From Fodinibius sp. Rm-B-1B1-1 (GTDB lineage: Bacteria > Bacteroidota > Rhodothermia > Balneolales > Balneolaceae), in the NCBI RefSeq assembly GCF_038594945.1, contig NZ_JBCFYD010000001.1:1-64000 (forward strand): DNA of 64,000 bases, in the 5' to 3' direction. The position numbers and the translations under genes were made by a program. Shown in pieces: positions 1 to 64,000 of the stretch. The notes beneath the pieces are model-generated. The model searched no databases. It was not told the origin of the DNA and saw only the letters and a program-made list of their open reading frames with translations. Numbering within the stretch: the stretch's first letter is position 1; the number at the start of each line of letters is the position of its first letter.

Positions 1-114
1 GTTTGAGTCTCTGGACTCGGATCAATCACTGTACTTCTTCAATTGACTCTCATCGACTCCGGCAAAACCGGAGCTGACAAGGGCTCGACGTGCGATCGTC
101 TGTATGTTCTCAGT

Positions 115-126
115 CTGTCAAAGAAC
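115..126 (-). promoter_or_regulatory. boxA-like antitermination element
   Basis: Read on the minus strand, this is GTTCTTTGACAG, very close to the boxA-type element of rRNA leaders where NusB/NusE-dependent antitermination complexes assemble. It sits about 100 bases after the predicted promoter. The position and sequence fit an rRNA leader. The match is by eye only. Confidence 0.5.
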
Positions 127-165
127 GCTTTGTTCTTTCCAATTTTTGGCCGATTTATTAGAGCC

Positions 166-210
166 AAAAAAACGGAGTTGAACTCATTTGCTGCTGGGCT
201 CAACCCCGTT
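166..210 (-). terminator. Terminator-like hairpin inside the rRNA-type leader
   Basis: On the minus strand, bases 210-200 pair with 181-171 (11 bp including one G-U pair) around an 18-base loop, and a run of T follows at 171-166. This is the form of an intrinsic terminator. It lies between the predicted promoter (226-255) and the boxA-like element (115-126), so it could act as an attenuator or simply as leader structure. Confidence 0.5.
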
Positions 211-225
211 TCAAATTGGAATCCT

Positions 226-255
226 AATGTAAGACCAAACCGGGGTATATGTCAA
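226..255 (-). promoter_or_regulatory. Strong sigma70-like promoter, probably of an rRNA operon
   Basis: The minus strand shows TTGACA (255-250), an 18-base spacer and TACATT (231-226). A perfect -35 box with a near-consensus -10 box, facing away from the neighbouring gene toward a boxA-containing leader, suits a stable-RNA promoter. It lies just downstream of the queuosine-transporter gene, which is read in the same direction. Confidence 0.55.
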
Positions 256-332
256 TGTTTTTTTGGGATTAATTTTACTTTTTTACCCAACCTAAGTCCA
301 TATGATTTAAACCGTATTTTAGGGTTCAAAAA

Positions 333-1112
333 TTACTCATATAGACTATTTTCACTGGGATCTTCTTCAAAATCCTGGAAGATTTTAACCCCCAAATAAC
401 AAAGTGGAGTATCGAACAGTGCGAAAAAGAATTTAAAGAAGTAAGAATTGAGAATTAGGATGATTAATTTGCCAATCGTATCAACTTCTTGTCCCAGGTT
501 TCCGGCGAAAAATAAGATTGATAAAATAGCTGTAGAATCCACCAACTGGCTCACTGTTGTTGATGCATTATTGCGCAGCCACAAATGTTTTCCATCTGTC
601 AAATCTTTCCAAAAGTGAAATAGGCGAACATCAACAGTTTGTGCCACCAGGTAAGCAATCATACTGGCAATGGTATTACCAATCATAAATTCATAAACAC
701 CTTCGAATAGTTGTAACCCTCCACTTACCCCACCGGTATTGGGCAACCAGTGGTTTACTGTCATCAGAAAAAGCATAAAAACATTCATCCAAAAACCGAC
801 CCATACAACCAGCTGAGCCTTTTTTCGACCGTATAACTCTGAAATAAGATCAGTAGCTAAAAAAGTAAACGGATAAGCAATAACCCCCACTGGCACGCTC
901 ATAGTGTAGATACTGTTATCGCGGATGAGTTCGGGAACAATCGTCAACATCCAACCAGAAAGTTCTACAGAAAATATTGTAACAAACTTGGTAGTTCCTA
1001 TAATGTTACCAAGTACTAATGAGGTTAGAAAAATGCCAGCCAAGGATAAGAATAGGGCATCTCGTTTATAGGTAGCAACCGGTGGATTCTGTTCACCGTC
1101 CATCGATATCAA
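333..1112 (-). CDS. yhhQ: Queuosine precursor transporter, YhhQ/VUT family
   Basis: This is a 259-residue integral membrane protein with about six hydrophobic segments. The family (DUF165/VUT_1, YhhQ) imports 7-deazaguanine precursors such as preQ0/preQ1 used to make queuosine in tRNA. The central stretch YPFTFLATDLISELYGRKKA carries the conserved acidic and glycine residues of the family, and the later RNNASTTVSQLVDS segment is also typical. The start could be the first ATG or the one three codons on (1103). It is encoded alone, divergent from umuC. No preQ1 riboswitch was recognised upstream. Confidence 0.85.
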   Translation of the reverse strand: MISMDGEQNPPVATYKRDALFLSLAGIFLTSLVLGNIIGTTKFVTIFSVELSGWMLTIVPELIRDNSIYTMSVPVGVIAYPFTFLATDLISELYGRKKAQLVVWVGFWMNVFMLFLMTVNHWLPNTGGVSGGLQLFEGVYEFMIGNTIASMIAYLVAQTVDVRLFHFWKDLTDGKHLWLRNNASTTVSQLVDSTAILSILFFAGNLGQEVDTIGKLIILILNSYFFKFFFALFDTPLCYLGVKIFQDFEEDPSENSLYE

Positions 1113-1195
1113 ATTTATTTACAATTACTGTTTTCGAATAACTGTTTCCAATAATAAATTAAATAAAAGCAATTTCCACTCTTATCGTTTCACCT

Positions 1196-2479
1196 ATGGG
1201 CAGATCAGTATATGCACTTATCGACTGTAATAATTTTTATGCTTCTTGCGAACGCGTTTTTGATCCTTCTATAAGAGGCAAGCCCATTGCCATTTTATCT
1301 AATAATGATGGATGCGTAATTGCCCGTTCTGATGAAGCGAAAATTGCGGGTGTTAAAATGGGTGTACCCGAGTTTAAAATTCGGGATCTCATCAAGCAAA
1401 AAAATGTTGTTTTAAAATCTTCGAACTATGCACTGTATGGAGATATGTCGCGCCGAGTAATGGAAACACTTCGGCACCTTACTCCAAAGGTCGAACCTTA
1501 TAGTATTGATGAAGCCTTTATAGAATTTCCGAAGTTGATCACCAACAATTTAGACCGCTTTGGAAAAGAAATTAAATCCACCGTAAAACGGTGGACTGGA
1601 CTCCCCGTTTCAGTAGGTATTGCCCCATCAAAAACGTTGGCTAAAATTGCCAATGAAAGGGCTAAATCCAACCCCAAATATGATGGGGTATTAAACTTGG
1701 TTGAAAATCCTGATTTAGATGCCATCTTGAAAGAAACGAAATTAACTGATATCTGGGGTATTGGTGGGGGCTTATCGCAACGATTATTTCAAGAAAACAT
1801 CCGGAATGCTCTTCAGTTAAAGCAACAAATTGATAAAAAAGAATGGGTCCGCAGTAAAATAAGTGTCAACGGACTGCGAACTGTAATGGAGCTTAATGGT
1901 CAGCCGTGCCTTGAAGTTGAAAATATTAGCGATCCAAGAAAAGGTATTATGACTTCTCGTTCGTTTGGAAAAGCTGTTACGGATCGGGAAGATCTCAGTG
2001 AGGCTATTGCGCAATTCATCAGCATTGCAGCCGAGAAACTTCGCGCCCAAAATTCTGTAGCGTCACTGTTACATGTTACACTTCGCACCAATAAGTATTC
2101 CAATTATAAATCAAAATATAAGTACGGCATTGAACTTCCTTTGCAGATGCCTACGGCAAATACAGCCTATCTTATTAGGTGTGGTCGCACCTGCCTAAAA
2201 AAGTTATTTCAGCCCAATCTTCGCTATAAAAAGGTAGCCGTGATGCTCACCGGTATTCTCCCCGGATCTGAAGTACAAACTGATTTATTTAGCAAAGATC
2301 ATTACACTACTGACGAACGTAACCTGATGCAAAAAGTGGATGACATCAACACCAAGTATGGCTCGGAAACAGCCCATTTCGCCTCAACCGGTATTGAACG
2401 AACCTGGCAGATGAAACAAGAATACTTATCTCCAAAATATACGACTCAATGGGATGATCTTTTAGAAGCAAAGGCCTAA
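1196..2479 (+). CDS. umuC: Y-family translesion DNA polymerase, UmuC-like
   Basis: This 427-residue protein matches the length and order of UmuC (catalytic subunit of polymerase V). D10 in ALIDCNNFYASCERVF and D105-E106 in YSIDEAFIEF are the expected metal-binding catalytic acids. The stretch SNNDGCVIARSDEAK is the finger region typical of UmuC, and the C-terminal third has the little-finger and C-terminal UmuC extension. In the usual arrangement umuD precedes umuC. Here no umuD is adjacent, so the accessory subunit must be elsewhere or absent. The upstream gap of about 80 bases is A/T rich with a loose direct repeat of ACTGTTT, but no recognised LexA box. Confidence 0.92.
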   Translation: MGRSVYALIDCNNFYASCERVFDPSIRGKPIAILSNNDGCVIARSDEAKIAGVKMGVPEFKIRDLIKQKNVVLKSSNYALYGDMSRRVMETLRHLTPKVEPYSIDEAFIEFPKLITNNLDRFGKEIKSTVKRWTGLPVSVGIAPSKTLAKIANERAKSNPKYDGVLNLVENPDLDAILKETKLTDIWGIGGGLSQRLFQENIRNALQLKQQIDKKEWVRSKISVNGLRTVMELNGQPCLEVENISDPRKGIMTSRSFGKAVTDREDLSEAIAQFISIAAEKLRAQNSVASLLHVTLRTNKYSNYKSKYKYGIELPLQMPTANTAYLIRCGRTCLKKLFQPNLRYKKVAVMLTGILPGSEVQTDLFSKDHYTTDERNLMQKVDDINTKYGSETAHFASTGIERTWQMKQEYLSPKYTTQWDDLLEAKA

Positions 2480-2535
2480 TTTTAGCCCGACATAACATTG
2501 ACTCACAGAAATTATTAAAATCATATTAGCAATAA

Positions 2536-3465
2536 ATGTCGCTATTATTTATCGCTCCCGATCGCGACCTGGAATCCTGGGAAAAAGCAATTCATAATAT
2601 AGATTCCAATATAGATGTGGAGTTCTGGCCAGCTATTAAGGATAAAGATCGCGTGCAATTTGCCGTATGCTGGAACCAACCCAAACATGTAATGGATAGT
2701 TTTCCAAATCTTAAGGCCGTATCATCGTTGGGAGCAGGGGCTGATCACCTATTGGCCGACAAACACCTTCCGAAATCAATTGATATCTGCCGAGTTGTAT
2801 CTCCCTCACTAATCCAACAGATGAAAGAATACGTCACTGCTGCAGTGTTGAATATCCAGCGTAACCTTGTTGATTATATACGGCAGAATGATCAAAAGAA
2901 ATGGCAGCCGCACTCCCATTCACTGGCTTCAGAACTGTCTATTGGTGTTATGGGATTGGGTAAACTCGGCCAACCCGTTGCTAAGCAATTAGCTGAGATG
3001 GGTTATCAGGTTTCGGGATGGGCACGAACCTCCAAAGAAATAGAAGGGGTCAAAACATTTTCCGGGGATAAAGATCAGAAGGCTTTTTTAAATGCTACAC
3101 AAATACTCGTTTGCCTGCTTCCTCTCACCACTAAAACTGAAGGAATTTTAGACCTCAACACCTTTAAGCAACTCAAAGAAAACGCCTGGGTTATCAACGC
3201 AGCACGTGGGGAGCATTTGGTAGATGAAGACTTAATTTATGCCCTCGACAGCAATATAATACAGGGTGCCTGGCTCGATGTTTTTTCCGAAGAACCATTG
3301 CCTGATAAACATGCATTCTGGAATCGGGAAAATATCATTATTACCCCCCATATTGCCAGCTTTACCAAACCACATGAGGTGGCCGGTCAAATAGTCGACA
3401 ATTACAAGCGTGCCCTTTCGGGGATGGAATTAAACCACAAAATAAATCAGGAACTCGGCTACTAA
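2536..3465 (+). CDS. ghrA: D-2-hydroxyacid dehydrogenase, glyoxylate/hydroxypyruvate reductase A-like
   Basis: The protein (309 residues) has the two-domain fold of NAD(P)-dependent D-2-hydroxyacid dehydrogenases. The Rossmann motif GLGKLG lies at 140-145. The catalytic trio is R224 (in NAARGEHLVD), E253 (in FSEEPL) and H272 (in ITPHIAS). Length and the short C-terminus place it with the GhrA subgroup, which reduces glyoxylate and hydroxypyruvate, although substrate cannot be read from sequence. It follows umuC by 56 bases on the same strand and converges with ilvE. Confidence 0.8.
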   Translation: MSLLFIAPDRDLESWEKAIHNIDSNIDVEFWPAIKDKDRVQFAVCWNQPKHVMDSFPNLKAVSSLGAGADHLLADKHLPKSIDICRVVSPSLIQQMKEYVTAAVLNIQRNLVDYIRQNDQKKWQPHSHSLASELSIGVMGLGKLGQPVAKQLAEMGYQVSGWARTSKEIEGVKTFSGDKDQKAFLNATQILVCLLPLTTKTEGILDLNTFKQLKENAWVINAARGEHLVDEDLIYALDSNIIQGAWLDVFSEEPLPDKHAFWNRENIIITPHIASFTKPHEVAGQIVDNYKRALSGMELNHKINQELGY

Positions 3466-3514
3466 CCACCCCTTATATGATGAGTAACAGGCAAAAAACT
3501 TACTTATTGCTTTT

Positions 3515-4588
3515 TTAGTCAACTTTAACTGACGTAATCCAACCAAACGGATCTTCTGCCTGACCACGCTGAATAGCAGTAATTCTATTATATAACTTTT
3601 GCCCCACGGGACCTCGTCCATCGATATCAAAAGTAACAGACTGGCCATCATGGTGAACCTCTTCAACTGGCGCAATAACTGCAGCTGTTCCGGCGCCAAA
3701 TACTTCATCTAACATATCATTTTCACCGGCTTCCATCACTTCATCAATACTGATTCGACGCTCTTCAACCGGCATTCCCCAATGTTTGGCCAGCTGAACG
3801 ACAGAATCTCGTGTAACCCCCGGCAAGATTGTACCGCGTAAATCAGGTGTTACTAACACGCCGTCAATTACAAAAAAGATATTCATTGTACCAACCTCCT
3901 CAACATAGGTATGCTCCTCAGCATCCAACCAAAGAACCTGATCGAATCCCTGCTTTTTAGCTTTCTGCGCAGGATATAAACTGGCTGCATAATTACCTGC
4001 TGTCTTGGCATCCCCAACCCCACCTCTTACAGCTCGCACATATTGCTGAGAAGTAGTCAGCTTTACCGGACGATCATAATACGATCCTACTGGTGAAGTA
4101 ATAATATAAAAGCGATAAGTTTCGGCAACCCGCGCTGAAATTATCGGATCAAAAGCACAGGCAAAAGGGCGTATGTATAATGAATTGCCATCTTTCTGGG
4201 GCACCCACTGATGATCAAGCTGAATAAGCTCTTTAATTCCCTCTATAAAAATATCCCGGTCCATCTTGGGGATACACATCCGCTCACAGGACCGCATCAT
4301 ACGCTCGTAATTTTTTTCGGGCCGAAAAAGGTTTATAGTTTCCCCATCCACATAATATGCTTTGGTGCCCTCAAAAACTGATTGTGCATAATGAAGAGCA
4401 TTAAGTGATGGGGTAATTTCAATGGGCCCGTACGGCTTAATTTCAGGCTGTTGCCACTGCCCATCTTTATATTCCATCTCCAGCATATGGTCGGCAAACT
4501 CACGCCCAAAACCCGGTGTATCAAGGTCTACATTGTCAATTCGACTCGACGACGTTTTAGTAATATTAAAGATAGTATCAGTAGTCAT
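3515..4588 (-). CDS. ilvE: Branched-chain amino acid aminotransferase
   Basis: This 357-residue PLP enzyme is of fold type IV and the longer, eukaryote-like BCAT class II size. It transfers the amino group between glutamate and the 2-oxoacids of leucine, isoleucine and valine. Visible family features include EITPSLNALHYAQSVFEG near the N-terminus, the RPF loop (IRPFACAFD), the lysine-containing RGGVGDAKTAGNYAASL region, and EEVGTMNIFFV. It is monocistronic, and its 5' side faces the M24 peptidase gene divergently across about 215 bases. Confidence 0.93.
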   Translation of the reverse strand: MTTDTIFNITKTSSSRIDNVDLDTPGFGREFADHMLEMEYKDGQWQQPEIKPYGPIEITPSLNALHYAQSVFEGTKAYYVDGETINLFRPEKNYERMMRSCERMCIPKMDRDIFIEGIKELIQLDHQWVPQKDGNSLYIRPFACAFDPIISARVAETYRFYIITSPVGSYYDRPVKLTTSQQYVRAVRGGVGDAKTAGNYAASLYPAQKAKKQGFDQVLWLDAEEHTYVEEVGTMNIFFVIDGVLVTPDLRGTILPGVTRDSVVQLAKHWGMPVEERRISIDEVMEAGENDMLDEVFGAGTAAVIAPVEEVHHDGQSVTFDIDGRGPVGQKLYNRITAIQRGQAEDPFGWITSVKVD

Positions 4589-4739
4589 AATAATTTCATT
4601 GATTCAAACTGTGCTAAAAATACAATTTTTGTAGATGAATCTCTTCACAAAATAAAAGTCATCAGGAGTATTACGATTTTTCGCTTTGCCATTGTTTCCA
4701 GACTCTCGATTTAATTATTTAAACTCAATTTTAAAAATA

Positions 4740-4769
4740 TTGACAAACTGAGTTGCTTTCCGCTATTTA
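4740..4769 (+). promoter_or_regulatory. Candidate sigma70-like promoter of the M24 peptidase gene
   Basis: TTGACA at 4740-4745, an 18-base spacer and TATTTA at 4764-4769 lie about 40 bases before the ATG at 4807. This is a plausible promoter for the secreted peptidase. It was found by eye and has no other support. Confidence 0.4.
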
Positions 4770-4806
4770 GAGTTGTCTGATTACTATTTAATAATCTCTA
4801 CCTTTG

Positions 4807-6159
4807 ATGAATATATTTACTAAATACGCATCCCTGATTTTAATTTTTCTATTCGCTACTAACCCGATTATATCGGCCCAACATACCACACCTCCCAACA
4901 TATTATCGATGCAAGAACGGGCTGAGGTCGAAAATCAATGGCTCGAACATCGGCTCAATAATGTAATACCCAAACTCATGCGTCGCGAAAATATTGATAT
5001 GTGGATTATCATTGCTCGCGAATATAATGAAGATCCCGTCATCAAAACGATGCTGCCTGCTACCTGGCAATCTGCGCGCCGTCGAACGATACTTGTTTTT
5101 TCAAACGACGGTCAAAAGGTAGAACGGATGGCTGTAGCACGATATGATATTGGCAAATTCTTTAAAACGGCTTGGGATAAAGAAAAAGAACCGAATCAGT
5201 GGCAGCGTCTTGCTGACATCATTAAAGAAAAAGATCCGCAAACTATTGCGCTTAATTACTCCTCCACTTTTGCACTGGCCGATGGCATAAGTAAATCACA
5301 ATACAAGGATTTTTCTTCTACCCTATCAAGAAAATACCAAGATCGTATTATATCAGGAGAAAACTTAGCTATTGGTTGGCTGGAAACACGCACTGAACCC
5401 GAAATGCAAGTCTATCCCATGATTGTCCATATTGCACATGATATCATTGCGGAGGGATTTTCGGAAAAAGTAATCCAGCCGGGCATCACTACTACAACCG
5501 ATGTAGAGTGGTGGTACCGTGAACGTATCCGTGACCTCAACCTAACGGCTTGGTTTCACCCCAGCGTATCAGTGCAACGTTCAGCCGATCCTGATACATC
5601 GTTCCTGAATAACTTCTCCCAACGTCCCGATGAAAATGTTATTCTTCCCGGAGACCTGCTCCATGTCGATTTTGGTATCACTTACCTGGGGCTCAACACC
5701 GACACCCAACAACATGCCTACGTTCTTAAGCCCGGAGAAAACCAAGCTCCTAAAGGGCTTCAGAAAGCATTAAAGACTGGGAACCGTCTGCAGGATATCC
5801 TGACGGAAAATTTTAAAGAAGGTCGCAATGGAAATGAAATACTTGCTAAAAGTCGAAAAAGAGCTATAAACGAAGGCATCACCCCCAGCATCTACACACA
5901 CCCGATTGGCTATCACGGTCACGGGGCTGGGCCAACGATTGGACTTTGGGACCAACAAGATGGCGTACCCGGCAAGGGCGACTACCCGCTTTATGCAAAT
6001 ACAGCCCACTCAATTGAATTAAATGCTACTGTAAACATTCCGGAGTGGAATAAAGAAATCCGCATAATGCTGGAGGAAGATGCCTTTTTTGATGGCGATT
6101 CAGTTCGATATATTGACGGCCGCCAAACAGAACTTTGGCTTATACCACGACAAGATTAA
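4807..6159 (+). CDS. Secreted M24-family metallopeptidase (Xaa-Pro aminopeptidase-like)
   Basis: The product is about 450 residues and starts with a signal peptide ending near ISAQH, so it is exported. The C-terminal half has the pita-bread fold of M24 peptidases: aspartates in LLHVDFGITY and LNTDTQQH, a histidine in YHGHGAGPTIG, and glutamates in HSIELNA and MLEEDAFF supply the dinuclear metal site. The N-terminal creatinase-like domain includes RREN-DMWIIIARE. The family removes N-terminal residues next to proline, but the exact substrate is not clear. A TTG at 4804 is in frame, and the ATG at 4807 is the better start. It is followed after 19 bases by the glycosylase-like gene. Confidence 0.8.
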   Translation: MNIFTKYASLILIFLFATNPIISAQHTTPPNILSMQERAEVENQWLEHRLNNVIPKLMRRENIDMWIIIAREYNEDPVIKTMLPATWQSARRRTILVFSNDGQKVERMAVARYDIGKFFKTAWDKEKEPNQWQRLADIIKEKDPQTIALNYSSTFALADGISKSQYKDFSSTLSRKYQDRIISGENLAIGWLETRTEPEMQVYPMIVHIAHDIIAEGFSEKVIQPGITTTTDVEWWYRERIRDLNLTAWFHPSVSVQRSADPDTSFLNNFSQRPDENVILPGDLLHVDFGITYLGLNTDTQQHAYVLKPGENQAPKGLQKALKTGNRLQDILTENFKEGRNGNEILAKSRKRAINEGITPSIYTHPIGYHGHGAGPTIGLWDQQDGVPGKGDYPLYANTAHSIELNATVNIPEWNKEIRIMLEEDAFFDGDSVRYIDGRQTELWLIPRQD

Positions 6160-6178
6160 TTACAACCCAATTTCTTTA

Positions 6179-6868
6179 ATGAATAGCATTGATTCCTTAT
6201 TGAACCTTCTTAAGGATACCCCTCAAGGTCCCTTTTTTAACCCTTGGTATCAGTCGGACCCCGAACATGATCAAGACAATAACGGGCCGAAGGTTCGCAG
6301 AACACAACTCAAGCACTATCTAAAAGAGCGTCTTGATACGGCAAAATATCTTTTTATTGCCGAGGCACTGGGCTATCAAGGGGGCCATTTTACGGGTATT
6401 GCGATGACCTCCGAACGTATTCTGCTCGGTCACCATAAGCCGGTACACGGTATTCCTGCTGATGGTGCTTTTCAAACTATTAAAGCACAACGCACCAGCA
6501 AACCAGCGGTAAAGAAAAAAGGAATGTCGGAGCCAACGGCTACGATCATGTGGAAAGCAATCTATCAGCTGGGCATTGACCCGTATGAAACTGTGCTCTG
6601 GAATGCCTTGCCTTGGCATCCGTATGATTCTGATGATGGGCTTCTCAGTAATCGTACTCCTACCGACAGTGAACTTGAAAAAGGATATCCCTCATTAAAA
6701 GCTTTTCTGGAACTATTCCCAGACGGAGAAATTATAGCAGTGGGACGAAAATGCGAGCAAAGTTTGGATGCTTTTGGGATATCTGATTACACGCCTGTAC
6801 GCCACCCAGCCAATGGAGGAGCTCCAAAATTCCGCCGCCAGATGAAGGAATTAATAGAACGCAGATAA
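6179..6868 (+). CDS. Uracil-DNA glycosylase superfamily protein
   Basis: The 229-residue product begins best at the ATG at 6179. Upstream in-frame codons overlap the M24 gene. Two stretches resemble the uracil-DNA-glycosylase fold: EALGYQGGHFTGIAMTSER takes the place of the water-activating GxxPGxxG motif, and VRHPANGGAPKFRR takes the place of the HPS motif with the minor-groove loop. The middle segment ETVLWNALPWHPYD is like the region carrying the uracil-binding asparagine. The family excises damaged bases. Here the first motif has an alanine-leucine instead of a proline, so activity is uncertain. No signal peptide is present, unlike its upstream neighbour. Confidence 0.7.
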   Translation: MNSIDSLLNLLKDTPQGPFFNPWYQSDPEHDQDNNGPKVRRTQLKHYLKERLDTAKYLFIAEALGYQGGHFTGIAMTSERILLGHHKPVHGIPADGAFQTIKAQRTSKPAVKKKGMSEPTATIMWKAIYQLGIDPYETVLWNALPWHPYDSDDGLLSNRTPTDSELEKGYPSLKAFLELFPDGEIIAVGRKCEQSLDAFGISDYTPVRHPANGGAPKFRRQMKELIERR

Positions 6869-6944
6869 CACGGATCAGACAGATTTTCGCGAATATAATT
6901 TTTTATCATTAAACAAATCAGTGATTATCTGTTTAACCTGCAAT

Positions 6945-9734
6945 TTATCCCGTGCTTTGCATGGCAGCGGCCACTCCGTTGATGCTCAAGAATAACGCAT
7001 CCCGCAGTAATTCTTCGTCACGATCATCTTTTTCTTTCCATCGGTCAAGCAGTTCTGACTGCATCATATTCAACGGATAGGTAAACGGATTTCGGAACCG
7101 TATTGACTTTTTTATCACCGGGTTAATATCAAGCAATTCTTTTTGTCCCGTAATTTTTGCAATTGCTTCTTCGGCTTTGGCAAAGTCTTCTGTTATACGT
7201 TTGTGGAATCCTCCATCGTCATTGTCGCGATAATTATTTGCCGTAGGTATATGTGTCCGCGCCATTTCGCGCTGGGCGTTATCGAGTACGGTCTTAAAGA
7301 AAATGGTATCTTGGTACCATTTTTTGAGCAGCTCTAATTTTCCCTCTTGTTGAATCATCTGATGTAAAGATTCCCCAATCCCAAACCAACCCGGCACATT
7401 ATAACGCACTTGTGTCCATGCAAATACCCAGGGAATTGCTCGCAGATTCTCAAAATCAGCGGCTTTGGCACTTCCGCGCGACACCGGCCGGGAAGCAATG
7501 GGCAATCGGCTAATATGTTCGATAGGCGTCTTTGCCATATACCAGCCCCAAAATTTATCGTCATCAATTAGGTTACGGTATACTTCCATCGATGTAGAAG
7601 CCAACTGATCCATAACCTCATCAAACTGTTCCTGTTGCTGCATTTCTGATTCTTTTGATACCGTAATCCGGATCATCGCATTCACAATTTGCTCAAGGTG
7701 ACGACGCGTTATCGACGCTAACGAATACCGAAATGAAATCACCTCTCCCTGTTCTGTAAACCGAATACGGCCATTGTTACTGATAGGCGGCAACGCCAAA
7801 ATCGCCTGATTCGAGCGTCCACCACCGCGGCCAACCGTACCACCCCGACCATGAAACAATCGGAAATCGATATCATATTCGCGGCACACGTTTCCCAGAT
7901 CGCGCTGTGCTTTCTCAAGCGCCCAGTTTGCCATCCAATATCCACCATCCTTATTACTGTCAGAATATCCCAGCATAATTTCCTGAAAAGAATCTCTGGC
8001 CTCTAACTGATTCTGATATAGCGGACTTTCATAAATTTCAGTCATCAATCGACCACATTCTGCCAAATCCTCGATAGTTTCAAACAGGGGGACCACATCA
8101 ATCTGACTTTCCACGTGACCATCCTCGTAGCTCCAAAGGCCGGTTTCTTTTGCCAGAATAAGCACCTCCAGCATATCACTGACGCCGTGCGTCATGCTAA
8201 TAATGTAGTTCCCAAAACTATTGGTATCTAAGTTTAACATCCGTTTTATCATCCCAAAAACCTCCAGCATTTGAGTGGTATCCTCACTCAAGTGAGACTG
8301 TACGGGAGAAAGTGGTCGGGGATTTTTAAGCTCCTTTGTCAAAAGTTGAACTTTTTCTTTTTCCGAAAGGGATGAATACTCATCCGTCACCTCAGCTACC
8401 GAAAGCAATTCTGCGATAGCCATTTCATGCTTTTCGGAATGTTGACGGATATCCAATCCGGCCATATGAAATCCGAATGTTTTTGCCCGAATCAACAAAT
8501 GCTTTAATTTTCCGTGAGAGGCTATGCCCTGAAGGCCAAACTTATTTAAACTGTCTGAAATAAGTTCTAAATCACGGATAAAATTGGAGACGTTATATGC
8601 TTGTCCCTCTTCTAAAATGTCATTGGGCCGACCACTTTTAATCATTCGTAGCTGATGCTGCAGCTTGTGCATAATATGAGTCACCTTTCGGCGATAAGGC
8701 TCCTGATTGTATAGACGCTTATACCGATCAGAAAGCGGATCTTGCCGCTGGTCTCGTATTAACGAAGCTTTTAACTCATCCGAAATATCATACTTGTTTT
8801 GCGAAATACTTAAATAACTGCGCAGCTGGTCTAATTCCTCCAAATATAACTCCATCACATTTTGGCGCTGCTCCAAAATCGTCTGCCAAGTCACCTCTGG
8901 GGTGACATTGGGATTTCCATCTCGATCACTTCCAATCCAAGATCGGTAGCGTAAAATGGTGTCGAAATCCGGAACCTCATCATAATACATCTCAAAAGCA
9001 TTCCGCAGATCATCGTAAAGCACCGGAATTGTTTGCCAGATAGCATTCCTGAAATAGAATATTCCATTTTCTACTTCATCTTCGACCGTCACCCGCTCCG
9101 TTCGTACCTCATCGGTAGAAAGCAACAGGTGAATTTCATTAAAAATATCCAACTTCAGTTCTTTGTGTTCTCCAGGCGTAAGCTGGTCTGTTTTGAGCTG
9201 CTCAATCATTTCCGTAATGTGCTGCTGTTTGGTGAGCACACTGTGCCGTCGGGCTTCGGTAGGATGAGCAGTAATAGTAGGCTGTATATCAAGCTGTGCA
9301 ATAACGTTGACCGCTTCTTCCGCCGTAAATCCCTCCTTTTTCAAAAAATGGATAGCTTCAGCAATGCTTTCACTTCGAGGTGAATCGGCCCCAGTCTCCA
9401 TAGCACGTTCCCGATTAATCCGGGTAATTTCTCGTTGCTCCTGTGAATTCATTAAGTGAAAAAAGACGGTGTAATAGCGAACAAATTGTGCTATCTGCTC
9501 AATAGAAAGAGCTTCTATTTGTGATTTTAGCCGATCTAACACTTCTTTATTGCCCTCATCAAAAGCAAGATGCGCTTGCTCAGGAAAATCGACCAGCATT
9601 TCTAATAGTGACCTACCTTCCTTGTCGCGGACAATCTGCTCTAAAAAATCAGCTAATTGCTCTAATCGCGCCGAAAGTTTAGAACTAATACCACTTTTAT
9701 TTTTACGCTGCTCTACCAGTTTTTCCCATTTCAT
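6945..9734 (-). CDS. ppc: Phosphoenolpyruvate carboxylase
   Basis: At 929 residues this is full length for PEP carboxylase, which adds bicarbonate to phosphoenolpyruvate to give oxaloacetate and refill the TCA cycle. Both signatures are present: TAHPTEARRHSVL with the catalytic histidine (about residue 157) and MLGYSDSNKDGGYWMANW with its lysine, followed by the glycine-rich FHGRGGTVGRGGG loop. The C-terminus ends in RDALFLSINGVAAAMQSTG, close to the usual N-G-I-A-A-G-M-R-N-T-G ending. It is a single gene, divergent from tag. Confidence 0.95.
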   Translation of the reverse strand: MKWEKLVEQRKNKSGISSKLSARLEQLADFLEQIVRDKEGRSLLEMLVDFPEQAHLAFDEGNKEVLDRLKSQIEALSIEQIAQFVRYYTVFFHLMNSQEQREITRINRERAMETGADSPRSESIAEAIHFLKKEGFTAEEAVNVIAQLDIQPTITAHPTEARRHSVLTKQQHITEMIEQLKTDQLTPGEHKELKLDIFNEIHLLLSTDEVRTERVTVEDEVENGIFYFRNAIWQTIPVLYDDLRNAFEMYYDEVPDFDTILRYRSWIGSDRDGNPNVTPEVTWQTILEQRQNVMELYLEELDQLRSYLSISQNKYDISDELKASLIRDQRQDPLSDRYKRLYNQEPYRRKVTHIMHKLQHQLRMIKSGRPNDILEEGQAYNVSNFIRDLELISDSLNKFGLQGIASHGKLKHLLIRAKTFGFHMAGLDIRQHSEKHEMAIAELLSVAEVTDEYSSLSEKEKVQLLTKELKNPRPLSPVQSHLSEDTTQMLEVFGMIKRMLNLDTNSFGNYIISMTHGVSDMLEVLILAKETGLWSYEDGHVESQIDVVPLFETIEDLAECGRLMTEIYESPLYQNQLEARDSFQEIMLGYSDSNKDGGYWMANWALEKAQRDLGNVCREYDIDFRLFHGRGGTVGRGGGRSNQAILALPPISNNGRIRFTEQGEVISFRYSLASITRRHLEQIVNAMIRITVSKESEMQQQEQFDEVMDQLASTSMEVYRNLIDDDKFWGWYMAKTPIEHISRLPIASRPVSRGSAKAADFENLRAIPWVFAWTQVRYNVPGWFGIGESLHQMIQQEGKLELLKKWYQDTIFFKTVLDNAQREMARTHIPTANNYRDNDDGGFHKRITEDFAKAEEAIAKITGQKELLDINPVIKKSIRFRNPFTYPLNMMQSELLDRWKEKDDRDEELLRDALFLSINGVAAAMQSTG

Positions 9735-9803
9735 AGAATTGCTATTTTATAAAATTATCAGAGTTTAAACTAAGATGGGATTTTAATACCTAAAAATACA
9801 ATT

Positions 9804-10382
9804 ATGCCAACACGATGCGACTGGTGTGAAAATACTTTTGAACAATACGTTCGCTACCATGATGAAGAATGGGGCGTGCCGGTTTATGACGACCAAACCC
9901 AATTCGAATTTTTAGTACTCGAAAGCTCACAAGCTGGCTTAAGCTGGAGTACAATTCTAAAAAAACGCAAAGGATACCACAACGCATTTGCTGGGTTTGA
10001 TCCACAAAAAGTAGCTCAATTCGATGAATCCGACGTCCAAATATTACTATCGAATCCCGAAATCATTCGTAACGAGCAAAAGATTCGATCTACTATAAAT
10101 AATGCCCAACATTTTTTACAGATACAGAAAGAGTTCGGAAGCTTCTGCAATTATATCTGGGACTTTGTTGGCGGTAGTCCTATTCATAATGCATGGGAGT
10201 CTATGGACAAAGTTCCGGCTACAACAGACCTTTCTGATCGACTGAGCAAAGATCTTAAAAAGAGGGGATTTAAATTCATTGGCAGCACAACCATATATGC
10301 ACACATGCAAGCAACGGGTTTAGTTAACGATCATGTAACTTCGTGCTTTCGTTATCAACAAATAAAGCAGCAATATCAGTAA
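9804..10382 (+). CDS. tag: DNA-3-methyladenine glycosylase I
   Basis: This 192-residue protein matches Tag, which removes 3-methyladenine from alkylated DNA. The zinc site is complete with C5, H19, H177 and C181, the same pattern as the E. coli enzyme. The substrate-pocket segment DEEWGVPVYDD and the helix LESSQAGLSWSTILKKR are characteristic. It lies divergent from ppc across 69 bases and is read toward the small HTH gene. Confidence 0.93.
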   Translation: MPTRCDWCENTFEQYVRYHDEEWGVPVYDDQTQFEFLVLESSQAGLSWSTILKKRKGYHNAFAGFDPQKVAQFDESDVQILLSNPEIIRNEQKIRSTINNAQHFLQIQKEFGSFCNYIWDFVGGSPIHNAWESMDKVPATTDLSDRLSKDLKKRGFKFIGSTTIYAHMQATGLVNDHVTSCFRYQQIKQQYQ

Positions 10383-10467
10383 CAGATTTGTGCACAGGAA
10401 ATAGGAATATTCCACTATTTCGTCGATAAAAAGCCTTATTACCACTATGATAAAAGCTGATTTTTTC

Positions 10468-10475
10468 TATCTTTG
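10468..10475 (+). promoter_or_regulatory. TAnnTTTG-type -7 promoter element
   Basis: TATCTTTG lies 45 bases before the small HTH gene, matching the -7 consensus TAnnTTTG described for Bacteroidota housekeeping promoters. No clear -33 TTG was found at the usual spacing, so it is a candidate only. Confidence 0.35.
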
Positions 10476-10520
10476 AGGCTAAATGATCGAACCATCTAAT
10501 TCAAAAGATATTTAAGCATT

Positions 10521-10730
10521 ATGCGTTCAATGTTTTCACTGGAAGAAGTTGGAGAAATGTTAGAGATGAAGACCAGTGAGGTTGAAAAGGAAATCGAAAG
10601 TGGTCATTTAACCTATTCCTTTCACGAAGGAGAAAAAAAGATCACGCTCTACGATCTCGAGAAGTATATGGGAGCGGAACAGACCCGCAAAATAACCAAC
10701 GAATACCTGCAAAGTCAGGACACTGAGTAA
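10521..10730 (+). CDS. Small helix-turn-helix protein (excisionase/MerR-type domain)
   Basis: The product is 69 residues. It opens with FSLEEVGEMLEMKTSEVEKEIESGHLTY, the first helix-turn-helix and start of a wing as in excisionase or MerR-like DNA-binding domains, and ends with a second helix containing the phrase TLYDLEKYMG. There is no effector domain, so it would act as a small DNA-binding protein. It lies tail to tail with the MBL-rhodanese gene, with only 8 bases between stops. No phage or integrase gene is near, which makes an excisionase role unlikely. Confidence 0.65.
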   Translation: MRSMFSLEEVGEMLEMKTSEVEKEIESGHLTYSFHEGEKKITLYDLEKYMGAEQTRKITNEYLQSQDTE

Positions 10731-10738
10731 TACCCATT

Positions 10739-12151
10739 CTACTTCTTTTGCTTGGCTAACCATGGTTCAACATCATCATCTACATACTTTACCTTAAAGC
10801 CATCTCTATGCAATAAAGAGGTGGCTACAGATGCACGCCTGCCAGTACGGCAATAAATCAACCACGTTTTATCTTTATCCAACTCCTTTTCGCGATCCAA
10901 TAACCGGGTATGTGCAATATTGATTGCTCCTGTTACATGCCCCTCGCTAAACTCAGTAGCTTTTCGAACGTCAAGAGCTTGATATTGGGGATCTTTAATA
11001 AGATCTGCGGTATCATCGAAATTGATGACCTCAACGCTCTCCCCCTCCTCGGTATCTCCCAAATATTGGTCGAATTCTTCCGGGGTCACATATCCTTTAA
11101 TGTTATCCAAGCCTATCCTGATCAAATCCCGAACAGCCTCATCCAAATCCGATTCACGGATGATTAAAAATATATCCTCATTTTCACGTACATAAGAGCC
11201 CACCACCGTATTGAATGATTTGCCAAACGTTGCCAACAACGATCCTTTCAGGTGACGGTCCATAAACGCTGTCCGCTCTCGAGTATCAATAGCAACACTC
11301 CCTTTCTTTGCAGCCAATTCCGCCAACTGTTCAGGCGACATTTTCTCTGGATCAGGGAGTGTCCCAAGTACTTTAGGACCACCTCGATTATCTCGTTTCA
11401 TACGAGCAAAATACAGTGGAGGCTCGGGTTGCCCATCGAGAATAAAATCAACAAACTCCTGTTCACTTTCCGAGGCTTGAATGGATGGATTATACCGCAA
11501 CTCGTACCCTACCGTTGATTCCGGCACAAAACCAAGCGCTTTACCACAGGCACTGCCTGATCCGTGGCCCGGCCAGACCTGCAAATATTCAGGCATCTCC
11601 TTAAATCGTTCTACCGAATCAAACAGCGTACGTGCCGAGGACTGCATGGCTCCTTTCTGGCCTGCCGCTGTCTCCAATAGATCAGGTCGGCCAACATCCC
11701 CTACGAAAACAAAATCACCAGTTAGAATCCCCATTGGATCCGATGCTGCGGCTCCATCCGTAACCATATAGCTCACATGCTCGGGCGTATGGCCCGGCGT
11801 GTGTGTTACTTCAAAATGGATATTTCCAATACTAAAGTGATCTCCATCCTTAACAAGCTTGTAATTATAATCGCTATTTTTGAACCATTTATACTGCCAG
11901 TCTTTCCCCCCTTCACCAGAAGCATAAACCTTAATCCCCTCCTCGGCAAGCTCACGCAGTCCTGTTAAATAATCCGCGTGAATATGGGTCTCGGCAGCCG
12001 CTACTATCTTGAGTCCTTCCTTTTCTGCTCTCTTTTTATATCTATCTATATCCCGCATGGGATCAATAATAATGGCTTCTCCCGTTTCTTGACATCCAAT
12101 TAGATAGGAATACTGCGCTAACTTCTCTTCAAAAATCTGTTCGAAATACAT
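10739..12151 (-). CDS. MBL-fold hydrolase with two rhodanese domains (persulfide dioxygenase-like)
   Basis: The 470-residue product has an ETHE1/Blh-like metallo-beta-lactamase domain (about 1-250) followed by two rhodanese domains. The metal motif reads HIHADY, with the usual final histidine replaced by tyrosine, a change seen in this non-classical subgroup. HTPGHTPEHVSY and LTGDFVFVGDVGRPDL supply the further ligands. The first rhodanese domain (about 270-365) has no active cysteine. The second ends with the loop CRTGRRAS, so it keeps the catalytic cysteine. Proteins of this type oxidise glutathione or protein persulfides in sulfide detoxification. This assignment is by domain architecture. 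Confidence 0.8.
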   Translation of the reverse strand: MYFEQIFEEKLAQYSYLIGCQETGEAIIIDPMRDIDRYKKRAEKEGLKIVAAAETHIHADYLTGLRELAEEGIKVYASGEGGKDWQYKWFKNSDYNYKLVKDGDHFSIGNIHFEVTHTPGHTPEHVSYMVTDGAAASDPMGILTGDFVFVGDVGRPDLLETAAGQKGAMQSSARTLFDSVERFKEMPEYLQVWPGHGSGSACGKALGFVPESTVGYELRYNPSIQASESEQEFVDFILDGQPEPPLYFARMKRDNRGGPKVLGTLPDPEKMSPEQLAELAAKKGSVAIDTRERTAFMDRHLKGSLLATFGKSFNTVVGSYVRENEDIFLIIRESDLDEAVRDLIRIGLDNIKGYVTPEEFDQYLGDTEEGESVEVINFDDTADLIKDPQYQALDVRKATEFSEGHVTGAINIAHTRLLDREKELDKDKTWLIYCRTGRRASVATSLLHRDGFKVKYVDDDVEPWLAKQKK

Positions 12152-12286
12152 CTATTACAACTACTACCGTTTAAAATGAAAAGTTGAATTTACAATCGCT
12201 GAAAATAACTAATTAAATATAAAAAGCATTTTTGGTTACAGATTACAAAAGACTATCCTATCAAGCGTTTCAAACCACGCATTAAA

Positions 12287-12306
12287 ATAAATTAATCTCG
12301 TAACAA
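12287..12306 (+). repeat. Left copy of a perfect 20-bp direct repeat bounding the peptide island
   Basis: The 20 bases ATAAATTAATCTCGTAACAA occur here and again, in the same orientation, at 18279-18298. The left copy lies 60 bases before the LuxR-type gene. Flanking bases are loosely similar after the repeat (pyrimidine-rich, then CTTTA and AATA). The repeat could be an integration duplication or a shared regulatory site. Confidence 0.8.
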
Positions 12307-12366
12307 TCGCTCCCTCTACAACTCTTTATTAATAAAGGCTTAATATTAACTTTTCGGGGTCATAGA

Positions 12367-13044
12367 ATGACTATAAATCTTTTGCATTCCAGAGAAATAG
12401 AAGGCAAGGCCTTGTCCAACTTATTAAAACAAAAGGGCTATGATGTAACGAGAAGAGGTTTTGCAAAACACATTAAAAATAATAAAAAAACAATATATGT
12501 CATTGATACTGAGTTTTTATTCCAATCCAACCAAAAAAAACTCGACAAACTTTGTAGCCCATCTAATTATATCGCATTAGTTGGGAAAATAAGTCACCTA
12601 TATTGGTTATTTCAATTCTCATGTCACTATGTAAGTTTTATCTCTAATAAGGAAAAAATTAAAACGTTAGATACAAGCATAAGTAGCTTAGCTCAAAAAA
12701 AATCGTTTCTATCCAAAAAAACGAAACTCTTTCTAAACAAAACACGCCAAGAACAGCATAATATACTTCTCAAGCGGAACCTATCTTCCCCTCTTACGAG
12801 TACAGAGCTAAAAACAATGTGTCAAATAAGCCTTGGCAAGACTACAAAAGAAATTGCTGAAGAATGGTGCCGGAGCCATCATACTATAAATAACCATCGG
12901 AAAAACATCATCAAAAAACTATCTCTTTCAGATAGTAAAACTCTCGGTAATTTTTGCTTACAGAAGAAACATGCATTAAAAACACTGCTTAGTATTGAGC
13001 AGAATGAATCTTCCCTTGATAAATTTGAAGTTAACCTAAAATAA
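12367..13044 (+). CDS. LuxR-type HTH transcriptional regulator of the peptide island
   Basis: The 225-residue product has a C-terminal LuxR/FixJ-type helix-turn-helix at about 140-200, with LTSTELKTMCQISLGKTTKEIAEEW and HHTINNHRKNIIKKLSL forming the expected four helices. The N-terminal half looks like a degenerate receiver or sensor fold (alternating short hydrophobic strands such as KTIYVIDTEFLF) but lacks an obvious phospho-acceptor site. It is very rich in lysine, and the DNA is more A/T rich than the neighbours. It sits directly upstream of the first GG-leader peptide, so it probably controls that locus. The direct repeat 60 bases upstream may be its promoter region. Confidence 0.75.
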   Translation: MTINLLHSREIEGKALSNLLKQKGYDVTRRGFAKHIKNNKKTIYVIDTEFLFQSNQKKLDKLCSPSNYIALVGKISHLYWLFQFSCHYVSFISNKEKIKTLDTSISSLAQKKSFLSKKTKLFLNKTRQEQHNILLKRNLSSPLTSTELKTMCQISLGKTTKEIAEEWCRSHHTINNHRKNIIKKLSLSDSKTLGNFCLQKKHALKTLLSIEQNESSLDKFEVNLK

Positions 13045-13143
13045 CCATCAATGGTCATTTACTTTCCCCTCTTTTAAGAGTTGCTTGCAAAAGCGGTGCA
13101 ATACCGTTCAACAAATCTTAGACTAACTTAATAGAGACTTATT

Positions 13144-13320
13144 ATGCTAAAATCTGAAAATTTGCATGAGCTCAATCTTTCCGAATTAAATATTGCCCAA
13201 ACCAAAAAAATAGACGGAGGTACAGATACCGGGGTTTATGACCCTGACCCAATGGATGGTGATAATAGTGGATGTACCCGTCCCTCATTACCCACATTAG
13301 AAGATATAGTATCAAATTAA
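13144..13320 (+). CDS. Double-glycine-leader peptide 1 (58 residues)
   Basis: This short gene was found by reading the space before the exporter genes. The leader of 26 residues (starting MLKSENLHELNLSELN and ending TKKIDGG) has the hydrophobic positions and final Gly-Gly of peptides cut by C39 peptidases. The mature part of about 32 residues is acidic, with proline, glycine and one cysteine (TDTGVYDPDPMDGDNSG at its start). It is followed by a hairpin (13332-13367) and then the HlyD and C39 exporter genes. An acidic core is unusual for a pore-forming bacteriocin, so a signal or a modified peptide is possible. The function is inferred from context. Confidence 0.7.
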   Translation: MLKSENLHELNLSELNIAQTKKIDGGTDTGVYDPDPMDGDNSGCTRPSLPTLEDIVSN

Positions 13321-13331
13321 ACTCTTTATTG

Positions 13332-13367
13332 AACACGAGGTTTTTCAATTTTGAGAAGCCTCGTGTT
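13332..13367 (+). terminator. Hairpin between peptide 1 and the exporter genes (possible attenuator)
   Basis: AACACGAGG (13332-13340) pairs perfectly with CCTCGTGTT (13359-13367) across an 18-base loop, followed by a weak ATTTAAA tract. Its position would let peptide mRNA stop here with partial read-through into the exporter genes. Confidence 0.55.
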
Positions 13368-13387
13368 ATTTAAACTGATCATATATA

Positions 13388-14581
13388 ATGCCTAATCACC
13401 TTTTCCCAAAAGAAATCATTGACAATTCTGCTGAAGCTAATTTTCACAAGCACACCGTAAAGACCAAACTAATTTATACTACAATTGTACTGTTTATCAT
13501 AGGTGCTTTAGCTTCCTTGCCATTCATTTCTGTTGATGTAAGTGTTAGAAGCCAAGGCGTTATTACCTCCCTTACAGAACGTAACCAATTGACCTCACTT
13601 GTGTCAGGCAAGATTAACAAATTATATATCCGGGAAAATGAACCCATCAAAAAAGGGGAAAAAGTTGCGGAAATAGCCTCTCCCCTCATCCAAGAAAAAT
13701 TATTTTTCAATACTCAGCGTCAACAGAAGATCGACAAATACCTCAAAGATTTATCAACTTTACAAAGTATTGATTCTGCCTCCGTTTATCAGCCAATTGA
13801 TTTAGGCACAGCTAAATATCAGCGTTCTTTTCTTGCATTTAAACAGCAAATTCAACGAAATAGTCAAAAGATCACGAAAGCTAAAAGGAAATTCCAGCGT
13901 GATAAACAACTCTACAATAATAATATGTTGAGTGAGGCAGAATATGAACAAACCTCCTTTACATTAGAAGCGGCCCAAAATGAATTCGACTTACTCCTTG
14001 ATCAACAGCTCAATGAATGGCAATCTGAAGCAATAGCATACCAGGAAGAACTTGACCAATTGAAATCGGAGGAAGAACAACTTAAAAGAGAGCAAGAACA
14101 ATATATAATTAGAGCACCCATTGCAGGTACCGTTCAAAATTTACAAGGCATCTACGAAGGTAGCTTTGTCTCACCCAACCAAACCCTGGCAACAATATCA
14201 CCGGACACTGGACTTATTGCCGAAAGCTATGTTCCCCCAAAAGATATCGGCTTAATCAGAGAAGGAATGAAAGCCCGAATGCAAATATCAGCTTTTGATT
14301 ATAACCAATGGGGCATTCTTACCGGTAAAGTAAAAGAAATCTCTAATGATGTTTCAGTTATAAATGAACAACCCGTTTTTATAGTACGTAGTGTTCTTGA
14401 TCAATCATACCTGGAACTGCAAAATGGCTATCGGGGTCAACTAAAAAAAGGTATGACGATGCAAACACGATTTACTATTAGCGAGAGAAGTCTTTTCCAA
14501 CTGTTATATGATAACGTAGATGACTGGTTAAACCCCAACTGGAACAATCAAAACCCAAAAACAGCACAAGCATCAATGTGA
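13388..14581 (+). CDS. HlyD/membrane-fusion-protein family adaptor of the peptide exporter
   Basis: The 397-residue product has a single N-terminal membrane segment (about 28-50, IYTTIVLFIIGALASLPFIS), a split lipoyl/beta-barrel region and a long central coiled-coil (about 120-240), the layout of HlyD-type membrane fusion proteins. The segment PIAGTVQNLQGIYEGSFVSP is the typical second lipoyl half. It would link the inner-membrane ABC transporter to the outer-membrane channel. No TolC-like gene lies in the island, so a shared TolC is assumed. It is followed 61 bases later by the C39 transporter gene. Confidence 0.88.
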   Translation: MPNHLFPKEIIDNSAEANFHKHTVKTKLIYTTIVLFIIGALASLPFISVDVSVRSQGVITSLTERNQLTSLVSGKINKLYIRENEPIKKGEKVAEIASPLIQEKLFFNTQRQQKIDKYLKDLSTLQSIDSASVYQPIDLGTAKYQRSFLAFKQQIQRNSQKITKAKRKFQRDKQLYNNNMLSEAEYEQTSFTLEAAQNEFDLLLDQQLNEWQSEAIAYQEELDQLKSEEEQLKREQEQYIIRAPIAGTVQNLQGIYEGSFVSPNQTLATISPDTGLIAESYVPPKDIGLIREGMKARMQISAFDYNQWGILTGKVKEISNDVSVINEQPVFIVRSVLDQSYLELQNGYRGQLKKGMTMQTRFTISERSLFQLLYDNVDDWLNPNWNNQNPKTAQASM

Positions 14582-14642
14582 TATTGGGTGATCTACGTTT
14601 GCAACCTGCTAAAATTAATAAAAATAAAATATTAGTTGTTCA

Positions 14643-16847
14643 ATGTGGTTCAAAGAGCGTAAAATTGGTATAGAACAGCATGATGTTACTGATTGTGGTG
14701 CAGCCTGCTTAGCTTCGGTTGCAGCACATTATGATTTAAAATTACCTATCGCCAGAATCCGTCAGTATGCTTCTACCGATAAAAAAGGGACAAATGTATT
14801 AGGCATGATTGAAGCTGCAGAAAAATTGGGGTTTTCTGCGAAAGGGGTTAAAGGAGAATTTGACAGCCTATTTAAAATTCCTACCCCGACCATTGCTCAC
14901 GTAGTCGTAAAAGAGGTCCTCCACCATTATGTGGTCATTTATGAGGCCAACGATAAACACATTGTGGTTATGGACCCTCAAGATGGAAAGCTTCACAAAA
15001 TACCTCACGAAGAATTTAAAGAACAGTGGACAGGCGTTTTAGTTTTGCTCATGCCTGATGAAGACTTTCAGGCAGGTGATGAGAAAGTTTCAATCGTGAG
15101 CCGCCTGTGGTTTTTACTGAAACCCCACAAAAAAGTATTGACGCAAGCCCTTGTTGGAGCCGCCCTCTTTACAATCATTGGCCTATCAACGGCTATATTT
15201 GTTCAACTACTTCTTGACCATGTCATTCCAGATGGTAATAAAAACTTGCTGAACCTTCTCGGAATTGGGATGGTCATATTACTTATTCTTCAAATTTTTA
15301 TTGGCGCCACCAAAACGGTCTTTACCTTAAAAACGGGCCAACTTATTGACGCCAGGCTTATTCTGGGCTATTACAAGCATCTGCTCAAGCTTCCACAACG
15401 TTTCTTTGATACAATGCGCGTAGGTGAAATTATCTCCCGTATTAATGACGCCGTTAAGATTCGAACCTTTATCAATGATGTAGCGATAAATTTAACGGTC
15501 AATATCTTTGTGGTCCTCTTTTCGTTCGGACTCATGTTTACGTACTTCTGGAAACTGGGGCTTGTAATGCTTGCAGTAATTCCCACTTATGCCCTCGTAT
15601 ACCTTATTACAAATAAGATTAATAAGAAAACCCAACGCCGGGTGATGGAAGACGCAGCTGATTTAGAATCTCAACTGGTGGAATCACTTAATTCGGTATC
15701 TACCATCAAACAGTTTGGGTTAGAAGATTATGCCAACATGAAAACGGAAGATCGCTTTGTTAAACTACTTAAATCTATTTACCGATCGGGATTGAATTCC
15801 GTCTTCTCCGGAAATGCTTCAACTTTTACCTCCAGAACGTTTACGATCATTCTGCTTTGGCTGGGAGCTTATTACGTAATGGAAAATACCATTACTACCG
15901 GTGAGCTGATGTCTTTCTACGCTGTTATCGGCTATTTTACCGGGCCCGCTGAAAAACTTATTGGGATGAATAAAACCATTCAAGATGCCCTAATTGCTGC
16001 AGATCGTCTGTTCGAGATAATGGATCTTGAAAAAGAAGAACAAGGTCAACAGATAGAATTGAAACCTGAATCTGTAGGCAATGTTGTATTTCAGGATGTT
16101 CACTTCCGGTATGGATCACGGGTTACAGTCTTCGAAGATTTAACCCTGACAATTCCCAAAGGTAAAGTTACCGCTTTTGTGGGAGAAAGCGGATCTGGAA
16201 AAACAACAATAATCAACATCCTGCAAAAACTTTATCCGCTTGATGGTGGAAAAGTGATGATTGGAGACATAAACTTGGACTATATAACCAATCGTAGTCT
16301 TCGAGATAATATTTCTGTGGTCCCTCAAGATATCGACCTTTTTGCCGGCAATGTTATTGACAATATCGCAGTGGGGGAATTTAACCCAGACATGGAGAAA
16401 ATCATTGAGATTTGTAAACAACTAAAGATCATGGATTTTATTGAAAACCTTCCCAATGGCTTTGAAACCTACTTAGGGGAGAATGGGGCTAACCTATCTG
16501 GAGGACAGAAACAACGTATTGCCATTGCCCGAGCACTATACCAAGAACCCGAAGTGCTAATTATGGACGAGGCTACCTCTTCCCTGGACTCTTCCTCCGA
16601 GCAACATGTACAGCGAACTATTGATATGCTCACGGAACAAGGCAAAACCATTATTTTGATTGCCCATCGCCTGAGCACCGTCTTTCAGGCCGATAAAATA
16701 TGCGTCCTGGATGAAGGTCAAATTGTAGAAGAAGGTACCCACCAAGAACTTATGGAGCAGGAAGAAACCTATTTTAAGCTCTGGCAAAAACAGTTTCCGA
16801 TCTTGAATGGAAAATCTTTAGCTGAGTTAGATCAAACCGTCAACTAA
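14643..16847 (+). CDS. Peptidase-containing ABC transporter (C39 domain, bacteriocin-type exporter)
   Basis: The 734-residue product fuses three domains. The N-terminal C39 cysteine peptidase (about 1-130) keeps the oxyanion Q12, nucleophile C18 (QHDVTDCGAACLA), H95 (HHYVVIYE) and D111 (VVMDPQDG). A six-helix ABC membrane domain follows (about 160-450), and the ATPase carries Walker A GESGSGKTT, signature LSGGQKQ, Walker B VLIMDEATSSLD and the H-loop AHRLSTV. Such proteins cut GG leaders and export the mature peptide through HlyD and a TolC-like channel. All catalytic residues are present, so it should be functional. Its likely substrates are the GG-leader peptides encoded in the same island. 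Confidence 0.95.
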   Translation: MWFKERKIGIEQHDVTDCGAACLASVAAHYDLKLPIARIRQYASTDKKGTNVLGMIEAAEKLGFSAKGVKGEFDSLFKIPTPTIAHVVVKEVLHHYVVIYEANDKHIVVMDPQDGKLHKIPHEEFKEQWTGVLVLLMPDEDFQAGDEKVSIVSRLWFLLKPHKKVLTQALVGAALFTIIGLSTAIFVQLLLDHVIPDGNKNLLNLLGIGMVILLILQIFIGATKTVFTLKTGQLIDARLILGYYKHLLKLPQRFFDTMRVGEIISRINDAVKIRTFINDVAINLTVNIFVVLFSFGLMFTYFWKLGLVMLAVIPTYALVYLITNKINKKTQRRVMEDAADLESQLVESLNSVSTIKQFGLEDYANMKTEDRFVKLLKSIYRSGLNSVFSGNASTFTSRTFTIILLWLGAYYVMENTITTGELMSFYAVIGYFTGPAEKLIGMNKTIQDALIAADRLFEIMDLEKEEQGQQIELKPESVGNVVFQDVHFRYGSRVTVFEDLTLTIPKGKVTAFVGESGSGKTTIINILQKLYPLDGGKVMIGDINLDYITNRSLRDNISVVPQDIDLFAGNVIDNIAVGEFNPDMEKIIEICKQLKIMDFIENLPNGFETYLGENGANLSGGQKQRIAIARALYQEPEVLIMDEATSSLDSSSEQHVQRTIDMLTEQGKTIILIAHRLSTVFQADKICVLDEGQIVEEGTHQELMEQEETYFKLWQKQFPILNGKSLAELDQTVN

Positions 16848-16859
16848 ATATCTTTCTAT

Positions 16860-17168
16860 ATGTCACTTCGTACCTACTTGACCCGTATTCGACGTCTTGA
16901 TGCAATGATACGCCGTAAAAGTACCGGTCCACCGGAAGAACTTGCCAATAAGTTAGATATTTCTGAGCGCTGGCTTTATAAATTCCTGCGTGAACTGAAA
17001 GAAGAGTTTGATTGCCCTATAAGTTACGATTCATGCCGGCAAAGCTATGTGTATGAAGAGAAAGGGAAAATCATGGTGGGTTTTAAAAACATTTCAGCGG
17101 ATCAACAAAGAAAGGTTGGAGGAGGTTTTTTAATGAAAAATAGGTCGCTGTATTTATTTGTTCAGTAA
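16860..17168 (+). CDS. Small HTH protein with a C-terminal GG-motif tail
   Basis: This 102-residue protein starts 12 bases after the exporter stop, so it is likely co-transcribed. Residues 1-70 are a helix-turn-helix domain of the HTH_11/DeoR kind (RRLDAMIRRKSTGPPEELANKL, then DISERWLYKFLRELKEEF). The C-terminal tail reads NISADQQRKVGGGF and ends 13 residues later. That phrase looks like the end of a double-glycine leader (compare TKKIDGG and LKKISGG of the peptides). It could be an incidental match or a fused vestige of a peptide gene. It may regulate the downstream peptide genes. Confidence 0.65.
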   Translation: MSLRTYLTRIRRLDAMIRRKSTGPPEELANKLDISERWLYKFLRELKEEFDCPISYDSCRQSYVYEEKGKIMVGFKNISADQQRKVGGGFLMKNRSLYLFVQ

Positions 17169-17183
17169 GAGGCTGTTTTTTAT

Positions 17184-17216
17184 AAATGAAAGCCATTTTA
17201 TAAGTGGTTTTCATTT
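17184..17216 (+). terminator. Hairpin after the small HTH gene
   Basis: AAATGAAAGCCA (17184-17195) pairs with TGGTTTTCATTT (17205-17216), a 12-bp stem with one G-U pair and a 9-base loop. It lies between the HTH gene and peptide 2. There is no strong T-run, so it may terminate weakly or protect the RNA end. Confidence 0.5.
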
Positions 17217-17247
17217 AATACTAATTAAAAAAATTAGGTGAAATATT

Positions 17248-17427
17248 ATGGATAACTTGAACGAAAGGGGATTAATTGAACTGAAACCAACAGAAAAAAC
17301 AAAAATAGACGGAGGGTTACTAATGTACCCAACCCACTACCCTGGTAAGGGATTAGTAACTGTTATTGTTAAGTCAATTGAGGGTGCTTATCAAAGTGGA
17401 TACGACAATGCACAAGAAAACTGCTAA
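17248..17427 (+). CDS. Double-glycine-leader peptide 2 (59 residues)
   Basis: A 59-codon gene preceded by AGGTG eight bases before the ATG. The leader of 23 residues begins MDNLNERGLIELKP and ends TKIDGG. The core of 36 residues contains MYPTHYPGKGL, a short hydrophobic helix (VTVIVK) and ends GAYQSGYDNAQENC. The last part matches peptide 3 (GAYYYGYSQGKEDC), so the two are probably diverged paralogues. It has a single C-terminal cysteine. C39 processing and export by the upstream exporter is inferred. Confidence 0.72.
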   Translation: MDNLNERGLIELKPTEKTKIDGGLLMYPTHYPGKGLVTVIVKSIEGAYQSGYDNAQENC

Positions 17428-17458
17428 TGCAATTAAAACCTAATAAATCTACTTGATT

Positions 17459-17638
17459 ATGAATTATCAAAAATCGAAGCTAAAAGAACTTGATAAGTTA
17501 GAATTAAAAAAAATAAGCGGTGGCTACCCTCCTGCAGCAGCTGCTGCTGTTATCTATGGTGCAATTCTTTCAGGTGCTTACTATTATGGATACTCTCAAG
17601 GCAAAGAAGATTGCCCTCCCCCCCCCTGTAAAGAATAA
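17459..17638 (+). CDS. Double-glycine-leader peptide 3 with CPPPPC tail (59 residues)
   Basis: The start is the ATG at 17459 (a TTG two codons earlier is less likely). The leader of 22 residues ends LELKKISGG. The 37-residue core begins YPPAAAAAVIYGAILSGAYYYG, an alanine- and glycine-rich stretch that could form a membrane helix with GxxxG-like spacing, and ends GKEDCPPPPCKE. The final cysteine pair separated by four prolines is unusual. It may be disulfide-bonded. The composition resembles class IIb bacteriocin peptides (lactobin A/cerein 7B group). Similarity to peptide 2 over the GAYxxGY region suggests they work as a pair. Confidence 0.75.
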   Translation: MNYQKSKLKELDKLELKKISGGYPPAAAAAVIYGAILSGAYYYGYSQGKEDCPPPPCKE

Positions 17639-17649
17639 AATTAAAGTAA

Positions 17650-17687
17650 AAGTATAAGTGAATAACTCCACTTGTTCACTTATACTT
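17650..17687 (+). terminator. Strong hairpin between peptide 3 and the small membrane protein
   Basis: A perfect 13-bp stem (17650-17662 with 17675-17687) closes a 12-base loop, followed by ACTTTTATC. It probably ends or weakens the peptide 2/3 transcript before the putative immunity gene. The stem is nearly symmetrical and could also act on the opposite strand. Confidence 0.6.
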
Positions 17688-17721
17688 ACTTTTATCATGT
17701 AACTACTTAAGAAATTATCAT

Positions 17722-17931
17722 ATGGATATTTTTTTAAATCCAGATCTAAAATACATAAATACGTATCTTGTTACAATAATTACTACAATTGGTCTTTATG
17801 TTTTTGTAAAAATTAAAAGAGATAAGTATTCCTCAAAAATATATGAGACTTTATATTGGGTAATAACTTTGCTAATTATTTTTGAGGTTTTTTATTTTCT
17901 AGCCATTCCAGCATATAATTACGCGAGCTAA
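17722..17931 (+). CDS. Small two-helix membrane protein, possible immunity protein
   Basis: The product of 69 residues has two hydrophobic segments (about 14-28, NTYLVTIITTIGLYVFVKI, and 43-65, LYWVITLLIIFEVFYFLAI) joined by a charged loop. No family was recognised. It lies directly downstream of the GG-leader peptides, the usual place for a dedicated immunity protein of class II bacteriocins, so immunity is a reasonable but unproven guess. No Shine-Dalgarno sequence is visible. Confidence 0.55.
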   Translation: MDIFLNPDLKYINTYLVTIITTIGLYVFVKIKRDKYSSKIYETLYWVITLLIIFEVFYFLAIPAYNYAS

Positions 17932-18511
17932 ACACTGCAAGAAACCTGGCTTTTATCTACTTTAAAATGGTCAACTTTCAGGCAAGCTTATATGACCATC
18001 AAAATAATATTGGTCCCATAGATCTTGCTATAGTTACTATGTTCAAGTACATAAAGTAAAATCTACAGAGGGCATTCTCTGAGGTTTTTGATCAATCGGA
18101 TTAACTTAGGAACTATTATTTCAAGTCAAGAAATAGTTATTATCATTTATTTATAAAGCTATGATTAGTTTTATAGATATTTTTTAGCAATACTATTTTA
18201 TTCACCATTCTAATACTGGTTCTATGGATTTTACTATTTTCTTACCCATAACTTTTTGTCGAATTAAACTAAGCTATTATAAATTAATCTCGTAACAACT
18301 CCCCTTTTTGCCTTTCTTTAATACTTAAGTTATGCTACTCAAAAATTAAATATATACAGAGAATACCTTCATCAATTCTTCTGTGATTTATATTTAATTA
18401 GGACTATGATTTTGTTTACAAATAAAAAACTATTCATTTACGAATCATTTTGGGGATAAACTCTTCCACTACACATTAATCATAAACTATCAATCACAAA
18501 TTAGAGTACAT
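17932..18511 (+). other. 580-base A/T-rich gap at the right end of the peptide island
   Basis: No gene of usable length was found. A 30-codon frame at 17967-18059 has no recognised relatives. The gap contains a 7-bp inverted repeat (ATGGTCA with TGACCAT near 17966-17998), a small hairpin at 18066-18081 followed by a T-run, and the right copy of the 20-bp direct repeat (18279-18298). It could hold decayed DNA, an RNA, or the upstream region of the M16 gene. No insertion sequence ends were recognised. Confidence 0.5.
18279..18298 (+). repeat. Right copy of the 20-bp direct repeat
   Basis: Identical to 12287-12306 and in the same orientation, 5.97 kb away. Bases after it are again pyrimidine rich and then CTTTAATA-like, so the similarity extends loosely past the exact 20 bases. 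Confidence 0.8.
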
Positions 18512-20050
18512 ATGAAAGTTAAAAAAAGTACCTGGATTCTGGGGATACTTATATTCTTTATGTCATTTAGCCCGGTTACCCAGGCCCAATCATTAGAAGA
18601 CTTCGAAGATAAGGTAACTGAGTTTACGCTCGATAATGGGTTAACATTTCTCATTATTGAACGTCCCGTTGCCCCTGTTGTTAGTTTTGCTACCTATGTG
18701 AATGTTGGAGGAGCCAACGAACCCGTAGGACATACCGGCATGGCCCATATTTTTGAACATATGGCCTTTAAAGGTACGCATACCGTAGGGACCACCAATT
18801 GGGAAGAAGAGCAAAAAGTACTGGAAGAGCTTGATAATACCTATCAAGAATGGCTGGCAGAGAAATACAGTACGCAGCCCGATTCTGCCAAGATGGAAAA
18901 GCTCTGGTCTAAGTTTGAAAACCTCCAGGAAGAAGCTGGTGAATACGTTGTCAATAATGAATTTTCCCAAATTATTGATCGCAACGGTGGTACTGGAATG
19001 AACGCTACAACCAATCAAGATCGAACAAACTATTTTTATAGCCTGCCAGAAAATCGACTGGAGCTCTGGTTCAGCCTGGAATCAGACCGATTTAAAAATC
19101 CTGTTTTTCGTGAGTTTTATAAAGAAAAAGAAGTTGTACGCGAGGAACGACGCATGCGTTCTGAATCACAACCTATTGGTCGCCTGATCGAGGAATTTGC
19201 TGCTGTTGCTTATACGGCCCATCCCTATGGACGTCCGACAGTAGGCTGGCATTCTGATATTACCGCTACAACCATGGAAGACGCCCGTAAATTTTACAAC
19301 ACTTATTATGTGCCAAATAATATTACCTTTGCTATCGCCGGTGACGTGGATCCCCAAGAAGCAAAACAGTTGGCTAAACAATATTTTGGAGATATGAAAT
19401 CAGGCCCCAAACCTCCACCTGTTTATACCAAAGAGCCGGATCAGCGTGGCGAACGTCGCTTTACGATTCAAGGACAATCTCAACCATTTTTTATCATGGG
19501 ATATCATACGGTTGCACAAGATCATCCTGATTCTAAGGCCTTGCAACTACTCGGCAGTATATTATCTGGCGGACGTACTTCGGTCCTCTACAAAAGAATG
19601 GTTGAAGAAGAACAGACGGCTATGCAAGTTAGTGCTTTTAATGGTTATCCCGGACAAAAGTACGAAACCCTATTTGCCACATTGGCTATTCCTAACCAAG
19701 ATGTTGGCGTAGATACGTTGGAAACTTCAATACTGGAAGAAATTGAAAAAATTAAAGATGGGGAGATTTCGCAAGAAGCCCTTGACCGTGCCCGTACTAA
19801 TGCCCGTGCTAACTTAATTCGCAGCCTTAACTCCAATTCTGGATTAGCTTCTTCTCTGGCTTCTGCTGAAAATCTGCGTGGGGACTGGCGAAAAGTGTTT
19901 ACGGATATCGAAGAGCTTAATAAAGTAACTATTGATGATATCCAGCGCGTAGCCAAGGAATATCTCACAAAAGATAACCGGACAGTAGGAGCTATCGTCA
20001 CTGAAGATGACAATTCATCCAGTGGGGAGGTTGCCGATGCAAATAACTAA
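18512..20050 (+). CDS. Secreted M16-family zinc protease (catalytically competent)
   Basis: This 512-residue protein has an N-terminal signal peptide ending near AQA (about residue 25) and the inverted zinc motif HIFEH at 79-83 (H79, E82, H83), with a downstream glutamate in EVVREERRMR as the third ligand. The protein has two M16 domains of about 200 residues with a C-terminal GRTSVLYKRMVEEE segment. It is followed 43 bases later by a second M16 gene without the motif. Such active/inactive pairs usually form heterodimers that degrade peptides in the periplasm. Confidence 0.88.
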   Translation: MKVKKSTWILGILIFFMSFSPVTQAQSLEDFEDKVTEFTLDNGLTFLIIERPVAPVVSFATYVNVGGANEPVGHTGMAHIFEHMAFKGTHTVGTTNWEEEQKVLEELDNTYQEWLAEKYSTQPDSAKMEKLWSKFENLQEEAGEYVVNNEFSQIIDRNGGTGMNATTNQDRTNYFYSLPENRLELWFSLESDRFKNPVFREFYKEKEVVREERRMRSESQPIGRLIEEFAAVAYTAHPYGRPTVGWHSDITATTMEDARKFYNTYYVPNNITFAIAGDVDPQEAKQLAKQYFGDMKSGPKPPPVYTKEPDQRGERRFTIQGQSQPFFIMGYHTVAQDHPDSKALQLLGSILSGGRTSVLYKRMVEEEQTAMQVSAFNGYPGQKYETLFATLAIPNQDVGVDTLETSILEEIEKIKDGEISQEALDRARTNARANLIRSLNSNSGLASSLASAENLRGDWRKVFTDIEELNKVTIDDIQRVAKEYLTKDNRTVGAIVTEDDNSSSGEVADANN

Positions 20051-20093
20051 TCAATTATTTCGAAAAATTTTGAATACTTATAATACTACTATT

Positions 20094-22193
20094 ATGAAGA
20101 GGTTAAGCATATTTTTATTCTTGGCTGTTTTTGCTTTTTCCTGTTCGCAAACCGAACAGATGGCTGATTCACAACAGTCACCGGAAAACGATACCAATCC
20201 GTATGAAAATATGGACTTTCCGGAGCTCAATGATTTCCAAAAACCCGAAGTAGAGACCTTTACTACCAAAAATGGGATTACCTTTTACCTGGTTGAGGAT
20301 ACGGAACTGCCATTAATAAATGTGAGTACCCGTGTTCGTACCGGTGGCGTTCTTAATCCCAATAAAAAAACAGGTCTGGCTTCGATTACCGGTACCGTTA
20401 TGCGATCCGGGGGAACCGAAACCTATCCAGCTGATTCGCTCAATGCTATGCTCGAAAATCGGGCAGCCAGCATTGAAACCAGTATAGGGTTTACCAGCGG
20501 AAACGCCAGCATGGATGTATTAAAAGAAGATTTCGAAGATCTCCTTCCCGTATACATCGATATTTTAACGAATCCAGCATTTCCCGAAGACAAGATTGAG
20601 CTGGCTAAGACACAGCAAAAGTCTTCTATTTCGCGCCGTAATGATAATTCGCAACAGATTGGAGTCCGTGAATTCCAAAAAATTATCTATGGCGAAGATT
20701 CGCCCTATGGCCGAACTACAGAATATGAGACCATCAACAACATCAGTCGTGAAGATTTAATCAGCTTTCATGATAAACACTTCTCGGCATCAAATATGAA
20801 GGTTGGCGTTGTCGGAGATTTCGATGCCGAAGAAATGAAACAAAAGCTTCGAAATAGTTTTGGCGAACTCTCAGCTGGTGACAAAACCCAATTAGAGTTT
20901 CCAGAGGTCGATTATGAGCCTAAAAATTCTATCAATTTTGCTGAAAAATCTGATGTGAATCAAAGCTTTGTGCTGATGGGACACATCGGGGGTATGCGGG
21001 ACAATCCCGATTACGCTAAGATACAGGTAATGAACGAAGTACTCAGTGCAACATTTACTGGCCGACTTTTTAAAATAATTCGTACTGAAATGGGGCTGGC
21101 TTATTCTGTTTCGGGTCAATATGGAATGAACAGCTTTTACCCCGGCATATTTTACACTGGTGTACAGACAAAAAGTTCAACAACTGCTGAAGCGATTGAT
21201 GCCATCATTGAACAGATCGAACGTCTGCAAAATGAGCCCATTACAAAACAGGAGCTTCAGGACGTGAAGGATCAGATCTTGAATTCAGCTGTCTTCGAGT
21301 ACGACAGTTACGAAGAAGTACTCAGCGAACGTATGTCTAACGAGTATCGTGGACTGCCCGCTAATGCCTTTGAACAGTATATTGAAGGCGTAAAAGCTAC
21401 CACGATTGAAGACGTTCAGGCTGTAGCCCAAGAGTACTTGGATCCCGATAACCTCCAAATTCTTGTTGTTGGAAATAAAGAAGAAATTGGAGATCAGCTG
21501 CAAAAATATGGGAACGTCAATGAAATTGATATCAGCATTCCCGAACCCGGCAGTAGTAATAAGCAGGTCGTTGAAGGCGATGCTGAAAAAGGTAATGCGT
21601 GGTTGTCAAAAATGACCGATGCCGTCATCCAACCCGGTACAGAACTCAACAGCATTTCACTTTCCGGGGAAATGAATATGCAGGGACAAAAAATGCCGAT
21701 GTCATCAACCATCACCTATCCCGACGAAATTGAGCAGACTATTTCGGGTCCCATGGGAGAAATAAAAGTGATGTATGAAGGAGGATCAGGAAAAATGATT
21801 GCTGGCGGACAAGAACGTCCCTTGCCTCCACAAATGGCTAAGAATTTAAAAAGTACACTAAACCGCAGCTTTTTATCCATAGCCCTTAATGCCCAAGAAG
21901 TCGATCCACAATACGTGGGCACCGAGGAAGTCGATGGAACAAGCTATGAAAAAGTTAACGTAACGGTAGACGGCTCAAACGTTGAACTTCTATTGGACCC
22001 TGAAACTCATTACCCCGATATCATTCGATACCAACAGTTCAATCCGCAAGTGGGCGAACAGGTGACGGTTGAAAACAGAAACTCTGATTGGCATGTTGTC
22101 GATGGCGTGGCTTATCCTTACCTCCAAGAAACCATAGCAAATGGTAATAAATCCGGTGAGGCGGTATATGAAAGTCACGAAATAAATCAATAA
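20094..22193 (+). CDS. M16-family partner lipoprotein lacking the zinc motif, with extra C-terminal domain
   Basis: The start chosen is the ATG at 20094. It gives a lipoprotein signal MKRLSIFLFLAVFAFSC with the lipobox cysteine at 17 (699 residues). The first 480 residues are two M16 domains, but the HxxEH position reads GLASITGTVMRSGGTE, so the zinc site is lost. The rest (about 480-699) is an additional domain with beta-rich segments (SLSGEMNMQGQKMPMSSTITY, then EKVNVTVDGSNVELLLDPETHYPDIIRYQ) resembling outer-membrane lipoprotein-sorting (LolA-like) folds. It is likely the regulatory subunit of the upstream protease and anchors it to a membrane. Confidence 0.82.
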   Translation: MKRLSIFLFLAVFAFSCSQTEQMADSQQSPENDTNPYENMDFPELNDFQKPEVETFTTKNGITFYLVEDTELPLINVSTRVRTGGVLNPNKKTGLASITGTVMRSGGTETYPADSLNAMLENRAASIETSIGFTSGNASMDVLKEDFEDLLPVYIDILTNPAFPEDKIELAKTQQKSSISRRNDNSQQIGVREFQKIIYGEDSPYGRTTEYETINNISREDLISFHDKHFSASNMKVGVVGDFDAEEMKQKLRNSFGELSAGDKTQLEFPEVDYEPKNSINFAEKSDVNQSFVLMGHIGGMRDNPDYAKIQVMNEVLSATFTGRLFKIIRTEMGLAYSVSGQYGMNSFYPGIFYTGVQTKSSTTAEAIDAIIEQIERLQNEPITKQELQDVKDQILNSAVFEYDSYEEVLSERMSNEYRGLPANAFEQYIEGVKATTIEDVQAVAQEYLDPDNLQILVVGNKEEIGDQLQKYGNVNEIDISIPEPGSSNKQVVEGDAEKGNAWLSKMTDAVIQPGTELNSISLSGEMNMQGQKMPMSSTITYPDEIEQTISGPMGEIKVMYEGGSGKMIAGGQERPLPPQMAKNLKSTLNRSFLSIALNAQEVDPQYVGTEEVDGTSYEKVNVTVDGSNVELLLDPETHYPDIIRYQQFNPQVGEQVTVENRNSDWHVVDGVAYPYLQETIANGNKSGEAVYESHEINQ

Positions 22194-22217
22194 TCTTTTT
22201 CTACATTTTCCTCGTCG

Positions 22218-22246
22218 AAAGGCCGGAGCAATCCGGCCTTTTTTAT
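22218..22246 (+). terminator. Rho-independent terminator of the M16 operon
   Basis: A 9-bp GC-rich stem (AAGGCCGGA with TCCGGCCTT) with a GCAA tetraloop is followed by a T-run. It lies 25 bases after the second M16 stop and ends the two-gene operon. Confidence 0.9.
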
Positions 22247-22320
22247 TTTATATTATGAGGGCTTAGCAAAACCTTCATTACTTTTTTTCTTTAGACCTAA
22301 ATCCAAAAACACAACAAATC

Positions 22321-22869
22321 ATGGCACTTTCAGATTGGGACGATGTTTACCCCCAAGAAGATGAATACGGAAGTTTTTATAATGGATACATCAAGTTGGT
22401 AGAACCGCCCAATGTTATTCAAACGCTTATCCAACAGGGACAACAGGTATATGCATTAACCCGCCAGCTAACTAATAAACAAGCCAACCATCGTTACGCG
22501 GAAGGAAAATGGAGCGTCAAAGAGATTATTGGTCACCTGGTAGATACCGAACGTATTATGGCCTATCGCGCATTGTGCATTAGTCGTGGAGAACAAACAA
22601 CATTACCGGGCTACGATCATGATGCCTATGTGCAAGAAGCAAACTTTGGGCAACGTTCGCTGCGAAGTTTATCTACGGAATATGATGCCCTGCGGAATGC
22701 AAATATCAGCATGTTTAGTAGTTTTACCCCCAACCAAATACAACGGACCGGCACTGCCAATGATGTCACTGTTTCGGTACGCGCTCTGGCTTTTATTATT
22801 GCGGGACACGAAAAACACCACCTCAATGTGTTGGAAGAAAAGTACGAAATCCCAATATCAACCAGCTGA
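22321..22869 (+). CDS. DinB-family protein
   Basis: This 182-residue helical protein has the DinB/YfiT four-helix fold: histidines in VKEIIGHLVDTERIM and in FIIAGHEKHHLNVLEE are the three likely metal ligands. The family covers metal-dependent thiol S-transferases and related enzymes, and the substrate is not predictable. It ends inside the converging glycosyltransferase-like gene (12 bases overlap). No induction site was recognised. Confidence 0.78.
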   Translation: MALSDWDDVYPQEDEYGSFYNGYIKLVEPPNVIQTLIQQGQQVYALTRQLTNKQANHRYAEGKWSVKEIIGHLVDTERIMAYRALCISRGEQTTLPGYDHDAYVQEANFGQRSLRSLSTEYDALRNANISMFSSFTPNQIQRTGTANDVTVSVRALAFIIAGHEKHHLNVLEEKYEIPISTS

Positions 22870-23889
22870 AGCCACCAACTCAGGTGCCCGATATTTAAAG
22901 GCAGACTTTGTCCCCTTCTTTAATACTTTTTCTACAACTTCTTTTGGATCAGCTATTTCGCTGATGGAAACAATTTGCTCCATTTCTAACCACGCCCGTA
23001 TGTTATCAATATTTCCCTGTAATCCAGCTAATGTCATAACCCCCATCTTTTTTAGAGCTGCAGCGTTACATTGCTGTTCATACTGATTCTGGATGGGAAT
23101 AGCCATCAACTTCTTGCCCAAAAACATCGCCTCTGCACAAGTCTCAAAACCAGCGTTGCAAATAACTCCCTTACAGGAAGCTACGCTGTCCAAAAATAGT
23201 TGATTACTGATCGGATATACCTTCATATTTCTAAGCTCATTGACCCGTTTGCAATAGGGAGAAAAAATATGCCAATCGACTTCATCTATAGGAGCAAATA
23301 TGTCTTTTAAAACTTCATGATGAAAAGCCGATAAATAAACAGTTATGTGATTCCCATCCTGTACTCGAAGATTTTTGATCGGCGAACGAATAATAGGAGG
23401 TTCAACAAAGGAATCATATCGCTTAAAATGAAAACCAATTGCTGATTGCGCCGGTGCAAAATGCTGCAAAATACTTTCAGCAATTCCAGATCTGTGTACG
23501 GGTCGAGGTGTTTTATGAGACAAAAATGAAGCTTGGTGGCTAAGCCCCACGCAGGGAATATTTTTAAGCTTAGCTGCCCATGCCGAAATAGGTTCATAAT
23601 CACTTACAACAAAATCATACTGCTTTAACGATATTGTATTAACATCTTTGACAAATGAAATTGGACGTAAATCGAATAGTGTCTTCACCATCGAAACCCC
23701 CCCGTTATTATCGTATGCGAGACTAAGGCCATCTTTTTTATAGGCTATAAATTTCTCAATACCTGGAGCACTATCCCCACCACTTAAGATAACATCAACC
23801 GAAGCATACTTCGCCAACTCCGGCAATAATTCCTTGGCTCGACTTATATGCCCGTGCCCCGTTCCCTGAATACCGTAGAGTATTTTCAT
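22858..23889 (-). CDS. Glycosyltransferase-like protein (MJ1255/GT28-related)
   Basis: The 343-residue product starts MKILYGIQGTGHGHISRAKELLPELAK, the N-terminal signature of the MJ1255-type family related to MurG/GT28 transferases. Later it has GVICNAGFETCAEAMFLGKKLMAIPIQNQYEQQ, the nucleotide-sugar-binding segment with a conserved glutamate. The substrate is unknown. It overlaps the upstream metallophosphatase gene by four bases (ATGA), so the two are translationally coupled and probably share a lipid or cell-envelope pathway. Confidence 0.75.
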   Translation of the reverse strand: MKILYGIQGTGHGHISRAKELLPELAKYASVDVILSGGDSAPGIEKFIAYKKDGLSLAYDNNGGVSMVKTLFDLRPISFVKDVNTISLKQYDFVVSDYEPISAWAAKLKNIPCVGLSHQASFLSHKTPRPVHRSGIAESILQHFAPAQSAIGFHFKRYDSFVEPPIIRSPIKNLRVQDGNHITVYLSAFHHEVLKDIFAPIDEVDWHIFSPYCKRVNELRNMKVYPISNQLFLDSVASCKGVICNAGFETCAEAMFLGKKLMAIPIQNQYEQQCNAAALKKMGVMTLAGLQGNIDNIRAWLEMEQIVSISEIADPKEVVEKVLKKGTKSAFKYRAPELVASAG

Positions 23890-24704
23890 CGGATGACAGC
23901 TGTGTTTCGAAATCGTTTCCGGATAGGCACCATCACCGAGCTTCCTTTATCAATGAAATCATCTTCTACATACTTATACATTGACCATTCTCCATTTTCA
24001 TACTCAAGAGCAGTCAGGTTTTCGACCCAATCACCGGAATTCATATAGATTACTAACCCCTCATCATTTTCATAACCACGAATTTTGGGCTGATGGATAT
24101 GACCACAAATCACATAGTCGTAGCCATTTTGTATCGCCAAATCCATTACTGATACCTCAAAATCATCAATAAAACGAACCGCCTGTTTAACACTGTCTTT
24201 AATGCGTTTTGATAATGAAATCTTATCGCGCCCCATCTTTTTCAAGAGCCAGTTAACGGCACGATTTAACAATATCAGTAAATCATATCCCTTCCCTCCT
24301 ATCTTAGCCACCCATTTGGTCTGTTTCATGGTGATATCAAAAATATCTCCGTGGAAAAACCAACACTTTTCTCCATTGAGGTCAAGCACCAGTTTATCTC
24401 TCACAAAAAGTGGACCCAACTGTAAGCTTGTAACCTTGCGTATTACCTCATCATGATTACCGGTCAAATAATAGATATCAGTACCATTAGCCATCAGACT
24501 GAGAAAACACTTCACCACCTGCATGTGCGAGTCGGGCCAGTAATACTTTTTAAAATTCCAGATATCAAAAATATCCCCATTAAGGATAAGCTTCTCGGGC
24601 GCTATTGAATTGAGATATTTTGCCAATTCTACCGCATGGCAACCCACCGTTCCAAGGTGCAAGTCTGAAAGAACAACTATGTCAACTGATCGTTTGTTAG
24701 TCAT
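23886..24704 (-). CDS. Metallophosphatase, UDP-2,3-diacylglucosamine hydrolase (LpxH)-like
   Basis: The start at 24704 (MTNKRSVDIVV) is preferred; an ATG three codons earlier also exists. The calcineurin-like motifs are in order: DLHLG, GDIFD, GNHDE and CGHIHQP, which bind two metals. The residues GDIFDIWNF are close to the LpxH family, which cleaves UDP-2,3-diacylglucosamine in lipid A synthesis, but the protein is longer (272 residues) than LpxH (about 240) and could be a paralogue. It is coupled to the glycosyltransferase-like gene downstream. Confidence 0.75.
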   Translation of the reverse strand: MTNKRSVDIVVLSDLHLGTVGCHAVELAKYLNSIAPEKLILNGDIFDIWNFKKYYWPDSHMQVVKCFLSLMANGTDIYYLTGNHDEVIRKVTSLQLGPLFVRDKLVLDLNGEKCWFFHGDIFDITMKQTKWVAKIGGKGYDLLILLNRAVNWLLKKMGRDKISLSKRIKDSVKQAVRFIDDFEVSVMDLAIQNGYDYVICGHIHQPKIRGYENDEGLVIYMNSGDWVENLTALEYENGEWSMYKYVEDDFIDKGSSVMVPIRKRFRNTAVIR

Positions 24705-24870
24705 AACCTGCATTGTTTTTGGTATAATGAAATGAACCTATATTAGCAGACTATAACCTGAGCATTACGAATCTGTCACTTTTAGATTAACTGTATATCA
24801 TCACATGGAAGCTGTTTTATTTCTTTTGTATGATTCACCAACTGACTTTTAACTAAATCTATTTAGCATC

Positions 24871-25329
24871 ATGGCCAAAGATTCTGATAAAAAGAAAATC
24901 GTCCACGCCCATCTCCCAAAAGAAGAAACCTTTACGACGACCCTAACAGCGGGCAATCATGAACTTTTAGGGGATGAACCCGAAAATGTTGACGGCGGCA
25001 AAGATCAAGGACCTGATCCCTACGACTATCTCTTGATGTCGCTTGGCTCATGTACGGTAATGACTATCAAAATGTATATTAGGCGCAAAGGGTGGGATAA
25101 TATTGATGATATCTATATGGAACTCCGCCATAATAAACAGCACGATGAGGATTGTCAGAACTGTGAAGATCCCAAAAGCCGCATAGACGTTATCGAAAAG
25201 GAAGTGATTGTAGAAGGCGATATTTCGGATGAACAGCTCGATAAAATATTGGACATCTCGCAAAAATGTCCCGTACATCGCACATTGTCGAGTGATATCA
25301 GATTAGAAAGCTCAATTACTCACAAATAA
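24871..25329 (+). CDS. OsmC-family protein
   Basis: The 152-residue product has the two cysteines of OsmC/Ohr proteins: one in MSLGSCTVMTIKMY and the other in ISQKCPVHRTLSS. The family reduces organic hydroperoxides. The sequence is of the general OsmC type rather than classical Ohr, and the second-cysteine motif QKCPVH is typical. It is read alone and ends near the palindromes at 25351-25445. Confidence 0.85.
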   Translation: MAKDSDKKKIVHAHLPKEETFTTTLTAGNHELLGDEPENVDGGKDQGPDPYDYLLMSLGSCTVMTIKMYIRRKGWDNIDDIYMELRHNKQHDEDCQNCEDPKSRIDVIEKEVIVEGDISDEQLDKILDISQKCPVHRTLSSDIRLESSITHK

Positions 25330-25350
25330 AGGCACATCCTTCAACTTATC

Positions 25351-25372
25351 GCCTGATGATAAATCATCAGGC
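25351..25372. repeat. Hairpin after osmC-like gene
   Basis: GCCTGATGA pairs with TCATCAGGC (9 bp) around TAAA. It is the first of three closely spaced dyads between the osmC-like gene and gcvP. Confidence 0.7.
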
Positions 25373-25389
25373 TAAGATCCATAAACTCT

Positions 25390-25412
25390 AAGCTCACTTA
25401 AGTGAGCTTTTT
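25390..25412 (+). terminator. Terminator of the osmC-like gene
   Basis: AAGCTCACT pairs with AGTGAGCTT with a 2-base centre (TA), so the loop must open wider, followed by a T-run. It is the most terminator-like of the three hairpins in this gap. Confidence 0.75.
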
Positions 25413-25415
25413 ACC

Positions 25416-25445
25416 CATAGTCCACGGATGAATCCGTGGGCTATG
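25416..25445. repeat. REP-like palindrome downstream of gcvP
   Basis: A 14-bp near-perfect inverted repeat (25416-25429 with 25432-25445, one T-G pair, centre GA). The core CCACGGAT / ATCCGTGG looks like short dispersed palindromes (REP-type) seen in many bacteria; only one copy is seen here. It lies 10 bases from the gcvP stop. Confidence 0.5.
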
Positions 25446-25454
25446 AAAAATGAC

Positions 25455-28370
25455 TTAATCCACTGCCGCCGGCTCCTGTCCTTCACTATACGCATCAACC
25501 GGAACACAACTACACATCAGGTTGCGATCGCCATAGGCATCATCTACGCGGCTGACAGCTGGCCAGAATTTATTGAACCGCAAGTAATCAAGTGGAAATA
25601 TTGCCTTTTCCCTACTGTAGGGACGATCCCAATCTTCATCCATGGCCACACGCATGGTATGAGGAGCATGCTTGAGAACATTGTTTTCGGGATCCGCGTT
25701 GCCATCTTCGATTTCATGAATTTCTTCCCGGATTGTAATCAACGCCTCACAAAACCGATCAAGCTCCTCCTTGGTTTCACTTTCAGTAGGCTCTATCATC
25801 AGCGTACCAGGAACAGGAAAAGACATCGTAGGCGCATGAAATCCATAATCCATCAAGCGCTTAGCAACGTCAATCGACCCAATATTAGCCGATTCTTTGA
25901 AGGGGCGAAGGTCTACAATAAATTCGTGCGCAGTACGTCCATTTTTTCCGGTATATAAAATCGGATAATGATCTTTGAGTTGCTCTTTCAAATAGTTGGC
26001 GTTTAGGATCGCAGTTTCCGACACTTTGGTTAACCCCTCGGCCCCCATCATCTTGATGTAAGCATACGAAATCGTCAAAATACTGGCACTGCCCCACGGC
26101 GCTGCAGATATACTTTTTATCCCATGTTCTCCTCCTGTTTTCTTAACAGGATTTCCGGGCAGAAACGGAGCCAACTCTTTCGTTGCTGCAATAGGTCCCA
26201 TTCCCGGTCCACCCCCGCCGTGTGGGATACAGAATGTTTTATGCAGATTTAAGTGACAAACATCAGCCCCAATTTCAGCGGGACTCGTTAGCCCCACCTG
26301 GGCATTCATATTGGCACCATCCATATAAACCAGTCCACCGTTATTATGAATAACCTGACAGATTTCTTTAATATCTTCCTCAAATACGCCGTGCGTAGAG
26401 GGATAAGTAATCATCAAGGCAGCCAACTTATCTTTATTAGCTTCCACCTTTTTACGCAAATCATCCAAATCGATATTTCCATGCTCATCGCACTTGGTAA
26501 CAACGACATCCATCCCAGCCATTACAGCACTGGCAGGATTGGTGCCATGCGCAGAATCAGGGACAATCGTCACATTACGATGGTCTTCTCCATGATGCCC
26601 GTGATAAGCACGAATCGTCATCAATCCTGCGAATTCCCCCTGTGCTCCAGAGTTTGGCTGCAGCGAAACAGCTGGAAATCCAGTGATGGCCGAAAGCTGA
26701 CGCTCTAAGCCGTCAAAAAGTTCGTGATATCCTTTCGCCTGATCCTCTGGCGCAAACGGATGTATCTTTCCAAATTTGGGCCAAGTCAACGGAATCATCT
26801 CCGAAGTTGCATTCAGCTTCATGGTACATGAGCCAAGCGATATCATAGAGTGAACCAGCGACAGATCTTTATTCTCAAGCTTCTTGAGGTATCGAAGCAT
26901 CTCGTGCTCAGAGTGATATAGGTTGAACACCGGATGCTCTAAATAATCAGAGGTGCGGTTCAACGACTCTGGAAAATCTATTTCCACAGATTCTGACAAT
27001 TCCTGAACATGAATTTCATCACCACCTGTGAGCGAAGCAAAAATATCGAGCAGAGTCTTCACATGATCTAAATCCTTTACCTCATCAAAAGCAATACCAA
27101 CAGCACTATCCCCAAAATAACGTAGATTAATCTTTTGATCTCGTGCTCGCTTCCGAAGCTGATCCTGTTGCTCTTTATTTGCAAGAGTAACCTTCAACGT
27201 ATCAAAATAGCAATCATTCGCTACTTCAAAGCCAAGCTTTGAAAGCCCTTTGTCCATTAGTTTTGCCAAGCCATGGATACGTTCGGCAATGCGACGCAAC
27301 CCCTTGGGGCCATGATAAACAGCATAGAAACCCGCAATAACAGCCAACAACACCTGGGCAGTACAAATATTTGATGTCGCTTTTTCACGACGAATGTGTT
27401 GCTCACGCGTCTGCAACGCCATCCGGTACACTGGATTTTCTTCGGTATCCTGCGTAACACCAATAATACGTCCCGGAATCTTTCGCTTGTATTTTTCCCG
27501 CGTAGCAAAATATGCGGCATGCGGTCCACCGTATCCCATGGGCACCCCAAATCGCTGGGTGGACCCAACCACCACATCTGCCCCCATTTCACCGGGTGGC
27601 GTCAGCAACGTTAAACTCAACAGATCTGCTGCAACCACCGACTGTACATTGTGGTCCTTTGCAGCGGCTATGAGATCCGTATAATCTTCTACAGATCCAT
27701 CAGTAGCCGGATACTGCAACAAAATTCCAAATAATTCTTCATTCGTCACATCCAGCTCATTATGATCGCCAACCACTACCTCAATATCCAGCGGCTCAGC
27801 ACGCCCCTTCACAACATCGATGGTCTGCGGATGACACAACTCTGAAACAAAAAAGGTGTGCGCCTTCTTCCGCTTGGCACCGCGCCGCATTGCATAAAGC
27901 ATCGACATCGCTTCTGCGGCTGATGTCCCCTCATCAAGCAGGGAGGCATTCGCCAGCTCCCTTCCTGTTAAATCCGAAACCATAGTCTGGAAATTAATCA
28001 ATGCTTCCAAACGCCCCTGTGCAATTTCAGCTTGGTAGGGGGTATATGCCGTGTACCATCCAGGGTTTTCGAGCACGTTTCGCAGAATCACATTGGGGGT
28101 TAGCGTATCGTGGTAGCCCATCCCAATAAATGAATCAAAAATTTCATTTTTATCCGCCAGCTCCCTGAACTCTTCCAAAAATCGATATTCACTCATTGGC
28201 TCATCAAGATCAACCTCCTTCGATAGTCGAATACCTTCAGGGATCGTCTCGGCTATCAAATCATCAAGCGAAGAAGCGTCAATAGCTTTAAGCATTTCAT
28301 TGGTCTGCGTTTCATCAGGACCAATATGGCGATGCATGAAACGTTCTTTATCAAAATTAATACTCATCAA
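25455..28370 (-). CDS. gcvP: Glycine dehydrogenase (decarboxylating), P protein of glycine cleavage
   Basis: This 971-residue protein is a full-length single-chain P protein that decarboxylates glycine with PLP and passes the methylamine group to the lipoylated H protein. The PLP lysine is in [19 protein letters not shown]. The N-terminal MHRHIGPDE and the [31 protein letters not shown] stretch are typical. GcvT and GcvH are not nearby. Start is the first of two ATGs (28370 or 28367). No glycine riboswitch was recognised in the 297-base space upstream. Confidence 0.95.
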
Positions 28371-28580
28371 GCGCAGTTTTTAATTGATTTTATTGAGATG
28401 GAATAGCTTCTGCCGTTCTATTAATAAATGCTTTTCTATATGTTTTGATCATGCTCAGACACAATTATTAAGAAGTGCAGAAACTAAACAAATTTGACAA
28501 AAATTGACAGCTTATAATTCCCATTATTCTGTTTCTAATACCTGCCTAATAAAAGAAACATAGATAACAACATTTTCATG

Positions 28581-28597
28581 TTTTAGCCTTAGCTAAA
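28581..28597 (+). promoter_or_regulatory. Inverted repeat upstream of a ZIP transporter, possible metal-regulator operator
   Basis: TTTAGC (28582-28587) and GCTAAA (28592-28597) form a palindrome around CTTA, about 70 bases before the ZIP gene. The look (TTAGC...GCTAA) is like operators of DtxR/MntR-type metal regulators. This is inferred from sequence resemblance and neighbour only. The rest of the gap 28371-28667 contains two TTGACA boxes near 28494-28509 and no gene. Confidence 0.35.
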
Positions 28598-28667
28598 TTT
28601 TATTTTCAATTAGGCTTATCATTTGTTTATTTTTGGAGATAATATTACAACAAATAATTCTCATCAT

Positions 28668-29507
28668 ATGACTGATCTGGTTGCTTTAAAAGAAACGTTC
28701 TACGCTCTTAACCCTATAACGCAAAGCTTATTTGGTGGTTTGTTCACCTACACCTTAACTGCTTTAGGGGCTGCTCTTGTTTTTTTCACAAAGAATGTAG
28801 GCCATAAACTATTGGATGCTATGATGGGGTTTGCTGCGGGAGTCATGATCGCAGCCAGCTTTTGGTCACTGTTGGTCCCCGCTATCGATATGGCAGCGGC
28901 CCAAGGAATGATAGAATGGTTGCCTGCCGTAATTGGTTTCCTTAGTGGGGGTATTTTCCTTCGTATCTGTGATGCCTATCTCCCCCACCTTCATATTGGC
29001 TCTCCTATCGAAGAAGCTGAAGGAGTTCCCACTTCTTGGCGCAGAGCCACCCTACTTGTATTAGCTATTACCTTGCATAACATCCCAGAGGGACTTGCTA
29101 TCGGCGTACTTTTTGGAGCTGCGGCATCAGGAATAGAAGCGGCCGGCGGAGCAACAGTTATTGGTGCAATTACATTAGCAATAGGGATCGGTATACAAAA
29201 CTTCCCCGAAGGAACTGCTGTTTCTATGCCTCTGCGTCGGGAAGGACTCTCAGTAGGTAAAAGTTTTTGGTATGGCCAGCTCTCTGGTATAGTAGAACCC
29301 ATTTCGGCTGTTATTGGCGCTGCTGCTGTTTTGATGGTCCAGCCCCTCCTACCCTATGCCCTCGCTTTTGCGGCTGGTGCTATGATTTACGTTGTTGTAG
29401 AAGAGCTAATTCCAGAATCCCAATTACACGGGAACACCGATATTGCCACTCTGGGAACTATGTTAGGATTCAGTGTTATGATGATATTAGATGTGGCCTT
29501 AGGTTAA
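28668..29507 (+). CDS. ZIP-family metal transporter
   Basis: The best start is the ATG at 28668 (279 residues). An in-frame TTG at 28623 is less likely. The product has about eight hydrophobic segments and the ZIP motif [16 protein letters not shown] with its histidine and glutamate, followed by [12 protein letters not shown] and a third EPISAVIGA stretch. ZIP proteins import zinc, manganese or iron. It is of the ZupT/GufA type. Confidence 0.87.
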
Positions 29508-29574
29508 GTCCTGAAAATTTATTTTATTACTTGCAGTTTAAATTTCGGGGACAGGGAATTAGCATATTAAAGAT

Positions 29575-29964
29575 ATGGGTGAATCGATACCAGAAAAGAA
29601 AGTTCTTATCGTCGAAGATGACATGATTATCTCGATGGTATTAGAACGGATGATCAAAAAACTTGGCCACCAAGTTGTTAAAAAGGTTATTGCAGGTCAA
29701 GATGCCATTGACTCCTTTTTTGAGCTTGAACCAGACCTCATCTTAATGGATATACAGCTTAAAGATGATGTTGATGGTATTACCGCAATGCAGAAAATCA
29801 GGGAAGAATCTGATGTTAACGTCATCTACATTACGGGTAACTCTGATCAATATAATCTTGAGCGTGCTGAAAAGACCAATTTTGTCGATTATCTCGTAAA
29901 ACCTATTCAAATGAGCCATCTAAAGAAATCGATCAATAAAGCTTTTTCTGAACAGCTTTCATAA
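29575..29964 (+). CDS. Single-domain response regulator receiver
   Basis: The 129-residue protein is one receiver domain. The acidic pocket is E14-D15-D16, the phospho-acceptor is D59 (ILMDIQL), and the conserved threonine (YITGNSD) and lysine (YLVKPI) are present, so it can be phosphorylated. It has no output domain, so it would act through protein contacts or as a phosphate shuttle. No histidine kinase is adjacent. A small membrane protein follows 139 bases later. Confidence 0.9.
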   Translation: MGESIPEKKVLIVEDDMIISMVLERMIKKLGHQVVKKVIAGQDAIDSFFELEPDLILMDIQLKDDVDGITAMQKIREESDVNVIYITGNSDQYNLERAEKTNFVDYLVKPIQMSHLKKSINKAFSEQLS

Positions 29965-30103
29965 GCTCTATTCCGTTATTTCAGGGGGTATTTACTAATT
30001 CTTATTGCTATTTACCGGTAGAGTAATAACCTTTCTTATGATCCATCCCAACATGGGATACTCTTGAATTTGTTGCTTTCACTTCAAAATAAAGAGAGGA
30101 CTT

Positions 30104-30577
30104 ATGGAAGCGAATCTATTGGTTGCTGCAGTAGCGGGTTTACTCGGAGCAATAATTCTAACCGTGCTTATCTATCTTCTTAAACTTTTCGGGCAAGACT
30201 TAGATATTCCTTATCTCATCGGAACCCGATTTGTAGGCATTGAAAACAAGACCCAAATTTATGTTGTAGGGATCACACTGCACCTTTTGGCTGGGGCTGG
30301 ATGGGGCATTCTTTATGTTATATTGCTTACGGCAATGGTGGTAACCCCAAACTGGCCTGCGGGAATTCTCTGGGGATTTGCCCACGGTATTTTTGTAGGA
30401 TCTATGATGGGTATTATTGCGGATACACATCCCTATATTGGAGAAGATAAACCCATCAAAAGTCCGGGTATTTTAGGTCAGCAGTGGAGTGAACTCATGC
30501 CCTATTGGATACTAACGCTTCATATCATTTATGGGGCCTGCACCCTTTTGATATATCATTGGTGGATGACCGGGTAA
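30104..30577 (+). CDS. Uncharacterised membrane protein
   Basis: This 157-residue protein has about four hydrophobic segments (about 5-26, 48-77, 85-108 and 133-152), including GAIILTVLIYLLKLF and LHLLAGAGWGILYVILLTAM. It ends with a tryptophan-rich tail. No family was recognised. The ATG follows a clear AGAGAGGA ribosome-binding site, uncommon in this window. It converges with the PH-domain pair. Confidence 0.6.
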   Translation: MEANLLVAAVAGLLGAIILTVLIYLLKLFGQDLDIPYLIGTRFVGIENKTQIYVVGITLHLLAGAGWGILYVILLTAMVVTPNWPAGILWGFAHGIFVGSMMGIIADTHPYIGEDKPIKSPGILGQQWSELMPYWILTLHIIYGACTLLIYHWWMTG

Positions 30578-30593
30578 CATTAACCAAATATCT

Positions 30594-32063
30594 TTAAAGG
30601 CTACTTACTTCATTCTCATCAACTGAACTTCCTTGATCCACGGGATGTCCATTTGATAGCCACATTCGATAATCCATGGCTTTGTCAATTTCGATATCCC
30701 TGACGGTAAAGTTGCGTCCCTGATTACCACTGGCTACATGGATAGAAAAATGTCCCACATTTAATCGTTTCTGGAATGGATTTTGTTGAATTTGGCACGC
30801 TTGCATTCGGTATTTCTTTACAATAGCGGTCGTTTTACTGAGCAATCGATAGCTTAGTTTTAACGTATCTTCACCACGTGCGATTTCAGCATCTTTATAC
30901 TGCTGGTATCCTAATAGTAGTGCCGGGATTAACAGAAACCAGCTATATACCCCATATGGTACGGTTCCCCAAACCAATAAAATAACGGGCAGGGAAACCC
31001 ACACCATACGTAGCAGGTAGCGCCGTAGTGCTATCGCAGGCACCTTACTATTTTCTGTTATTTGCGTATTATAATCAGGGATGACCTCTTCAATAAAACG
31101 ATATATCTGTTGCTTTCTAAGCAAAGGGAAAAGCGTTGTAGAATTACCTTCTGATTCTCCATATCCTGCACTTTCGATCACCAATGAAGCGTAACCCAAA
31201 GGCTGGCGTAATAACTCTTCTTTAATCTGAACAGCCTGAATACGATTAAAAGGGATCGTTAACTGTGTACGTTCAAATAATCCTCGATTAATTAATAGTT
31301 CATCTTCCCGAACTTCAACCACGAAGTCATAATATTTTACAATCGTACTGACAAATGAGAATATCCAGGACACAACAATAATTGCTACAATCCACATTGC
31401 AATAATTGAGGCATCAGTGGTACGGGGCATCACCGCTTCGGCAAAACGTATCATCTGTTCTTCAGAAATAAGCTGTTCAACCTGAGAAAAAAGCACTCCT
31501 ACTACTGACAATGCTACTCCAAACCGACCCGATGTTGATGCTGCAACAAGTAAGTCTTTAGTGCCAAGTGCATAGATTCTGCTTTGCTGAACAGACTCAT
31601 CCTGCTCACCTTGCTTTGTCGCGCCATTAACTTCTTTACGCAATAATTGCTTTAATTTCTCTGCTTTTTCTCGGGTTAACGCGCTAATTTTTGCCTGTTT
31701 GGAGCTACTCCCGGCGGTCTTAACTTCTACTGCCACTAACCCGAATAACCGCTGAATTACACCTGCAGTTATGTCAATAACCTGAATACGATCGGAAGTA
31801 AGGTATATTTTCTTGCGCACTAACACCCCGCGTTCTATTCTCAACTCTCCTTCCTCAACACTGAATTCGAATCGGTACCAAGAGATCACCCCCCAGATCA
31901 ACAAAAAGAGAAACGTCCCAATAATCCAAGAGAGGGTAAAGTTGGCCTCGCTACCACCACTACCTACAAAAATTAGAATAATGATAGTTATAAAATTGGC
32001 TCGAATAATATCAAATGCATTAGCCAATGCTGCGGCCGGATGTTGTCGCTGTAATTCAAACAT
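30594..32063 (-). CDS. Membrane protein with bacterial PH domains (YdbT-like)
   Basis: The start at 32063 (MFELQRQHPAAALAN) is chosen because it overlaps the upstream partner by 8 bases. An earlier ATG at 32129 would lie inside it. The 489-residue product has membrane segments and three copies of the bacterial PH-like domain (bPH2/YdbT), seen in the repeats RYEFSVEEGELRIERGV, YDFVVEVREDELLINRGL and the last one near KLSYRLLSKTTAIVKKY. YdbT/YdbS pairs are of unclear role. In Bacillus they give resistance to some antimicrobial proteins. Confidence 0.82.
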   Translation of the reverse strand: MFELQRQHPAAALANAFDIIRANFITIIILIFVGSGGSEANFTLSWIIGTFLFLLIWGVISWYRFEFSVEEGELRIERGVLVRKKIYLTSDRIQVIDITAGVIQRLFGLVAVEVKTAGSSSKQAKISALTREKAEKLKQLLRKEVNGATKQGEQDESVQQSRIYALGTKDLLVAASTSGRFGVALSVVGVLFSQVEQLISEEQMIRFAEAVMPRTTDASIIAMWIVAIIVVSWIFSFVSTIVKYYDFVVEVREDELLINRGLFERTQLTIPFNRIQAVQIKEELLRQPLGYASLVIESAGYGESEGNSTTLFPLLRKQQIYRFIEEVIPDYNTQITENSKVPAIALRRYLLRMVWVSLPVILLVWGTVPYGVYSWFLLIPALLLGYQQYKDAEIARGEDTLKLSYRLLSKTTAIVKKYRMQACQIQQNPFQKRLNVGHFSIHVASGNQGRNFTVRDIEIDKAMDYRMWLSNGHPVDQGSSVDENEVSSL

Positions 32064-32547
32064 CTTCTTCGGCAAGTCGGGCAAATGTTGAAATTTGGTC
32101 GCGCACCTGATCGGCAACTTCTTCACCAAGTGCGGGAATCCGATGCGTTGTTGCAGCAGTGGAAATGGTTACATCTGCCAAGTCATACGAACGTAATATG
32201 GGGCCTTGGCGGGTATCAACATGCTGTACGCGTTTTATTGGGATCAACGTTCGGGTAACAATAAATATTCCACTTTGTAGATCAATCTCGTGCTTATCCA
32301 CTTCGTACGACCAGCGCCGCCATCGAATTTCAGGTACAAAAAAGACGATAAGACCAGTGATAATCACCAAAAATACGGAAATGGCAATAAGTGTCCAGGT
32401 AGAGACAAATTCTGACTCTGGCGACATGAGTGAATATCCCCAGAGAAAAAACAGGGCTAACACCAGGATAAAGATGAATATTGACATCGATACCCGCCAT
32501 GCCCTGATAGCTTTTTTCGATAATTTATTCGATGGTGTTGTACGCAT
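32056..32547 (-). CDS. PH-domain membrane protein, YdbS-like partner
   Basis: The 163-residue product has two membrane segments and one bacterial PH domain (WSYEVDKHEIDLQSGIFIV, then TRTLIPIKRVQHVDTRQGPI). It precedes the YdbT-like gene with an 8-base overlap, the standard YdbS-YdbT layout. They act together in the membrane. Confidence 0.85.
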   Translation of the reverse strand: MRTTPSNKLSKKAIRAWRVSMSIFIFILVLALFFLWGYSLMSPESEFVSTWTLIAISVFLVIITGLIVFFVPEIRWRRWSYEVDKHEIDLQSGIFIVTRTLIPIKRVQHVDTRQGPILRSYDLADVTISTAATTHRIPALGEEVADQVRDQISTFARLAEEDV

Positions 32548-32584
32548 AGATAAATGTATCCAAAAGTTAGATCCTAAAAACCGG

Positions 32585-32615
32585 ATATAAAAAAAGCCAC
32601 AATAATGTGGCTTTT
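32585..32615 (-). terminator. Terminator of the Hc1-like gene
   Basis: A 10-bp stem (AAAAGCCACA with TGTGGCTTTT, loop ATAA) with a long T-run on the minus strand. It ends the small gene at 32638-32814. Confidence 0.82.
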
Positions 32616-32637
32616 CAATAGGAAATTTTAAGCTGTA

Positions 32638-32814
32638 TTAGCCCTTATTTTTAATATCCTGAATTTCAAGGCGAACTTCTTGAGCCAGTTTCTTCAGTCC
32701 CTGCAACCCTTTGCGGGCACGAGTACCTGCGGCTTTATTCCCTTTTTCATAAAATTTTACCATATCATCCTCGATACCCGTGATGATGCCTTTTATTTCG
32801 TCTAATCGGCTCAT
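32638..32814 (-). CDS. Histone H1-like protein Hc1 (58 residues)
   Basis: A small gene that I found by translating the minus strand. The product begins MSRLDEIKGIITGIEDD and has a lysine-rich middle (KGNKAAGTRARKGLQG) and an amphipathic helix (LKKLAQEVRLEIQDIKNKG). It resembles the Hc1-type histone H1-like family seen in Bacteroidota and Chlamydia, small DNA-binding proteins that coat the nucleoid. Its own terminator follows. Confidence 0.72.
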   Translation of the reverse strand: MSRLDEIKGIITGIEDDMVKFYEKGNKAAGTRARKGLQGLKKLAQEVRLEIQDIKNKG

Positions 32815-32941
32815 ATTATTTTGTATTACGTTGTTGTTTAATTGAAGGAGAGTTTCTCCTGCCGGATATCCCTATCCGAAAAACATGAGCTTAAGTTACC
32901 ACTTTATCGATTAAAATCAGCTTTATTTTTTCCTTAGGCCC

Positions 32942-34243
32942 TTATTTAGCAGGACGGGCCTCTTCAGCATCCGGCACAAAGTATAGAATCGTAAAACCGA
33001 TGATAAATAATACTACGATTACGCTCATCCCAATGCGCTGACTGTCGGCAATATAAGTAAGCCATCCTACCAATAATGGTCCGGCAAAAGATGTCACTTT
33101 ACCCGACAACGCCATCAACCCAAACATTTGGTTTTCAAGATCTGGCGGAGAAACACGAGCCATATATGTTCTGCTGGCGGCTTGTACCGGGCCTACAAAT
33201 ATGCCCAGGGTTAACCCTAACCCCCAAAACCAGGCAAGATTGGTAACCAGTAATACTCCTGTAGTACTAACAATCAAACCAATCAAAGAAACCAACATGG
33301 TGGTTCGGCTTCCTAACTTGTCATCCAACCATGCAAAAAGAACAGCACCTAATCCCGCTGTTACGTTTAACCCGATACCAAACATCAAGACCTCACGCTC
33401 ACTAAATTCGAATGTGCCAGCTGCATAAATACCACCAAAGGCAAACACCGTTGCAAGCGCATCGATAAAAATCATTCGTGCAACTAAAAACCGGACGATG
33501 TATTTGTACTGCCGGACGTTTGCTATGGATGTTTTCAGTTGCTTCCACCCTGATTTAGCTGCTTGGGTTAATCCAACACTTGTTCTTTTACGATCACTTG
33601 AAAAAGTAAACAACGGAAGTGCAAAGAGCCCATACCATACCGCAACCATTACGAAAGTAGCTCGTACATGCTCGGCCATGTCCTTTTCCAATCCAAAGGG
33701 CGGATTTTCCACATCAACAAACACAAAAAGAGCTACCACCAAACAGGCAAGGCCGCCAGCGTAACCAAGGCCCCAGGCCCACCCCGACCACCGACCCATT
33801 CGCTCTTTCGAAGCCAAGTCGGGCAGCATAGCATTATAAAAAATGATCGCAAATTCAGATCCTACTGTACCTAAAAATACCAGAACTAATGCCAGCCAAA
33901 TAAAATTTTGAGAAGGTTCTACATACCATAATCCAGCTGTAGCAATAATACACAGCAACGAAAACCATGCTATCCACGGTTTTCGTCGCCCCATTTGGTC
34001 AGCAATAGCTCCCACAAAAGGAGCCGACAATGCGATCACTAATCCCGCTGCACCAATAGTATTGCCCCATAACGTACTACCTAAGGTCTCATCTTGAACA
34101 ACGGATTGCATAAAATAAGTTGCAAATACAAAGGTTTGTATAACAGTGAAAAATGCACTGTTTGCCCAATCAAAAAGGGCCCACGAAAAAAGAGATTTAG
34201 GTTGGTCTTTTTTTTGTTGCGGCATTTGTCTGTTTATATTCAA
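32942..34243 (-). CDS. Major facilitator superfamily transporter, UMF1 (Atg22-like) family
   Basis: This 433-residue protein has about twelve membrane segments. The N-terminal phrase SLFSWALFDWANSAFFTVIQTFVFATYF is the UMF1/Atg22-like hallmark. The substrate is unknown. It is divergent from the neighbouring unknown gene at 34326. Confidence 0.82.
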   Translation of the reverse strand: MNINRQMPQQKKDQPKSLFSWALFDWANSAFFTVIQTFVFATYFMQSVVQDETLGSTLWGNTIGAAGLVIALSAPFVGAIADQMGRRKPWIAWFSLLCIIATAGLWYVEPSQNFIWLALVLVFLGTVGSEFAIIFYNAMLPDLASKERMGRWSGWAWGLGYAGGLACLVVALFVFVDVENPPFGLEKDMAEHVRATFVMVAVWYGLFALPLFTFSSDRKRTSVGLTQAAKSGWKQLKTSIANVRQYKYIVRFLVARMIFIDALATVFAFGGIYAAGTFEFSEREVLMFGIGLNVTAGLGAVLFAWLDDKLGSRTTMLVSLIGLIVSTTGVLLVTNLAWFWGLGLTLGIFVGPVQAASRTYMARVSPPDLENQMFGLMALSGKVTSFAGPLLVGWLTYIADSQRIGMSVIVVLFIIGFTILYFVPDAEEARPAK

Positions 34244-34325
34244 ATTCTTTCACATAATAATGGAATAGTTCGGAAATGCAATTTGTTATTAGCACGCATA
34301 TTCAAGCAGAATCAAGCATTTATTT

Positions 34326-34898
34326 ATGGAGCACGACAAAAAGGATTTAATTTATATTTACGACACTGAACATCACAAAATAATTGTTATTGATGGTGAA
34401 ACCGGCAACCAAATTAAAGAAGAGGATGATCAAGTAACGTCAATTTTAAAATATTTGGAGGAAGAGGATAACCCTATCCTTTTACGAAAGTTTGCAGTTT
34501 GGTGTGCCCGGCAAATAAATAATAATCTGAAGCCAATACAGAAAAAAATTCTTGACCTTGCTGAAAAAGCCATTGCTAAAGAGGCAGATACTGAATCACT
34601 AAAGGAGTTATATCAAGAAACAGAAGGTACTGCTATTGCTACCGACACAACGGGCATGATGCAGGGAAATGAGAATGCTCCGGCTTATCTTGCAGCTCGG
34701 GAATGTATCAACCCCAATGCACTTGATGGCGCCATACAGGCTGCTCGATTCCATCGACTATGGGCAGAAATGAAAAGTGAGGATGAGGAGTTTGAAAATG
34801 TTGCTTTAAAAGAGATCAAAGCTCAAACCACAAAATCAGCAATACAAGAGGTTGAACAAAAACAGACCAATTACTTGCTGGATTTGATGAATGAATAA
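34326..34898 (+). CDS. Uncharacterised helical protein, possibly Imm5-like
   Basis: This 190-residue protein has a short N-terminal beta strand region (LIYIYDTEHHKIIVIDGETG) and then repeated amphipathic helices. The phrase LLRKFAVWCARQINNNLKPIQKK followed by several AA-containing helices (AAREC, AIQAARFHRLW) recalls the Imm5 type of putative immunity protein, known from polymorphic toxin loci. No toxin is seen here, so this is a weak guess. The protein has no membrane segment or signal peptide. Confidence 0.4.
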   Translation: MEHDKKDLIYIYDTEHHKIIVIDGETGNQIKEEDDQVTSILKYLEEEDNPILLRKFAVWCARQINNNLKPIQKKILDLAEKAIAKEADTESLKELYQETEGTAIATDTTGMMQGNENAPAYLAARECINPNALDGAIQAARFHRLWAEMKSEDEEFENVALKEIKAQTTKSAIQEVEQKQTNYLLDLMNE

Positions 34899-35017
34899 AT
34901 CAATATTGCTCCCAAACGCCCTCTACTCCCCACAAAGCCCATTCAGGACAAAATTGGGAAAATAACCCCCTTTACATATATTAGCTGATAGGTGTATACT
35001 TTTTATTTGGTTGATAT

Positions 35018-36151
35018 ATGTATCAAAATAGTGGTAGCATATTATTTATATCTGATGACCAGCAGGCCCTGAGCCGCTTTCGGCAGGCCTATGTGGAATC
35101 GTATAATGTATTTACCGCATCGTCTATCAAGGAAGCTCACCGTACGTTAACAGATTACGATATCCATGTTACCGTAGCAAAACAAATGATGCCGCAGATG
35201 AGTGGCCTTCAATTCTGTGAAAGTATATCTCATGAGTTCCCGGATTTAACGAATATTATTATAAACTCTTCCAATGATACTGATTCTTTAAAAAGAGCTT
35301 ATAAGACGGGTTTGATTTTCCGATTTATTAGTGAGCCATTTACCGACCTTAACCTTCAAATGGCTATTGATAATGCCTTGCAAATTCAGGAGGCTCAGTT
35401 TAAAAATCAGCAGCTTTCACAAAAAATTTCCAAATATGAAAACAAGCAGCAAGATATACTTGATTTATTTAAAAAGTATGTGCCAGGCGAAGTAGTTTCA
35501 CAAGCACTGGAGACCGAAAAGGAAGATATGATGAAACCCGGCGAATCACGGATTGTCTCAGTCCTTTTCGCTGATATGCGCGACTTTACGAAGATGACCA
35601 GTGAATTACCACCTTCAGAAGTGGTGCAGTTTTTAAATGATTACTGGGATATTCTTTCCGTAGCTATTAAAGAAAACAAAGGCTCTATCAACAAATATAT
35701 TGGCGATGGGTTACTTGCGGTCTTTGGCGCTCCAATATCTTACATCAATAACCATGAAAATGCAGTATCTGCGGCACTGCAAATGGTTGATTCTCTTGAA
35801 AGAGTAAATGCCAAATACAGTCAAAAGCTGGGCGAAGAAATTAGCATTGGTATCGGCATTAACAGCGGAGAAGTTATTGTAGGGAATGTTGGCACCAATG
35901 AATTTATGGAATATACGGTCATTGGTAATACCGTAAATACGGCATCCCGATTAGAAAAAATAAGCAAGTCGAAACCTAACTCAATTATTATTAGTGAGCG
36001 AACTCACGAACTTGTAAAAGATTCTTTCCAAACCTCTGACTTTAAGGAAGCTACGCTTTCTGAAAAGGATGAAACGATCAAATACTGTGAAGTGCTTGGA
36101 CCCAATCCCAGTAATGTATATCCCATGCATTCCCAAAGCAACACTCCTTAG
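35018..36151 (+). CDS. Receiver-like domain fused to a class III adenylate/guanylate cyclase
   Basis: The 377-residue protein has a receiver-like N-terminal half (1-125), a coiled-coil linker (about 127-165) and a class III nucleotide cyclase domain (170-360). Cyclase metal and substrate residues are visible in SVLFADMRDF, NKYIGDGLLAVFG and VIGNTVNTASRLE. The receiver is atypical: the position of the phospho-acceptor aspartate is K55 (VTVAKQMMPQMSG), so it is likely not phosphorylated in the classical way, though the DD acidic pair at 13-14 remains. It probably makes cAMP in response to protein contacts or other input. Confidence 0.85.
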   Translation: MYQNSGSILFISDDQQALSRFRQAYVESYNVFTASSIKEAHRTLTDYDIHVTVAKQMMPQMSGLQFCESISHEFPDLTNIIINSSNDTDSLKRAYKTGLIFRFISEPFTDLNLQMAIDNALQIQEAQFKNQQLSQKISKYENKQQDILDLFKKYVPGEVVSQALETEKEDMMKPGESRIVSVLFADMRDFTKMTSELPPSEVVQFLNDYWDILSVAIKENKGSINKYIGDGLLAVFGAPISYINNHENAVSAALQMVDSLERVNAKYSQKLGEEISIGIGINSGEVIVGNVGTNEFMEYTVIGNTVNTASRLEKISKSKPNSIIISERTHELVKDSFQTSDFKEATLSEKDETIKYCEVLGPNPSNVYPMHSQSNTP

Positions 36152-36167
36152 CTTTCCCACCTTTTAA

Positions 36168-37637
36168 TTAATTTCTGGGAAAAGTAAATAAAAAAGTACT
36201 CCCCTTCCCATTCGTTGCAATTTCTGTCTTTGCATTCAATTGGGCCGCAAACGTATCGACAAGCATAGAACCAAGATTACCTTCCTCGTGAAAGCTAAAA
36301 TCATCGGGAACACCCGGCCCATTATCGGCAACCTTCAACGTGATATCCCCATTCTGTTTATAGAGTCCTACCTTTAATAATCCTCGCTTATTTTTTTCAA
36401 AAGCGTGCTTAAAAGCATTCACAACCAACTCGTTTACTAAAAGTCCGCAAGGAATTACACGATCCACATCTAATTCGACCTTTTCTAACTCAAATATCAG
36501 CTCAACATGCTCTTGGTATTCCGTAAAAGTGCCATGAATAGCCTCTACCAACTCTTTTAAATAATTATCCAATTCAATTTCCGAAAGCGACTCTGTTTGA
36601 TATAATTTTTCATGAATCAAAGCCATCGATCGAATACGTGTTTGACTATCCTGCAATATCCCTTGTGCTTCAGCACTTTCGGTGCTATCCAACTGCAACT
36701 CAATTAATCCCGATACAATAGCCAAACTGTTTTTTACGCGATGGTGAATTTCACGCAACAGCAACTCTTTCTCGTTAAGCGATTCTTTAATAACGCTGGT
36801 TTTACTATCAACTTGTCGGCGTAACATGACCACCCATCCTACAATTATAATGGTGATAATTCCCAATCCTGACAACAATAACAGCATATAAAATTGAGGG
36901 ATACCTGCATACTCAAGATCCTGGGGCGTTCGCAAGAACATTTTGTACGTTTCTTCCTCGGGAAAATCGGGGTTGTATTCCGAGATAATGCCACAAACGA
37001 CGATTTTATCCCCCACACTTAATACATCAAAATTAAAATCATCAAAAAGGTGGTGGAAGTTAGACACATATACCATCATCGTCTTTGTAGCATCTTTACT
37101 TGATGCAATACGCACATATTTACCATTAAAGGAATTGCCCTTTTCAATAATATTTCCTTCTCCTTCCACCAGCATTCCCAAATATTTCGATGGATTTACC
37201 ATCGCCAAATCCAATGGCTTGGGAGCGGGCGGAGATGATCCTTTTTTAAAAACCTGATACGAATCGGCATGAACTTCTGCCAAACCGTTATAACGATCTA
37301 CCTTACCCTTAACAACCAAACTGTCACCTGACTCAAAAGGAATATCAATATCCATGGCAAAAACCGATATTCCGGAAGAATCATTCTGAACAAACACCTG
37401 CAAATAATGCTCGTGTAGCAATCCCGTTTGAATATTAGCAATACCTGTAATGGTCACCCTTTCTCCCAAATGATCTAATGTATTGTCATTATTGGAGTCA
37501 GCCCTTACCTCAGCATAATTCCAAATGCGTTCTTGTTGCTGAGCCTGAGCATTAAAACTGAAAAAGAGTAGAAAGAAAATAGTAACACTACATAACAGAT
37601 GAGGTTGTAGCCAACAACCTTCTTTGAAATAACCCAT
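36168..37637 (-). CDS. Sensor histidine kinase with OB-fold-like periplasmic domain
   Basis: The start at 37637 gives a clear signal peptide ending near FNAQAQQ (an earlier ATG is at 37667). The region about 30-235 has two OB-fold-like repeats (LGERVTITGIANIQTG and SGDSLVVKGKVDRYNG; SKYLGMLVEGEGNI and VGDKIVVCGIISEYN). A membrane helix follows at about 240-263. The cytoplasmic part is a HisKA_2-type kinase with phospho-acceptor histidine in REIHHRVKNSLAIV and the ATPase motifs VNELVVNAFKH and DNGPGVPDDF. It converges with the cyclase gene. The partner regulator is unknown. Confidence 0.82.
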   Translation of the reverse strand: MGYFKEGCWLQPHLLCSVTIFFLLFFSFNAQAQQQERIWNYAEVRADSNNDNTLDHLGERVTITGIANIQTGLLHEHYLQVFVQNDSSGISVFAMDIDIPFESGDSLVVKGKVDRYNGLAEVHADSYQVFKKGSSPPAPKPLDLAMVNPSKYLGMLVEGEGNIIEKGNSFNGKYVRIASSKDATKTMMVYVSNFHHLFDDFNFDVLSVGDKIVVCGIISEYNPDFPEEETYKMFLRTPQDLEYAGIPQFYMLLLLSGLGIITIIIVGWVVMLRRQVDSKTSVIKESLNEKELLLREIHHRVKNSLAIVSGLIELQLDSTESAEAQGILQDSQTRIRSMALIHEKLYQTESLSEIELDNYLKELVEAIHGTFTEYQEHVELIFELEKVELDVDRVIPCGLLVNELVVNAFKHAFEKNKRGLLKVGLYKQNGDITLKVADNGPGVPDDFSFHEEGNLGSMLVDTFAAQLNAKTEIATNGKGSTFLFTFPRN

Positions 37638-37807
37638 CGCCAAATAATAAATTAACCTAAAGCACACTTTTAAAAGCCAATAATGAATTCTACAAAAGTT
37701 CGATCTATATAAAAAATACTTATCTAATTTTTTAGGAATTGAACGTTCTTACAGATCACGACTGTTACTAAACTCAATAGCCATATTCACATTCACCATC
37801 TATCACT

Positions 37808-39274
37808 TTGAGCAAACAACTGAGATGCTTAGTTACAGGCGTCACCGGGTATATTGGGGGACGTCTTGTACCCAAACTATTAGAAAAAAGATACAAAGTA
37901 CGCGTACTTTCTCGTGATATCGATCGTCTTCAGGGTCGTCCCTGGATTGATCAGGTCGAAGTTGTCGAAGCAGATGTCCTTAACCCCCAAAGTTTACCCG
38001 AAGCTCTTAAAAACGTTGATGTCGCCTATTACCTAATCCATAGTATGAGTGGCAAAAGTAGCTCAGAGTTTCATCAACGAGATATACAAGCAGCAAAAAA
38101 CTTCAGCAAGGCTGCAAAATCACAACATGTAGAGCGTATTATTTATCTGGGCGGGCTCGGGAATCCAGAGGACAATCTTTCTAAACATTTACAGTCGAGG
38201 CAACAAACCGGGGAAGTATTACGACAGTCTGGTGTTCCCGTCACGGAGTTTAGGGCGGCTATTGTGGTCGGATCAGGAAGTAAATCCTTCGAGATGATAC
38301 GCTATCTCACCGAACGCGTACCCATTATGATATGTCCCTCATGGGTATACAGCAAAGTACAACCTATAGCTATCCGCAATGTGCTGCAATACTTGGTAGC
38401 CGCTATTGAGAAACCCAAAACCAAAGATAAAATTATTGAGATTGGCGGCAGCAGCGTTATTACCTATGCCGATATGATGCGGATTTATGCCCAGGTCAAT
38501 GGATTAAAACGGATCCTTCTTCCCGTTCCGGTTCTGTCTCCTACTTTATCTTCTCATTGGGTCCACTGGATGACTCCTATCCCTTCCTCATTGGCTCGAC
38601 CGTTAATCGAAGGACTCAAAAATGACGTCATCGTGCAAAGTAATGACGCTGAAAAACTATTTCCCGAAATTAATCCCTTTTCATACAAAAGAGCCGTTGA
38701 ACTGGCAATGGCCCGCATTGATACAGATGATGTTGAAACAACATGGAATGACGCACTCATCAGTAGCAAAGGAGATGAAGAACCAGTTATTCTTAAAACT
38801 AAAGAGGGACTTACTATTGAGCGACGCATTCGTACCGTACATGGTTCATCCCAACAGGTTTTTGAAACATTTTCAAGTTTGGGAGGTGAAAACGGCTGGC
38901 CGGTTTTTCAATGGGCGTGGAAACTGCGGGGGATATTAGATCGCATGGTTGGTGGAGTCGGCTTTCGGCGCGGACGTCGTCATCCCACTGAATTACGCGT
39001 AGGCGATGCACTCGACTTTTGGCGTGTGGAAGCCATTAAACCAGGGGAATTACTTCGCCTGCGGGCCGAAATGAAAGTGCCGGGCAAGGCTTGGCTCGAA
39101 TTTCAAGCCCTCCCTAACGACGATAACACTACAAAACTGGTGCAAACAGCCTATTTTGCTCCAAAAGGATTATTTGGACTCCTTTACTGGTATGGGCTAT
39201 ATCCCTTTCACTCGCTTATTTTTTCCAGCATGATTGATAAACTTGCTACACAGATTGAAACCAATAACAGTTAG
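37808..39274 (+). CDS. SDR-family oxidoreductase with DUF2867 domain
   Basis: The gene begins with TTG (37808). No ATG precedes the nucleotide-binding motif TGVTGYIGGRLVPKLL, so the rare start is real or an earlier ATG is missing. Residues 1-300 form an extended SDR fold. The last 160 residues, with RTVHGSSQQVFETFSSLGGENGWP, are the DUF2867 domain. The length (488) matches the fused family. The substrate is unknown; it may act on a ubiquinone- or sterol-like compound. Confidence 0.78.
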   Translation: MSKQLRCLVTGVTGYIGGRLVPKLLEKRYKVRVLSRDIDRLQGRPWIDQVEVVEADVLNPQSLPEALKNVDVAYYLIHSMSGKSSSEFHQRDIQAAKNFSKAAKSQHVERIIYLGGLGNPEDNLSKHLQSRQQTGEVLRQSGVPVTEFRAAIVVGSGSKSFEMIRYLTERVPIMICPSWVYSKVQPIAIRNVLQYLVAAIEKPKTKDKIIEIGGSSVITYADMMRIYAQVNGLKRILLPVPVLSPTLSSHWVHWMTPIPSSLARPLIEGLKNDVIVQSNDAEKLFPEINPFSYKRAVELAMARIDTDDVETTWNDALISSKGDEEPVILKTKEGLTIERRIRTVHGSSQQVFETFSSLGGENGWPVFQWAWKLRGILDRMVGGVGFRRGRRHPTELRVGDALDFWRVEAIKPGELLRLRAEMKVPGKAWLEFQALPNDDNTTKLVQTAYFAPKGLFGLLYWYGLYPFHSLIFSSMIDKLATQIETNNS

Positions 39275-39336
39275 TTACTCTCGAAGTATTTGAAACCAAC
39301 ACCGCTATTTGTAGCTTATAGGTTTACAACAACATT

Positions 39337-40134
39337 ATGCTTTACTATAAAACTTTTTTTAAAAATAAAGATACTGACTGGGTTGTGTTTGTCCACGGAG
39401 CGGGCGGCAGTTCTTCAATCTGGTTTAAACAACTAAGAACCTACAAGAAAGAGTTCAACGTATTGATGATTGACCTCCGTGGTCATGGCAAATCCAAGGG
39501 GATGCTTCAAAAATATTACGAAGAGGAATACTCTTTTAAGCTGGCCAGCCAGGATATCATTGATGTGCTCGACGAAATTGGTATCGAAAAAGCCCACTTT
39601 GTGGGCGTTTCATTAGGCACCATAATCATAAGAACAATTGGAGAGATGCAGCCCAATCGCGTGCAATCACTGGTAATGAGTGGTGCCATTATGCGCCTGA
39701 ACGTACGATCTCGTTTCTTGGTTTGGCTGGGACACAAATTCAAAAAGATTGTCCCTTTTATGTGGCTCTATAAACTTTTTGCATGGATCATCATGCCCCG
39801 AAAACGGCACTCCGAGTCACGGAATCTTTTCATCCGCGAAGCCAAAAAACTCTATAAAAAGGAGTTCTTGAAATGGTTTAACATGACGCACGAGGTGAAC
39901 CCCCTGCTAAAATATTTTCGTGAGAAAGAGCTTAAAATCCGCACGCTCTATATTATGGGAAGCGAAGATTACCTCTTTCTGCCACCGGTCAAAAGAGTAG
40001 TTAAAGAGCACTCTAAATCAGTGCTCGAAATCGTAGACAAGTGTGGACACGTCGTAAATGTAGAAAGACCCGAGGTTTTCAATCGGGTGACGCTTAACTT
40101 TCTCAAATCTGACAATTGGGCTGCCAATACGTAA
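39337..40134 (+). CDS. Alpha/beta hydrolase
   Basis: This 265-residue protein has the classic alpha/beta-hydrolase elements: an HG oxyanion motif (VFVHGAGGSSS), a nucleophile serine in FVGVSLGTI, an acid in GSEDYLF and the histidine in KCGHVVNVERPE. The residues in between form a short lid. The natural substrate cannot be told. Confidence 0.85.
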   Translation: MLYYKTFFKNKDTDWVVFVHGAGGSSSIWFKQLRTYKKEFNVLMIDLRGHGKSKGMLQKYYEEEYSFKLASQDIIDVLDEIGIEKAHFVGVSLGTIIIRTIGEMQPNRVQSLVMSGAIMRLNVRSRFLVWLGHKFKKIVPFMWLYKLFAWIIMPRKRHSESRNLFIREAKKLYKKEFLKWFNMTHEVNPLLKYFREKELKIRTLYIMGSEDYLFLPPVKRVVKEHSKSVLEIVDKCGHVVNVERPEVFNRVTLNFLKSDNWAANT

Positions 40135-40169
40135 CATTTGGGACAAAGTAGAAGCTTATCCCCAGAAAA

Positions 40170-40610
40170 CTACGGTAGCAAATACTCAAGCACTGCATCC
40201 CAATCGCGGAAGGGCTCTTCACCAAAATGGATATGTTCACCCTCAAAATCACCTGCTCCGTTGGCAGTACGGTCGTCAATGAGATAATCGCCTTTATTAA
40301 GATGCTTGTTGTGGCTTAAAATCAATCGCTTGCGGGCAACATCGGGCAGATGTTTTTTTACCCAAAGCAACTTGTCGATCCAGGCAGAAGGATTGGACCA
40401 CGGTGCGGTGGAAAGTATATACACATCATACCGCTCACTTAATTTGTGGAAGGCTTCGATGGCCCCGTCGATGGGCGGAAGGTCTCGGAAAAAGCCCGGC
40501 ACTTCATCAAGATCGCCTTTGTATTCCTGATACGTTTCTTCTGAAAGCTGATCAATGCCGTGTTCAAAATCAACCAGCACGCTGTCCATATCGACATAAA
40601 CAATTTTCAT
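40170..40610 (-). CDS. 5'(3')-deoxyribonucleotidase-like HAD phosphatase
   Basis: The 146-residue product opens with VYVDMDSVLVDFEHG, where D7 and D9 are the nucleophile and acid of HAD phosphatases, and has VYILSTAPW for motif II and LIDDRTANG for motif III. The short form matches 5'(3')-deoxyribonucleotidases (NT5C-type). It would remove phosphate from deoxynucleotides. Confidence 0.8.
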   Translation of the reverse strand: MKIVYVDMDSVLVDFEHGIDQLSEETYQEYKGDLDEVPGFFRDLPPIDGAIEAFHKLSERYDVYILSTAPWSNPSAWIDKLLWVKKHLPDVARKRLILSHNKHLNKGDYLIDDRTANGAGDFEGEHIHFGEEPFRDWDAVLEYLLP

Positions 40611-40702
40611 GCGTATTTCCTATTTGGTTCAATCATTACTTTTTGATGCTGAAACAACACGTGTCCCGACCATTCGGCATTCAGGATAACATATCTTTTC
40701 TA

Positions 40703-41728
40703 TCAAGGTACTAATATAACCTTGCCAATATTTTTTCGCTCTTCAATATAACGATGAGCTTTGGCGACATCTTCAAAACCAAAAGTGGTATCAACATGTG
40801 GATTGATCCAACCCTCTTCTACTCCTTTTAAAATATACTCCATCCAGATGCTTGCTTTTTCGGGCTCATGCCACAAATGTCCCAAGTTTACACCAAAGAC
40901 GCCACGATTTTTGTTAAGCAACGGTAAGGGATGATAAAACGGCATTTGTACAACTGTCTTGAGCATACTCCACATTGCTCCCAAACCCCCGCCGGTTCCT
41001 TCACTGGCCGATGAAATCCCAAACATGCCCAACTTCCCAGTTGCGCGCAGGGCTTTGTAGCTTCGTTTCCATTCCTTACCACCCAGTGGATCAGTAATCA
41101 GTTCAACACCTTTACCATCGGTCAAATCCATTAGCTTTTCGGACCAATCCTTATTGCGATAATCGATAGTATAATCTAAACCACGCTCTGCTAAAAAGTT
41201 ATGCTTTCGCTTACTGGCGGTACCATAAATCGTGGCGCCAATATGTCGAGCGATATCCAGTGCAGCAATGCCTACTCCACCACCCACATTGTGAATCAGA
41301 ATTGATTCGTAGGACTGCAGCGATCCCATAACCTCTATTAAAATGTGAGCTGTTAAATAATTCACCGGCAAAACAGCCGCTTCCTCGAAAGACAAGCGAT
41401 TCGGCTTCTCAAATAATTGCAATTCACGAACCGCGACCTGTTCAGCCTGCCCTTTAAATCGGGTAAAAGCAATAACTTCTTTTCCCAACCAAGAATCGTC
41501 AATTTCGTGTCCGACTGCATCAACTATACCTGCAACCTCGTATCCCATTACACAGGGTTTATCAGGCCCATCGGGATACTGCCCTTTACGTGCAAGAATA
41601 TCCGCGAAGTTTAGCCCGGATGCTTTTACATTAATAATGGCTTCATCTTCCTCTGGCTGTAGGTCGGGCACTTCCTCAACTTCCAAGACGTCATACCCAC
41701 CATTCGATCTGTTAACAATCTGTCTCAT
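40703..41728 (-). CDS. Zinc-independent NAD(P)H quinone oxidoreductase-type MDR
   Basis: The 341-residue product has a GroES-like N-terminal domain (SGLNFADILARKGQYPDGP) and a Rossmann domain with the glycine-rich VGGGVGIAALDIAR. No structural zinc cysteine cluster is seen, which places it with the quinone reductase-like medium-chain dehydrogenases. The substrate is unknown. Confidence 0.82.
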   Translation of the reverse strand: MRQIVNRSNGGYDVLEVEEVPDLQPEEDEAIINVKASGLNFADILARKGQYPDGPDKPCVMGYEVAGIVDAVGHEIDDSWLGKEVIAFTRFKGQAEQVAVRELQLFEKPNRLSFEEAAVLPVNYLTAHILIEVMGSLQSYESILIHNVGGGVGIAALDIARHIGATIYGTASKRKHNFLAERGLDYTIDYRNKDWSEKLMDLTDGKGVELITDPLGGKEWKRSYKALRATGKLGMFGISSASEGTGGGLGAMWSMLKTVVQMPFYHPLPLLNKNRGVFGVNLGHLWHEPEKASIWMEYILKGVEEGWINPHVDTTFGFEDVAKAHRYIEERKNIGKVILVP

Positions 41729-41813
41729 AAATACTTTTTTCTTAACCGGATTTATACAACATAGACTTACAAATTTCCAAAAATATTACTCATGAATACT
41801 CACTTCAGTTTTG

Positions 41814-41821
41814 TATCTTTG
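41814..41821 (+). promoter_or_regulatory. TAnnTTTG-type -7 promoter element
   Basis: TATCTTTG lies 48 bases before the MFS gene start (41869). It matches the Bacteroidota -7 consensus TAnnTTTG. No clear -33 TTG element was found at the expected spacing. Confidence 0.35.
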
Positions 41822-41868
41822 GCCCGCCTTATTATAACCATATAAATTTTAGATTTCTGAATTTTAGA

Positions 41869-43065
41869 ATGGCTGCATCCTCCCCATTTGAACAAAATTC
41901 AAGAGTAACAAATATACTACTAATTGCCGGCATTGTGCTGATTGCCTTCAACTTGCGTCCGGCACTGGCGGGCGTTGGCCCATTGGTTAGTACTATTCGG
42001 GAAGCTACCGGGCTATCCAATGCTATGTTGGGATTACTGACGACCCTACCTCTACTGGCATTTGGTGTACTCTCCACATTAACGCCACTGTTTACAAAAC
42101 GAATGGGCATTGAGGGAACTCTGGCATTGGCCATGGTTTTGCTTACAGGCGGAATTTTGCTTCGTGTTATTCCAGCTAACTGGGCGCTATTTACAGGTAC
42201 CTTACTATTAGGTGTTGCTATTGCTTTTGGAAATGTATTGCTCCCAAGCTTGGTAAAACGAGATTTTCCTAATCATTCAGGTATTATGACGAGTGTTTAT
42301 TCAAGTGCTCTGGGACTCGGTGCCACAGCTGCGGCCGGACTCAGCGTACCGTTGGCCTATGATTGGGGAATGGGCTGGCGATGGTCACTTGGAGCCTGGG
42401 CCGCTCTTTCACTACTGGCTTTCCTGATTTGGCTGCCCCAGTTAAAGGATTTGACGGTACCTAAGCAAGAGCGCCACTTTTTAACTTCTATGAAAAACCT
42501 GGGGGGCTCCCTTACCGCTTGGCAGGTGGCCCTTTTTATGGGACTGCAATCACTGGCTTTTTACGTGATATTAGCCTGGCTGCCCGAAATTCTGCAAGAT
42601 CGTGGCCTATCGGCCAATAACGCTGGATGGATGCTGTCCCTTTCTCAAGCAATGGGAGTCGTGGGTACGATCTTTATACCAGTCTGGGCCGAGAAACTTG
42701 ACGATCAGCGAAAATTAGTCTGGGCATTAATGGTTGCAGAAGCGGTGAGCTTGGTGGGGTTAATGTTCCCCGACCCGTTTCTGGTTGCACTTTGGGCTTC
42801 TCTTATCGGAGCAGCATTAGGGGGGAGCTTTGGATTGGCATTACTATTTATCGTGCTTCGATCATCTAATAGCGAAACCGCTACGGAACTATCTGGAATG
42901 GCACAATCCATTGGATATCTGCTTGCAGCCGTGGGACCTACGTTATTTGGAGCCATGCATGACGCTACAGGCGCCTGGCTGGTACCACTTCTGTTTCTGT
43001 TAATTATTGTAGGAGCCAAACTTATTTTTGGGTTGGGAGCTGCCAAACCCCAAGAGGTAAAATAG
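41869..43065 (+). CDS. MFS transporter, CynX/NimT family
   Basis: The 398-residue protein has twelve predicted membrane segments. The phrase LIAFNLRPALAGVGPLVSTIREATGLS at the N-terminus is the CynX/NimT signature. Members export or import small anions such as cyanate or nitroimidazoles, but the substrate here is unknown. It ends next to a bidirectional terminator shared with the helicase gene. Confidence 0.82.
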   Translation: MAASSPFEQNSRVTNILLIAGIVLIAFNLRPALAGVGPLVSTIREATGLSNAMLGLLTTLPLLAFGVLSTLTPLFTKRMGIEGTLALAMVLLTGGILLRVIPANWALFTGTLLLGVAIAFGNVLLPSLVKRDFPNHSGIMTSVYSSALGLGATAAAGLSVPLAYDWGMGWRWSLGAWAALSLLAFLIWLPQLKDLTVPKQERHFLTSMKNLGGSLTAWQVALFMGLQSLAFYVILAWLPEILQDRGLSANNAGWMLSLSQAMGVVGTIFIPVWAEKLDDQRKLVWALMVAEAVSLVGLMFPDPFLVALWASLIGAALGGSFGLALLFIVLRSSNSETATELSGMAQSIGYLLAAVGPTLFGAMHDATGAWLVPLLFLLIIVGAKLIFGLGAAKPQEVK

Positions 43066-43075
43066 TATCCATAAA

Positions 43076-43107
43076 AAAGTGGATACCCGGTAACGGATAT
43101 CCACTTT
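43076..43107. terminator. Bidirectional terminator between the MFS gene and the helicase
   Basis: A 10-bp stem (AAAGTGGATA with TATCCACTTT) with a 12-base loop lies between convergent genes and has A/T tracts on both sides. Confidence 0.8.
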
Positions 43108-43134
43108 CAAAATTTTGCAAAATACGTGCTGCCG

Positions 43135-44700
43135 TTAAGCTACTTTAACGTGCACCTTCTTTCCTTTGACGCGGTTCTTGTTCATTCCGCTGATCACCTG
43201 ATTCACATATTGACCAGGAACATCCACAAAAGCGTGTTTGGGAAAGATATCGATATTACCGATTACTTTTCCGGGGATGCCAGATTCGCCCGCAATAGCT
43301 CCCACTAAATCACCGGGATACACATTGTTCTTCTTGCCAACACTAAAATGGATCTTAATCATAGCAGAATCATCATACTCTTTGGCTTGTGATTGATCCT
43401 CATCCACTTCTTCAACTGCCGTGTTCATTTTAAGCAACGCAGCTGCAATTTCGATGGTTGTAAATCGATCATCAACAAATCCTTCAATCTGCTCGATGTA
43501 AGGTCGTAAATCGCCTTTTTCCAACATCTCAACAACTTCGTCCATACGTCCGGCCATTTTTGATATCCGAACATCGGCTGTAGACGGCATCTCGAGCGGA
43601 TTTAGCTGATTCTTAATCTGCTTTTCGATCGTACGCAATTCCTTTTTCTTACGTCGGGTTGTGAAAGTAATCGCCATTCCTGATCGTCCCGCACGTCCAG
43701 TTCGTCCAATGCGGTGCACATAATACTCCGGATCTTGAGGAATATCATAATTAAATACGGCCTCAATATCGTCAATATCCAATCCACGAGCGGCAACATC
43801 GGTTCCAACCAAAACATCGATTGCTCCCGAACGAAATTTTGCCATCACACGATCACGCTGATTCTGGTTCAAATCACCGTTAATAAAATCCGACGAATAT
43901 CCACGTGATTGCAATTCACGAGTTACCTGTTCTGTTTTACGCTTGGTATTACAAAAAACCAACGCCAGCTTAAAATCATTGATATCCATAAAGCGGCAAA
44001 TGGCTTCGGTACGGACAGAATCTCGAACCTCAACAACATACTGCTCAATATTTGGGGCTGTTACTTTCTTACGTTCTATAGTAATCGTCTCTGGATTACT
44101 CATATAGCGATTCATAATCTTGCGAATGCCTTTTGACATTGTCGCCGAGAACATAATGGTTTGTACCGGCTGATCAGCATAAGATAGAATCTGCTCCATA
44201 TCATCCCGAAAACCCATATTGAGCATTTCGTCCGCCTCATCAAAAACAACACGCTGCAGGTTATCCAGCTTCATTGTTCCACGGCGCAAGTGATCAATCG
44301 TTCGCCCAGGCGTTCCAACAACGATATGTGCACCACGCTTAAGTGCTTTTATCTGTCGTGAAATAGATTGCCCTCCATAAATGGGAATAACATTCAATCC
44401 GTTGAGCTGCTTCCCGATTTTGATGAGTTCTCCTGTCACCTGAATCGCCAGCTCACGCGTGGGACACATTATAATAGTCTGCACATTCTTGTTACTAATG
44501 TCGGTTTGTTGCACAACCGGGATACCAAAAGCAGCTGTTTTTCCCGTTCCCGTTTGGGCTTGCCCTACAACATCCTTGCCTTCTAAAAGAGAAGGTATGC
44601 ATTTTTGTTGTACCGGAGTGGGACTTTCAAACCCCATTTGTTCGATTCCTTCTAAAATGGAATCCGTTAAATCAAGGTCGTTAAAATCTAAATTGGTCAT
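43135..44700 (-). CDS. deaD: DEAD-box RNA helicase (DeaD/CshA type)
   Basis: The preferred start is 44700 (MTNLDFNDLDLTD, 521 residues). The Q-motif region FESPTPVQQKCIP, Walker A AQTGTGKTA, DEAD in VFDEADEML, SAT, and the HRIGRTGRAG motif are all present. The C-terminal part beyond 440 carries the DbpA-like RNA-binding domain (SVGKKNNVYPGDLVGAIAGE). Such helicases help ribosome assembly and mRNA decay, especially in the cold. A long 5' leader (44701-44970 region) precedes the gene. Confidence 0.92.
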   Translation of the reverse strand: MTNLDFNDLDLTDSILEGIEQMGFESPTPVQQKCIPSLLEGKDVVGQAQTGTGKTAAFGIPVVQQTDISNKNVQTIIMCPTRELAIQVTGELIKIGKQLNGLNVIPIYGGQSISRQIKALKRGAHIVVGTPGRTIDHLRRGTMKLDNLQRVVFDEADEMLNMGFRDDMEQILSYADQPVQTIMFSATMSKGIRKIMNRYMSNPETITIERKKVTAPNIEQYVVEVRDSVRTEAICRFMDINDFKLALVFCNTKRKTEQVTRELQSRGYSSDFINGDLNQNQRDRVMAKFRSGAIDVLVGTDVAARGLDIDDIEAVFNYDIPQDPEYYVHRIGRTGRAGRSGMAITFTTRRKKKELRTIEKQIKNQLNPLEMPSTADVRISKMAGRMDEVVEMLEKGDLRPYIEQIEGFVDDRFTTIEIAAALLKMNTAVEEVDEDQSQAKEYDDSAMIKIHFSVGKKNNVYPGDLVGAIAGESGIPGKVIGNIDIFPKHAFVDVPGQYVNQVISGMNKNRVKGKKVHVKVA

Positions 44701-45095
44701 AAATAAAATTAATTGAGTATTAGTAAATACCTGACGCCACAAAAACATACTTATAGTACCAGCTTACTAAGCCGCTATCCAAAAACCGTGTATATTAGAG
44801 GCGCCGACAGACCAAAGAAAGGATTGCAAGAACCTGTTTAACGAGTAGGTGGGATATTAAAGTAACACCAGCTGGCCTAAGGTACGCAATTATCAGCAGA
44901 ACAACACTAAATTAAAAGATTAATATTTGATCGTTAGTGTTGACGACCTTCAACATTTGCTAATATCCCCCAAACACTACACAAAAAACCTCATTATAAG
45001 TTTTTAAGAGTATCTTTATGTTAGTTAAAATTCACTAACTATTTTTCAACTTATTAGTATGTTCCGTAACTATCATCCATAATACTATATAAGGG
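44701..45095 (-). ncRNA. 395-base intergenic stretch with mutually exclusive hairpins; possible leader of the helicase gene
   Basis: No gene is present. A long-range inverted repeat GGGATATTA (44851-44859) / TAATATCCC (44961-44969) encloses a second inverted repeat CAACACTAA (44902-44910) / TTAGTGTTG (44934-44942). A third hairpin TGTTGA (44938-44943) / TCAACA (44950-44955) uses the same bases as the second, so only one can form. The layout is like a leader that switches between structures. It was not recognisable as SRP, 6S or RNase P RNA. Strand and function are inferred. Confidence 0.45.
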
Positions 45096-45101
45096 ATGGT
45101 T

Positions 45102-45485
45102 ATGGGACAACAACAATTACTTTTAGTTATTTTAGTTACTATTCTGATAGGAGTAGCGGCCGTAGTTGCAATTGATACCATGCAAGAAGCACGAACGAAC
45201 TCCAACGAAACAGCTGTACGGCAAGATATATTGATGATACTTAACGATGCTCAAATCTACTATCGGAAGCCAGAAATGGTTGGCGGTGGCGGCAATTCTT
45301 TTGATGGAATCTCACAACAACACATTCTCTCCGTTGAACCAAAAAATGAAAACGGTTATTATGAGATATCTGGCTCCGGAAATACCTTAACAGTTACCGG
45401 TACGGGCAGCGACGCAAGTGTTAAGGTTATTGCAACGGCAACAATAAATGGAGACGGAATGGAAATTTCGTGGTCTACTCCTTAA
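45102..45485 (+). CDS. Pilin-like secreted protein
   Basis: The start at 45102 (MGQQQLLLVILVTILIG) follows AAGGG by six bases, so it is favoured over the ATG two codons upstream. The protein (127 residues) has a short N-terminus, a hydrophobic helix of about 20 residues (LLLVILVTILIGVAAVVAI) and then a soluble domain rich in Gly, Ser and Thr. This resembles type IV pilin-like or pseudopilin proteins, but the usual glutamate at position 5 is missing. No pilus gene is near. The function is inferred from shape only. Confidence 0.5.
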   Translation: MGQQQLLLVILVTILIGVAAVVAIDTMQEARTNSNETAVRQDILMILNDAQIYYRKPEMVGGGGNSFDGISQQHILSVEPKNENGYYEISGSGNTLTVTGTGSDASVKVIATATINGDGMEISWSTP

Positions 45486-45486
45486 T

Positions 45487-46050
45487 CTATGCATAGGCGT
45501 TTAAAATAAAGAAAATCACCACTCCTGTTACCGATACATACAACCAAACTGGCAGGGTAACTTTTGAGACCTTTCGATGTAGTTTCAGCTTTCCGGCAAA
45601 TGCCAAATAAAAACTCGTCAAGATCATTGGAACTACCAAAGCTGATAATATGATATGTGTTATGAGTATAAAGAAATAAATAGGCCGAATGAGTCCTTCG
45701 CCAGGAAAAGGGGTATGTCCATGAAAATTATGATAAATCACATAACTAATCAGAAAAAAAGTAGAAGTAACAAAGGCCGTTAAGTTGAACTTCATGTGCC
45801 GGGTAAAGTCACGCTGACGAATAGCCTGATATCCAAATAGTAAAAATACTGTGCTCGCACTATTTAACAGGGCATTCAAAGCCGGCAAGCTGCTTATAAG
45901 AGTTGAGCTATGATCACTCCCTCCTTTATAATAGATCAGCCAAATTAAGAAACCGAATGCAATGCCACTTATTAATAATATAACGCCTAAAGCTTTGGCA
46001 AAACTGATGTTTTTAAGGAGATCAATGGTAATAGGCTTTTTGGAACTCAT
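45487..46050 (-). CDS. DUF420 membrane protein (YozB/CtaM-like)
   Basis: The 187-residue product has five membrane segments with histidines in YVIYHNFHGHTPF and LKLHRKVSKVT, typical of the DUF420 family, which is associated with cytochrome oxidase assembly (CtaM-type). Its location next to the respiratory operon, divergent from actA, agrees. Confidence 0.8.
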   Translation of the reverse strand: MSSKKPITIDLLKNISFAKALGVILLISGIAFGFLIWLIYYKGGSDHSSTLISSLPALNALLNSASTVFLLFGYQAIRQRDFTRHMKFNLTAFVTSTFFLISYVIYHNFHGHTPFPGEGLIRPIYFFILITHIILSALVVPMILTSFYLAFAGKLKLHRKVSKVTLPVWLYVSVTGVVIFFILNAYA

Positions 46051-46380
46051 TGCATCAAATTTATTGAATAAATTAAAAGCAGGGCAAAGATAACCATTAT
46101 TGTTTGTTAAAGCAGCAATAATCAGACAAGATTTATTCTGCCAAGATTACAGTAATTTTCTATCTATATCTTAAAATCTCATTAGGCATTTTTGCTAAAT
46201 AGATTATATCTTAGGCCACTAATTTCGAGGACGGCAAAACGGGCCCAATCTATTTAGAATCGATTTAAATATCGAAACTCTCATTTTTATGGGTTCTAAA
46301 AGACTTGGATTTTCCATACTTTCAGGCCGAAACTTTTAGAGCACAACTGCTAAAAAGCAACGATAAATTTTACTTAACCC
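46051..46380. other. 330-base divergent intergenic region upstream of the respiratory operon
   Basis: No gene was found. The space lies between the DUF420 gene and actA, which are read away from each other. An inverted repeat TCGAT-TTAAAT-ATCGA at 46260-46275 might be an operator. No FNR- or ArcA-like box was recognised. The promoter of the long respiratory operon is expected here. Confidence 0.4.
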
Positions 46381-47034
46381 ATGGCTCAGATTTTTCCTAA
46401 ATGGGCAAATGAAGTTCCCCAACGTATTTTGCTCGGGCTTATTATTTTCGCGACCGCAACAGTAGCAGGAGTTTGGTACTATTTTTCTCCGGAATACACC
46501 GATGTAGGCTATGCTCCTGAACAGCCCATCGAATACAGCCATAAATTGCACGCCGGTGAACTTGACATAGATTGCCAGTATTGTCATACCAATGTAAAGG
46601 AATCAAAACATGCCAATGTTCCGGCCACACAAACTTGCATGAACTGTCACAATCAAGTTGATGGCTCGCAAAACCCAGAGGAGGTACAAAAAATCCGCGA
46701 CAGTTGGGAAAATGACGAATCCATTGAATGGGTGCGCGTGCACAACCTCCCGGACTATGCTTACTTCAATCATGCTGCACACGTAAATGTTGGCGTTGGA
46801 TGTGAAACCTGCCATGGGCGTGTTGACCGAATGGAGACCGTCTTCCAAAAAGAACCACTAAGTATGAGTTGGTGTCTTGACTGTCACAGAAATCCGGAAC
46901 AGTACGTTCGTCCGGTTGATGAAGTTACTACAATGGGCTATAAGCCAGAAAAAGATCAAATTGAAATGGGTCGTGACTTGGTAGCAAAACACAATATTGC
47001 TCCACCAACCTACTGTCAAAGCTGCCACTATTAA
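46381..47034 (+). CDS. actA: Alternative Complex III subunit A, pentaheme cytochrome c
   Basis: The 217-residue product has one N-terminal membrane segment (about 16-34) and five CxxCH motifs: CQYCH, CMNCH, CETCH, CLDCH and CQSCH. ActA in Rhodothermus is a pentaheme c-type cytochrome of the same design. It transfers electrons out of the ACIII complex, a quinol to cytochrome c oxidoreductase. It begins the operon actABCDEF. Confidence 0.92.
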   Translation: MAQIFPKWANEVPQRILLGLIIFATATVAGVWYYFSPEYTDVGYAPEQPIEYSHKLHAGELDIDCQYCHTNVKESKHANVPATQTCMNCHNQVDGSQNPEEVQKIRDSWENDESIEWVRVHNLPDYAYFNHAAHVNVGVGCETCHGRVDRMETVFQKEPLSMSWCLDCHRNPEQYVRPVDEVTTMGYKPEKDQIEMGRDLVAKHNIAPPTYCQSCHY

Positions 47035-47085
47035 TAATAAGGTATACCTAACCGAACGAATCTGAATAAACGCAATCGTAACGGA

Positions 47086-50000
47086 ATGAGCGAAGAAGTA
47101 AAAAGTCCCAATTACTGGAAAAGCTTGGGCGAACTTGCCAGAAACGAAGAATATGAAAAGTTCGTCGAACGTGAATTTCCTGAAAATGCTACAGAACTTA
47201 ATGATAAAGTATCCCGTCGCGGCTTTCTGCGGGTAATGGGAGCTTCCATTGCATTAGCTGGCTTTGCTGCATGCCGACGCCCAGTGCAGAAAATCGTACC
47301 TTTCAGCAAGCAGCCGGAAGATTATGTGGAGGGAGAGCCAAAGTTTTACGCTTCTTCAGCCCCCTTTCAAGGTGCTCTTAGCGGCATTGTTGTTGAAAAT
47401 AACGAGGGGCGTCCGACTAAGATTGAAGGAAATGAGATGCATCCCGCCAGCCAGGGAAATACCAGCATTTTCAGCCAGGCTGAGATATTAAACATGTATG
47501 ACCCCGATCGCTCGCGTTACGTTCGAAAAAACGGAGAGCGTTCGTCGGTTAGTGCCTTTGCAGAATTTTGTAGTGAACATTTTTCTAATACCAATCAAAA
47601 CATTGCCTTTGTTTCGGAAGCAAATTCTTCACCTACTTATAATAGGTTGAAAGATGAGGCAATGGATCGCTTTTCGAATGCGCAATGGATCACCTACGAA
47701 CCATTTGGTGAAGACAATGCCCTTGAAGGAACAAATATGGCATTTGGTCAGCGATTGCGCACATATAATCAATTTGGTGAAGCCGATGTCATCGTAAGTT
47801 TTGATGATGACTTTTTAAATCCGGCTGCCGATAAAAATAGTGTTGAAAACACTAAGAGTTTTACTGACCGGCGCCGCGTGATGTCGGAAGATGATGACAT
47901 GTCACGATTTTATGCTGTTGAAAGTACATTCAGCATTACCGGCTCCAACGCCGATAACCGTCTGCGTATTAAGTCTGGCGAAGTTGACCTCTTTATATAT
48001 GCACTGGCTGCTGAGCTTTCTGGTTCAGTGAGTGGACTTTCTGCATTTAACGGTTATAGCAACAAATTTTCTGATCACGATTGGATATCGGTACTGGCTG
48101 AAGAGCTGCTCGATAATCAAGGTCGTTCACTATTAACCGTTGGACGAGATCACAAGCCGGAACTTCACGCTACTGTTGCAACAATCAATGTAGCACTCAA
48201 CAACGACGGTGAAACCGTTGGTTATATTGAAATTCCACATATTGATGACCAAAACAATCGGGAAGCATTCTCTGGCTTAATTGATGAACTTAACAATGAA
48301 AATGTTGATACTGTTGTATTAGTCGGAACGAATCCCGCTTTTTCAGCACCTGCTGATCTGAATTTTGAAGATGCACTCTCTAATGCCGGGCAAGTTGTTC
48401 ATCTTTCTGACTATTATGATGAAACGTCGAAACTGGCTAACTGGCACATAAATCGTGCGCATTTCCTTGAAGCATGGAGCGACGGATATTCTTATTCCGG
48501 AACACGATCGATCGTTCAGCCACAAATCGAACCTTTATATTCTGGCATTAGTGAAATTGAGTTCTTGAACACCATATTAACGGGAGAACAATCCAACGGG
48601 TATGACTTGGTTCAAGAAACATGGAAAAATTATTACGGCAATGACTTTACCAGTCAGTGGAATGAAGCCTTGCATGATGGTTTAGCAGAAGAACAAACTT
48701 TTTCTGCAGCATCAGTAAGTATTTCAAACGACTTTAACTCCCAAGCCTCTAACTTTATCAGCGATGCACAACCTGCTGAGGGCATGGAGCTGGTTATTCG
48801 TCCCGACTCTACGGTTTTTGATGGACGCTATGCCAATAACGGCTGGCTGCAAGAGCTTCCCAAGCCAATGACCAAAATCACTTGGGATAATGTGGCCTTA
48901 ATGAGCAAGAAAACAGCTGACGAATTGGGTGTTAAAGAAGCCGGGCTCGGTAAATCAGAAGTAGAAGTTATTGCTATTACAGTAGATGGTACTACGGTTG
49001 AAATTCCTGCTTGGGTTCAACCAGGCCATGCCGATGACAGTATCACTATTACTGTTGGTTATGGCCGCGAAGGTGTTGGACGCGTGGCAAACAAGACGGG
49101 AACCAATACGTATCCGCTTCGAACAACCGCTAATATGCATGTTGCGGGAAATATTTCCGTAGAAAAGACTGGGGAAACCTATGAAATAGCATCTACACAG
49201 GATCACAACAGCATGGAAGGACGTTCGCTGTTGCGATATGCTACACTCCAGGAATATAAAGAGAATCCAAACTTCTCGGCGTATGAATCGGCGTATGATG
49301 CCGAAATGCCAGGTGTCGCATTTGCCGAAGAACATGGCGAAGACGACCCACTATCAATTTTTAATTCTATCGACGAGCAAGAATATCCCGATGACGAACC
49401 TCAATGGGGTATGTCTATCGACTTAAATACCTGCACGGGATGTGGAGTATGTACGATCGCATGTACCGCAGAAAATAACATCCCTGTTGTAGGCAAACGC
49501 GAAGTAAGTCGCGGGCGTGAGATGCACTGGATTCGAAATGACCGCTATTTTGATGGCGATGTCAATGATCCAAAAGCTGTTCACCAACCTGTTCCTTGTA
49601 TGCACTGTGAACTGGCTCCTTGTGAACAAGTTTGTCCGGTTGCCGCAACTACTCACAGTGATGACGGCATGAACCAAATGACGTATAACCGATGTATTGG
49701 AACGCGTTACTGCGCTAATAACTGTCCATATAAAGTTCGTCGATTTAATTTCTTTAATTACTCAAAAGAATTTTTAACGGGTGGTGACGATCCTGAAATC
49801 GTCCAGATGGCAATGAATCCAGAAGTAACGATTCGTTTCCGCGGTGTGATGGAAAAATGTACCTACTGCGTACAGCGAGTTAATCGCGCGAAGATACAAC
49901 GCGATATCGAAACGGATGGTGAGTCTAAGAAACCACTGGATGGTTCTGTTGAAACGGCATGTCAGCAAGCGTGCCCAGCAGACGCAATCTATTTCGGTGA

Positions 50001-50136
50001 TCTTACCGACCCAGAGAGTGAAGTAGTCAAAACGAAGAAAAATAACCGTAACTACTTGCTCTTAGAAGAACTTAATACGCGACCAAGAACGTCGTATCTT
50101 GCTAAAATTCGTAATCCAAATCCCAAATTGGCCTAA
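47086..50136 (+). CDS. actB: Alternative Complex III subunit B, molybdopterin-like/iron-sulfur protein
   Basis: The 1016-residue protein fuses a molybdopterin oxidoreductase-like part (about 1-760) with a four-cluster ferredoxin domain. A twin-arginine signal (SRRGFLRVMGASIALAG) at 43-59 targets it across the membrane. The cluster cysteines are in CTGCGVCTIAC, CMHCELAPCEQVC, CIGTRYCANNC and CTYC...CQQAC. ACIII members have lost the Mo cofactor. Its residues agree with the actB line, starting 51 bases after actA. Confidence 0.92.
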   Translation: MSEEVKSPNYWKSLGELARNEEYEKFVEREFPENATELNDKVSRRGFLRVMGASIALAGFAACRRPVQKIVPFSKQPEDYVEGEPKFYASSAPFQGALSGIVVENNEGRPTKIEGNEMHPASQGNTSIFSQAEILNMYDPDRSRYVRKNGERSSVSAFAEFCSEHFSNTNQNIAFVSEANSSPTYNRLKDEAMDRFSNAQWITYEPFGEDNALEGTNMAFGQRLRTYNQFGEADVIVSFDDDFLNPAADKNSVENTKSFTDRRRVMSEDDDMSRFYAVESTFSITGSNADNRLRIKSGEVDLFIYALAAELSGSVSGLSAFNGYSNKFSDHDWISVLAEELLDNQGRSLLTVGRDHKPELHATVATINVALNNDGETVGYIEIPHIDDQNNREAFSGLIDELNNENVDTVVLVGTNPAFSAPADLNFEDALSNAGQVVHLSDYYDETSKLANWHINRAHFLEAWSDGYSYSGTRSIVQPQIEPLYSGISEIEFLNTILTGEQSNGYDLVQETWKNYYGNDFTSQWNEALHDGLAEEQTFSAASVSISNDFNSQASNFISDAQPAEGMELVIRPDSTVFDGRYANNGWLQELPKPMTKITWDNVALMSKKTADELGVKEAGLGKSEVEVIAITVDGTTVEIPAWVQPGHADDSITITVGYGREGVGRVANKTGTNTYPLRTTANMHVAGNISVEKTGETYEIASTQDHNSMEGRSLLRYATLQEYKENPNFSAYESAYDAEMPGVAFAEEHGEDDPLSIFNSIDEQEYPDDEPQWGMSIDLNTCTGCGVCTIACTAENNIPVVGKREVSRGREMHWIRNDRYFDGDVNDPKAVHQPVPCMHCELAPCEQVCPVAATTHSDDGMNQMTYNRCIGTRYCANNCPYKVRRFNFFNYSKEFLTGGDDPEIVQMAMNPEVTIRFRGVMEKCTYCVQRVNRAKIQRDIETDGESKKPLDGSVETACQQACPADAIYFGDLTDPESEVVKTKKNNRNYLLLEELNTRPRTSYLAKIRNPNPKLA

Positions 50137-50154
50137 TTTTCAATACACTTTACG

Positions 50155-51588
50155 ATGAGCACTGATTATCAATACGTACCAGAGCCAAAACTTGTAAAAG
50201 GAGATCATTCCTTTGGGAGTATCACTGATCTTATTGCGAAAACTCCCCTATCTCCTACTCCGAAATTATGGTATTTAGCATTTGGCCTTGCCAACATGTT
50301 GCTTATGGTCCTTTTGGGTGCCATTGGATACCTTATTTGGGAAGGTACCGGAATTTGGGGTCTTAACAATCCCGCTGGATGGGGTTGGGCTATTATCAAC
50401 TTTGTGTGGTGGGTTGGTATTGGTCACGCCGGAACCTTGATTTCTGCTATTTTATTCCTCTTTAGACAGGGATGGCGTACAGCTATTAACCGTTTTGCGG
50501 AGGCGATGACCATATTTGCGGTTATGTGTGCCGGAATTTTTCCCGCCATTCACGTGGGACGTATCTGGGTTATTTACTGGGTATTTCCGATTCCCAACCA
50601 AATGGCAGCTTGGCCCAACTTTTCAAGTCCACTACTTTGGGATGTATTTGCCGTAAGCACATATTTTACTGTTTCATTACTTTTCTGGTATGTAGGTTTA
50701 ATTCCTGATTTTGCCACACTGAGAGACAAAGCCAAAAGTAAGGTTGCTAAAATGTCATACGGGATTGCCTCGCTGGGCTGGACAGGCAGTTTTCGAAATT
50801 GGTGGAATTACGAAAAGGCTTATATGATTCTGGCCGGACTTGCTACGCCCCTCGTACTTTCAGTACACACTATTGTATCATTTGACTTTGCTGTTTCGGT
50901 TATTCCGGGCTGGCACAGTACAATATTTCCACCCTACTTTGTTGCCGGTGCGATTTATTCTGGTTTTGCCATGGTATTAACACTGATGTTGATTGCACGA
51001 AAGATCTACAAGCTTGAAGACATCATGAACATCGATATCATGGAAAAGATGAACCTTGTAATGATGGTTACGGGTAATTTGGTGGCATTCGCTTACTTAA
51101 TGGAAGGATTTGTAGCCTGGTACAGTGGATATATTTATGAACAAGGAATTTTCTGGTTATACGTCGTTGGACCTTATGCCTGGGGCTTCTGGATTCTCAT
51201 GTTCTGTAACGTGGTAACTCCCCAGCTTCTGTGGTTTAAGAACATTCGACGTAATGTAGCAATCACATTTGTGATATCGATTATCGTAAACATCGGTATG
51301 TGGTTCGAGCGATTTATGATTTCGGTCGCATCGCTATCAACTGATTTTATGCCTTCTGCTTGGGATTATTACTCTCCCAGCATGTGGGATATTCTCACGT
51401 ACATTGGAACATTCGGATTATTTTTCACTTTCTTCCTGCTATTCCTCCGCTTCCTGCCAATGGTTGCCATTGCAGAAGTTAAAGGAGTTATGCCGCAGGC
51501 CGATCCACATAACTACGATGAGGAAACCAGCGAATTTGATATTGAGAAAACGAAACCTGTTGTAGTTCAACAAGAGCAAACTGTTTAG
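50155..51588 (+). CDS. actC: Alternative Complex III subunit C, NrfD/PsrC-like membrane protein
   Basis: The 477-residue product has about ten membrane segments, the NrfD/PsrC fold of ACIII quinol-binding subunits. The phrase [19 protein letters not shown] and histidines in the second and fourth helices agree with ActC. It lies 18 bases after actB. Confidence 0.92.
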
Positions 51589-51600
51589 TAACTGATATTT

Positions 51601-52149
51601 ATGGACGCAGAAAACAAAAAAGTGTACGGTGTATTAGCTGAGTTCAAAAATCCCAAAGAACTTGTTGATGCAGCATCATCCGTAAAGAAATCCGGTTATA
51701 AGGATTTTGATACCTACGCTCCCTTCCCTATTCACGGGATGGAAAAAGCAATGGGCATAAAGAAGTCTCCCCTTGGTTGGATTGTACTGGGAGGAGCTCT
51801 TACAGGAATGATCGGCGCATTAGCATTAATGATTTGGGTGATGGGCTATGAATACCCGATGAACATCAGTGGTAAACCTTTTATCAATATTCCCATTTAC
51901 GTGCCCATTACTTTTGAGCTGACGGTTTTATTATCCGCTTTTGCTGCCACCTTTGGCATGTTGGCGTTAAACAAACTTCCGCGGTTACACAATCCACTAT
52001 TTAACGTAGATCGCTTTGAAAAAGCTTCTGACGATGGCTTTTTTGTCCACATAGAAGCTTCCGACGATCTTTTTTCAGAAGAAAAGGTTACTAAGCTGTT
52101 CCAAAATAATGGGGCAACGCACATTGAAACCGTATACGATTCGGAATAA
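51601..52149 (+). CDS. actD: Alternative Complex III subunit D (DUF3341)
   Basis: The 182-residue product begins with a soluble alpha/beta part (KVYGVLAEFKNPKELVDAA) and has two membrane segments (about 60-82 and 101-124). DUF3341 is the ActD family. It binds on the cytoplasmic side of the complex. Twelve bases separate it from actC. Confidence 0.9.
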   Translation: MDAENKKVYGVLAEFKNPKELVDAASSVKKSGYKDFDTYAPFPIHGMEKAMGIKKSPLGWIVLGGALTGMIGALALMIWVMGYEYPMNISGKPFINIPIYVPITFELTVLLSAFAATFGMLALNKLPRLHNPLFNVDRFEKASDDGFFVHIEASDDLFSEEKVTKLFQNNGATHIETVYDSE

Positions 52150-52185
52150 TTGACCACAAAAATCTTTAGTTCGCATAACAATCCG

Positions 52186-53172
52186 ATGAAAGTTTCTAAG
52201 TACTTATTATTAGCTGTTATTGTTCTCCCATTGGCATTGGCCGGTTGCAGGGGCGAAAAGTTTGATTCGCAACCCGTACACCCTAACATGAACATGGACC
52301 AGCAAGAGCGTTTTGAACCACAAGAAAAAAATGAGTTTTTCGCTGATAATCGTGCCATGCGAAAGCCGGTTGACGGCACTATCGCCCGAGGTGACTTAAA
52401 AGAAGACAAGGCTTACTACCAGGGAATTAATGAAGACAGCAGCTTTGTAGAGGAAATTCCCGTTGATCTTACGAAGTCATTCATCTATCGCGGAAAAGAT
52501 CAATATGAGATCTATTGTACACCTTGCCACGGAAATACTGGTGATGGCAATGGAATTGTGATGGCCAACAATTACGGCTATGTCCCAGCACCAAGCTTCC
52601 ATATAGAACGTCTACAAAATCAAAGCGATGGCTATATTTATTCTGCTATCGCCAATGGTATCCGTAATATGCCCTCTTACGCAACACAAATTTCTGTCAA
52701 AGATCGATGGGCTATTGTGGCATACGTACGAGCTTTGCAAAAAAGTCAAAATGTATCTGAAGATGAAATTCAACAGTACGATGTTGACCTCACTGCTCTG
52801 CAAGAAGATTATCAAGAAAAGTTAGCTGCCGAGCAGGCTAAGAAAGAGGCTGAAGCTGATGACGATGGAGAAGTTACCGCATCACGTGGACAAACAGTGG
52901 CTCAGAACAACGGTTGTATGACGTGCCATTCAACAGATGGATCAAAACTGGTAGGTCCAACCTGGCAAAACCTGTATGGATCTGAGCGAACATTGGATGA
53001 CGGTTCAACTGTTACAGCTGATGAGGACTATCTGCGAGAATCTATTGTAGATCCATCAGCAAAAGTTGTCGAAGGATTTCCACCATCGATGGTACCTTAT
53101 GATTATTTAAGTGACAGCGAGATAAACTCTTTGGTTGCTTACATAAAATCACTGAGTGAAAACGCAGAATAA
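52186..53172 (+). CDS. actE: Alternative Complex III subunit E, diheme cytochrome c lipoprotein
   Basis: The start used is the ATG at 52186; an in-frame TTG at 52150 is weaker. The lipobox places the lipidated cysteine at 21 (ALAGC). There are two heme motifs, C111-C114-H115 (CTPCH) and C244-C247-H248 (CMTCH). Usual ActE has one heme. The second domain (about 240-328) is closely similar to the heme domain fused to CoxB, for example sharing [15 protein letters not shown] and the same spacing. A coiled, acidic linker (about 205-230) joins the two. Confidence 0.9.
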   Translation: MKVSKYLLLAVIVLPLALAGCRGEKFDSQPVHPNMNMDQQERFEPQEKNEFFADNRAMRKPVDGTIARGDLKEDKAYYQGINEDSSFVEEIPVDLTKSFIYRGKDQYEIYCTPCHGNTGDGNGIVMANNYGYVPAPSFHIERLQNQSDGYIYSAIANGIRNMPSYATQISVKDRWAIVAYVRALQKSQNVSEDEIQQYDVDLTALQEDYQEKLAAEQAKKEAEADDDGEVTASRGQTVAQNNGCMTCHSTDGSKLVGPTWQNLYGSERTLDDGSTVTADEDYLRESIVDPSAKVVEGFPPSMVPYDYLSDSEINSLVAYIKSLSENAE

Positions 53173-53215
53173 CATTCTAAACGATTTTAACGCATATAAA
53201 CGATTGGTTTAATCT

Positions 53216-54400
53216 ATGAGTAAGCCCACAATTACTGATACACTGGATTTTCCCTCAGACTTAAATGTGACCAAGTCGCTCTTTGGGGTTGGCGTTGTAG
53301 GCCTGTTGGCCACTGGTGTTGGATACTTTCTTGATCATGATCAGTTCTACTTCTCATACCTTGTAAGCTTCTCTTTTTTCTCGAGCATTGCCCTTGCAAG
53401 TTTATTTTTTGTAATGATACAGCACCTAACTCGTTCGGAGTGGAGTGCTGTAATTCGTCGAATACCTGAAGCAATTTCTTCGAACTTCTGGATCTGGGGA
53501 TTGTTCATTATCCCTATTCTTTTCGGGATGCATTCACTGTACCATTGGACCCATGCCGATGCAATAGCGACCGATCCGGTACTACAAGGCAAGGAACCGT
53601 ACTTGAACACTACTTTCTTTATTATTCGCCAAGTAATCTACTTTGCTGTTTGGAGTTTTCTGGGTTATCGATTGTATAACAAATCTGTTGAAATGGATGA
53701 AACTGGCGATTGGGGGCTCCAAACTCTATTGCGACGAACCAGTGGTCCGGGCTTGTTTTTCTTTGCTATTACCCTGGCATTTGCATCATTTGATTGGATC
53801 ATGTCCCTTGATCCACATTGGTACTCTACTATTTTTGGTGTCTATTATTTTGCAATGAGTTTTCAGGGTTTATTTGCTGCGCTCATTCTCATCATATTTT
53901 TCTTGTGGAAGAATGATCTGCTCACCAATACCATTCAAAAGGGACATATTTATGATTTAGGGGTACAGATGTTTGGCTTCACCGTATTCTACGCCTACAT
54001 CGCCTTTAGTCAATTTCTTTTGATCTATTACGCCAATATCCCTGAGGAAACAGTCTGGTACTTAGAGCGTTTACAAGGCGGATATGAATACTTAGCATAT
54101 ATCTATTTATTTGGACGATTTGTCATTCCATTTATACTTTTACTGCCTAAAGCACCAAAGTCGAATTACAAAATTGTAGGTAGTGTTTCAGTACTGATAT
54201 TAGTTTCACACTTAGTTGAACTTTACTGGCTTGTAATGCCAGTACTTAACCATCATGGCTTCCATTTTAACTGGATGACAATTACCAGTTTTGTAGGACT
54301 TGGAGGTATTTTCTTAGGATTGTTTTTCTACCGATTTAAACAACAGAAAATGGTAGCTATCAATGATCCCAAACTGGGAGAATCACTCAACAAACACTAA
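53216..54400 (+). CDS. actF: Alternative Complex III subunit F
   Basis: This 394-residue protein has about ten membrane segments and belongs to the ActF line (NrfD-related quinol-binding subunit 2). Residues FASFDWIMSLDPHWYSTIFGVY are highly typical. It follows actE by 43 bases. Confidence 0.9.
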   Translation: MSKPTITDTLDFPSDLNVTKSLFGVGVVGLLATGVGYFLDHDQFYFSYLVSFSFFSSIALASLFFVMIQHLTRSEWSAVIRRIPEAISSNFWIWGLFIIPILFGMHSLYHWTHADAIATDPVLQGKEPYLNTTFFIIRQVIYFAVWSFLGYRLYNKSVEMDETGDWGLQTLLRRTSGPGLFFFAITLAFASFDWIMSLDPHWYSTIFGVYYFAMSFQGLFAALILIIFFLWKNDLLTNTIQKGHIYDLGVQMFGFTVFYAYIAFSQFLLIYYANIPEETVWYLERLQGGYEYLAYIYLFGRFVIPFILLLPKAPKSNYKIVGSVSVLILVSHLVELYWLVMPVLNHHGFHFNWMTITSFVGLGGIFLGLFFYRFKQQKMVAINDPKLGESLNKH

Positions 54401-54459
54401 CATTTAGCTAACACTATAACGCAGTAACAACTGATACTGCTAATAAAGCTTATACTTTC

Positions 54460-55014
54460 ATGGCCAACGAGAAGCAAAATTATTCCGCTGAATTTAAGAA
54501 AGAGGTTGCTCAAAAAGCTTTAGACCAATCCAAGAAAAATCTGGATAAATTGGCGGAACAGTACGACGTATCTGTTTCTGTTATTTTGATGTGGGCAACA
54601 GAGCTTGAAAAAGGTGGAGAAGATGTATTTAAAACGGAGGATGAAGAACAACAATCCCCTTCGGAAGAACCCACAGAAAATGTTGATATTGAAATAACCA
54701 GTGAAGAAATCGCTGACTCTGTTGAACATGGCGTTATGGCTGATAAGCTCAACTATAAACGCCTTATATTTTGGAGCGTTTTTGGTACCATTTTGGTTAT
54801 TATTTTTGTGCGTGGACTTATGGAGATGTACGAGTATAATATGAACACCACACAAGAACGCGTATCATCTGAAAGTGAGTACTATCAAGTTAATCAGATG
54901 AAAAAAGAAGCCAGGCAACAATTAGAAAGTTTCGGTGTCGTTGATCTCGAAAATAACATTTATAGAATTCCTATCGACAGTGCAATCAATACGATGACTG
55001 CCGATGAAGAATAG
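54460..55014 (+). CDS. Membrane protein with N-terminal transposase-type HTH in the respiratory operon
   Basis: The 184-residue product starts with NYSAEFKKEVAQKALDQSKKNLDKLAEQYDVSVSVILMWATELEKG, which is like the DNA-binding helix-turn-helix of IS3-type transposase OrfA (HTH_Tnp_1). An acidic linker follows (60-95), then one membrane helix (about 102-122) and a C-terminal stretch ending LENNIYRIPIDSAINTM, which resembles the RIPID-type tail of small proteins near cytochrome oxidases. It has no transposase catalytic domain. It is co-directional between actF and sco. Confidence 0.65.
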   Translation: MANEKQNYSAEFKKEVAQKALDQSKKNLDKLAEQYDVSVSVILMWATELEKGGEDVFKTEDEEQQSPSEEPTENVDIEITSEEIADSVEHGVMADKLNYKRLIFWSVFGTILVIIFVRGLMEMYEYNMNTTQERVSSESEYYQVNQMKKEARQQLESFGVVDLENNIYRIPIDSAINTMTADEE

Positions 55015-55023
55015 GTAATAATT

Positions 55024-55863
55024 ATGAAGTACTTTGGGCTTGTAATAGTAGCATTAAGCCTGTTTTTACTCCCTAAGATTTCCTTTGGACAGTTAAACCA
55101 ACAAAAACCACGTCAGTTGGATGATGTTGGAGTCGAAGAACGTCTGGGAGATCAAATACCACTTAATTTAACTTTTGCTAATGCAAAAGGAGATTCGATT
55201 AAGCTCAAAGAATTATTTACTGATGGAAAACCGGTCTTGTTAAATCCGGTATACTACGAATGCCCCCAATTATGTTCAATGATCAAAGAAGCAATTTTTA
55301 AGGGGGTGAAAGATCTTAAATGGTCACCTGGCAAAGAATACAATATTGTTACATTCAGTTTTGATCCCAATGAAAAAACATCATTGGCAGCTGATAATAA
55401 AAAACGGTTTTTGAATAAACTTGATCGCAATAGTGCCGAGGAAGGATGGCACTTTTTAACAGGCAGTAAAGATAACATCCAACAACTTACTGAGGCTATT
55501 GGCTTTAAAAAGCAGCGTCTTGAAAACGGGCAATATGCACATGGCGCTGCCATTATGTTTTTAAGCCCGGATGGGAAAATAACCCGTTATTTATATGGCC
55601 TCAAATATGATGAATTTGATTTACGGAATGCGCTCTATGACGCCGCCGATGGAAACGTTGGCAGTACAGCAGAACAAGTATTACTCTACTGCTATCAGTA
55701 CGATGCGGATTCCAATAGTTATGTACCGGTAGCCTGGCGTTTTATGCAGGTTGGCGGCTTTGCTACCATGTTAATTCTGGGTATATTCCTCGGTTTTATG
55801 TGGTTGAAGCACCGATATTCTAATAATGAAAAGCAAATAAAAGAAACGAATGGACGCGCTTAA
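55024..55863 (+). CDS. sco: SCO1/SenC-family copper chaperone
   Basis: The 279-residue product has a signal peptide, a thioredoxin-like domain with CPQLC (C80, C84) and histidine H173 (QYAHGAAIMF), and a C-terminal membrane helix (about 240-262). Sco proteins load copper into the CuA site of cytochrome oxidase subunit II. It overlaps coxB by 14 bases, agreeing with coupled expression. Confidence 0.9.
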   Translation: MKYFGLVIVALSLFLLPKISFGQLNQQKPRQLDDVGVEERLGDQIPLNLTFANAKGDSIKLKELFTDGKPVLLNPVYYECPQLCSMIKEAIFKGVKDLKWSPGKEYNIVTFSFDPNEKTSLAADNKKRFLNKLDRNSAEEGWHFLTGSKDNIQQLTEAIGFKKQRLENGQYAHGAAIMFLSPDGKITRYLYGLKYDEFDLRNALYDAADGNVGSTAEQVLLYCYQYDADSNSYVPVAWRFMQVGGFATMLILGIFLGFMWLKHRYSNNEKQIKETNGRA

Positions 55864-56800
55864 AGATTTTTTATTACCACCGGCAAAATCAACGCTGGCT
55901 GAGCAGACCGATACACTCTTTTGGTTTGTACATGGCAGCAGCCTTATTTTAACGATTGGACTTATTGGTGTGCTGATTTATTTCGTGTATAAGTACCGTC
56001 GTAAATCAGAAGACGAAGTTACACCACTTATTACGCATAATAGTGCCCTCGAAGTTACTTGGTCTGTGATCCCATTAATCTTGGTTCTTATTGTGTTTGG
56101 ATGGGGATATCAAGTATTCGTTAACCAAACGGTGGTACCTGATGATGCCTACGAAGTAAATGTAACAGCTCAAAAATGGATTTGGCAGTTCCAATACGAA
56201 AACGGAGCACGATCTACCGGTGAATTACATGTGCCCGCAGATCGCCCAATCAAACTGATTATGCAATCCAATGATGTAATTCACTCCTTTTTTGTGCCTG
56301 ACTATCGTCTAAAACAGGATGTTGTGCCCGGCCAATATACCGAAATGTGGTTTAACGCTCCCGAACCCGGCGAATCAATCATTTTTTGTACCGAGTATTG
56401 TGGTGATGGGCACTCTGATATGCTTGGGAATGTTATTGTCCATGAAGAAGAAGAATTTGAAAGCTGGCTTGCCGAAAATTCTGGTGGCGGTTCTAAGCCT
56501 GATGATTTAGCTCCAGAAAAATGGGGAGAACAATTAACGCAAGAATATGCGTGTCAAACTTGCCACTCTACCGATGGAAGTGATATGACGGGACCAACTT
56601 GGCAAGGATTGTTTGGCCATGAAGTGCCACTGGAAGATGGCTCTACCGTTACTGCTGATGAAAATTACATCCGGGAATCAATATTAGAACCAAATGCTAA
56701 AGTTGTGGAAGGATACCCGGCGGTAATGAATACTTACCAAGGTCAGCTCAATGATGAACAGATTAATGCGATTATTGAATACATCAAAACATTGAAGTAA
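55850..56800 (+). CDS. coxB: Cytochrome c oxidase subunit II with fused cytochrome c domain (caa3 type)
   Basis: The 316-residue protein has two membrane segments near the N-terminus (about 24-47 and 70-92). The CuA ligands are H145, C180, C184, H188 and M191 ([12 protein letters not shown]). The C-terminal heme motif C235-C238-H239 (CQTCH) is followed by the cytochrome domain to the end. This is the caa3 design. The heme domain is closely related to the second domain of ActE. Confidence 0.94.
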
Positions 56801-56801
56801 T

Positions 56802-58547
56802 ATGGATACAGCAGAAGCAAGTTCTACAGAAAAAAAGATTCAGGTACAACGATTTAAACCCGAGGATAATCCTGACAAACATTTCCTAAATGAAGAAACC
56901 GGTTTGTGGTCTTGGTTAACGACCGTCGATCATAAAAAGATCGGTATTATGTTTTTGGGAGCTATTACCTTTTTCTTCTTTATTGGAGGAATAATGGCTC
57001 TGATTGTACGTACCGAGCTGTGGACTCCCGCTAAAACATTTATTGAGGCCAATACCTACAACCAGGTTTTTACCCTGCATGGGGCTATTATGGTTTTTCT
57101 ATTCTTAGTTCCAGCAGTACCTGCAGCACTTGGTAACTTTATCTTACCGTTACAGCTGGGTGCCAAAGATGTAGCCTTTCCCAGGCTTAACTTAATGAGC
57201 TTCTATCTTTACCTGGGAGGAGCTTTTGTTGCTGTATTTGCCATATTAAATGGTGGTATTGATACAGGATGGACATTCTACACGCCCTACTCTTCTACTA
57301 CCGGTGGTGCTGTTACAACCATGGTTTTTGGTGTATTTATTATCGGGTTCTCCTCTATTCTTACGGGAATCAACTTTATCACAACCATTCACAAACTGCG
57401 CGCGCCCGGCCTAACCTGGGATAAGCTATCGCTTTTCAGCTGGAGTCTGTATGCAACAAGTATTATTCAAATTTTAGCAACACCAGTTCTTGCTATTACT
57501 CTTGCCCTTATTGGCATGGAACGTATTTTGGGCATCGGTATTTTTGATCCTGCAATGGGCGGTGATCCGGTTCTTTTCCAACACTTCTTTTGGTTCTACA
57601 GTCACCCGGCAGTATATATTATGATTGTTCCCGGTTTTGGAGTGGTTTCTGAAGTTATTACCACTTTTACACGTAAGCACATCTTTGGATATTGGGCTAT
57701 TGCACTTTCATCCTTAGCAATTGCCTTTATTAGTTTCCTCGTATGGGGACATCACATGTTTGTATCCGGACAGGCTTCTATTGCATCAATGATTTTCTCA
57801 TTCCTCACTTTCTTGGTTGGTATTCCAACAGGCATCAAAATGTTCAACTGGACTGCAACCTTATATAAAGGGTCAATAGATTTAAAATCACCGCTCTTAT
57901 ATATATTTGGATTTTTCTTCCTCTTCTTAGTTGGCGGACTAACCGGTATTGTACTTGCATCAATCGCCCTCGATGTTCACCTGCATGATACCTACTATGT
58001 AGTTGCCCACTTTCACTTTGTAATGGTAGGTGGTATGGTGATGGCTTTCTTAGCCGGCCTGCATTACTGGTGGCCTAAGATTACTGGAAAAATGTATAAC
58101 GAGACATTAGCCAAAATAAGTTGTGGAGTAATCTTTATTGGATTTAACGTCACCTTTTTACCTCAGTTTGTAATGGGTTCGCAGGGAATGCCTCGACGTT
58201 ATTTTAACTACATCGAACAGTTTCAACCATTCCACCAAGTATCAACGATCGGTTCATATATATTAGGACTTGGCTTCCTGCTGGTATTCTATTATTTGGT
58301 GAAATCATTATTTACCGGCCAGAAAGCTACGGCTAATCCCTGGGGTAGTCGCGCTATGGAATGGCAAATAAACACACTTCCACCACTGCACAATTTCCAT
58401 CATACACCTGTTGTTATTAACGGTCCCTATGACTATCACAAGCCAATGGAAGAATTTCAGTTGGGACTTGCACACTCTGCAAATGGGCACGGCAAGCAAA
58501 GTGATGTTGAAGTAAGTGCAGATGGTAAAGAAATTAAAGCCGAATAA
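56802..58547 (+). CDS. coxA: Cytochrome c oxidase subunit I (A2-type heme-copper oxidase)
   Basis: The 581-residue product has twelve membrane segments. The motif Y266-S267-H268-P269-A270-V271-Y272 contains the crosslinked His-Tyr pair. It lacks the glutamate of the A1 type, which places it in the A2 (YSHPAV) class as in Rhodothermus caa3. The copper and heme ligand motifs [10 protein letters not shown] and HFHFVMVGG are present. It follows coxB by a single base. Confidence 0.95.
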
Positions 58548-58582
58548 CTGAGTATTAACCTGAAAATTATTAATAACTGATT

Positions 58583-59239
58583 ATGGCAGATCATTCATCA
58601 TCCACAACACATTCGCAGTTTTTTCAGCATCATTTTGTGGATGCCGATCAGCAGTTCGAAGCTGCTAAAATGGGAATGTGGATCTTCTTGGCAACTGAAA
58701 TCCTGATGTTTGGCGGGCTGTTTGCAGCATATATTGTATTCCGCCTGTGGTATCCCGACTTGTTTACTCAAGCCTCGGCTCAACTCGATACCTTTTGGGG
58801 AGCAGTAAACACTGTAGTTCTTATTGGCAGTAGTTTAACGGTAGCAATGGCTATTAAATCTGCCCAATTAAATCAGAAAAAAAATATTGCCATAAATCTG
58901 GGTATTACACTGGCCTTAGCTGCTGTCTTTATGGTTATTAAATACTTTGAATGGACCCATAAATTTCACCTCGGTATCTATCCCGGTGAATTTTATGCTT
59001 TTGAAGGAATAGCCCATGAGAAAGCAAATGTGTTTTATAGTCTCTATTACCTGATGACTGGTTTGCACGGTCTTCACGTATTAATTGGTATGGGATTAAT
59101 GAGTTGGTTGCTATGGAGATCCTTAAAAGGACATTTCGATAGTGAATACTACACCCCTATTGAAATGACCGGCCTCTATTGGCACTTGGTTGATATCATC
59201 TGGATTTTCCTATTCCCTCTCTTCTACTTAATTGAATGA
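58583..59239 (+). CDS. coxC: Cytochrome c oxidase subunit III
   Basis: This 218-residue membrane protein with about five hydrophobic segments begins with a soluble N-terminus (FFQHHFVDADQQFEAAKMGMW) and has the subunit III phrases EILMFGGLFAAYIVFRLWYP and GLHGLHVLIGMG. It lies 35 bases after coxA. Confidence 0.93.
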   Translation: MADHSSSTTHSQFFQHHFVDADQQFEAAKMGMWIFLATEILMFGGLFAAYIVFRLWYPDLFTQASAQLDTFWGAVNTVVLIGSSLTVAMAIKSAQLNQKKNIAINLGITLALAAVFMVIKYFEWTHKFHLGIYPGEFYAFEGIAHEKANVFYSLYYLMTGLHGLHVLIGMGLMSWLLWRSLKGHFDSEYYTPIEMTGLYWHLVDIIWIFLFPLFYLIE

Positions 59240-59262
59240 TAACTTAAAATATTTTACTCCTC

Positions 59263-59565
59263 ATGAGCGGACATCATATATCCACCGACAAAACATTACT
59301 CGGCGTTGCTGCCGCACTGCTGGTACTGACGATTCTCACTGTTGGCATATACTATATTCATATCCCTACACCCTGGGATATTGTTACAGCCATGGGTATT
59401 GCCGTTGTTAAAGCAGGACTTGTAGCGTTATTCTTTATGAACCTTTACTGGGATGAACGCTTTAACTCTATGATATTTATTTCAGGACTGGCATTTTTAG
59501 GGCTCCTCATAGCTCTTACCCTGATGGATACCCTATTCCGTGTGGAAACAATCCCGGGTTTCTAA
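59263..59565 (+). CDS. coxD: Cytochrome c oxidase subunit IV
   Basis: The 100-residue product has three membrane segments, typical of the prokaryotic subunit IV (COX4_pro). It is the last gene of the coxBACD set and ends before a strong terminator. Confidence 0.88.
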   Translation: MSGHHISTDKTLLGVAAALLVLTILTVGIYYIHIPTPWDIVTAMGIAVVKAGLVALFFMNLYWDERFNSMIFISGLAFLGLLIALTLMDTLFRVETIPGF

Positions 59566-59593
59566 GTGTTACGCTGACTTATTTTTCGATTTT

Positions 59594-59620
59594 AAAGCCG
59601 ATCATAAGATGATCGGCTTT
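59594..59620. terminator. Bidirectional terminator between coxD and ctaA
   Basis: A perfect 12-bp stem (AAAGCCGATCAT with ATGATCGGCTTT) closes a 3-base loop (AAG), with A/T tracts on both sides. It separates the converging genes coxD and ctaA. Confidence 0.88.
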
Positions 59621-59622
59621 AT

Positions 59623-60573
59623 TTATTCCACTCTTTGCTCTTCTGGAAATTGAGGATTAGCGTTTGCCACTATCAATAACGCTAAGGTCTCAGCAGCAAT
59701 TAAAAAAGCAATACCCGTAAGGTGTATAACCTGATAAACAGGCGGCAGATTTAGATAGTACATGCCAATACCTGTCAACACCTGCAAGCCTATTAACGCC
59801 AAGACAATAATGCCTAACTTTTGTAGTAATGAAGAGTTTAGCTTCCAACTGGTCAAATAGTATAAAACCCCACCTGCTGCTAATACAATCCACGAAAAGC
59901 TACGATGAATTTCATCGATGAGACCTACTTGGGCTATCCACGTCTCGCGAGGAGGGGCATTGGTCATATTCTTTAAAACGTCAATTACTTCTCTTACTTG
60001 CGTACCCAGAATTAATTGAACAAAAGTACTAACCATCAAAACGATAAGAGTACCCGCTAAGATCCGATTCATTTTGAGAGGTATCTCAACCGTTAAATCC
60101 TTTTTTGAGGCCTTAAAAACGGCATAAACCAACGTTATCATAATGAGCATGGCCAATATCATGTGCAAGGTAATCAACCACTCAGAAAGTCCCGTCTTAA
60201 CTACCTGTCCTCCAAGCCATCCTTGAATCAATACCATCACAAAAGCTGATCCAGAACTATAAAACACCGCAGGATTCCTTTTGCGATATTTAAAAGACAG
60301 GAAAAACGTTATTGAAATCAATCCCCCAATAATTACTCCTATCAAACGGTTGATATACTCCGTCCATGTTTTAATCACATTAAACTGAGAAGCATCAAAA
60401 CGAGCAGGTAGATCAGAAGGTGTTAACGGTGGGATCCACATTCCAAAACACTTCGGCCAATCAGGACATCCCAAACCAGCTCCGGAAGCCCGAACTAAGC
60501 CACCAACAAAAATCAGAAAAATAGTAGCTCCTACTGTCGTAAGCGCTACCTTTTGATACCTATTAAACTTCAT
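59623..60573 (-). CDS. ctaA: Heme A synthase (COX15/CtaA)
   Basis: The 316-residue protein has about eight membrane segments. GGLVRASGAGLGCPDWPKCFG carries the cysteine pair of bacterial CtaA, and histidines for heme binding lie in later helices (LITLHMILAM, IDEIHRSF, VIHLTGI). It oxidises heme O to heme A for the oxidase. It is divergent from ctaB. Confidence 0.92.
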   Translation of the reverse strand: MKFNRYQKVALTTVGATIFLIFVGGLVRASGAGLGCPDWPKCFGMWIPPLTPSDLPARFDASQFNVIKTWTEYINRLIGVIIGGLISITFFLSFKYRKRNPAVFYSSGSAFVMVLIQGWLGGQVVKTGLSEWLITLHMILAMLIMITLVYAVFKASKKDLTVEIPLKMNRILAGTLIVLMVSTFVQLILGTQVREVIDVLKNMTNAPPRETWIAQVGLIDEIHRSFSWIVLAAGGVLYYLTSWKLNSSLLQKLGIIVLALIGLQVLTGIGMYYLNLPPVYQVIHLTGIAFLIAAETLALLIVANANPQFPEEQRVE

Positions 60574-60659
60574 AAAATATTCTATTGTTCATCTGTAGAC
60601 CTAATGATGTAATCATCATAATTTATCACAAAAGGGTAACAATTTTGCTAATAAATGCG

Positions 60660-60667
60660 TACATTTG
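60660..60667 (+). promoter_or_regulatory. TAnnTTTG-type -7 element upstream of ctaB
   Basis: TACATTTG lies 26 bases before the ctaB start. The match to the Bacteroidota -7 element is good, but a -33 box was not clear. Confidence 0.3.
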
Positions 60668-60692
60668 CACCTGATAAAATTACGATTTCGGC

Positions 60693-61598
60693 ATGAAGTT
60701 AAGCACAGAATTCTCCCTTTCAAAGTTTTTCGATACCCAAAAAGTTGCAGCTTATTACGAGCTCACCAAACCGGGTATCACCTTTAGTGTGGTAGCCAGT
60801 ATGCTTATTGGATTTGTACTGGGTTCTGGCACTCACATAAACTATATCACGCTTATACATGCCACGCTGGGCACTTGGTTAATTGCCTCGGGAACGGCCG
60901 CTCACAATCAGTTTTTGGAATGGCGGTACGATGGAAAAATGAAGCGTACTAAAAAACGTCCCGTTCCAGCGAGTAAAATATCACCCAAAAATAGTGTCAT
61001 ATTTTCGCTCGCATTAATTACAGGTGGATTGCTATATCTACTTATCGCCGTTAATGCCGTTGCAGGACTTATCTCTCTCCTTACAACTGTTATCTACTTG
61101 GGTATTTATACCCCCATGAAACGCGTGTCTGTTGTCAATGTGTTTATTGGAGCTATTCCCGGAGCCTTGCCCCCGGTTGGTGGTTGGGCGGCAGCCACGG
61201 GCCATTTGGGAAGCACAGGCATGTGGCTCCTGTTTGGCATTGTCTTTTTATGGCAAATTCCCCACGTTATGGCTATCGCTTGGGTCTGTAAAGACGACTA
61301 CCAAAGCGCCGGCTTCCAGATGCTACCAAAAAACGATCCCACAGGTATTAAAGCAACTATACTTATTGTAGGATGTTTAATTGCTCTACTTCCAGTTTCA
61401 TACGGGCTGTATCATATTGGAATGAATAGCTGGATTTATTTAATCGGTGGCCTGTTAAGCAGCGTAGTATTCCTCTATTATGGAATTATCTTTGCAATAG
61501 ATCGCGACAAGCCATCTGCCAAAAATTTGATGTTCGCTTCGTTCGGTTATCTTCCCATCATCTGGGCATTTGTCATTATTGATATCCTGATTCTTTAA
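60693..61598 (+). CDS. ctaB: Protoheme IX farnesyltransferase
   Basis: The 301-residue protein is a UbiA-type prenyltransferase with about nine membrane segments. NQFLEWRYDGKMKRTKKRPVP carries the NxxxExxxD-type metal-binding motif with the RT..RP pattern of heme O synthases. It makes heme O, the substrate of CtaA. Confidence 0.93.
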   Translation: MKLSTEFSLSKFFDTQKVAAYYELTKPGITFSVVASMLIGFVLGSGTHINYITLIHATLGTWLIASGTAAHNQFLEWRYDGKMKRTKKRPVPASKISPKNSVIFSLALITGGLLYLLIAVNAVAGLISLLTTVIYLGIYTPMKRVSVVNVFIGAIPGALPPVGGWAAATGHLGSTGMWLLFGIVFLWQIPHVMAIAWVCKDDYQSAGFQMLPKNDPTGIKATILIVGCLIALLPVSYGLYHIGMNSWIYLIGGLLSSVVFLYYGIIFAIDRDKPSAKNLMFASFGYLPIIWAFVIIDILIL

Positions 61599-61665
61599 GA
61601 ATTACTACCTGTTCCCTCAACACATCTCTTAGTAAAATTCCATAGAAGTAATTACTTTTATTTCT

Positions 61666-62877
61666 ATGCGACCACAAGTTATCATAATCTTATTATTGAG
61701 CGGGATTTATTTGGCTTCCTGTGGATGGAATTTAAATGCCCCTGACGACGGTAACGGTGTTACTGATCCGAACGATCAACCTACCTTTAAAAACTCAACT
61801 TCTGAGCATCTTCCATCCAATTTAACGGGACAGTCTAACGGCGCAAAAGCCGTTGATATCGATAACGATGGGGATTGGGATATCGTTATCGCATTGGGTT
61901 TTGAATCTAACAGGGTGCTTGTAAATAATGGGAATGGAGTCTTCAATGATCAGACTTCTTCGCGATTAACTACCCAAAGTTTCAATTCACAAGATATTAC
62001 TGTAGCAGATTTTAATTCCGACGGAAATCCCGATCTCTTCTTTGCCAGTGAACAAAATCAGGCAAGTGAATTTTCTATCAATAATGATTTCGGGACCTTT
62101 ACTGACCTATCAAATCGGGTACCAGTATCAGGTAATTTCACATCTGCAGAAGCTCTCGATGTTGATGAAGACGGATCTATGGATCTATTCATTGGTAACC
62201 GGGGACAAAATATTTTATTGGCAAACTCCGGAAATGCTTTTTTTAATAACCAAACATCACAACGCCTGCCCCAAATTTCTGACCTTACGTTTGACGTTGC
62301 TCAAACTGATCTCACTGGCAATGGGCTACCTGATTTTATTGTAGCCAACCAAGGTCCAAACCTCACTTTAATAAATACCGGATCGGGATTTTTTGAAAAT
62401 CAATCAAGCAATCGCATTCCATATATCAATGCCGTAGAAGAATCACATAGCATAACTGCCAGGGATATCGATGGCGACAACGATAAAGACATTTATTTTG
62501 GCAATACTGGGTTCAGCGAAGATTCCAACCCTCAAGATCGTCTTTTAATTAATGACGGCAATGGATTCTTTTCTGACCAAACTGCCGATCGATTGCCAAC
62601 AATAACATCAAACACTTCTGATGCAGCCTTGGCTGACATCGATAATGACGGAGACTTAGATATCGTTGTGGGAAATTATAACGGAGGCCTTCGCGTATTT
62701 ATCAATAATGGCAGTGGCTTTTTTGAGGATCATTCAGAAGATTGGTTACCGGAGGATTTTTCTCCATTTACCAACGATGTTGAAATAGCAGACTTTAATG
62801 GCGATGGACTTCTTGATATATATATTGCCATCCATAACAAGCAAGATCAACTATTGATACAACAAAAATTAGACTGA
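61666..62877 (+). CDS. FG-GAP/VCBS repeat lipoprotein
   Basis: The 403-residue product has a lipoprotein signal (LLLSGIYLASC, Cys19). It contains seven D-x-D-x-D/N-G-type motifs: DIDNDGDWDI, DFNSDGNPDL, DVDEDGSMDL, DLTGNGLPDF, DIDGDNDKDI, DIDNDGDLDI and DFNGDGLLDI. They are calcium-binding loops of beta-propeller blades. The protein is likely at the cell surface, with an unknown ligand. Confidence 0.85.
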   Translation: MRPQVIIILLLSGIYLASCGWNLNAPDDGNGVTDPNDQPTFKNSTSEHLPSNLTGQSNGAKAVDIDNDGDWDIVIALGFESNRVLVNNGNGVFNDQTSSRLTTQSFNSQDITVADFNSDGNPDLFFASEQNQASEFSINNDFGTFTDLSNRVPVSGNFTSAEALDVDEDGSMDLFIGNRGQNILLANSGNAFFNNQTSQRLPQISDLTFDVAQTDLTGNGLPDFIVANQGPNLTLINTGSGFFENQSSNRIPYINAVEESHSITARDIDGDNDKDIYFGNTGFSEDSNPQDRLLINDGNGFFSDQTADRLPTITSNTSDAALADIDNDGDLDIVVGNYNGGLRVFINNGSGFFEDHSEDWLPEDFSPFTNDVEIADFNGDGLLDIYIAIHNKQDQLLIQQKLD

Positions 62878-62902
62878 ACATTGATCTATACCTCCTAAAA
62901 CC

Positions 62903-64000
62903 TTATTCATAAATAGGCGGATACTTCGCCGGATTTGCCTCACTCATCAACGCGTAAACGGCCTCAAAAATATCTTCCTCGCTGGGCTTAGAGAAATAAT
63001 CTCCATCAGAACCATACGCCCCACGATGTTCTTTTGCAGTCAAGCACTGCGGCTCAGAGTCTAAATAATAATAACCCTTCTGTTCTTGGATCACCTTGTT
63101 CATCATAAAGGCTGAAGCACCGCCGGGTACATCCTCATCTACAAAAAGAATACGGTTGGTTTTCTTGAGGGATTCCACAATATCGTGATTGCGATCAAAC
63201 GGCAACAGAGTTCGCACGTCAATCAGTTCTGCTGAGATCCCTACCTCTTCTAACTCCGGTAATATCGACTCACAGATATTGCATGTAGCCCCATAGGATA
63301 CAATCGTAATATCTGTTCCACCCGAAATAACATTTGGTATACCAAGCGGTACTGTAAATTCACCTAAATTTTCAGGCAAATCTTCCTTCAAGCGATAAGC
63401 ATTCAGGGGTTCAATAACCAAGGCCGGATCATCCCCCTGAAGTAACGTATTATACATTCCTGCTGCATCAGTAAGGTTTCGTGGAACGCAAACGTGCACT
63501 CCTCTAACCCCATTGATTATCATTCCCATCGGCGAACCAGTGTGCCAGATTCCCTCCAAGCGATGCCCTCGCGTACGAACAATTAACGGCGCCTTCTGGC
63601 CGCCCATACTTCGATAACGAACTGTGGCAAGATCATCACTCAATCCCTGGAAACAATACAGCAGATAATCAAGATATTGAATTTCCGCAATGGGACGCAG
63701 GCCTCGCAGCGCCATCCCAATTCCCTGGCCTAAAATAGTAGCCTCCCGGATACCGGTATCACTGACACGCAGCTCACCGTACTTATCCTGCATATTTTCA
63801 AGGCCTTTATTAACATCACCAAGTTTCCCGGTATCTTCCCCAAAGACAAGTGTTTCAGGATACTTCTCGAAAAGCTTATCAAAGTTATCTCGCAAAACGA
63901 CACGACCATCTACACTTTTAGGATCGTCGCTATAAACAGGTGGGATCTCTTCTATATTTAGCGGTGATTCATCTCCTTCACTGTATAAATAACTATCATA
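62903..64000 (-). CDS. 2-oxoacid dehydrogenase E1, beta-type C-terminal part (gene continues beyond the window)
   Basis: The reading frame stays open from the stop at 62903 through to the right edge, with no stop before 64000. The E1 beta / transketolase C-terminal domain covers the part from [16 protein letters not shown] to the end, with [10 protein letters not shown] near the C-terminus. The upstream 35 codons (ending [12 protein letters not shown]) have no convincing start, so this is a 5'-truncated gene. The sequence suits a fused alpha/beta E1, as seen for pyruvate or branched-chain dehydrogenases of this phylum. The substrate is not decided. Confidence 0.82.

Follow-up and report, generated by a model that had tools for sequence, protein, structure and literature searches.

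A diheme ActE with a caa3-type cytochrome c domain in the alternative complex III of Balneolales

The window, that is, the whole stretch of 64,000 nucleotides of Fodinibius sp. Rm-B-1B1-1 DNA that was analysed, carries the genes for an alternative complex III (ACIII) and, downstream, those for a caa3-type oxidase. The relevant features are as follows.

46381-47034, + strand: actA, with five CxxCH motifs and without the sixth-heme domain
47086-52149, + strand: actB (47086-50136), actC (50155-51588) and actD (51601-52149), assigned from open reading frames and their order
52186-53172, + strand: actE, probable lipoprotein subunit of ACIII with two heme c domains
52450-52770, + strand: ActE domain 1, the canonical ActE heme, CTPCH at 52516-52530
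52771-52866, + strand: ActE linker, charged and predicted to be helical (helix 179-202 of the model, about nucleotides 52789-52860)
52867-53157, + strand: ActE domain 2, cytochrome c domain of the caa3 type, CMTCH at 52915-52929, codon of the presumed Met ligand at 53089-53091
53216-54400, + strand: actF, assigned from open reading frame and position
55024-59565, + strand: oxidase cluster following the ACIII genes, with an SCO1/SenC-like gene, coxB, coxA and genes for two more oxidase subunits
55850-56800, + strand: coxB, subunit II (CuA) of the caa3 oxidase with a C-terminal heme domain
56504-56797, + strand: C-terminal cytochrome c domain of CoxB, CQTCH at 56552-56566

The genes that we take to be actB, actC, actD and actF are named by operon position. 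The QrcC/QrcB- and DsrP-like family matches of actB and actC are below cut-off, and among the best 25 of 34 matches of actB only the TAT-leader model TIGR04519 is passed; no NCBIfam match was found for either actD or actF. In the oxidase cluster, coxA scores above the cut-off of TIGR02891, and CoxB reaches 208 bits against the CoxB model TIGR02866 (cut-off 147.7), passes the Pfam cut-offs for both COX2 and cytochrome c and has its heme motif, CQTCH, at residue 235. The remaining genes of the cluster presumably encode an SCO-like protein and oxidase subunits III and IV.

The actE gene lies between actD and actF and most plausibly starts at the ATG at 52186, with a TTG at 52150 as the alternative. 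Its product has a lipobox recognizable by eye (LALAGC) and is a probable lipoprotein with heme motifs at positions 123 (CTPCH) and 256 (CMTCH) in the numbering of the 340-aa frame. The best PDB match of domain 1 is ActE of Rhodothermus marinus (6f0k_E, 245 bits), other ActE structures (6lod_E, 8k9e_E and 6btm_E) also are matched, and a structurally characterized ActE ranks first in the Foldseek search with the predicted model. Matches to domain 1 are found in 209 of the 217 genomes of the class. Complete ActE passes the Pfam Cytochrom_C cut-off with two matched stretches, although with PF13442 alone domain 2 scores 23.8 bits, under the family cut-off of 27; no COX2 Pfam match is present in ActE. 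Instead of a single heme c, the protein thus contains two CxxCH domains, bearing out the second cytochrome c domain noted in the initial annotation, and is the ActE of ACIII in a variant rather than the standard form.

The added domain belongs to the cytochrome c family of caa3 CoxB, as supported by sequence and structural modelling. Domain 2 and the C-terminal domain of CoxB align with a BLOSUM62 score of 285 (the top score among 1000 shuffles was 52), whereas domain 1 scores just 30 with domain 2 and 39 with CoxB. The distance from CxxCH to the conserved Met is 58 residues in both ActE domain 2 (256-314) and CoxB (235-293), and the phrases DGSTVTADE and AKVVEG are common to the two, in agreement with the shared spacing and wording pointed out initially. 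However, 'almost the same', as the domains had been described, is too strong for 52 identical residues of 89 (58%); at the DNA level, 162 of 267 nucleotides are identical. The best PDB match of domain 2 is 1w2l_A (91 bits), which also is matched by CoxB residues 225-314 (94 bits), and its predicted fold superimposes on 1w2l with a TMt of 0.90 and an rmsd of 1.4. Domain 2 accordingly combines a 1W2L-type sequence and predicted fold with CxxCH and the conserved Met, but in ActE it is not attached to a CuA-bearing COX2 subunit.

The second heme domain is a family-level trait. ActE contains two hemes in 41 of 41 loci of the window's family (f1) and in the sole locus of family f4, and one heme in the other 59 loci of the class that were read, so that the view of ActE as usually a one-heme protein holds for the latter but not for these Balneolales or for the second lineage described below. 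By length only, all 78 ActE-bearing genomes of the window's family have frames of 328-399 aa. CxxCH and Met of domain 2 are kept in 42 of the 42 diheme ActE of the order, and in all 42 the hemes are 132-137 residues apart, while the linker sequence varies. Of the 41 family loci read, 39 have a complete CoxB, in each case a one-heme CoxB beside diheme ActE; ActA was found in 40 of the 41 and has five CxxCH in all 40. The mean net charges of the two heme domains in the family are -11.4 and -10.2, both strongly acidic. A duplication peculiar to the window's operon is not supported by this distribution.

Diheme ActE also is found in 23 of the 195 genomes of a deltaproteobacterial phylum (L180/G217, L188/G218 and their kin), again as ActE joined to a caa3-type domain. 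These proteins differ from those of the window's family in the shorter heme-to-heme spacing (106-121 residues in 23/23), form a separate ActE clade (starred, 98) and are accompanied by a heme-less CoxB in 22/22 of the diheme genomes with a PF00116 hit (G380 being the one without). By comparison, the heme is on CoxB in 10 of the 11 one-heme relatives with an A-type CoxB that were read. As for exceptions, G409 combines one-heme ActE with a heme-less CoxB, and G307 and G347 also encode a heme-bearing CoxB; one in G384 is cut by the contig end. The heme-less CoxB of 21 diheme genomes form one distinct clade (starred, 99) on a long branch in a tree from which the G344 fragment was omitted. With one diheme ActE clade and one distinct clade of heme-less CoxB, the association amounts to approximately one event, and this separate, long-branched position does not support loss of the heme domain from the same CoxB gene.

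On the whole, ActE domain 2 probably acts as a tethered carrier of electrons that links ACIII to the caa3 oxidase. In the path that we infer, electrons from menaquinol would pass through the ActB cluster and the five ActA hemes to ActE heme 1 and on to heme 2, which would deliver them to the oxidase, either by way of the CoxB heme or to CuA directly; docking and movement of the arm likewise would be part of this scheme. The caa3-type domain thus would have been added to the normal terminal heme subunit on a probably helical arm of near-fixed length, linking the two complexes electronically without a soluble cytochrome c. In the AlphaFold model of ActE alone, the linker is a helix (block pLDDT of 71-78), although the pTM of 0.46 makes the placement of the domains relative to each other unreliable. 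The occurrence of diheme ActE beside heme-less CoxB in the second lineage supports this role. Diheme ActE without caa3, which the initial annotation regarded as evidence against a link to the oxidase, was not seen in the window's family, where G074 and G079, which lack a COX2 match, gave no ActE match either; where it does occur, in the second lineage, the combination with heme-less CoxB fits the carrier role rather than opposing it. Against a carrier stand the heme retained by CoxB in the window's family, given which the added heme is not required, the strong acidity of both heme domains, which are not obviously complementary, and the second-lineage pattern, with its single approximate event and the exceptions G307, G347 and G409.

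Alternatively, ActE might be a branch point, with domain 1 serving caa3 and domain 2 another acceptor, such as a ba3-like second CuA oxidase, cbb3 or a periplasmic enzyme. The genome of the window indeed offers such acceptors, with three COX1 matches above cut-off, a second CuA subunit of 172 aa without CxxCH and a cbb3-like cluster, the oxidases presumably being of the ba3-like and cbb3 types. Nevertheless, 29 of the 65 family genomes with COX2 have just one COX2 match, of caa3 size, and all of these have diheme-sized ActE frames; the ActE of Gracilimonas L147 and that of Balneola L150, where COX2 is matched once, were both read as diheme. Even if such counts can miss weak hits and leave room for cbb3 and further acceptors, we consider this explanation unlikely, a branch at ActE proposed for Flavobacterium johnsoniae (PMC8552683) notwithstanding. 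It is quite improbable that ordinary drift accounts for the domain, that is, that a CoxB-type domain once attached to ActE was kept as a redundant electron buffer without an oxidase-specific role. The heme retained by CoxB would agree with redundancy, as would the F. johnsoniae ActE, which is not essential for aa3 activity (PMC8552683), but the ligands and spacing are kept in 42/42 proteins, and a second use, with heme-less CoxB, is found in another lineage.

Despite the common phrases and the 58% identity, a recent event in the window's lineage, be it duplication within the operon or gene conversion involving actE and coxB, is hardly credible and was rejected. Neither the DNA identity given above nor the codon usage, with the same codon at only 18 of 50 identical residues other than Met and Trp, points to recent copying or conversion. 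Furthermore, in the tree without distant outgroups a branch with SH-aLRT 100 sets all 41 family second domains apart from the other sequences, and in 0/39 genomes is domain 2 closest, among the family CoxB, to that of its own genome. With distant outgroups, the 41 domains fall into several branches surrounding the root set by the outgroup. Holding the family ActE domains together with family CoxB, without distant outgroups, raised the likelihood by 27.2 (p-AU 0.78), and adding the f4 domain likewise raised it, by 22.7 (p-AU 0.78); such gains under constraint imply that the quick tree search had missed better trees. In trees with other phyla (150 rows, 22 of the 41 family domains), the family domains held with family CoxB gained 21.2 (p-AU 0.81), a tree constrained to unite the second domains of the two lineages came out 11.3 lower (p-AU 0.36), and the f4 domain grouped with two CoxB rows of the second phylum (support 80). 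When four trees were compared by AU test under LG+G4 with 88 of the 150 rows (without G097 ActE, G114, G209 and a single long row, and with others thinned by halves), none of the alternatives was rejected: p-AU was 0.66 for the free tree, 0.43 for origin from family CoxB, 0.43 for a single origin with the second lineage and 0.33 for an ancient separate origin. Hence, the phylogeny called for initially yields a clade of family second domains, and their placement in an ancient group separate from CoxB, which would speak against duplication, is among the trees that were not rejected; derivation from the family's own CoxB is likewise no more than compatible with these results. In a tree of ActC, ActF and CoxA (36 rows), f4, f1 and the f2+f3+f5 group form an unresolved fork, and with 107 rows of ActE domain 1 a joint group of f1 and f4 was not rejected (p-AU 0.48). 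Across 130 rows, with the family thinned to 22 of 41 and G309 left out, the heme state of ActE changed three times, two of the changes being forced by starred branches.

Among the known systems, the closest is ACIII and caa3 of R. marinus (6F0K; 1W2L), in which ActE is orthologous to domain 1 and CoxB has a heme domain, as here, but ActE contains one heme without arm or second domain; G148 (f15), in which ActE reads like 6f0k_E, also has one heme. According to PMC5928083, this one-heme ActE donates directly to caa3 within an ACIII-caa3 supercomplex, a 20 A map of which places it close to subunit IIc. A direct path, as initially envisaged by analogy with a supercomplex, consequently does not need the second domain, even though a role between ACIII and the oxidase remains the best reading. 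The ACIII-aa3 supercomplex of F. johnsoniae (6BTM) resembles the window's system in having an extra tethered heme domain on ACIII, which is described as mobile and proposed to reach an aa3, between the heme wire and the oxidase (PMC8552683). There, however, the domain is the sixth heme of ActA, said in PMC5928083 to replace the cytochrome c domain of the oxidase; the window's family has a five-heme ActA without such a domain, and heme domains on both ActE and CoxB. Deletion of F. johnsoniae ActE left aa3 activity unimpaired, as reported in PMC8552683, so that electrons do not have to pass through ActE in every organism. The actinobacterial QcrC (cytochrome cc of bcc-aa3) is likewise a two-heme subunit on the complex III side that links to a CuA oxidase without soluble cytochrome c (PMC8361435), but it belongs to bc1, whereas ActE is encoded in the ACIII operon and is not a diheme bc1 subunit. 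The weak matches between the two (NF050122 with domain 1, 42.8 bits against a cut-off of 200; 7q21_C in Foldseek, E 1.3e-3) are taken to reflect nothing beyond common membership in class I cytochrome c. Finally, a multiheme ActE-like protein has been published for the MBNT15 bacterium SHF-111 (PMC9386147), with four hemes and an ACIII-like cluster that is far from the oxidase genes and is discussed for iron reduction.

The hand-over from ACIII to the oxidase is unsettled, with ActE placed on the path in R. marinus (PMC5928083) and found dispensable for aa3 in F. johnsoniae (PMC8552683); both diheme lineages are natural test cases, given that the arm and domain could be removed while ActE itself stays. 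With roughly even chances, we suggest that evolution has used the caa3-type cytochrome c domain as a portable electron carrier, putting it now on one side and now on the other of the junction between ACIII and the oxidase: CoxB bears it in R. marinus, ActA bears a counterpart in F. johnsoniae (as published), ActE bears it beside a heme-less CoxB in the second lineage, and ActE and CoxB each bear one in Balneolales, where, by our own tally, eight hemes would be in series instead of seven, with ActE having gained the domain at least twice independently and, in Balneolales, on a near-fixed arm.

The act genes of the window are followed by those of a caa3 oxidase, several gene names in this region being assigned by position:

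46381-54400, + strand, alternative complex III (ACIII) operon, actA to actF
downstream of actF, same strand, a small protein, an SCO-like gene, coxB, coxA and two more oxidase subunit genes

ActE, for which the ATG at 52186 was judged the best start, contains two heme domains. The first (residues 24-207) matches 6f0k_E with 245 bits and is an orthologue of the structurally known ActE. The second (residues 246-334) matches the Rhodothermus marinus caa3 cytochrome c domain, 1w2l, with 91 bits (Foldseek TMt 0.90, rmsd 1.4), as does the C-terminal domain of the oxidase subunit II, CoxB (94 bits). The CoxB-like second domain reported in the initial annotation is thus real, since both domains match 1w2l and align with a score of 285, compared to 52 for the best of 1000 shuffles; with 52 of 89 positions identical, however, the description of the two as almost the same was too strong. 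The first ActE domain is only distantly similar to either. The gene between actF and the SCO-like gene (54460-55014) encodes a 184-aa protein, an odd neighbour for a respiratory operon, with an N-terminus weakly resembling the IS66 accessory protein TnpA (NF047595, E 9e-5, below the cut-off), followed by an apparent membrane segment.

The first ActE domain is present in 209 of 217 genomes of the class Rhodothermia. Among 100 fetched loci of the class, picked for spread over families and read along with the window, ActE carries two heme motifs in 41/41 loci of the Balneolaceae and in the single locus from another family of Balneolales, the other 59 loci being one-heme. We rely on motif counts because the lengths of the long ActE frames (as much as 1033 aa) are those of open frames; the counts describe related genomes, of which many are metagenome bins, and loci that were chosen rather than random. 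A scan of named genomes, with titles including Fodinibius, Aliifodinibius, Rhodohalobacter, Gracilimonas and Balneola, yielded 21 diheme and 59 one-heme ActE among the best 80 of at least 579 loci. The diheme ones are L139-L157, all 19 with a one-heme CoxB and overlapping the genomes of the class set (L157 is from the other Balneolales family), and two, L180 and L188, that do not belong to the order. The 20 loci fetched among the matches listed for other classes of the phylum all have a one-heme ActE (20/20). By eye, ten of these (L351-L356, L364-L367) contain an ActD-ActE fusion (frames of 383-475 aa, one heme), as known from Melioribacter (PMC3534657). The same ten encode a protein with one heme and a hydrophobic N-terminal part approximately where the gene after actF would start.

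In each of the order's 42 diheme ActE sequences, the heme motifs lie 132-137 residues apart despite a variable linker sequence, and the CxxCH and presumed distal methionine of domain 2 are retained. An AlphaFold model (42 sequences, mean pLDDT 76.3, pTM 0.46) contains a 24-residue linker helix and a confident second domain, the domain arrangement not being reliable. ActA has five CxxCH motifs in 40/40 Balneolaceae loci where it was found. All 41 Balneolaceae second domains fall on one side of a branch (SH-aLRT 100) from the CoxB domains and the domain of the other family. Their closest non-ActE match is a CoxB of the family in 28/41 cases, the remainder being other CoxB of the class (10), sequences of another phylum (2) or of the order (1); the CoxB of the same genome is the best family CoxB in 0/39. 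Most simply, the domain was added to ActE before the Balneolaceae radiation and has evolved separately since. With ~98 alignment columns, an origin from the family CoxB, a single origin shared with the lineage of L180 and L188, and a separate ancient origin were each not rejected.

This second lineage belongs to a deltaproteobacterial phylum, probably Myxococcota. With the L180 ActE as query, 42 of 195 genomes of the phylum gave a match and 23 carry both heme domains in one frame, 106-121 residues apart (G309, which looks frame-broken, was left out). A COX2 search of all 23 gave a match in 22 and none in G380, and 22/22 have a CoxB without CxxCH, with the CuA motif CTEICGIGH, CAEICGIGH, CVEICGIGH or CAEICGVGH (in G344, a 122-residue frame alone was seen). 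In 11 genomes (G236, G237, G306, G307, G308, G343, G346, G347, G349, G387 and G388), this gene and actE share a strand and are at most ~14 kb apart. G307 and G347 possess an additional heme-bearing CoxB, and a further CoxB of G384 is cut by the contig end. Among the relatives with one-heme ActE, CoxB bears heme in 10 of the 11 read that have an A-type CoxB (G224, G230, G233, G235, G250, G251, G253, G399, G411 and G413; G293 left out), the exception being G409; no A-type CoxB was found in G248. The heme-less CoxB form their own clade (support 99; 21 of the 22, G309 and G409), as do the diheme ActE (support 98), which argues for about one evolutionary event. The pattern seems to reflect replacement of the oxidase rather than domain loss from the same CoxB gene. 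G409 (L291, L373), basal within the heme-less clade, combines a one-heme ActE with a heme-less CoxB; either this is a natural ACIII-oxidase pair that lacks a carrier domain altogether, or the genome is incomplete. G235 (L258) has one heme on ActE and a 539-aa CoxB frame with a tandem pair of heme domains, mirroring the Balneolaceae arrangement.

The pattern of c hemes suggests that a caa3-type domain carried by ActE can stand in for its CoxB counterpart, so that the junction with the oxidase would be the likely workplace of ActE domain 2. Feeding of another oxidase, e.g. ba3, is an alternative, and the genome of the window does encode two further heme-copper oxidases, presumably a cbb3-like enzyme and a ba3-like one whose CuA subunit lacks heme:

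G000 (window's genome), C1:373311-374995 and 582300-587600 (loci L220, L221 and L002), ba3-like oxidase and cbb3-like cluster besides caa3

However, 29 of the 65 Balneolaceae genomes with any COX2 match have a single one, and hence ba3 feeding is not the general reason for the domain. Two genomes of the family, G074 and G079, gave neither a COX2 nor an ActE match. In the cbb3 region, two frames with CcoP-like heme domains were recognized by eye. We infer that the diheme ActE acts as a tethered electron carrier between ACIII and the oxidase, its docking and supercomplex formation being likewise inferred; in Balneolaceae, domain 2 would then add one more step or offer the oxidase another entry point for electrons. 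Our confidence is slightly lowered by the extra heme-bearing CoxB genes of the second lineage and by a published four-heme ActE-like protein, encoded in an ACIII-like cluster away from oxidase genes (PMC9386147); ActE-like proteins with several hemes are therefore not new in themselves.

A two-heme ActE was not found in the available parts of the open-access literature (e.g. PMC8552683, PMC5928083, PMC8361435, PMC9031357 and PMC8076601, the last tabulating ActE with one heme), and we regard it as a previously undescribed form of ActE; subscription ACIII reviews may mention more. By our own tally, the published chain of R. marinus has seven c hemes in series, 5 + 1 in ACIII and one on caa3 (PMC5928083), and that of Flavobacterium johnsoniae likewise seven, 6 + 1, with none on aa3 (PMC8552683; PMC5928083). 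The second lineage also has seven (5, 2 and 0), ActA being counted in L180 and L188 only. Balneolaceae, by contrast, would have eight c hemes in series (5, 2 and 1, again our tally), compared to the seven of R. marinus and F. johnsoniae.
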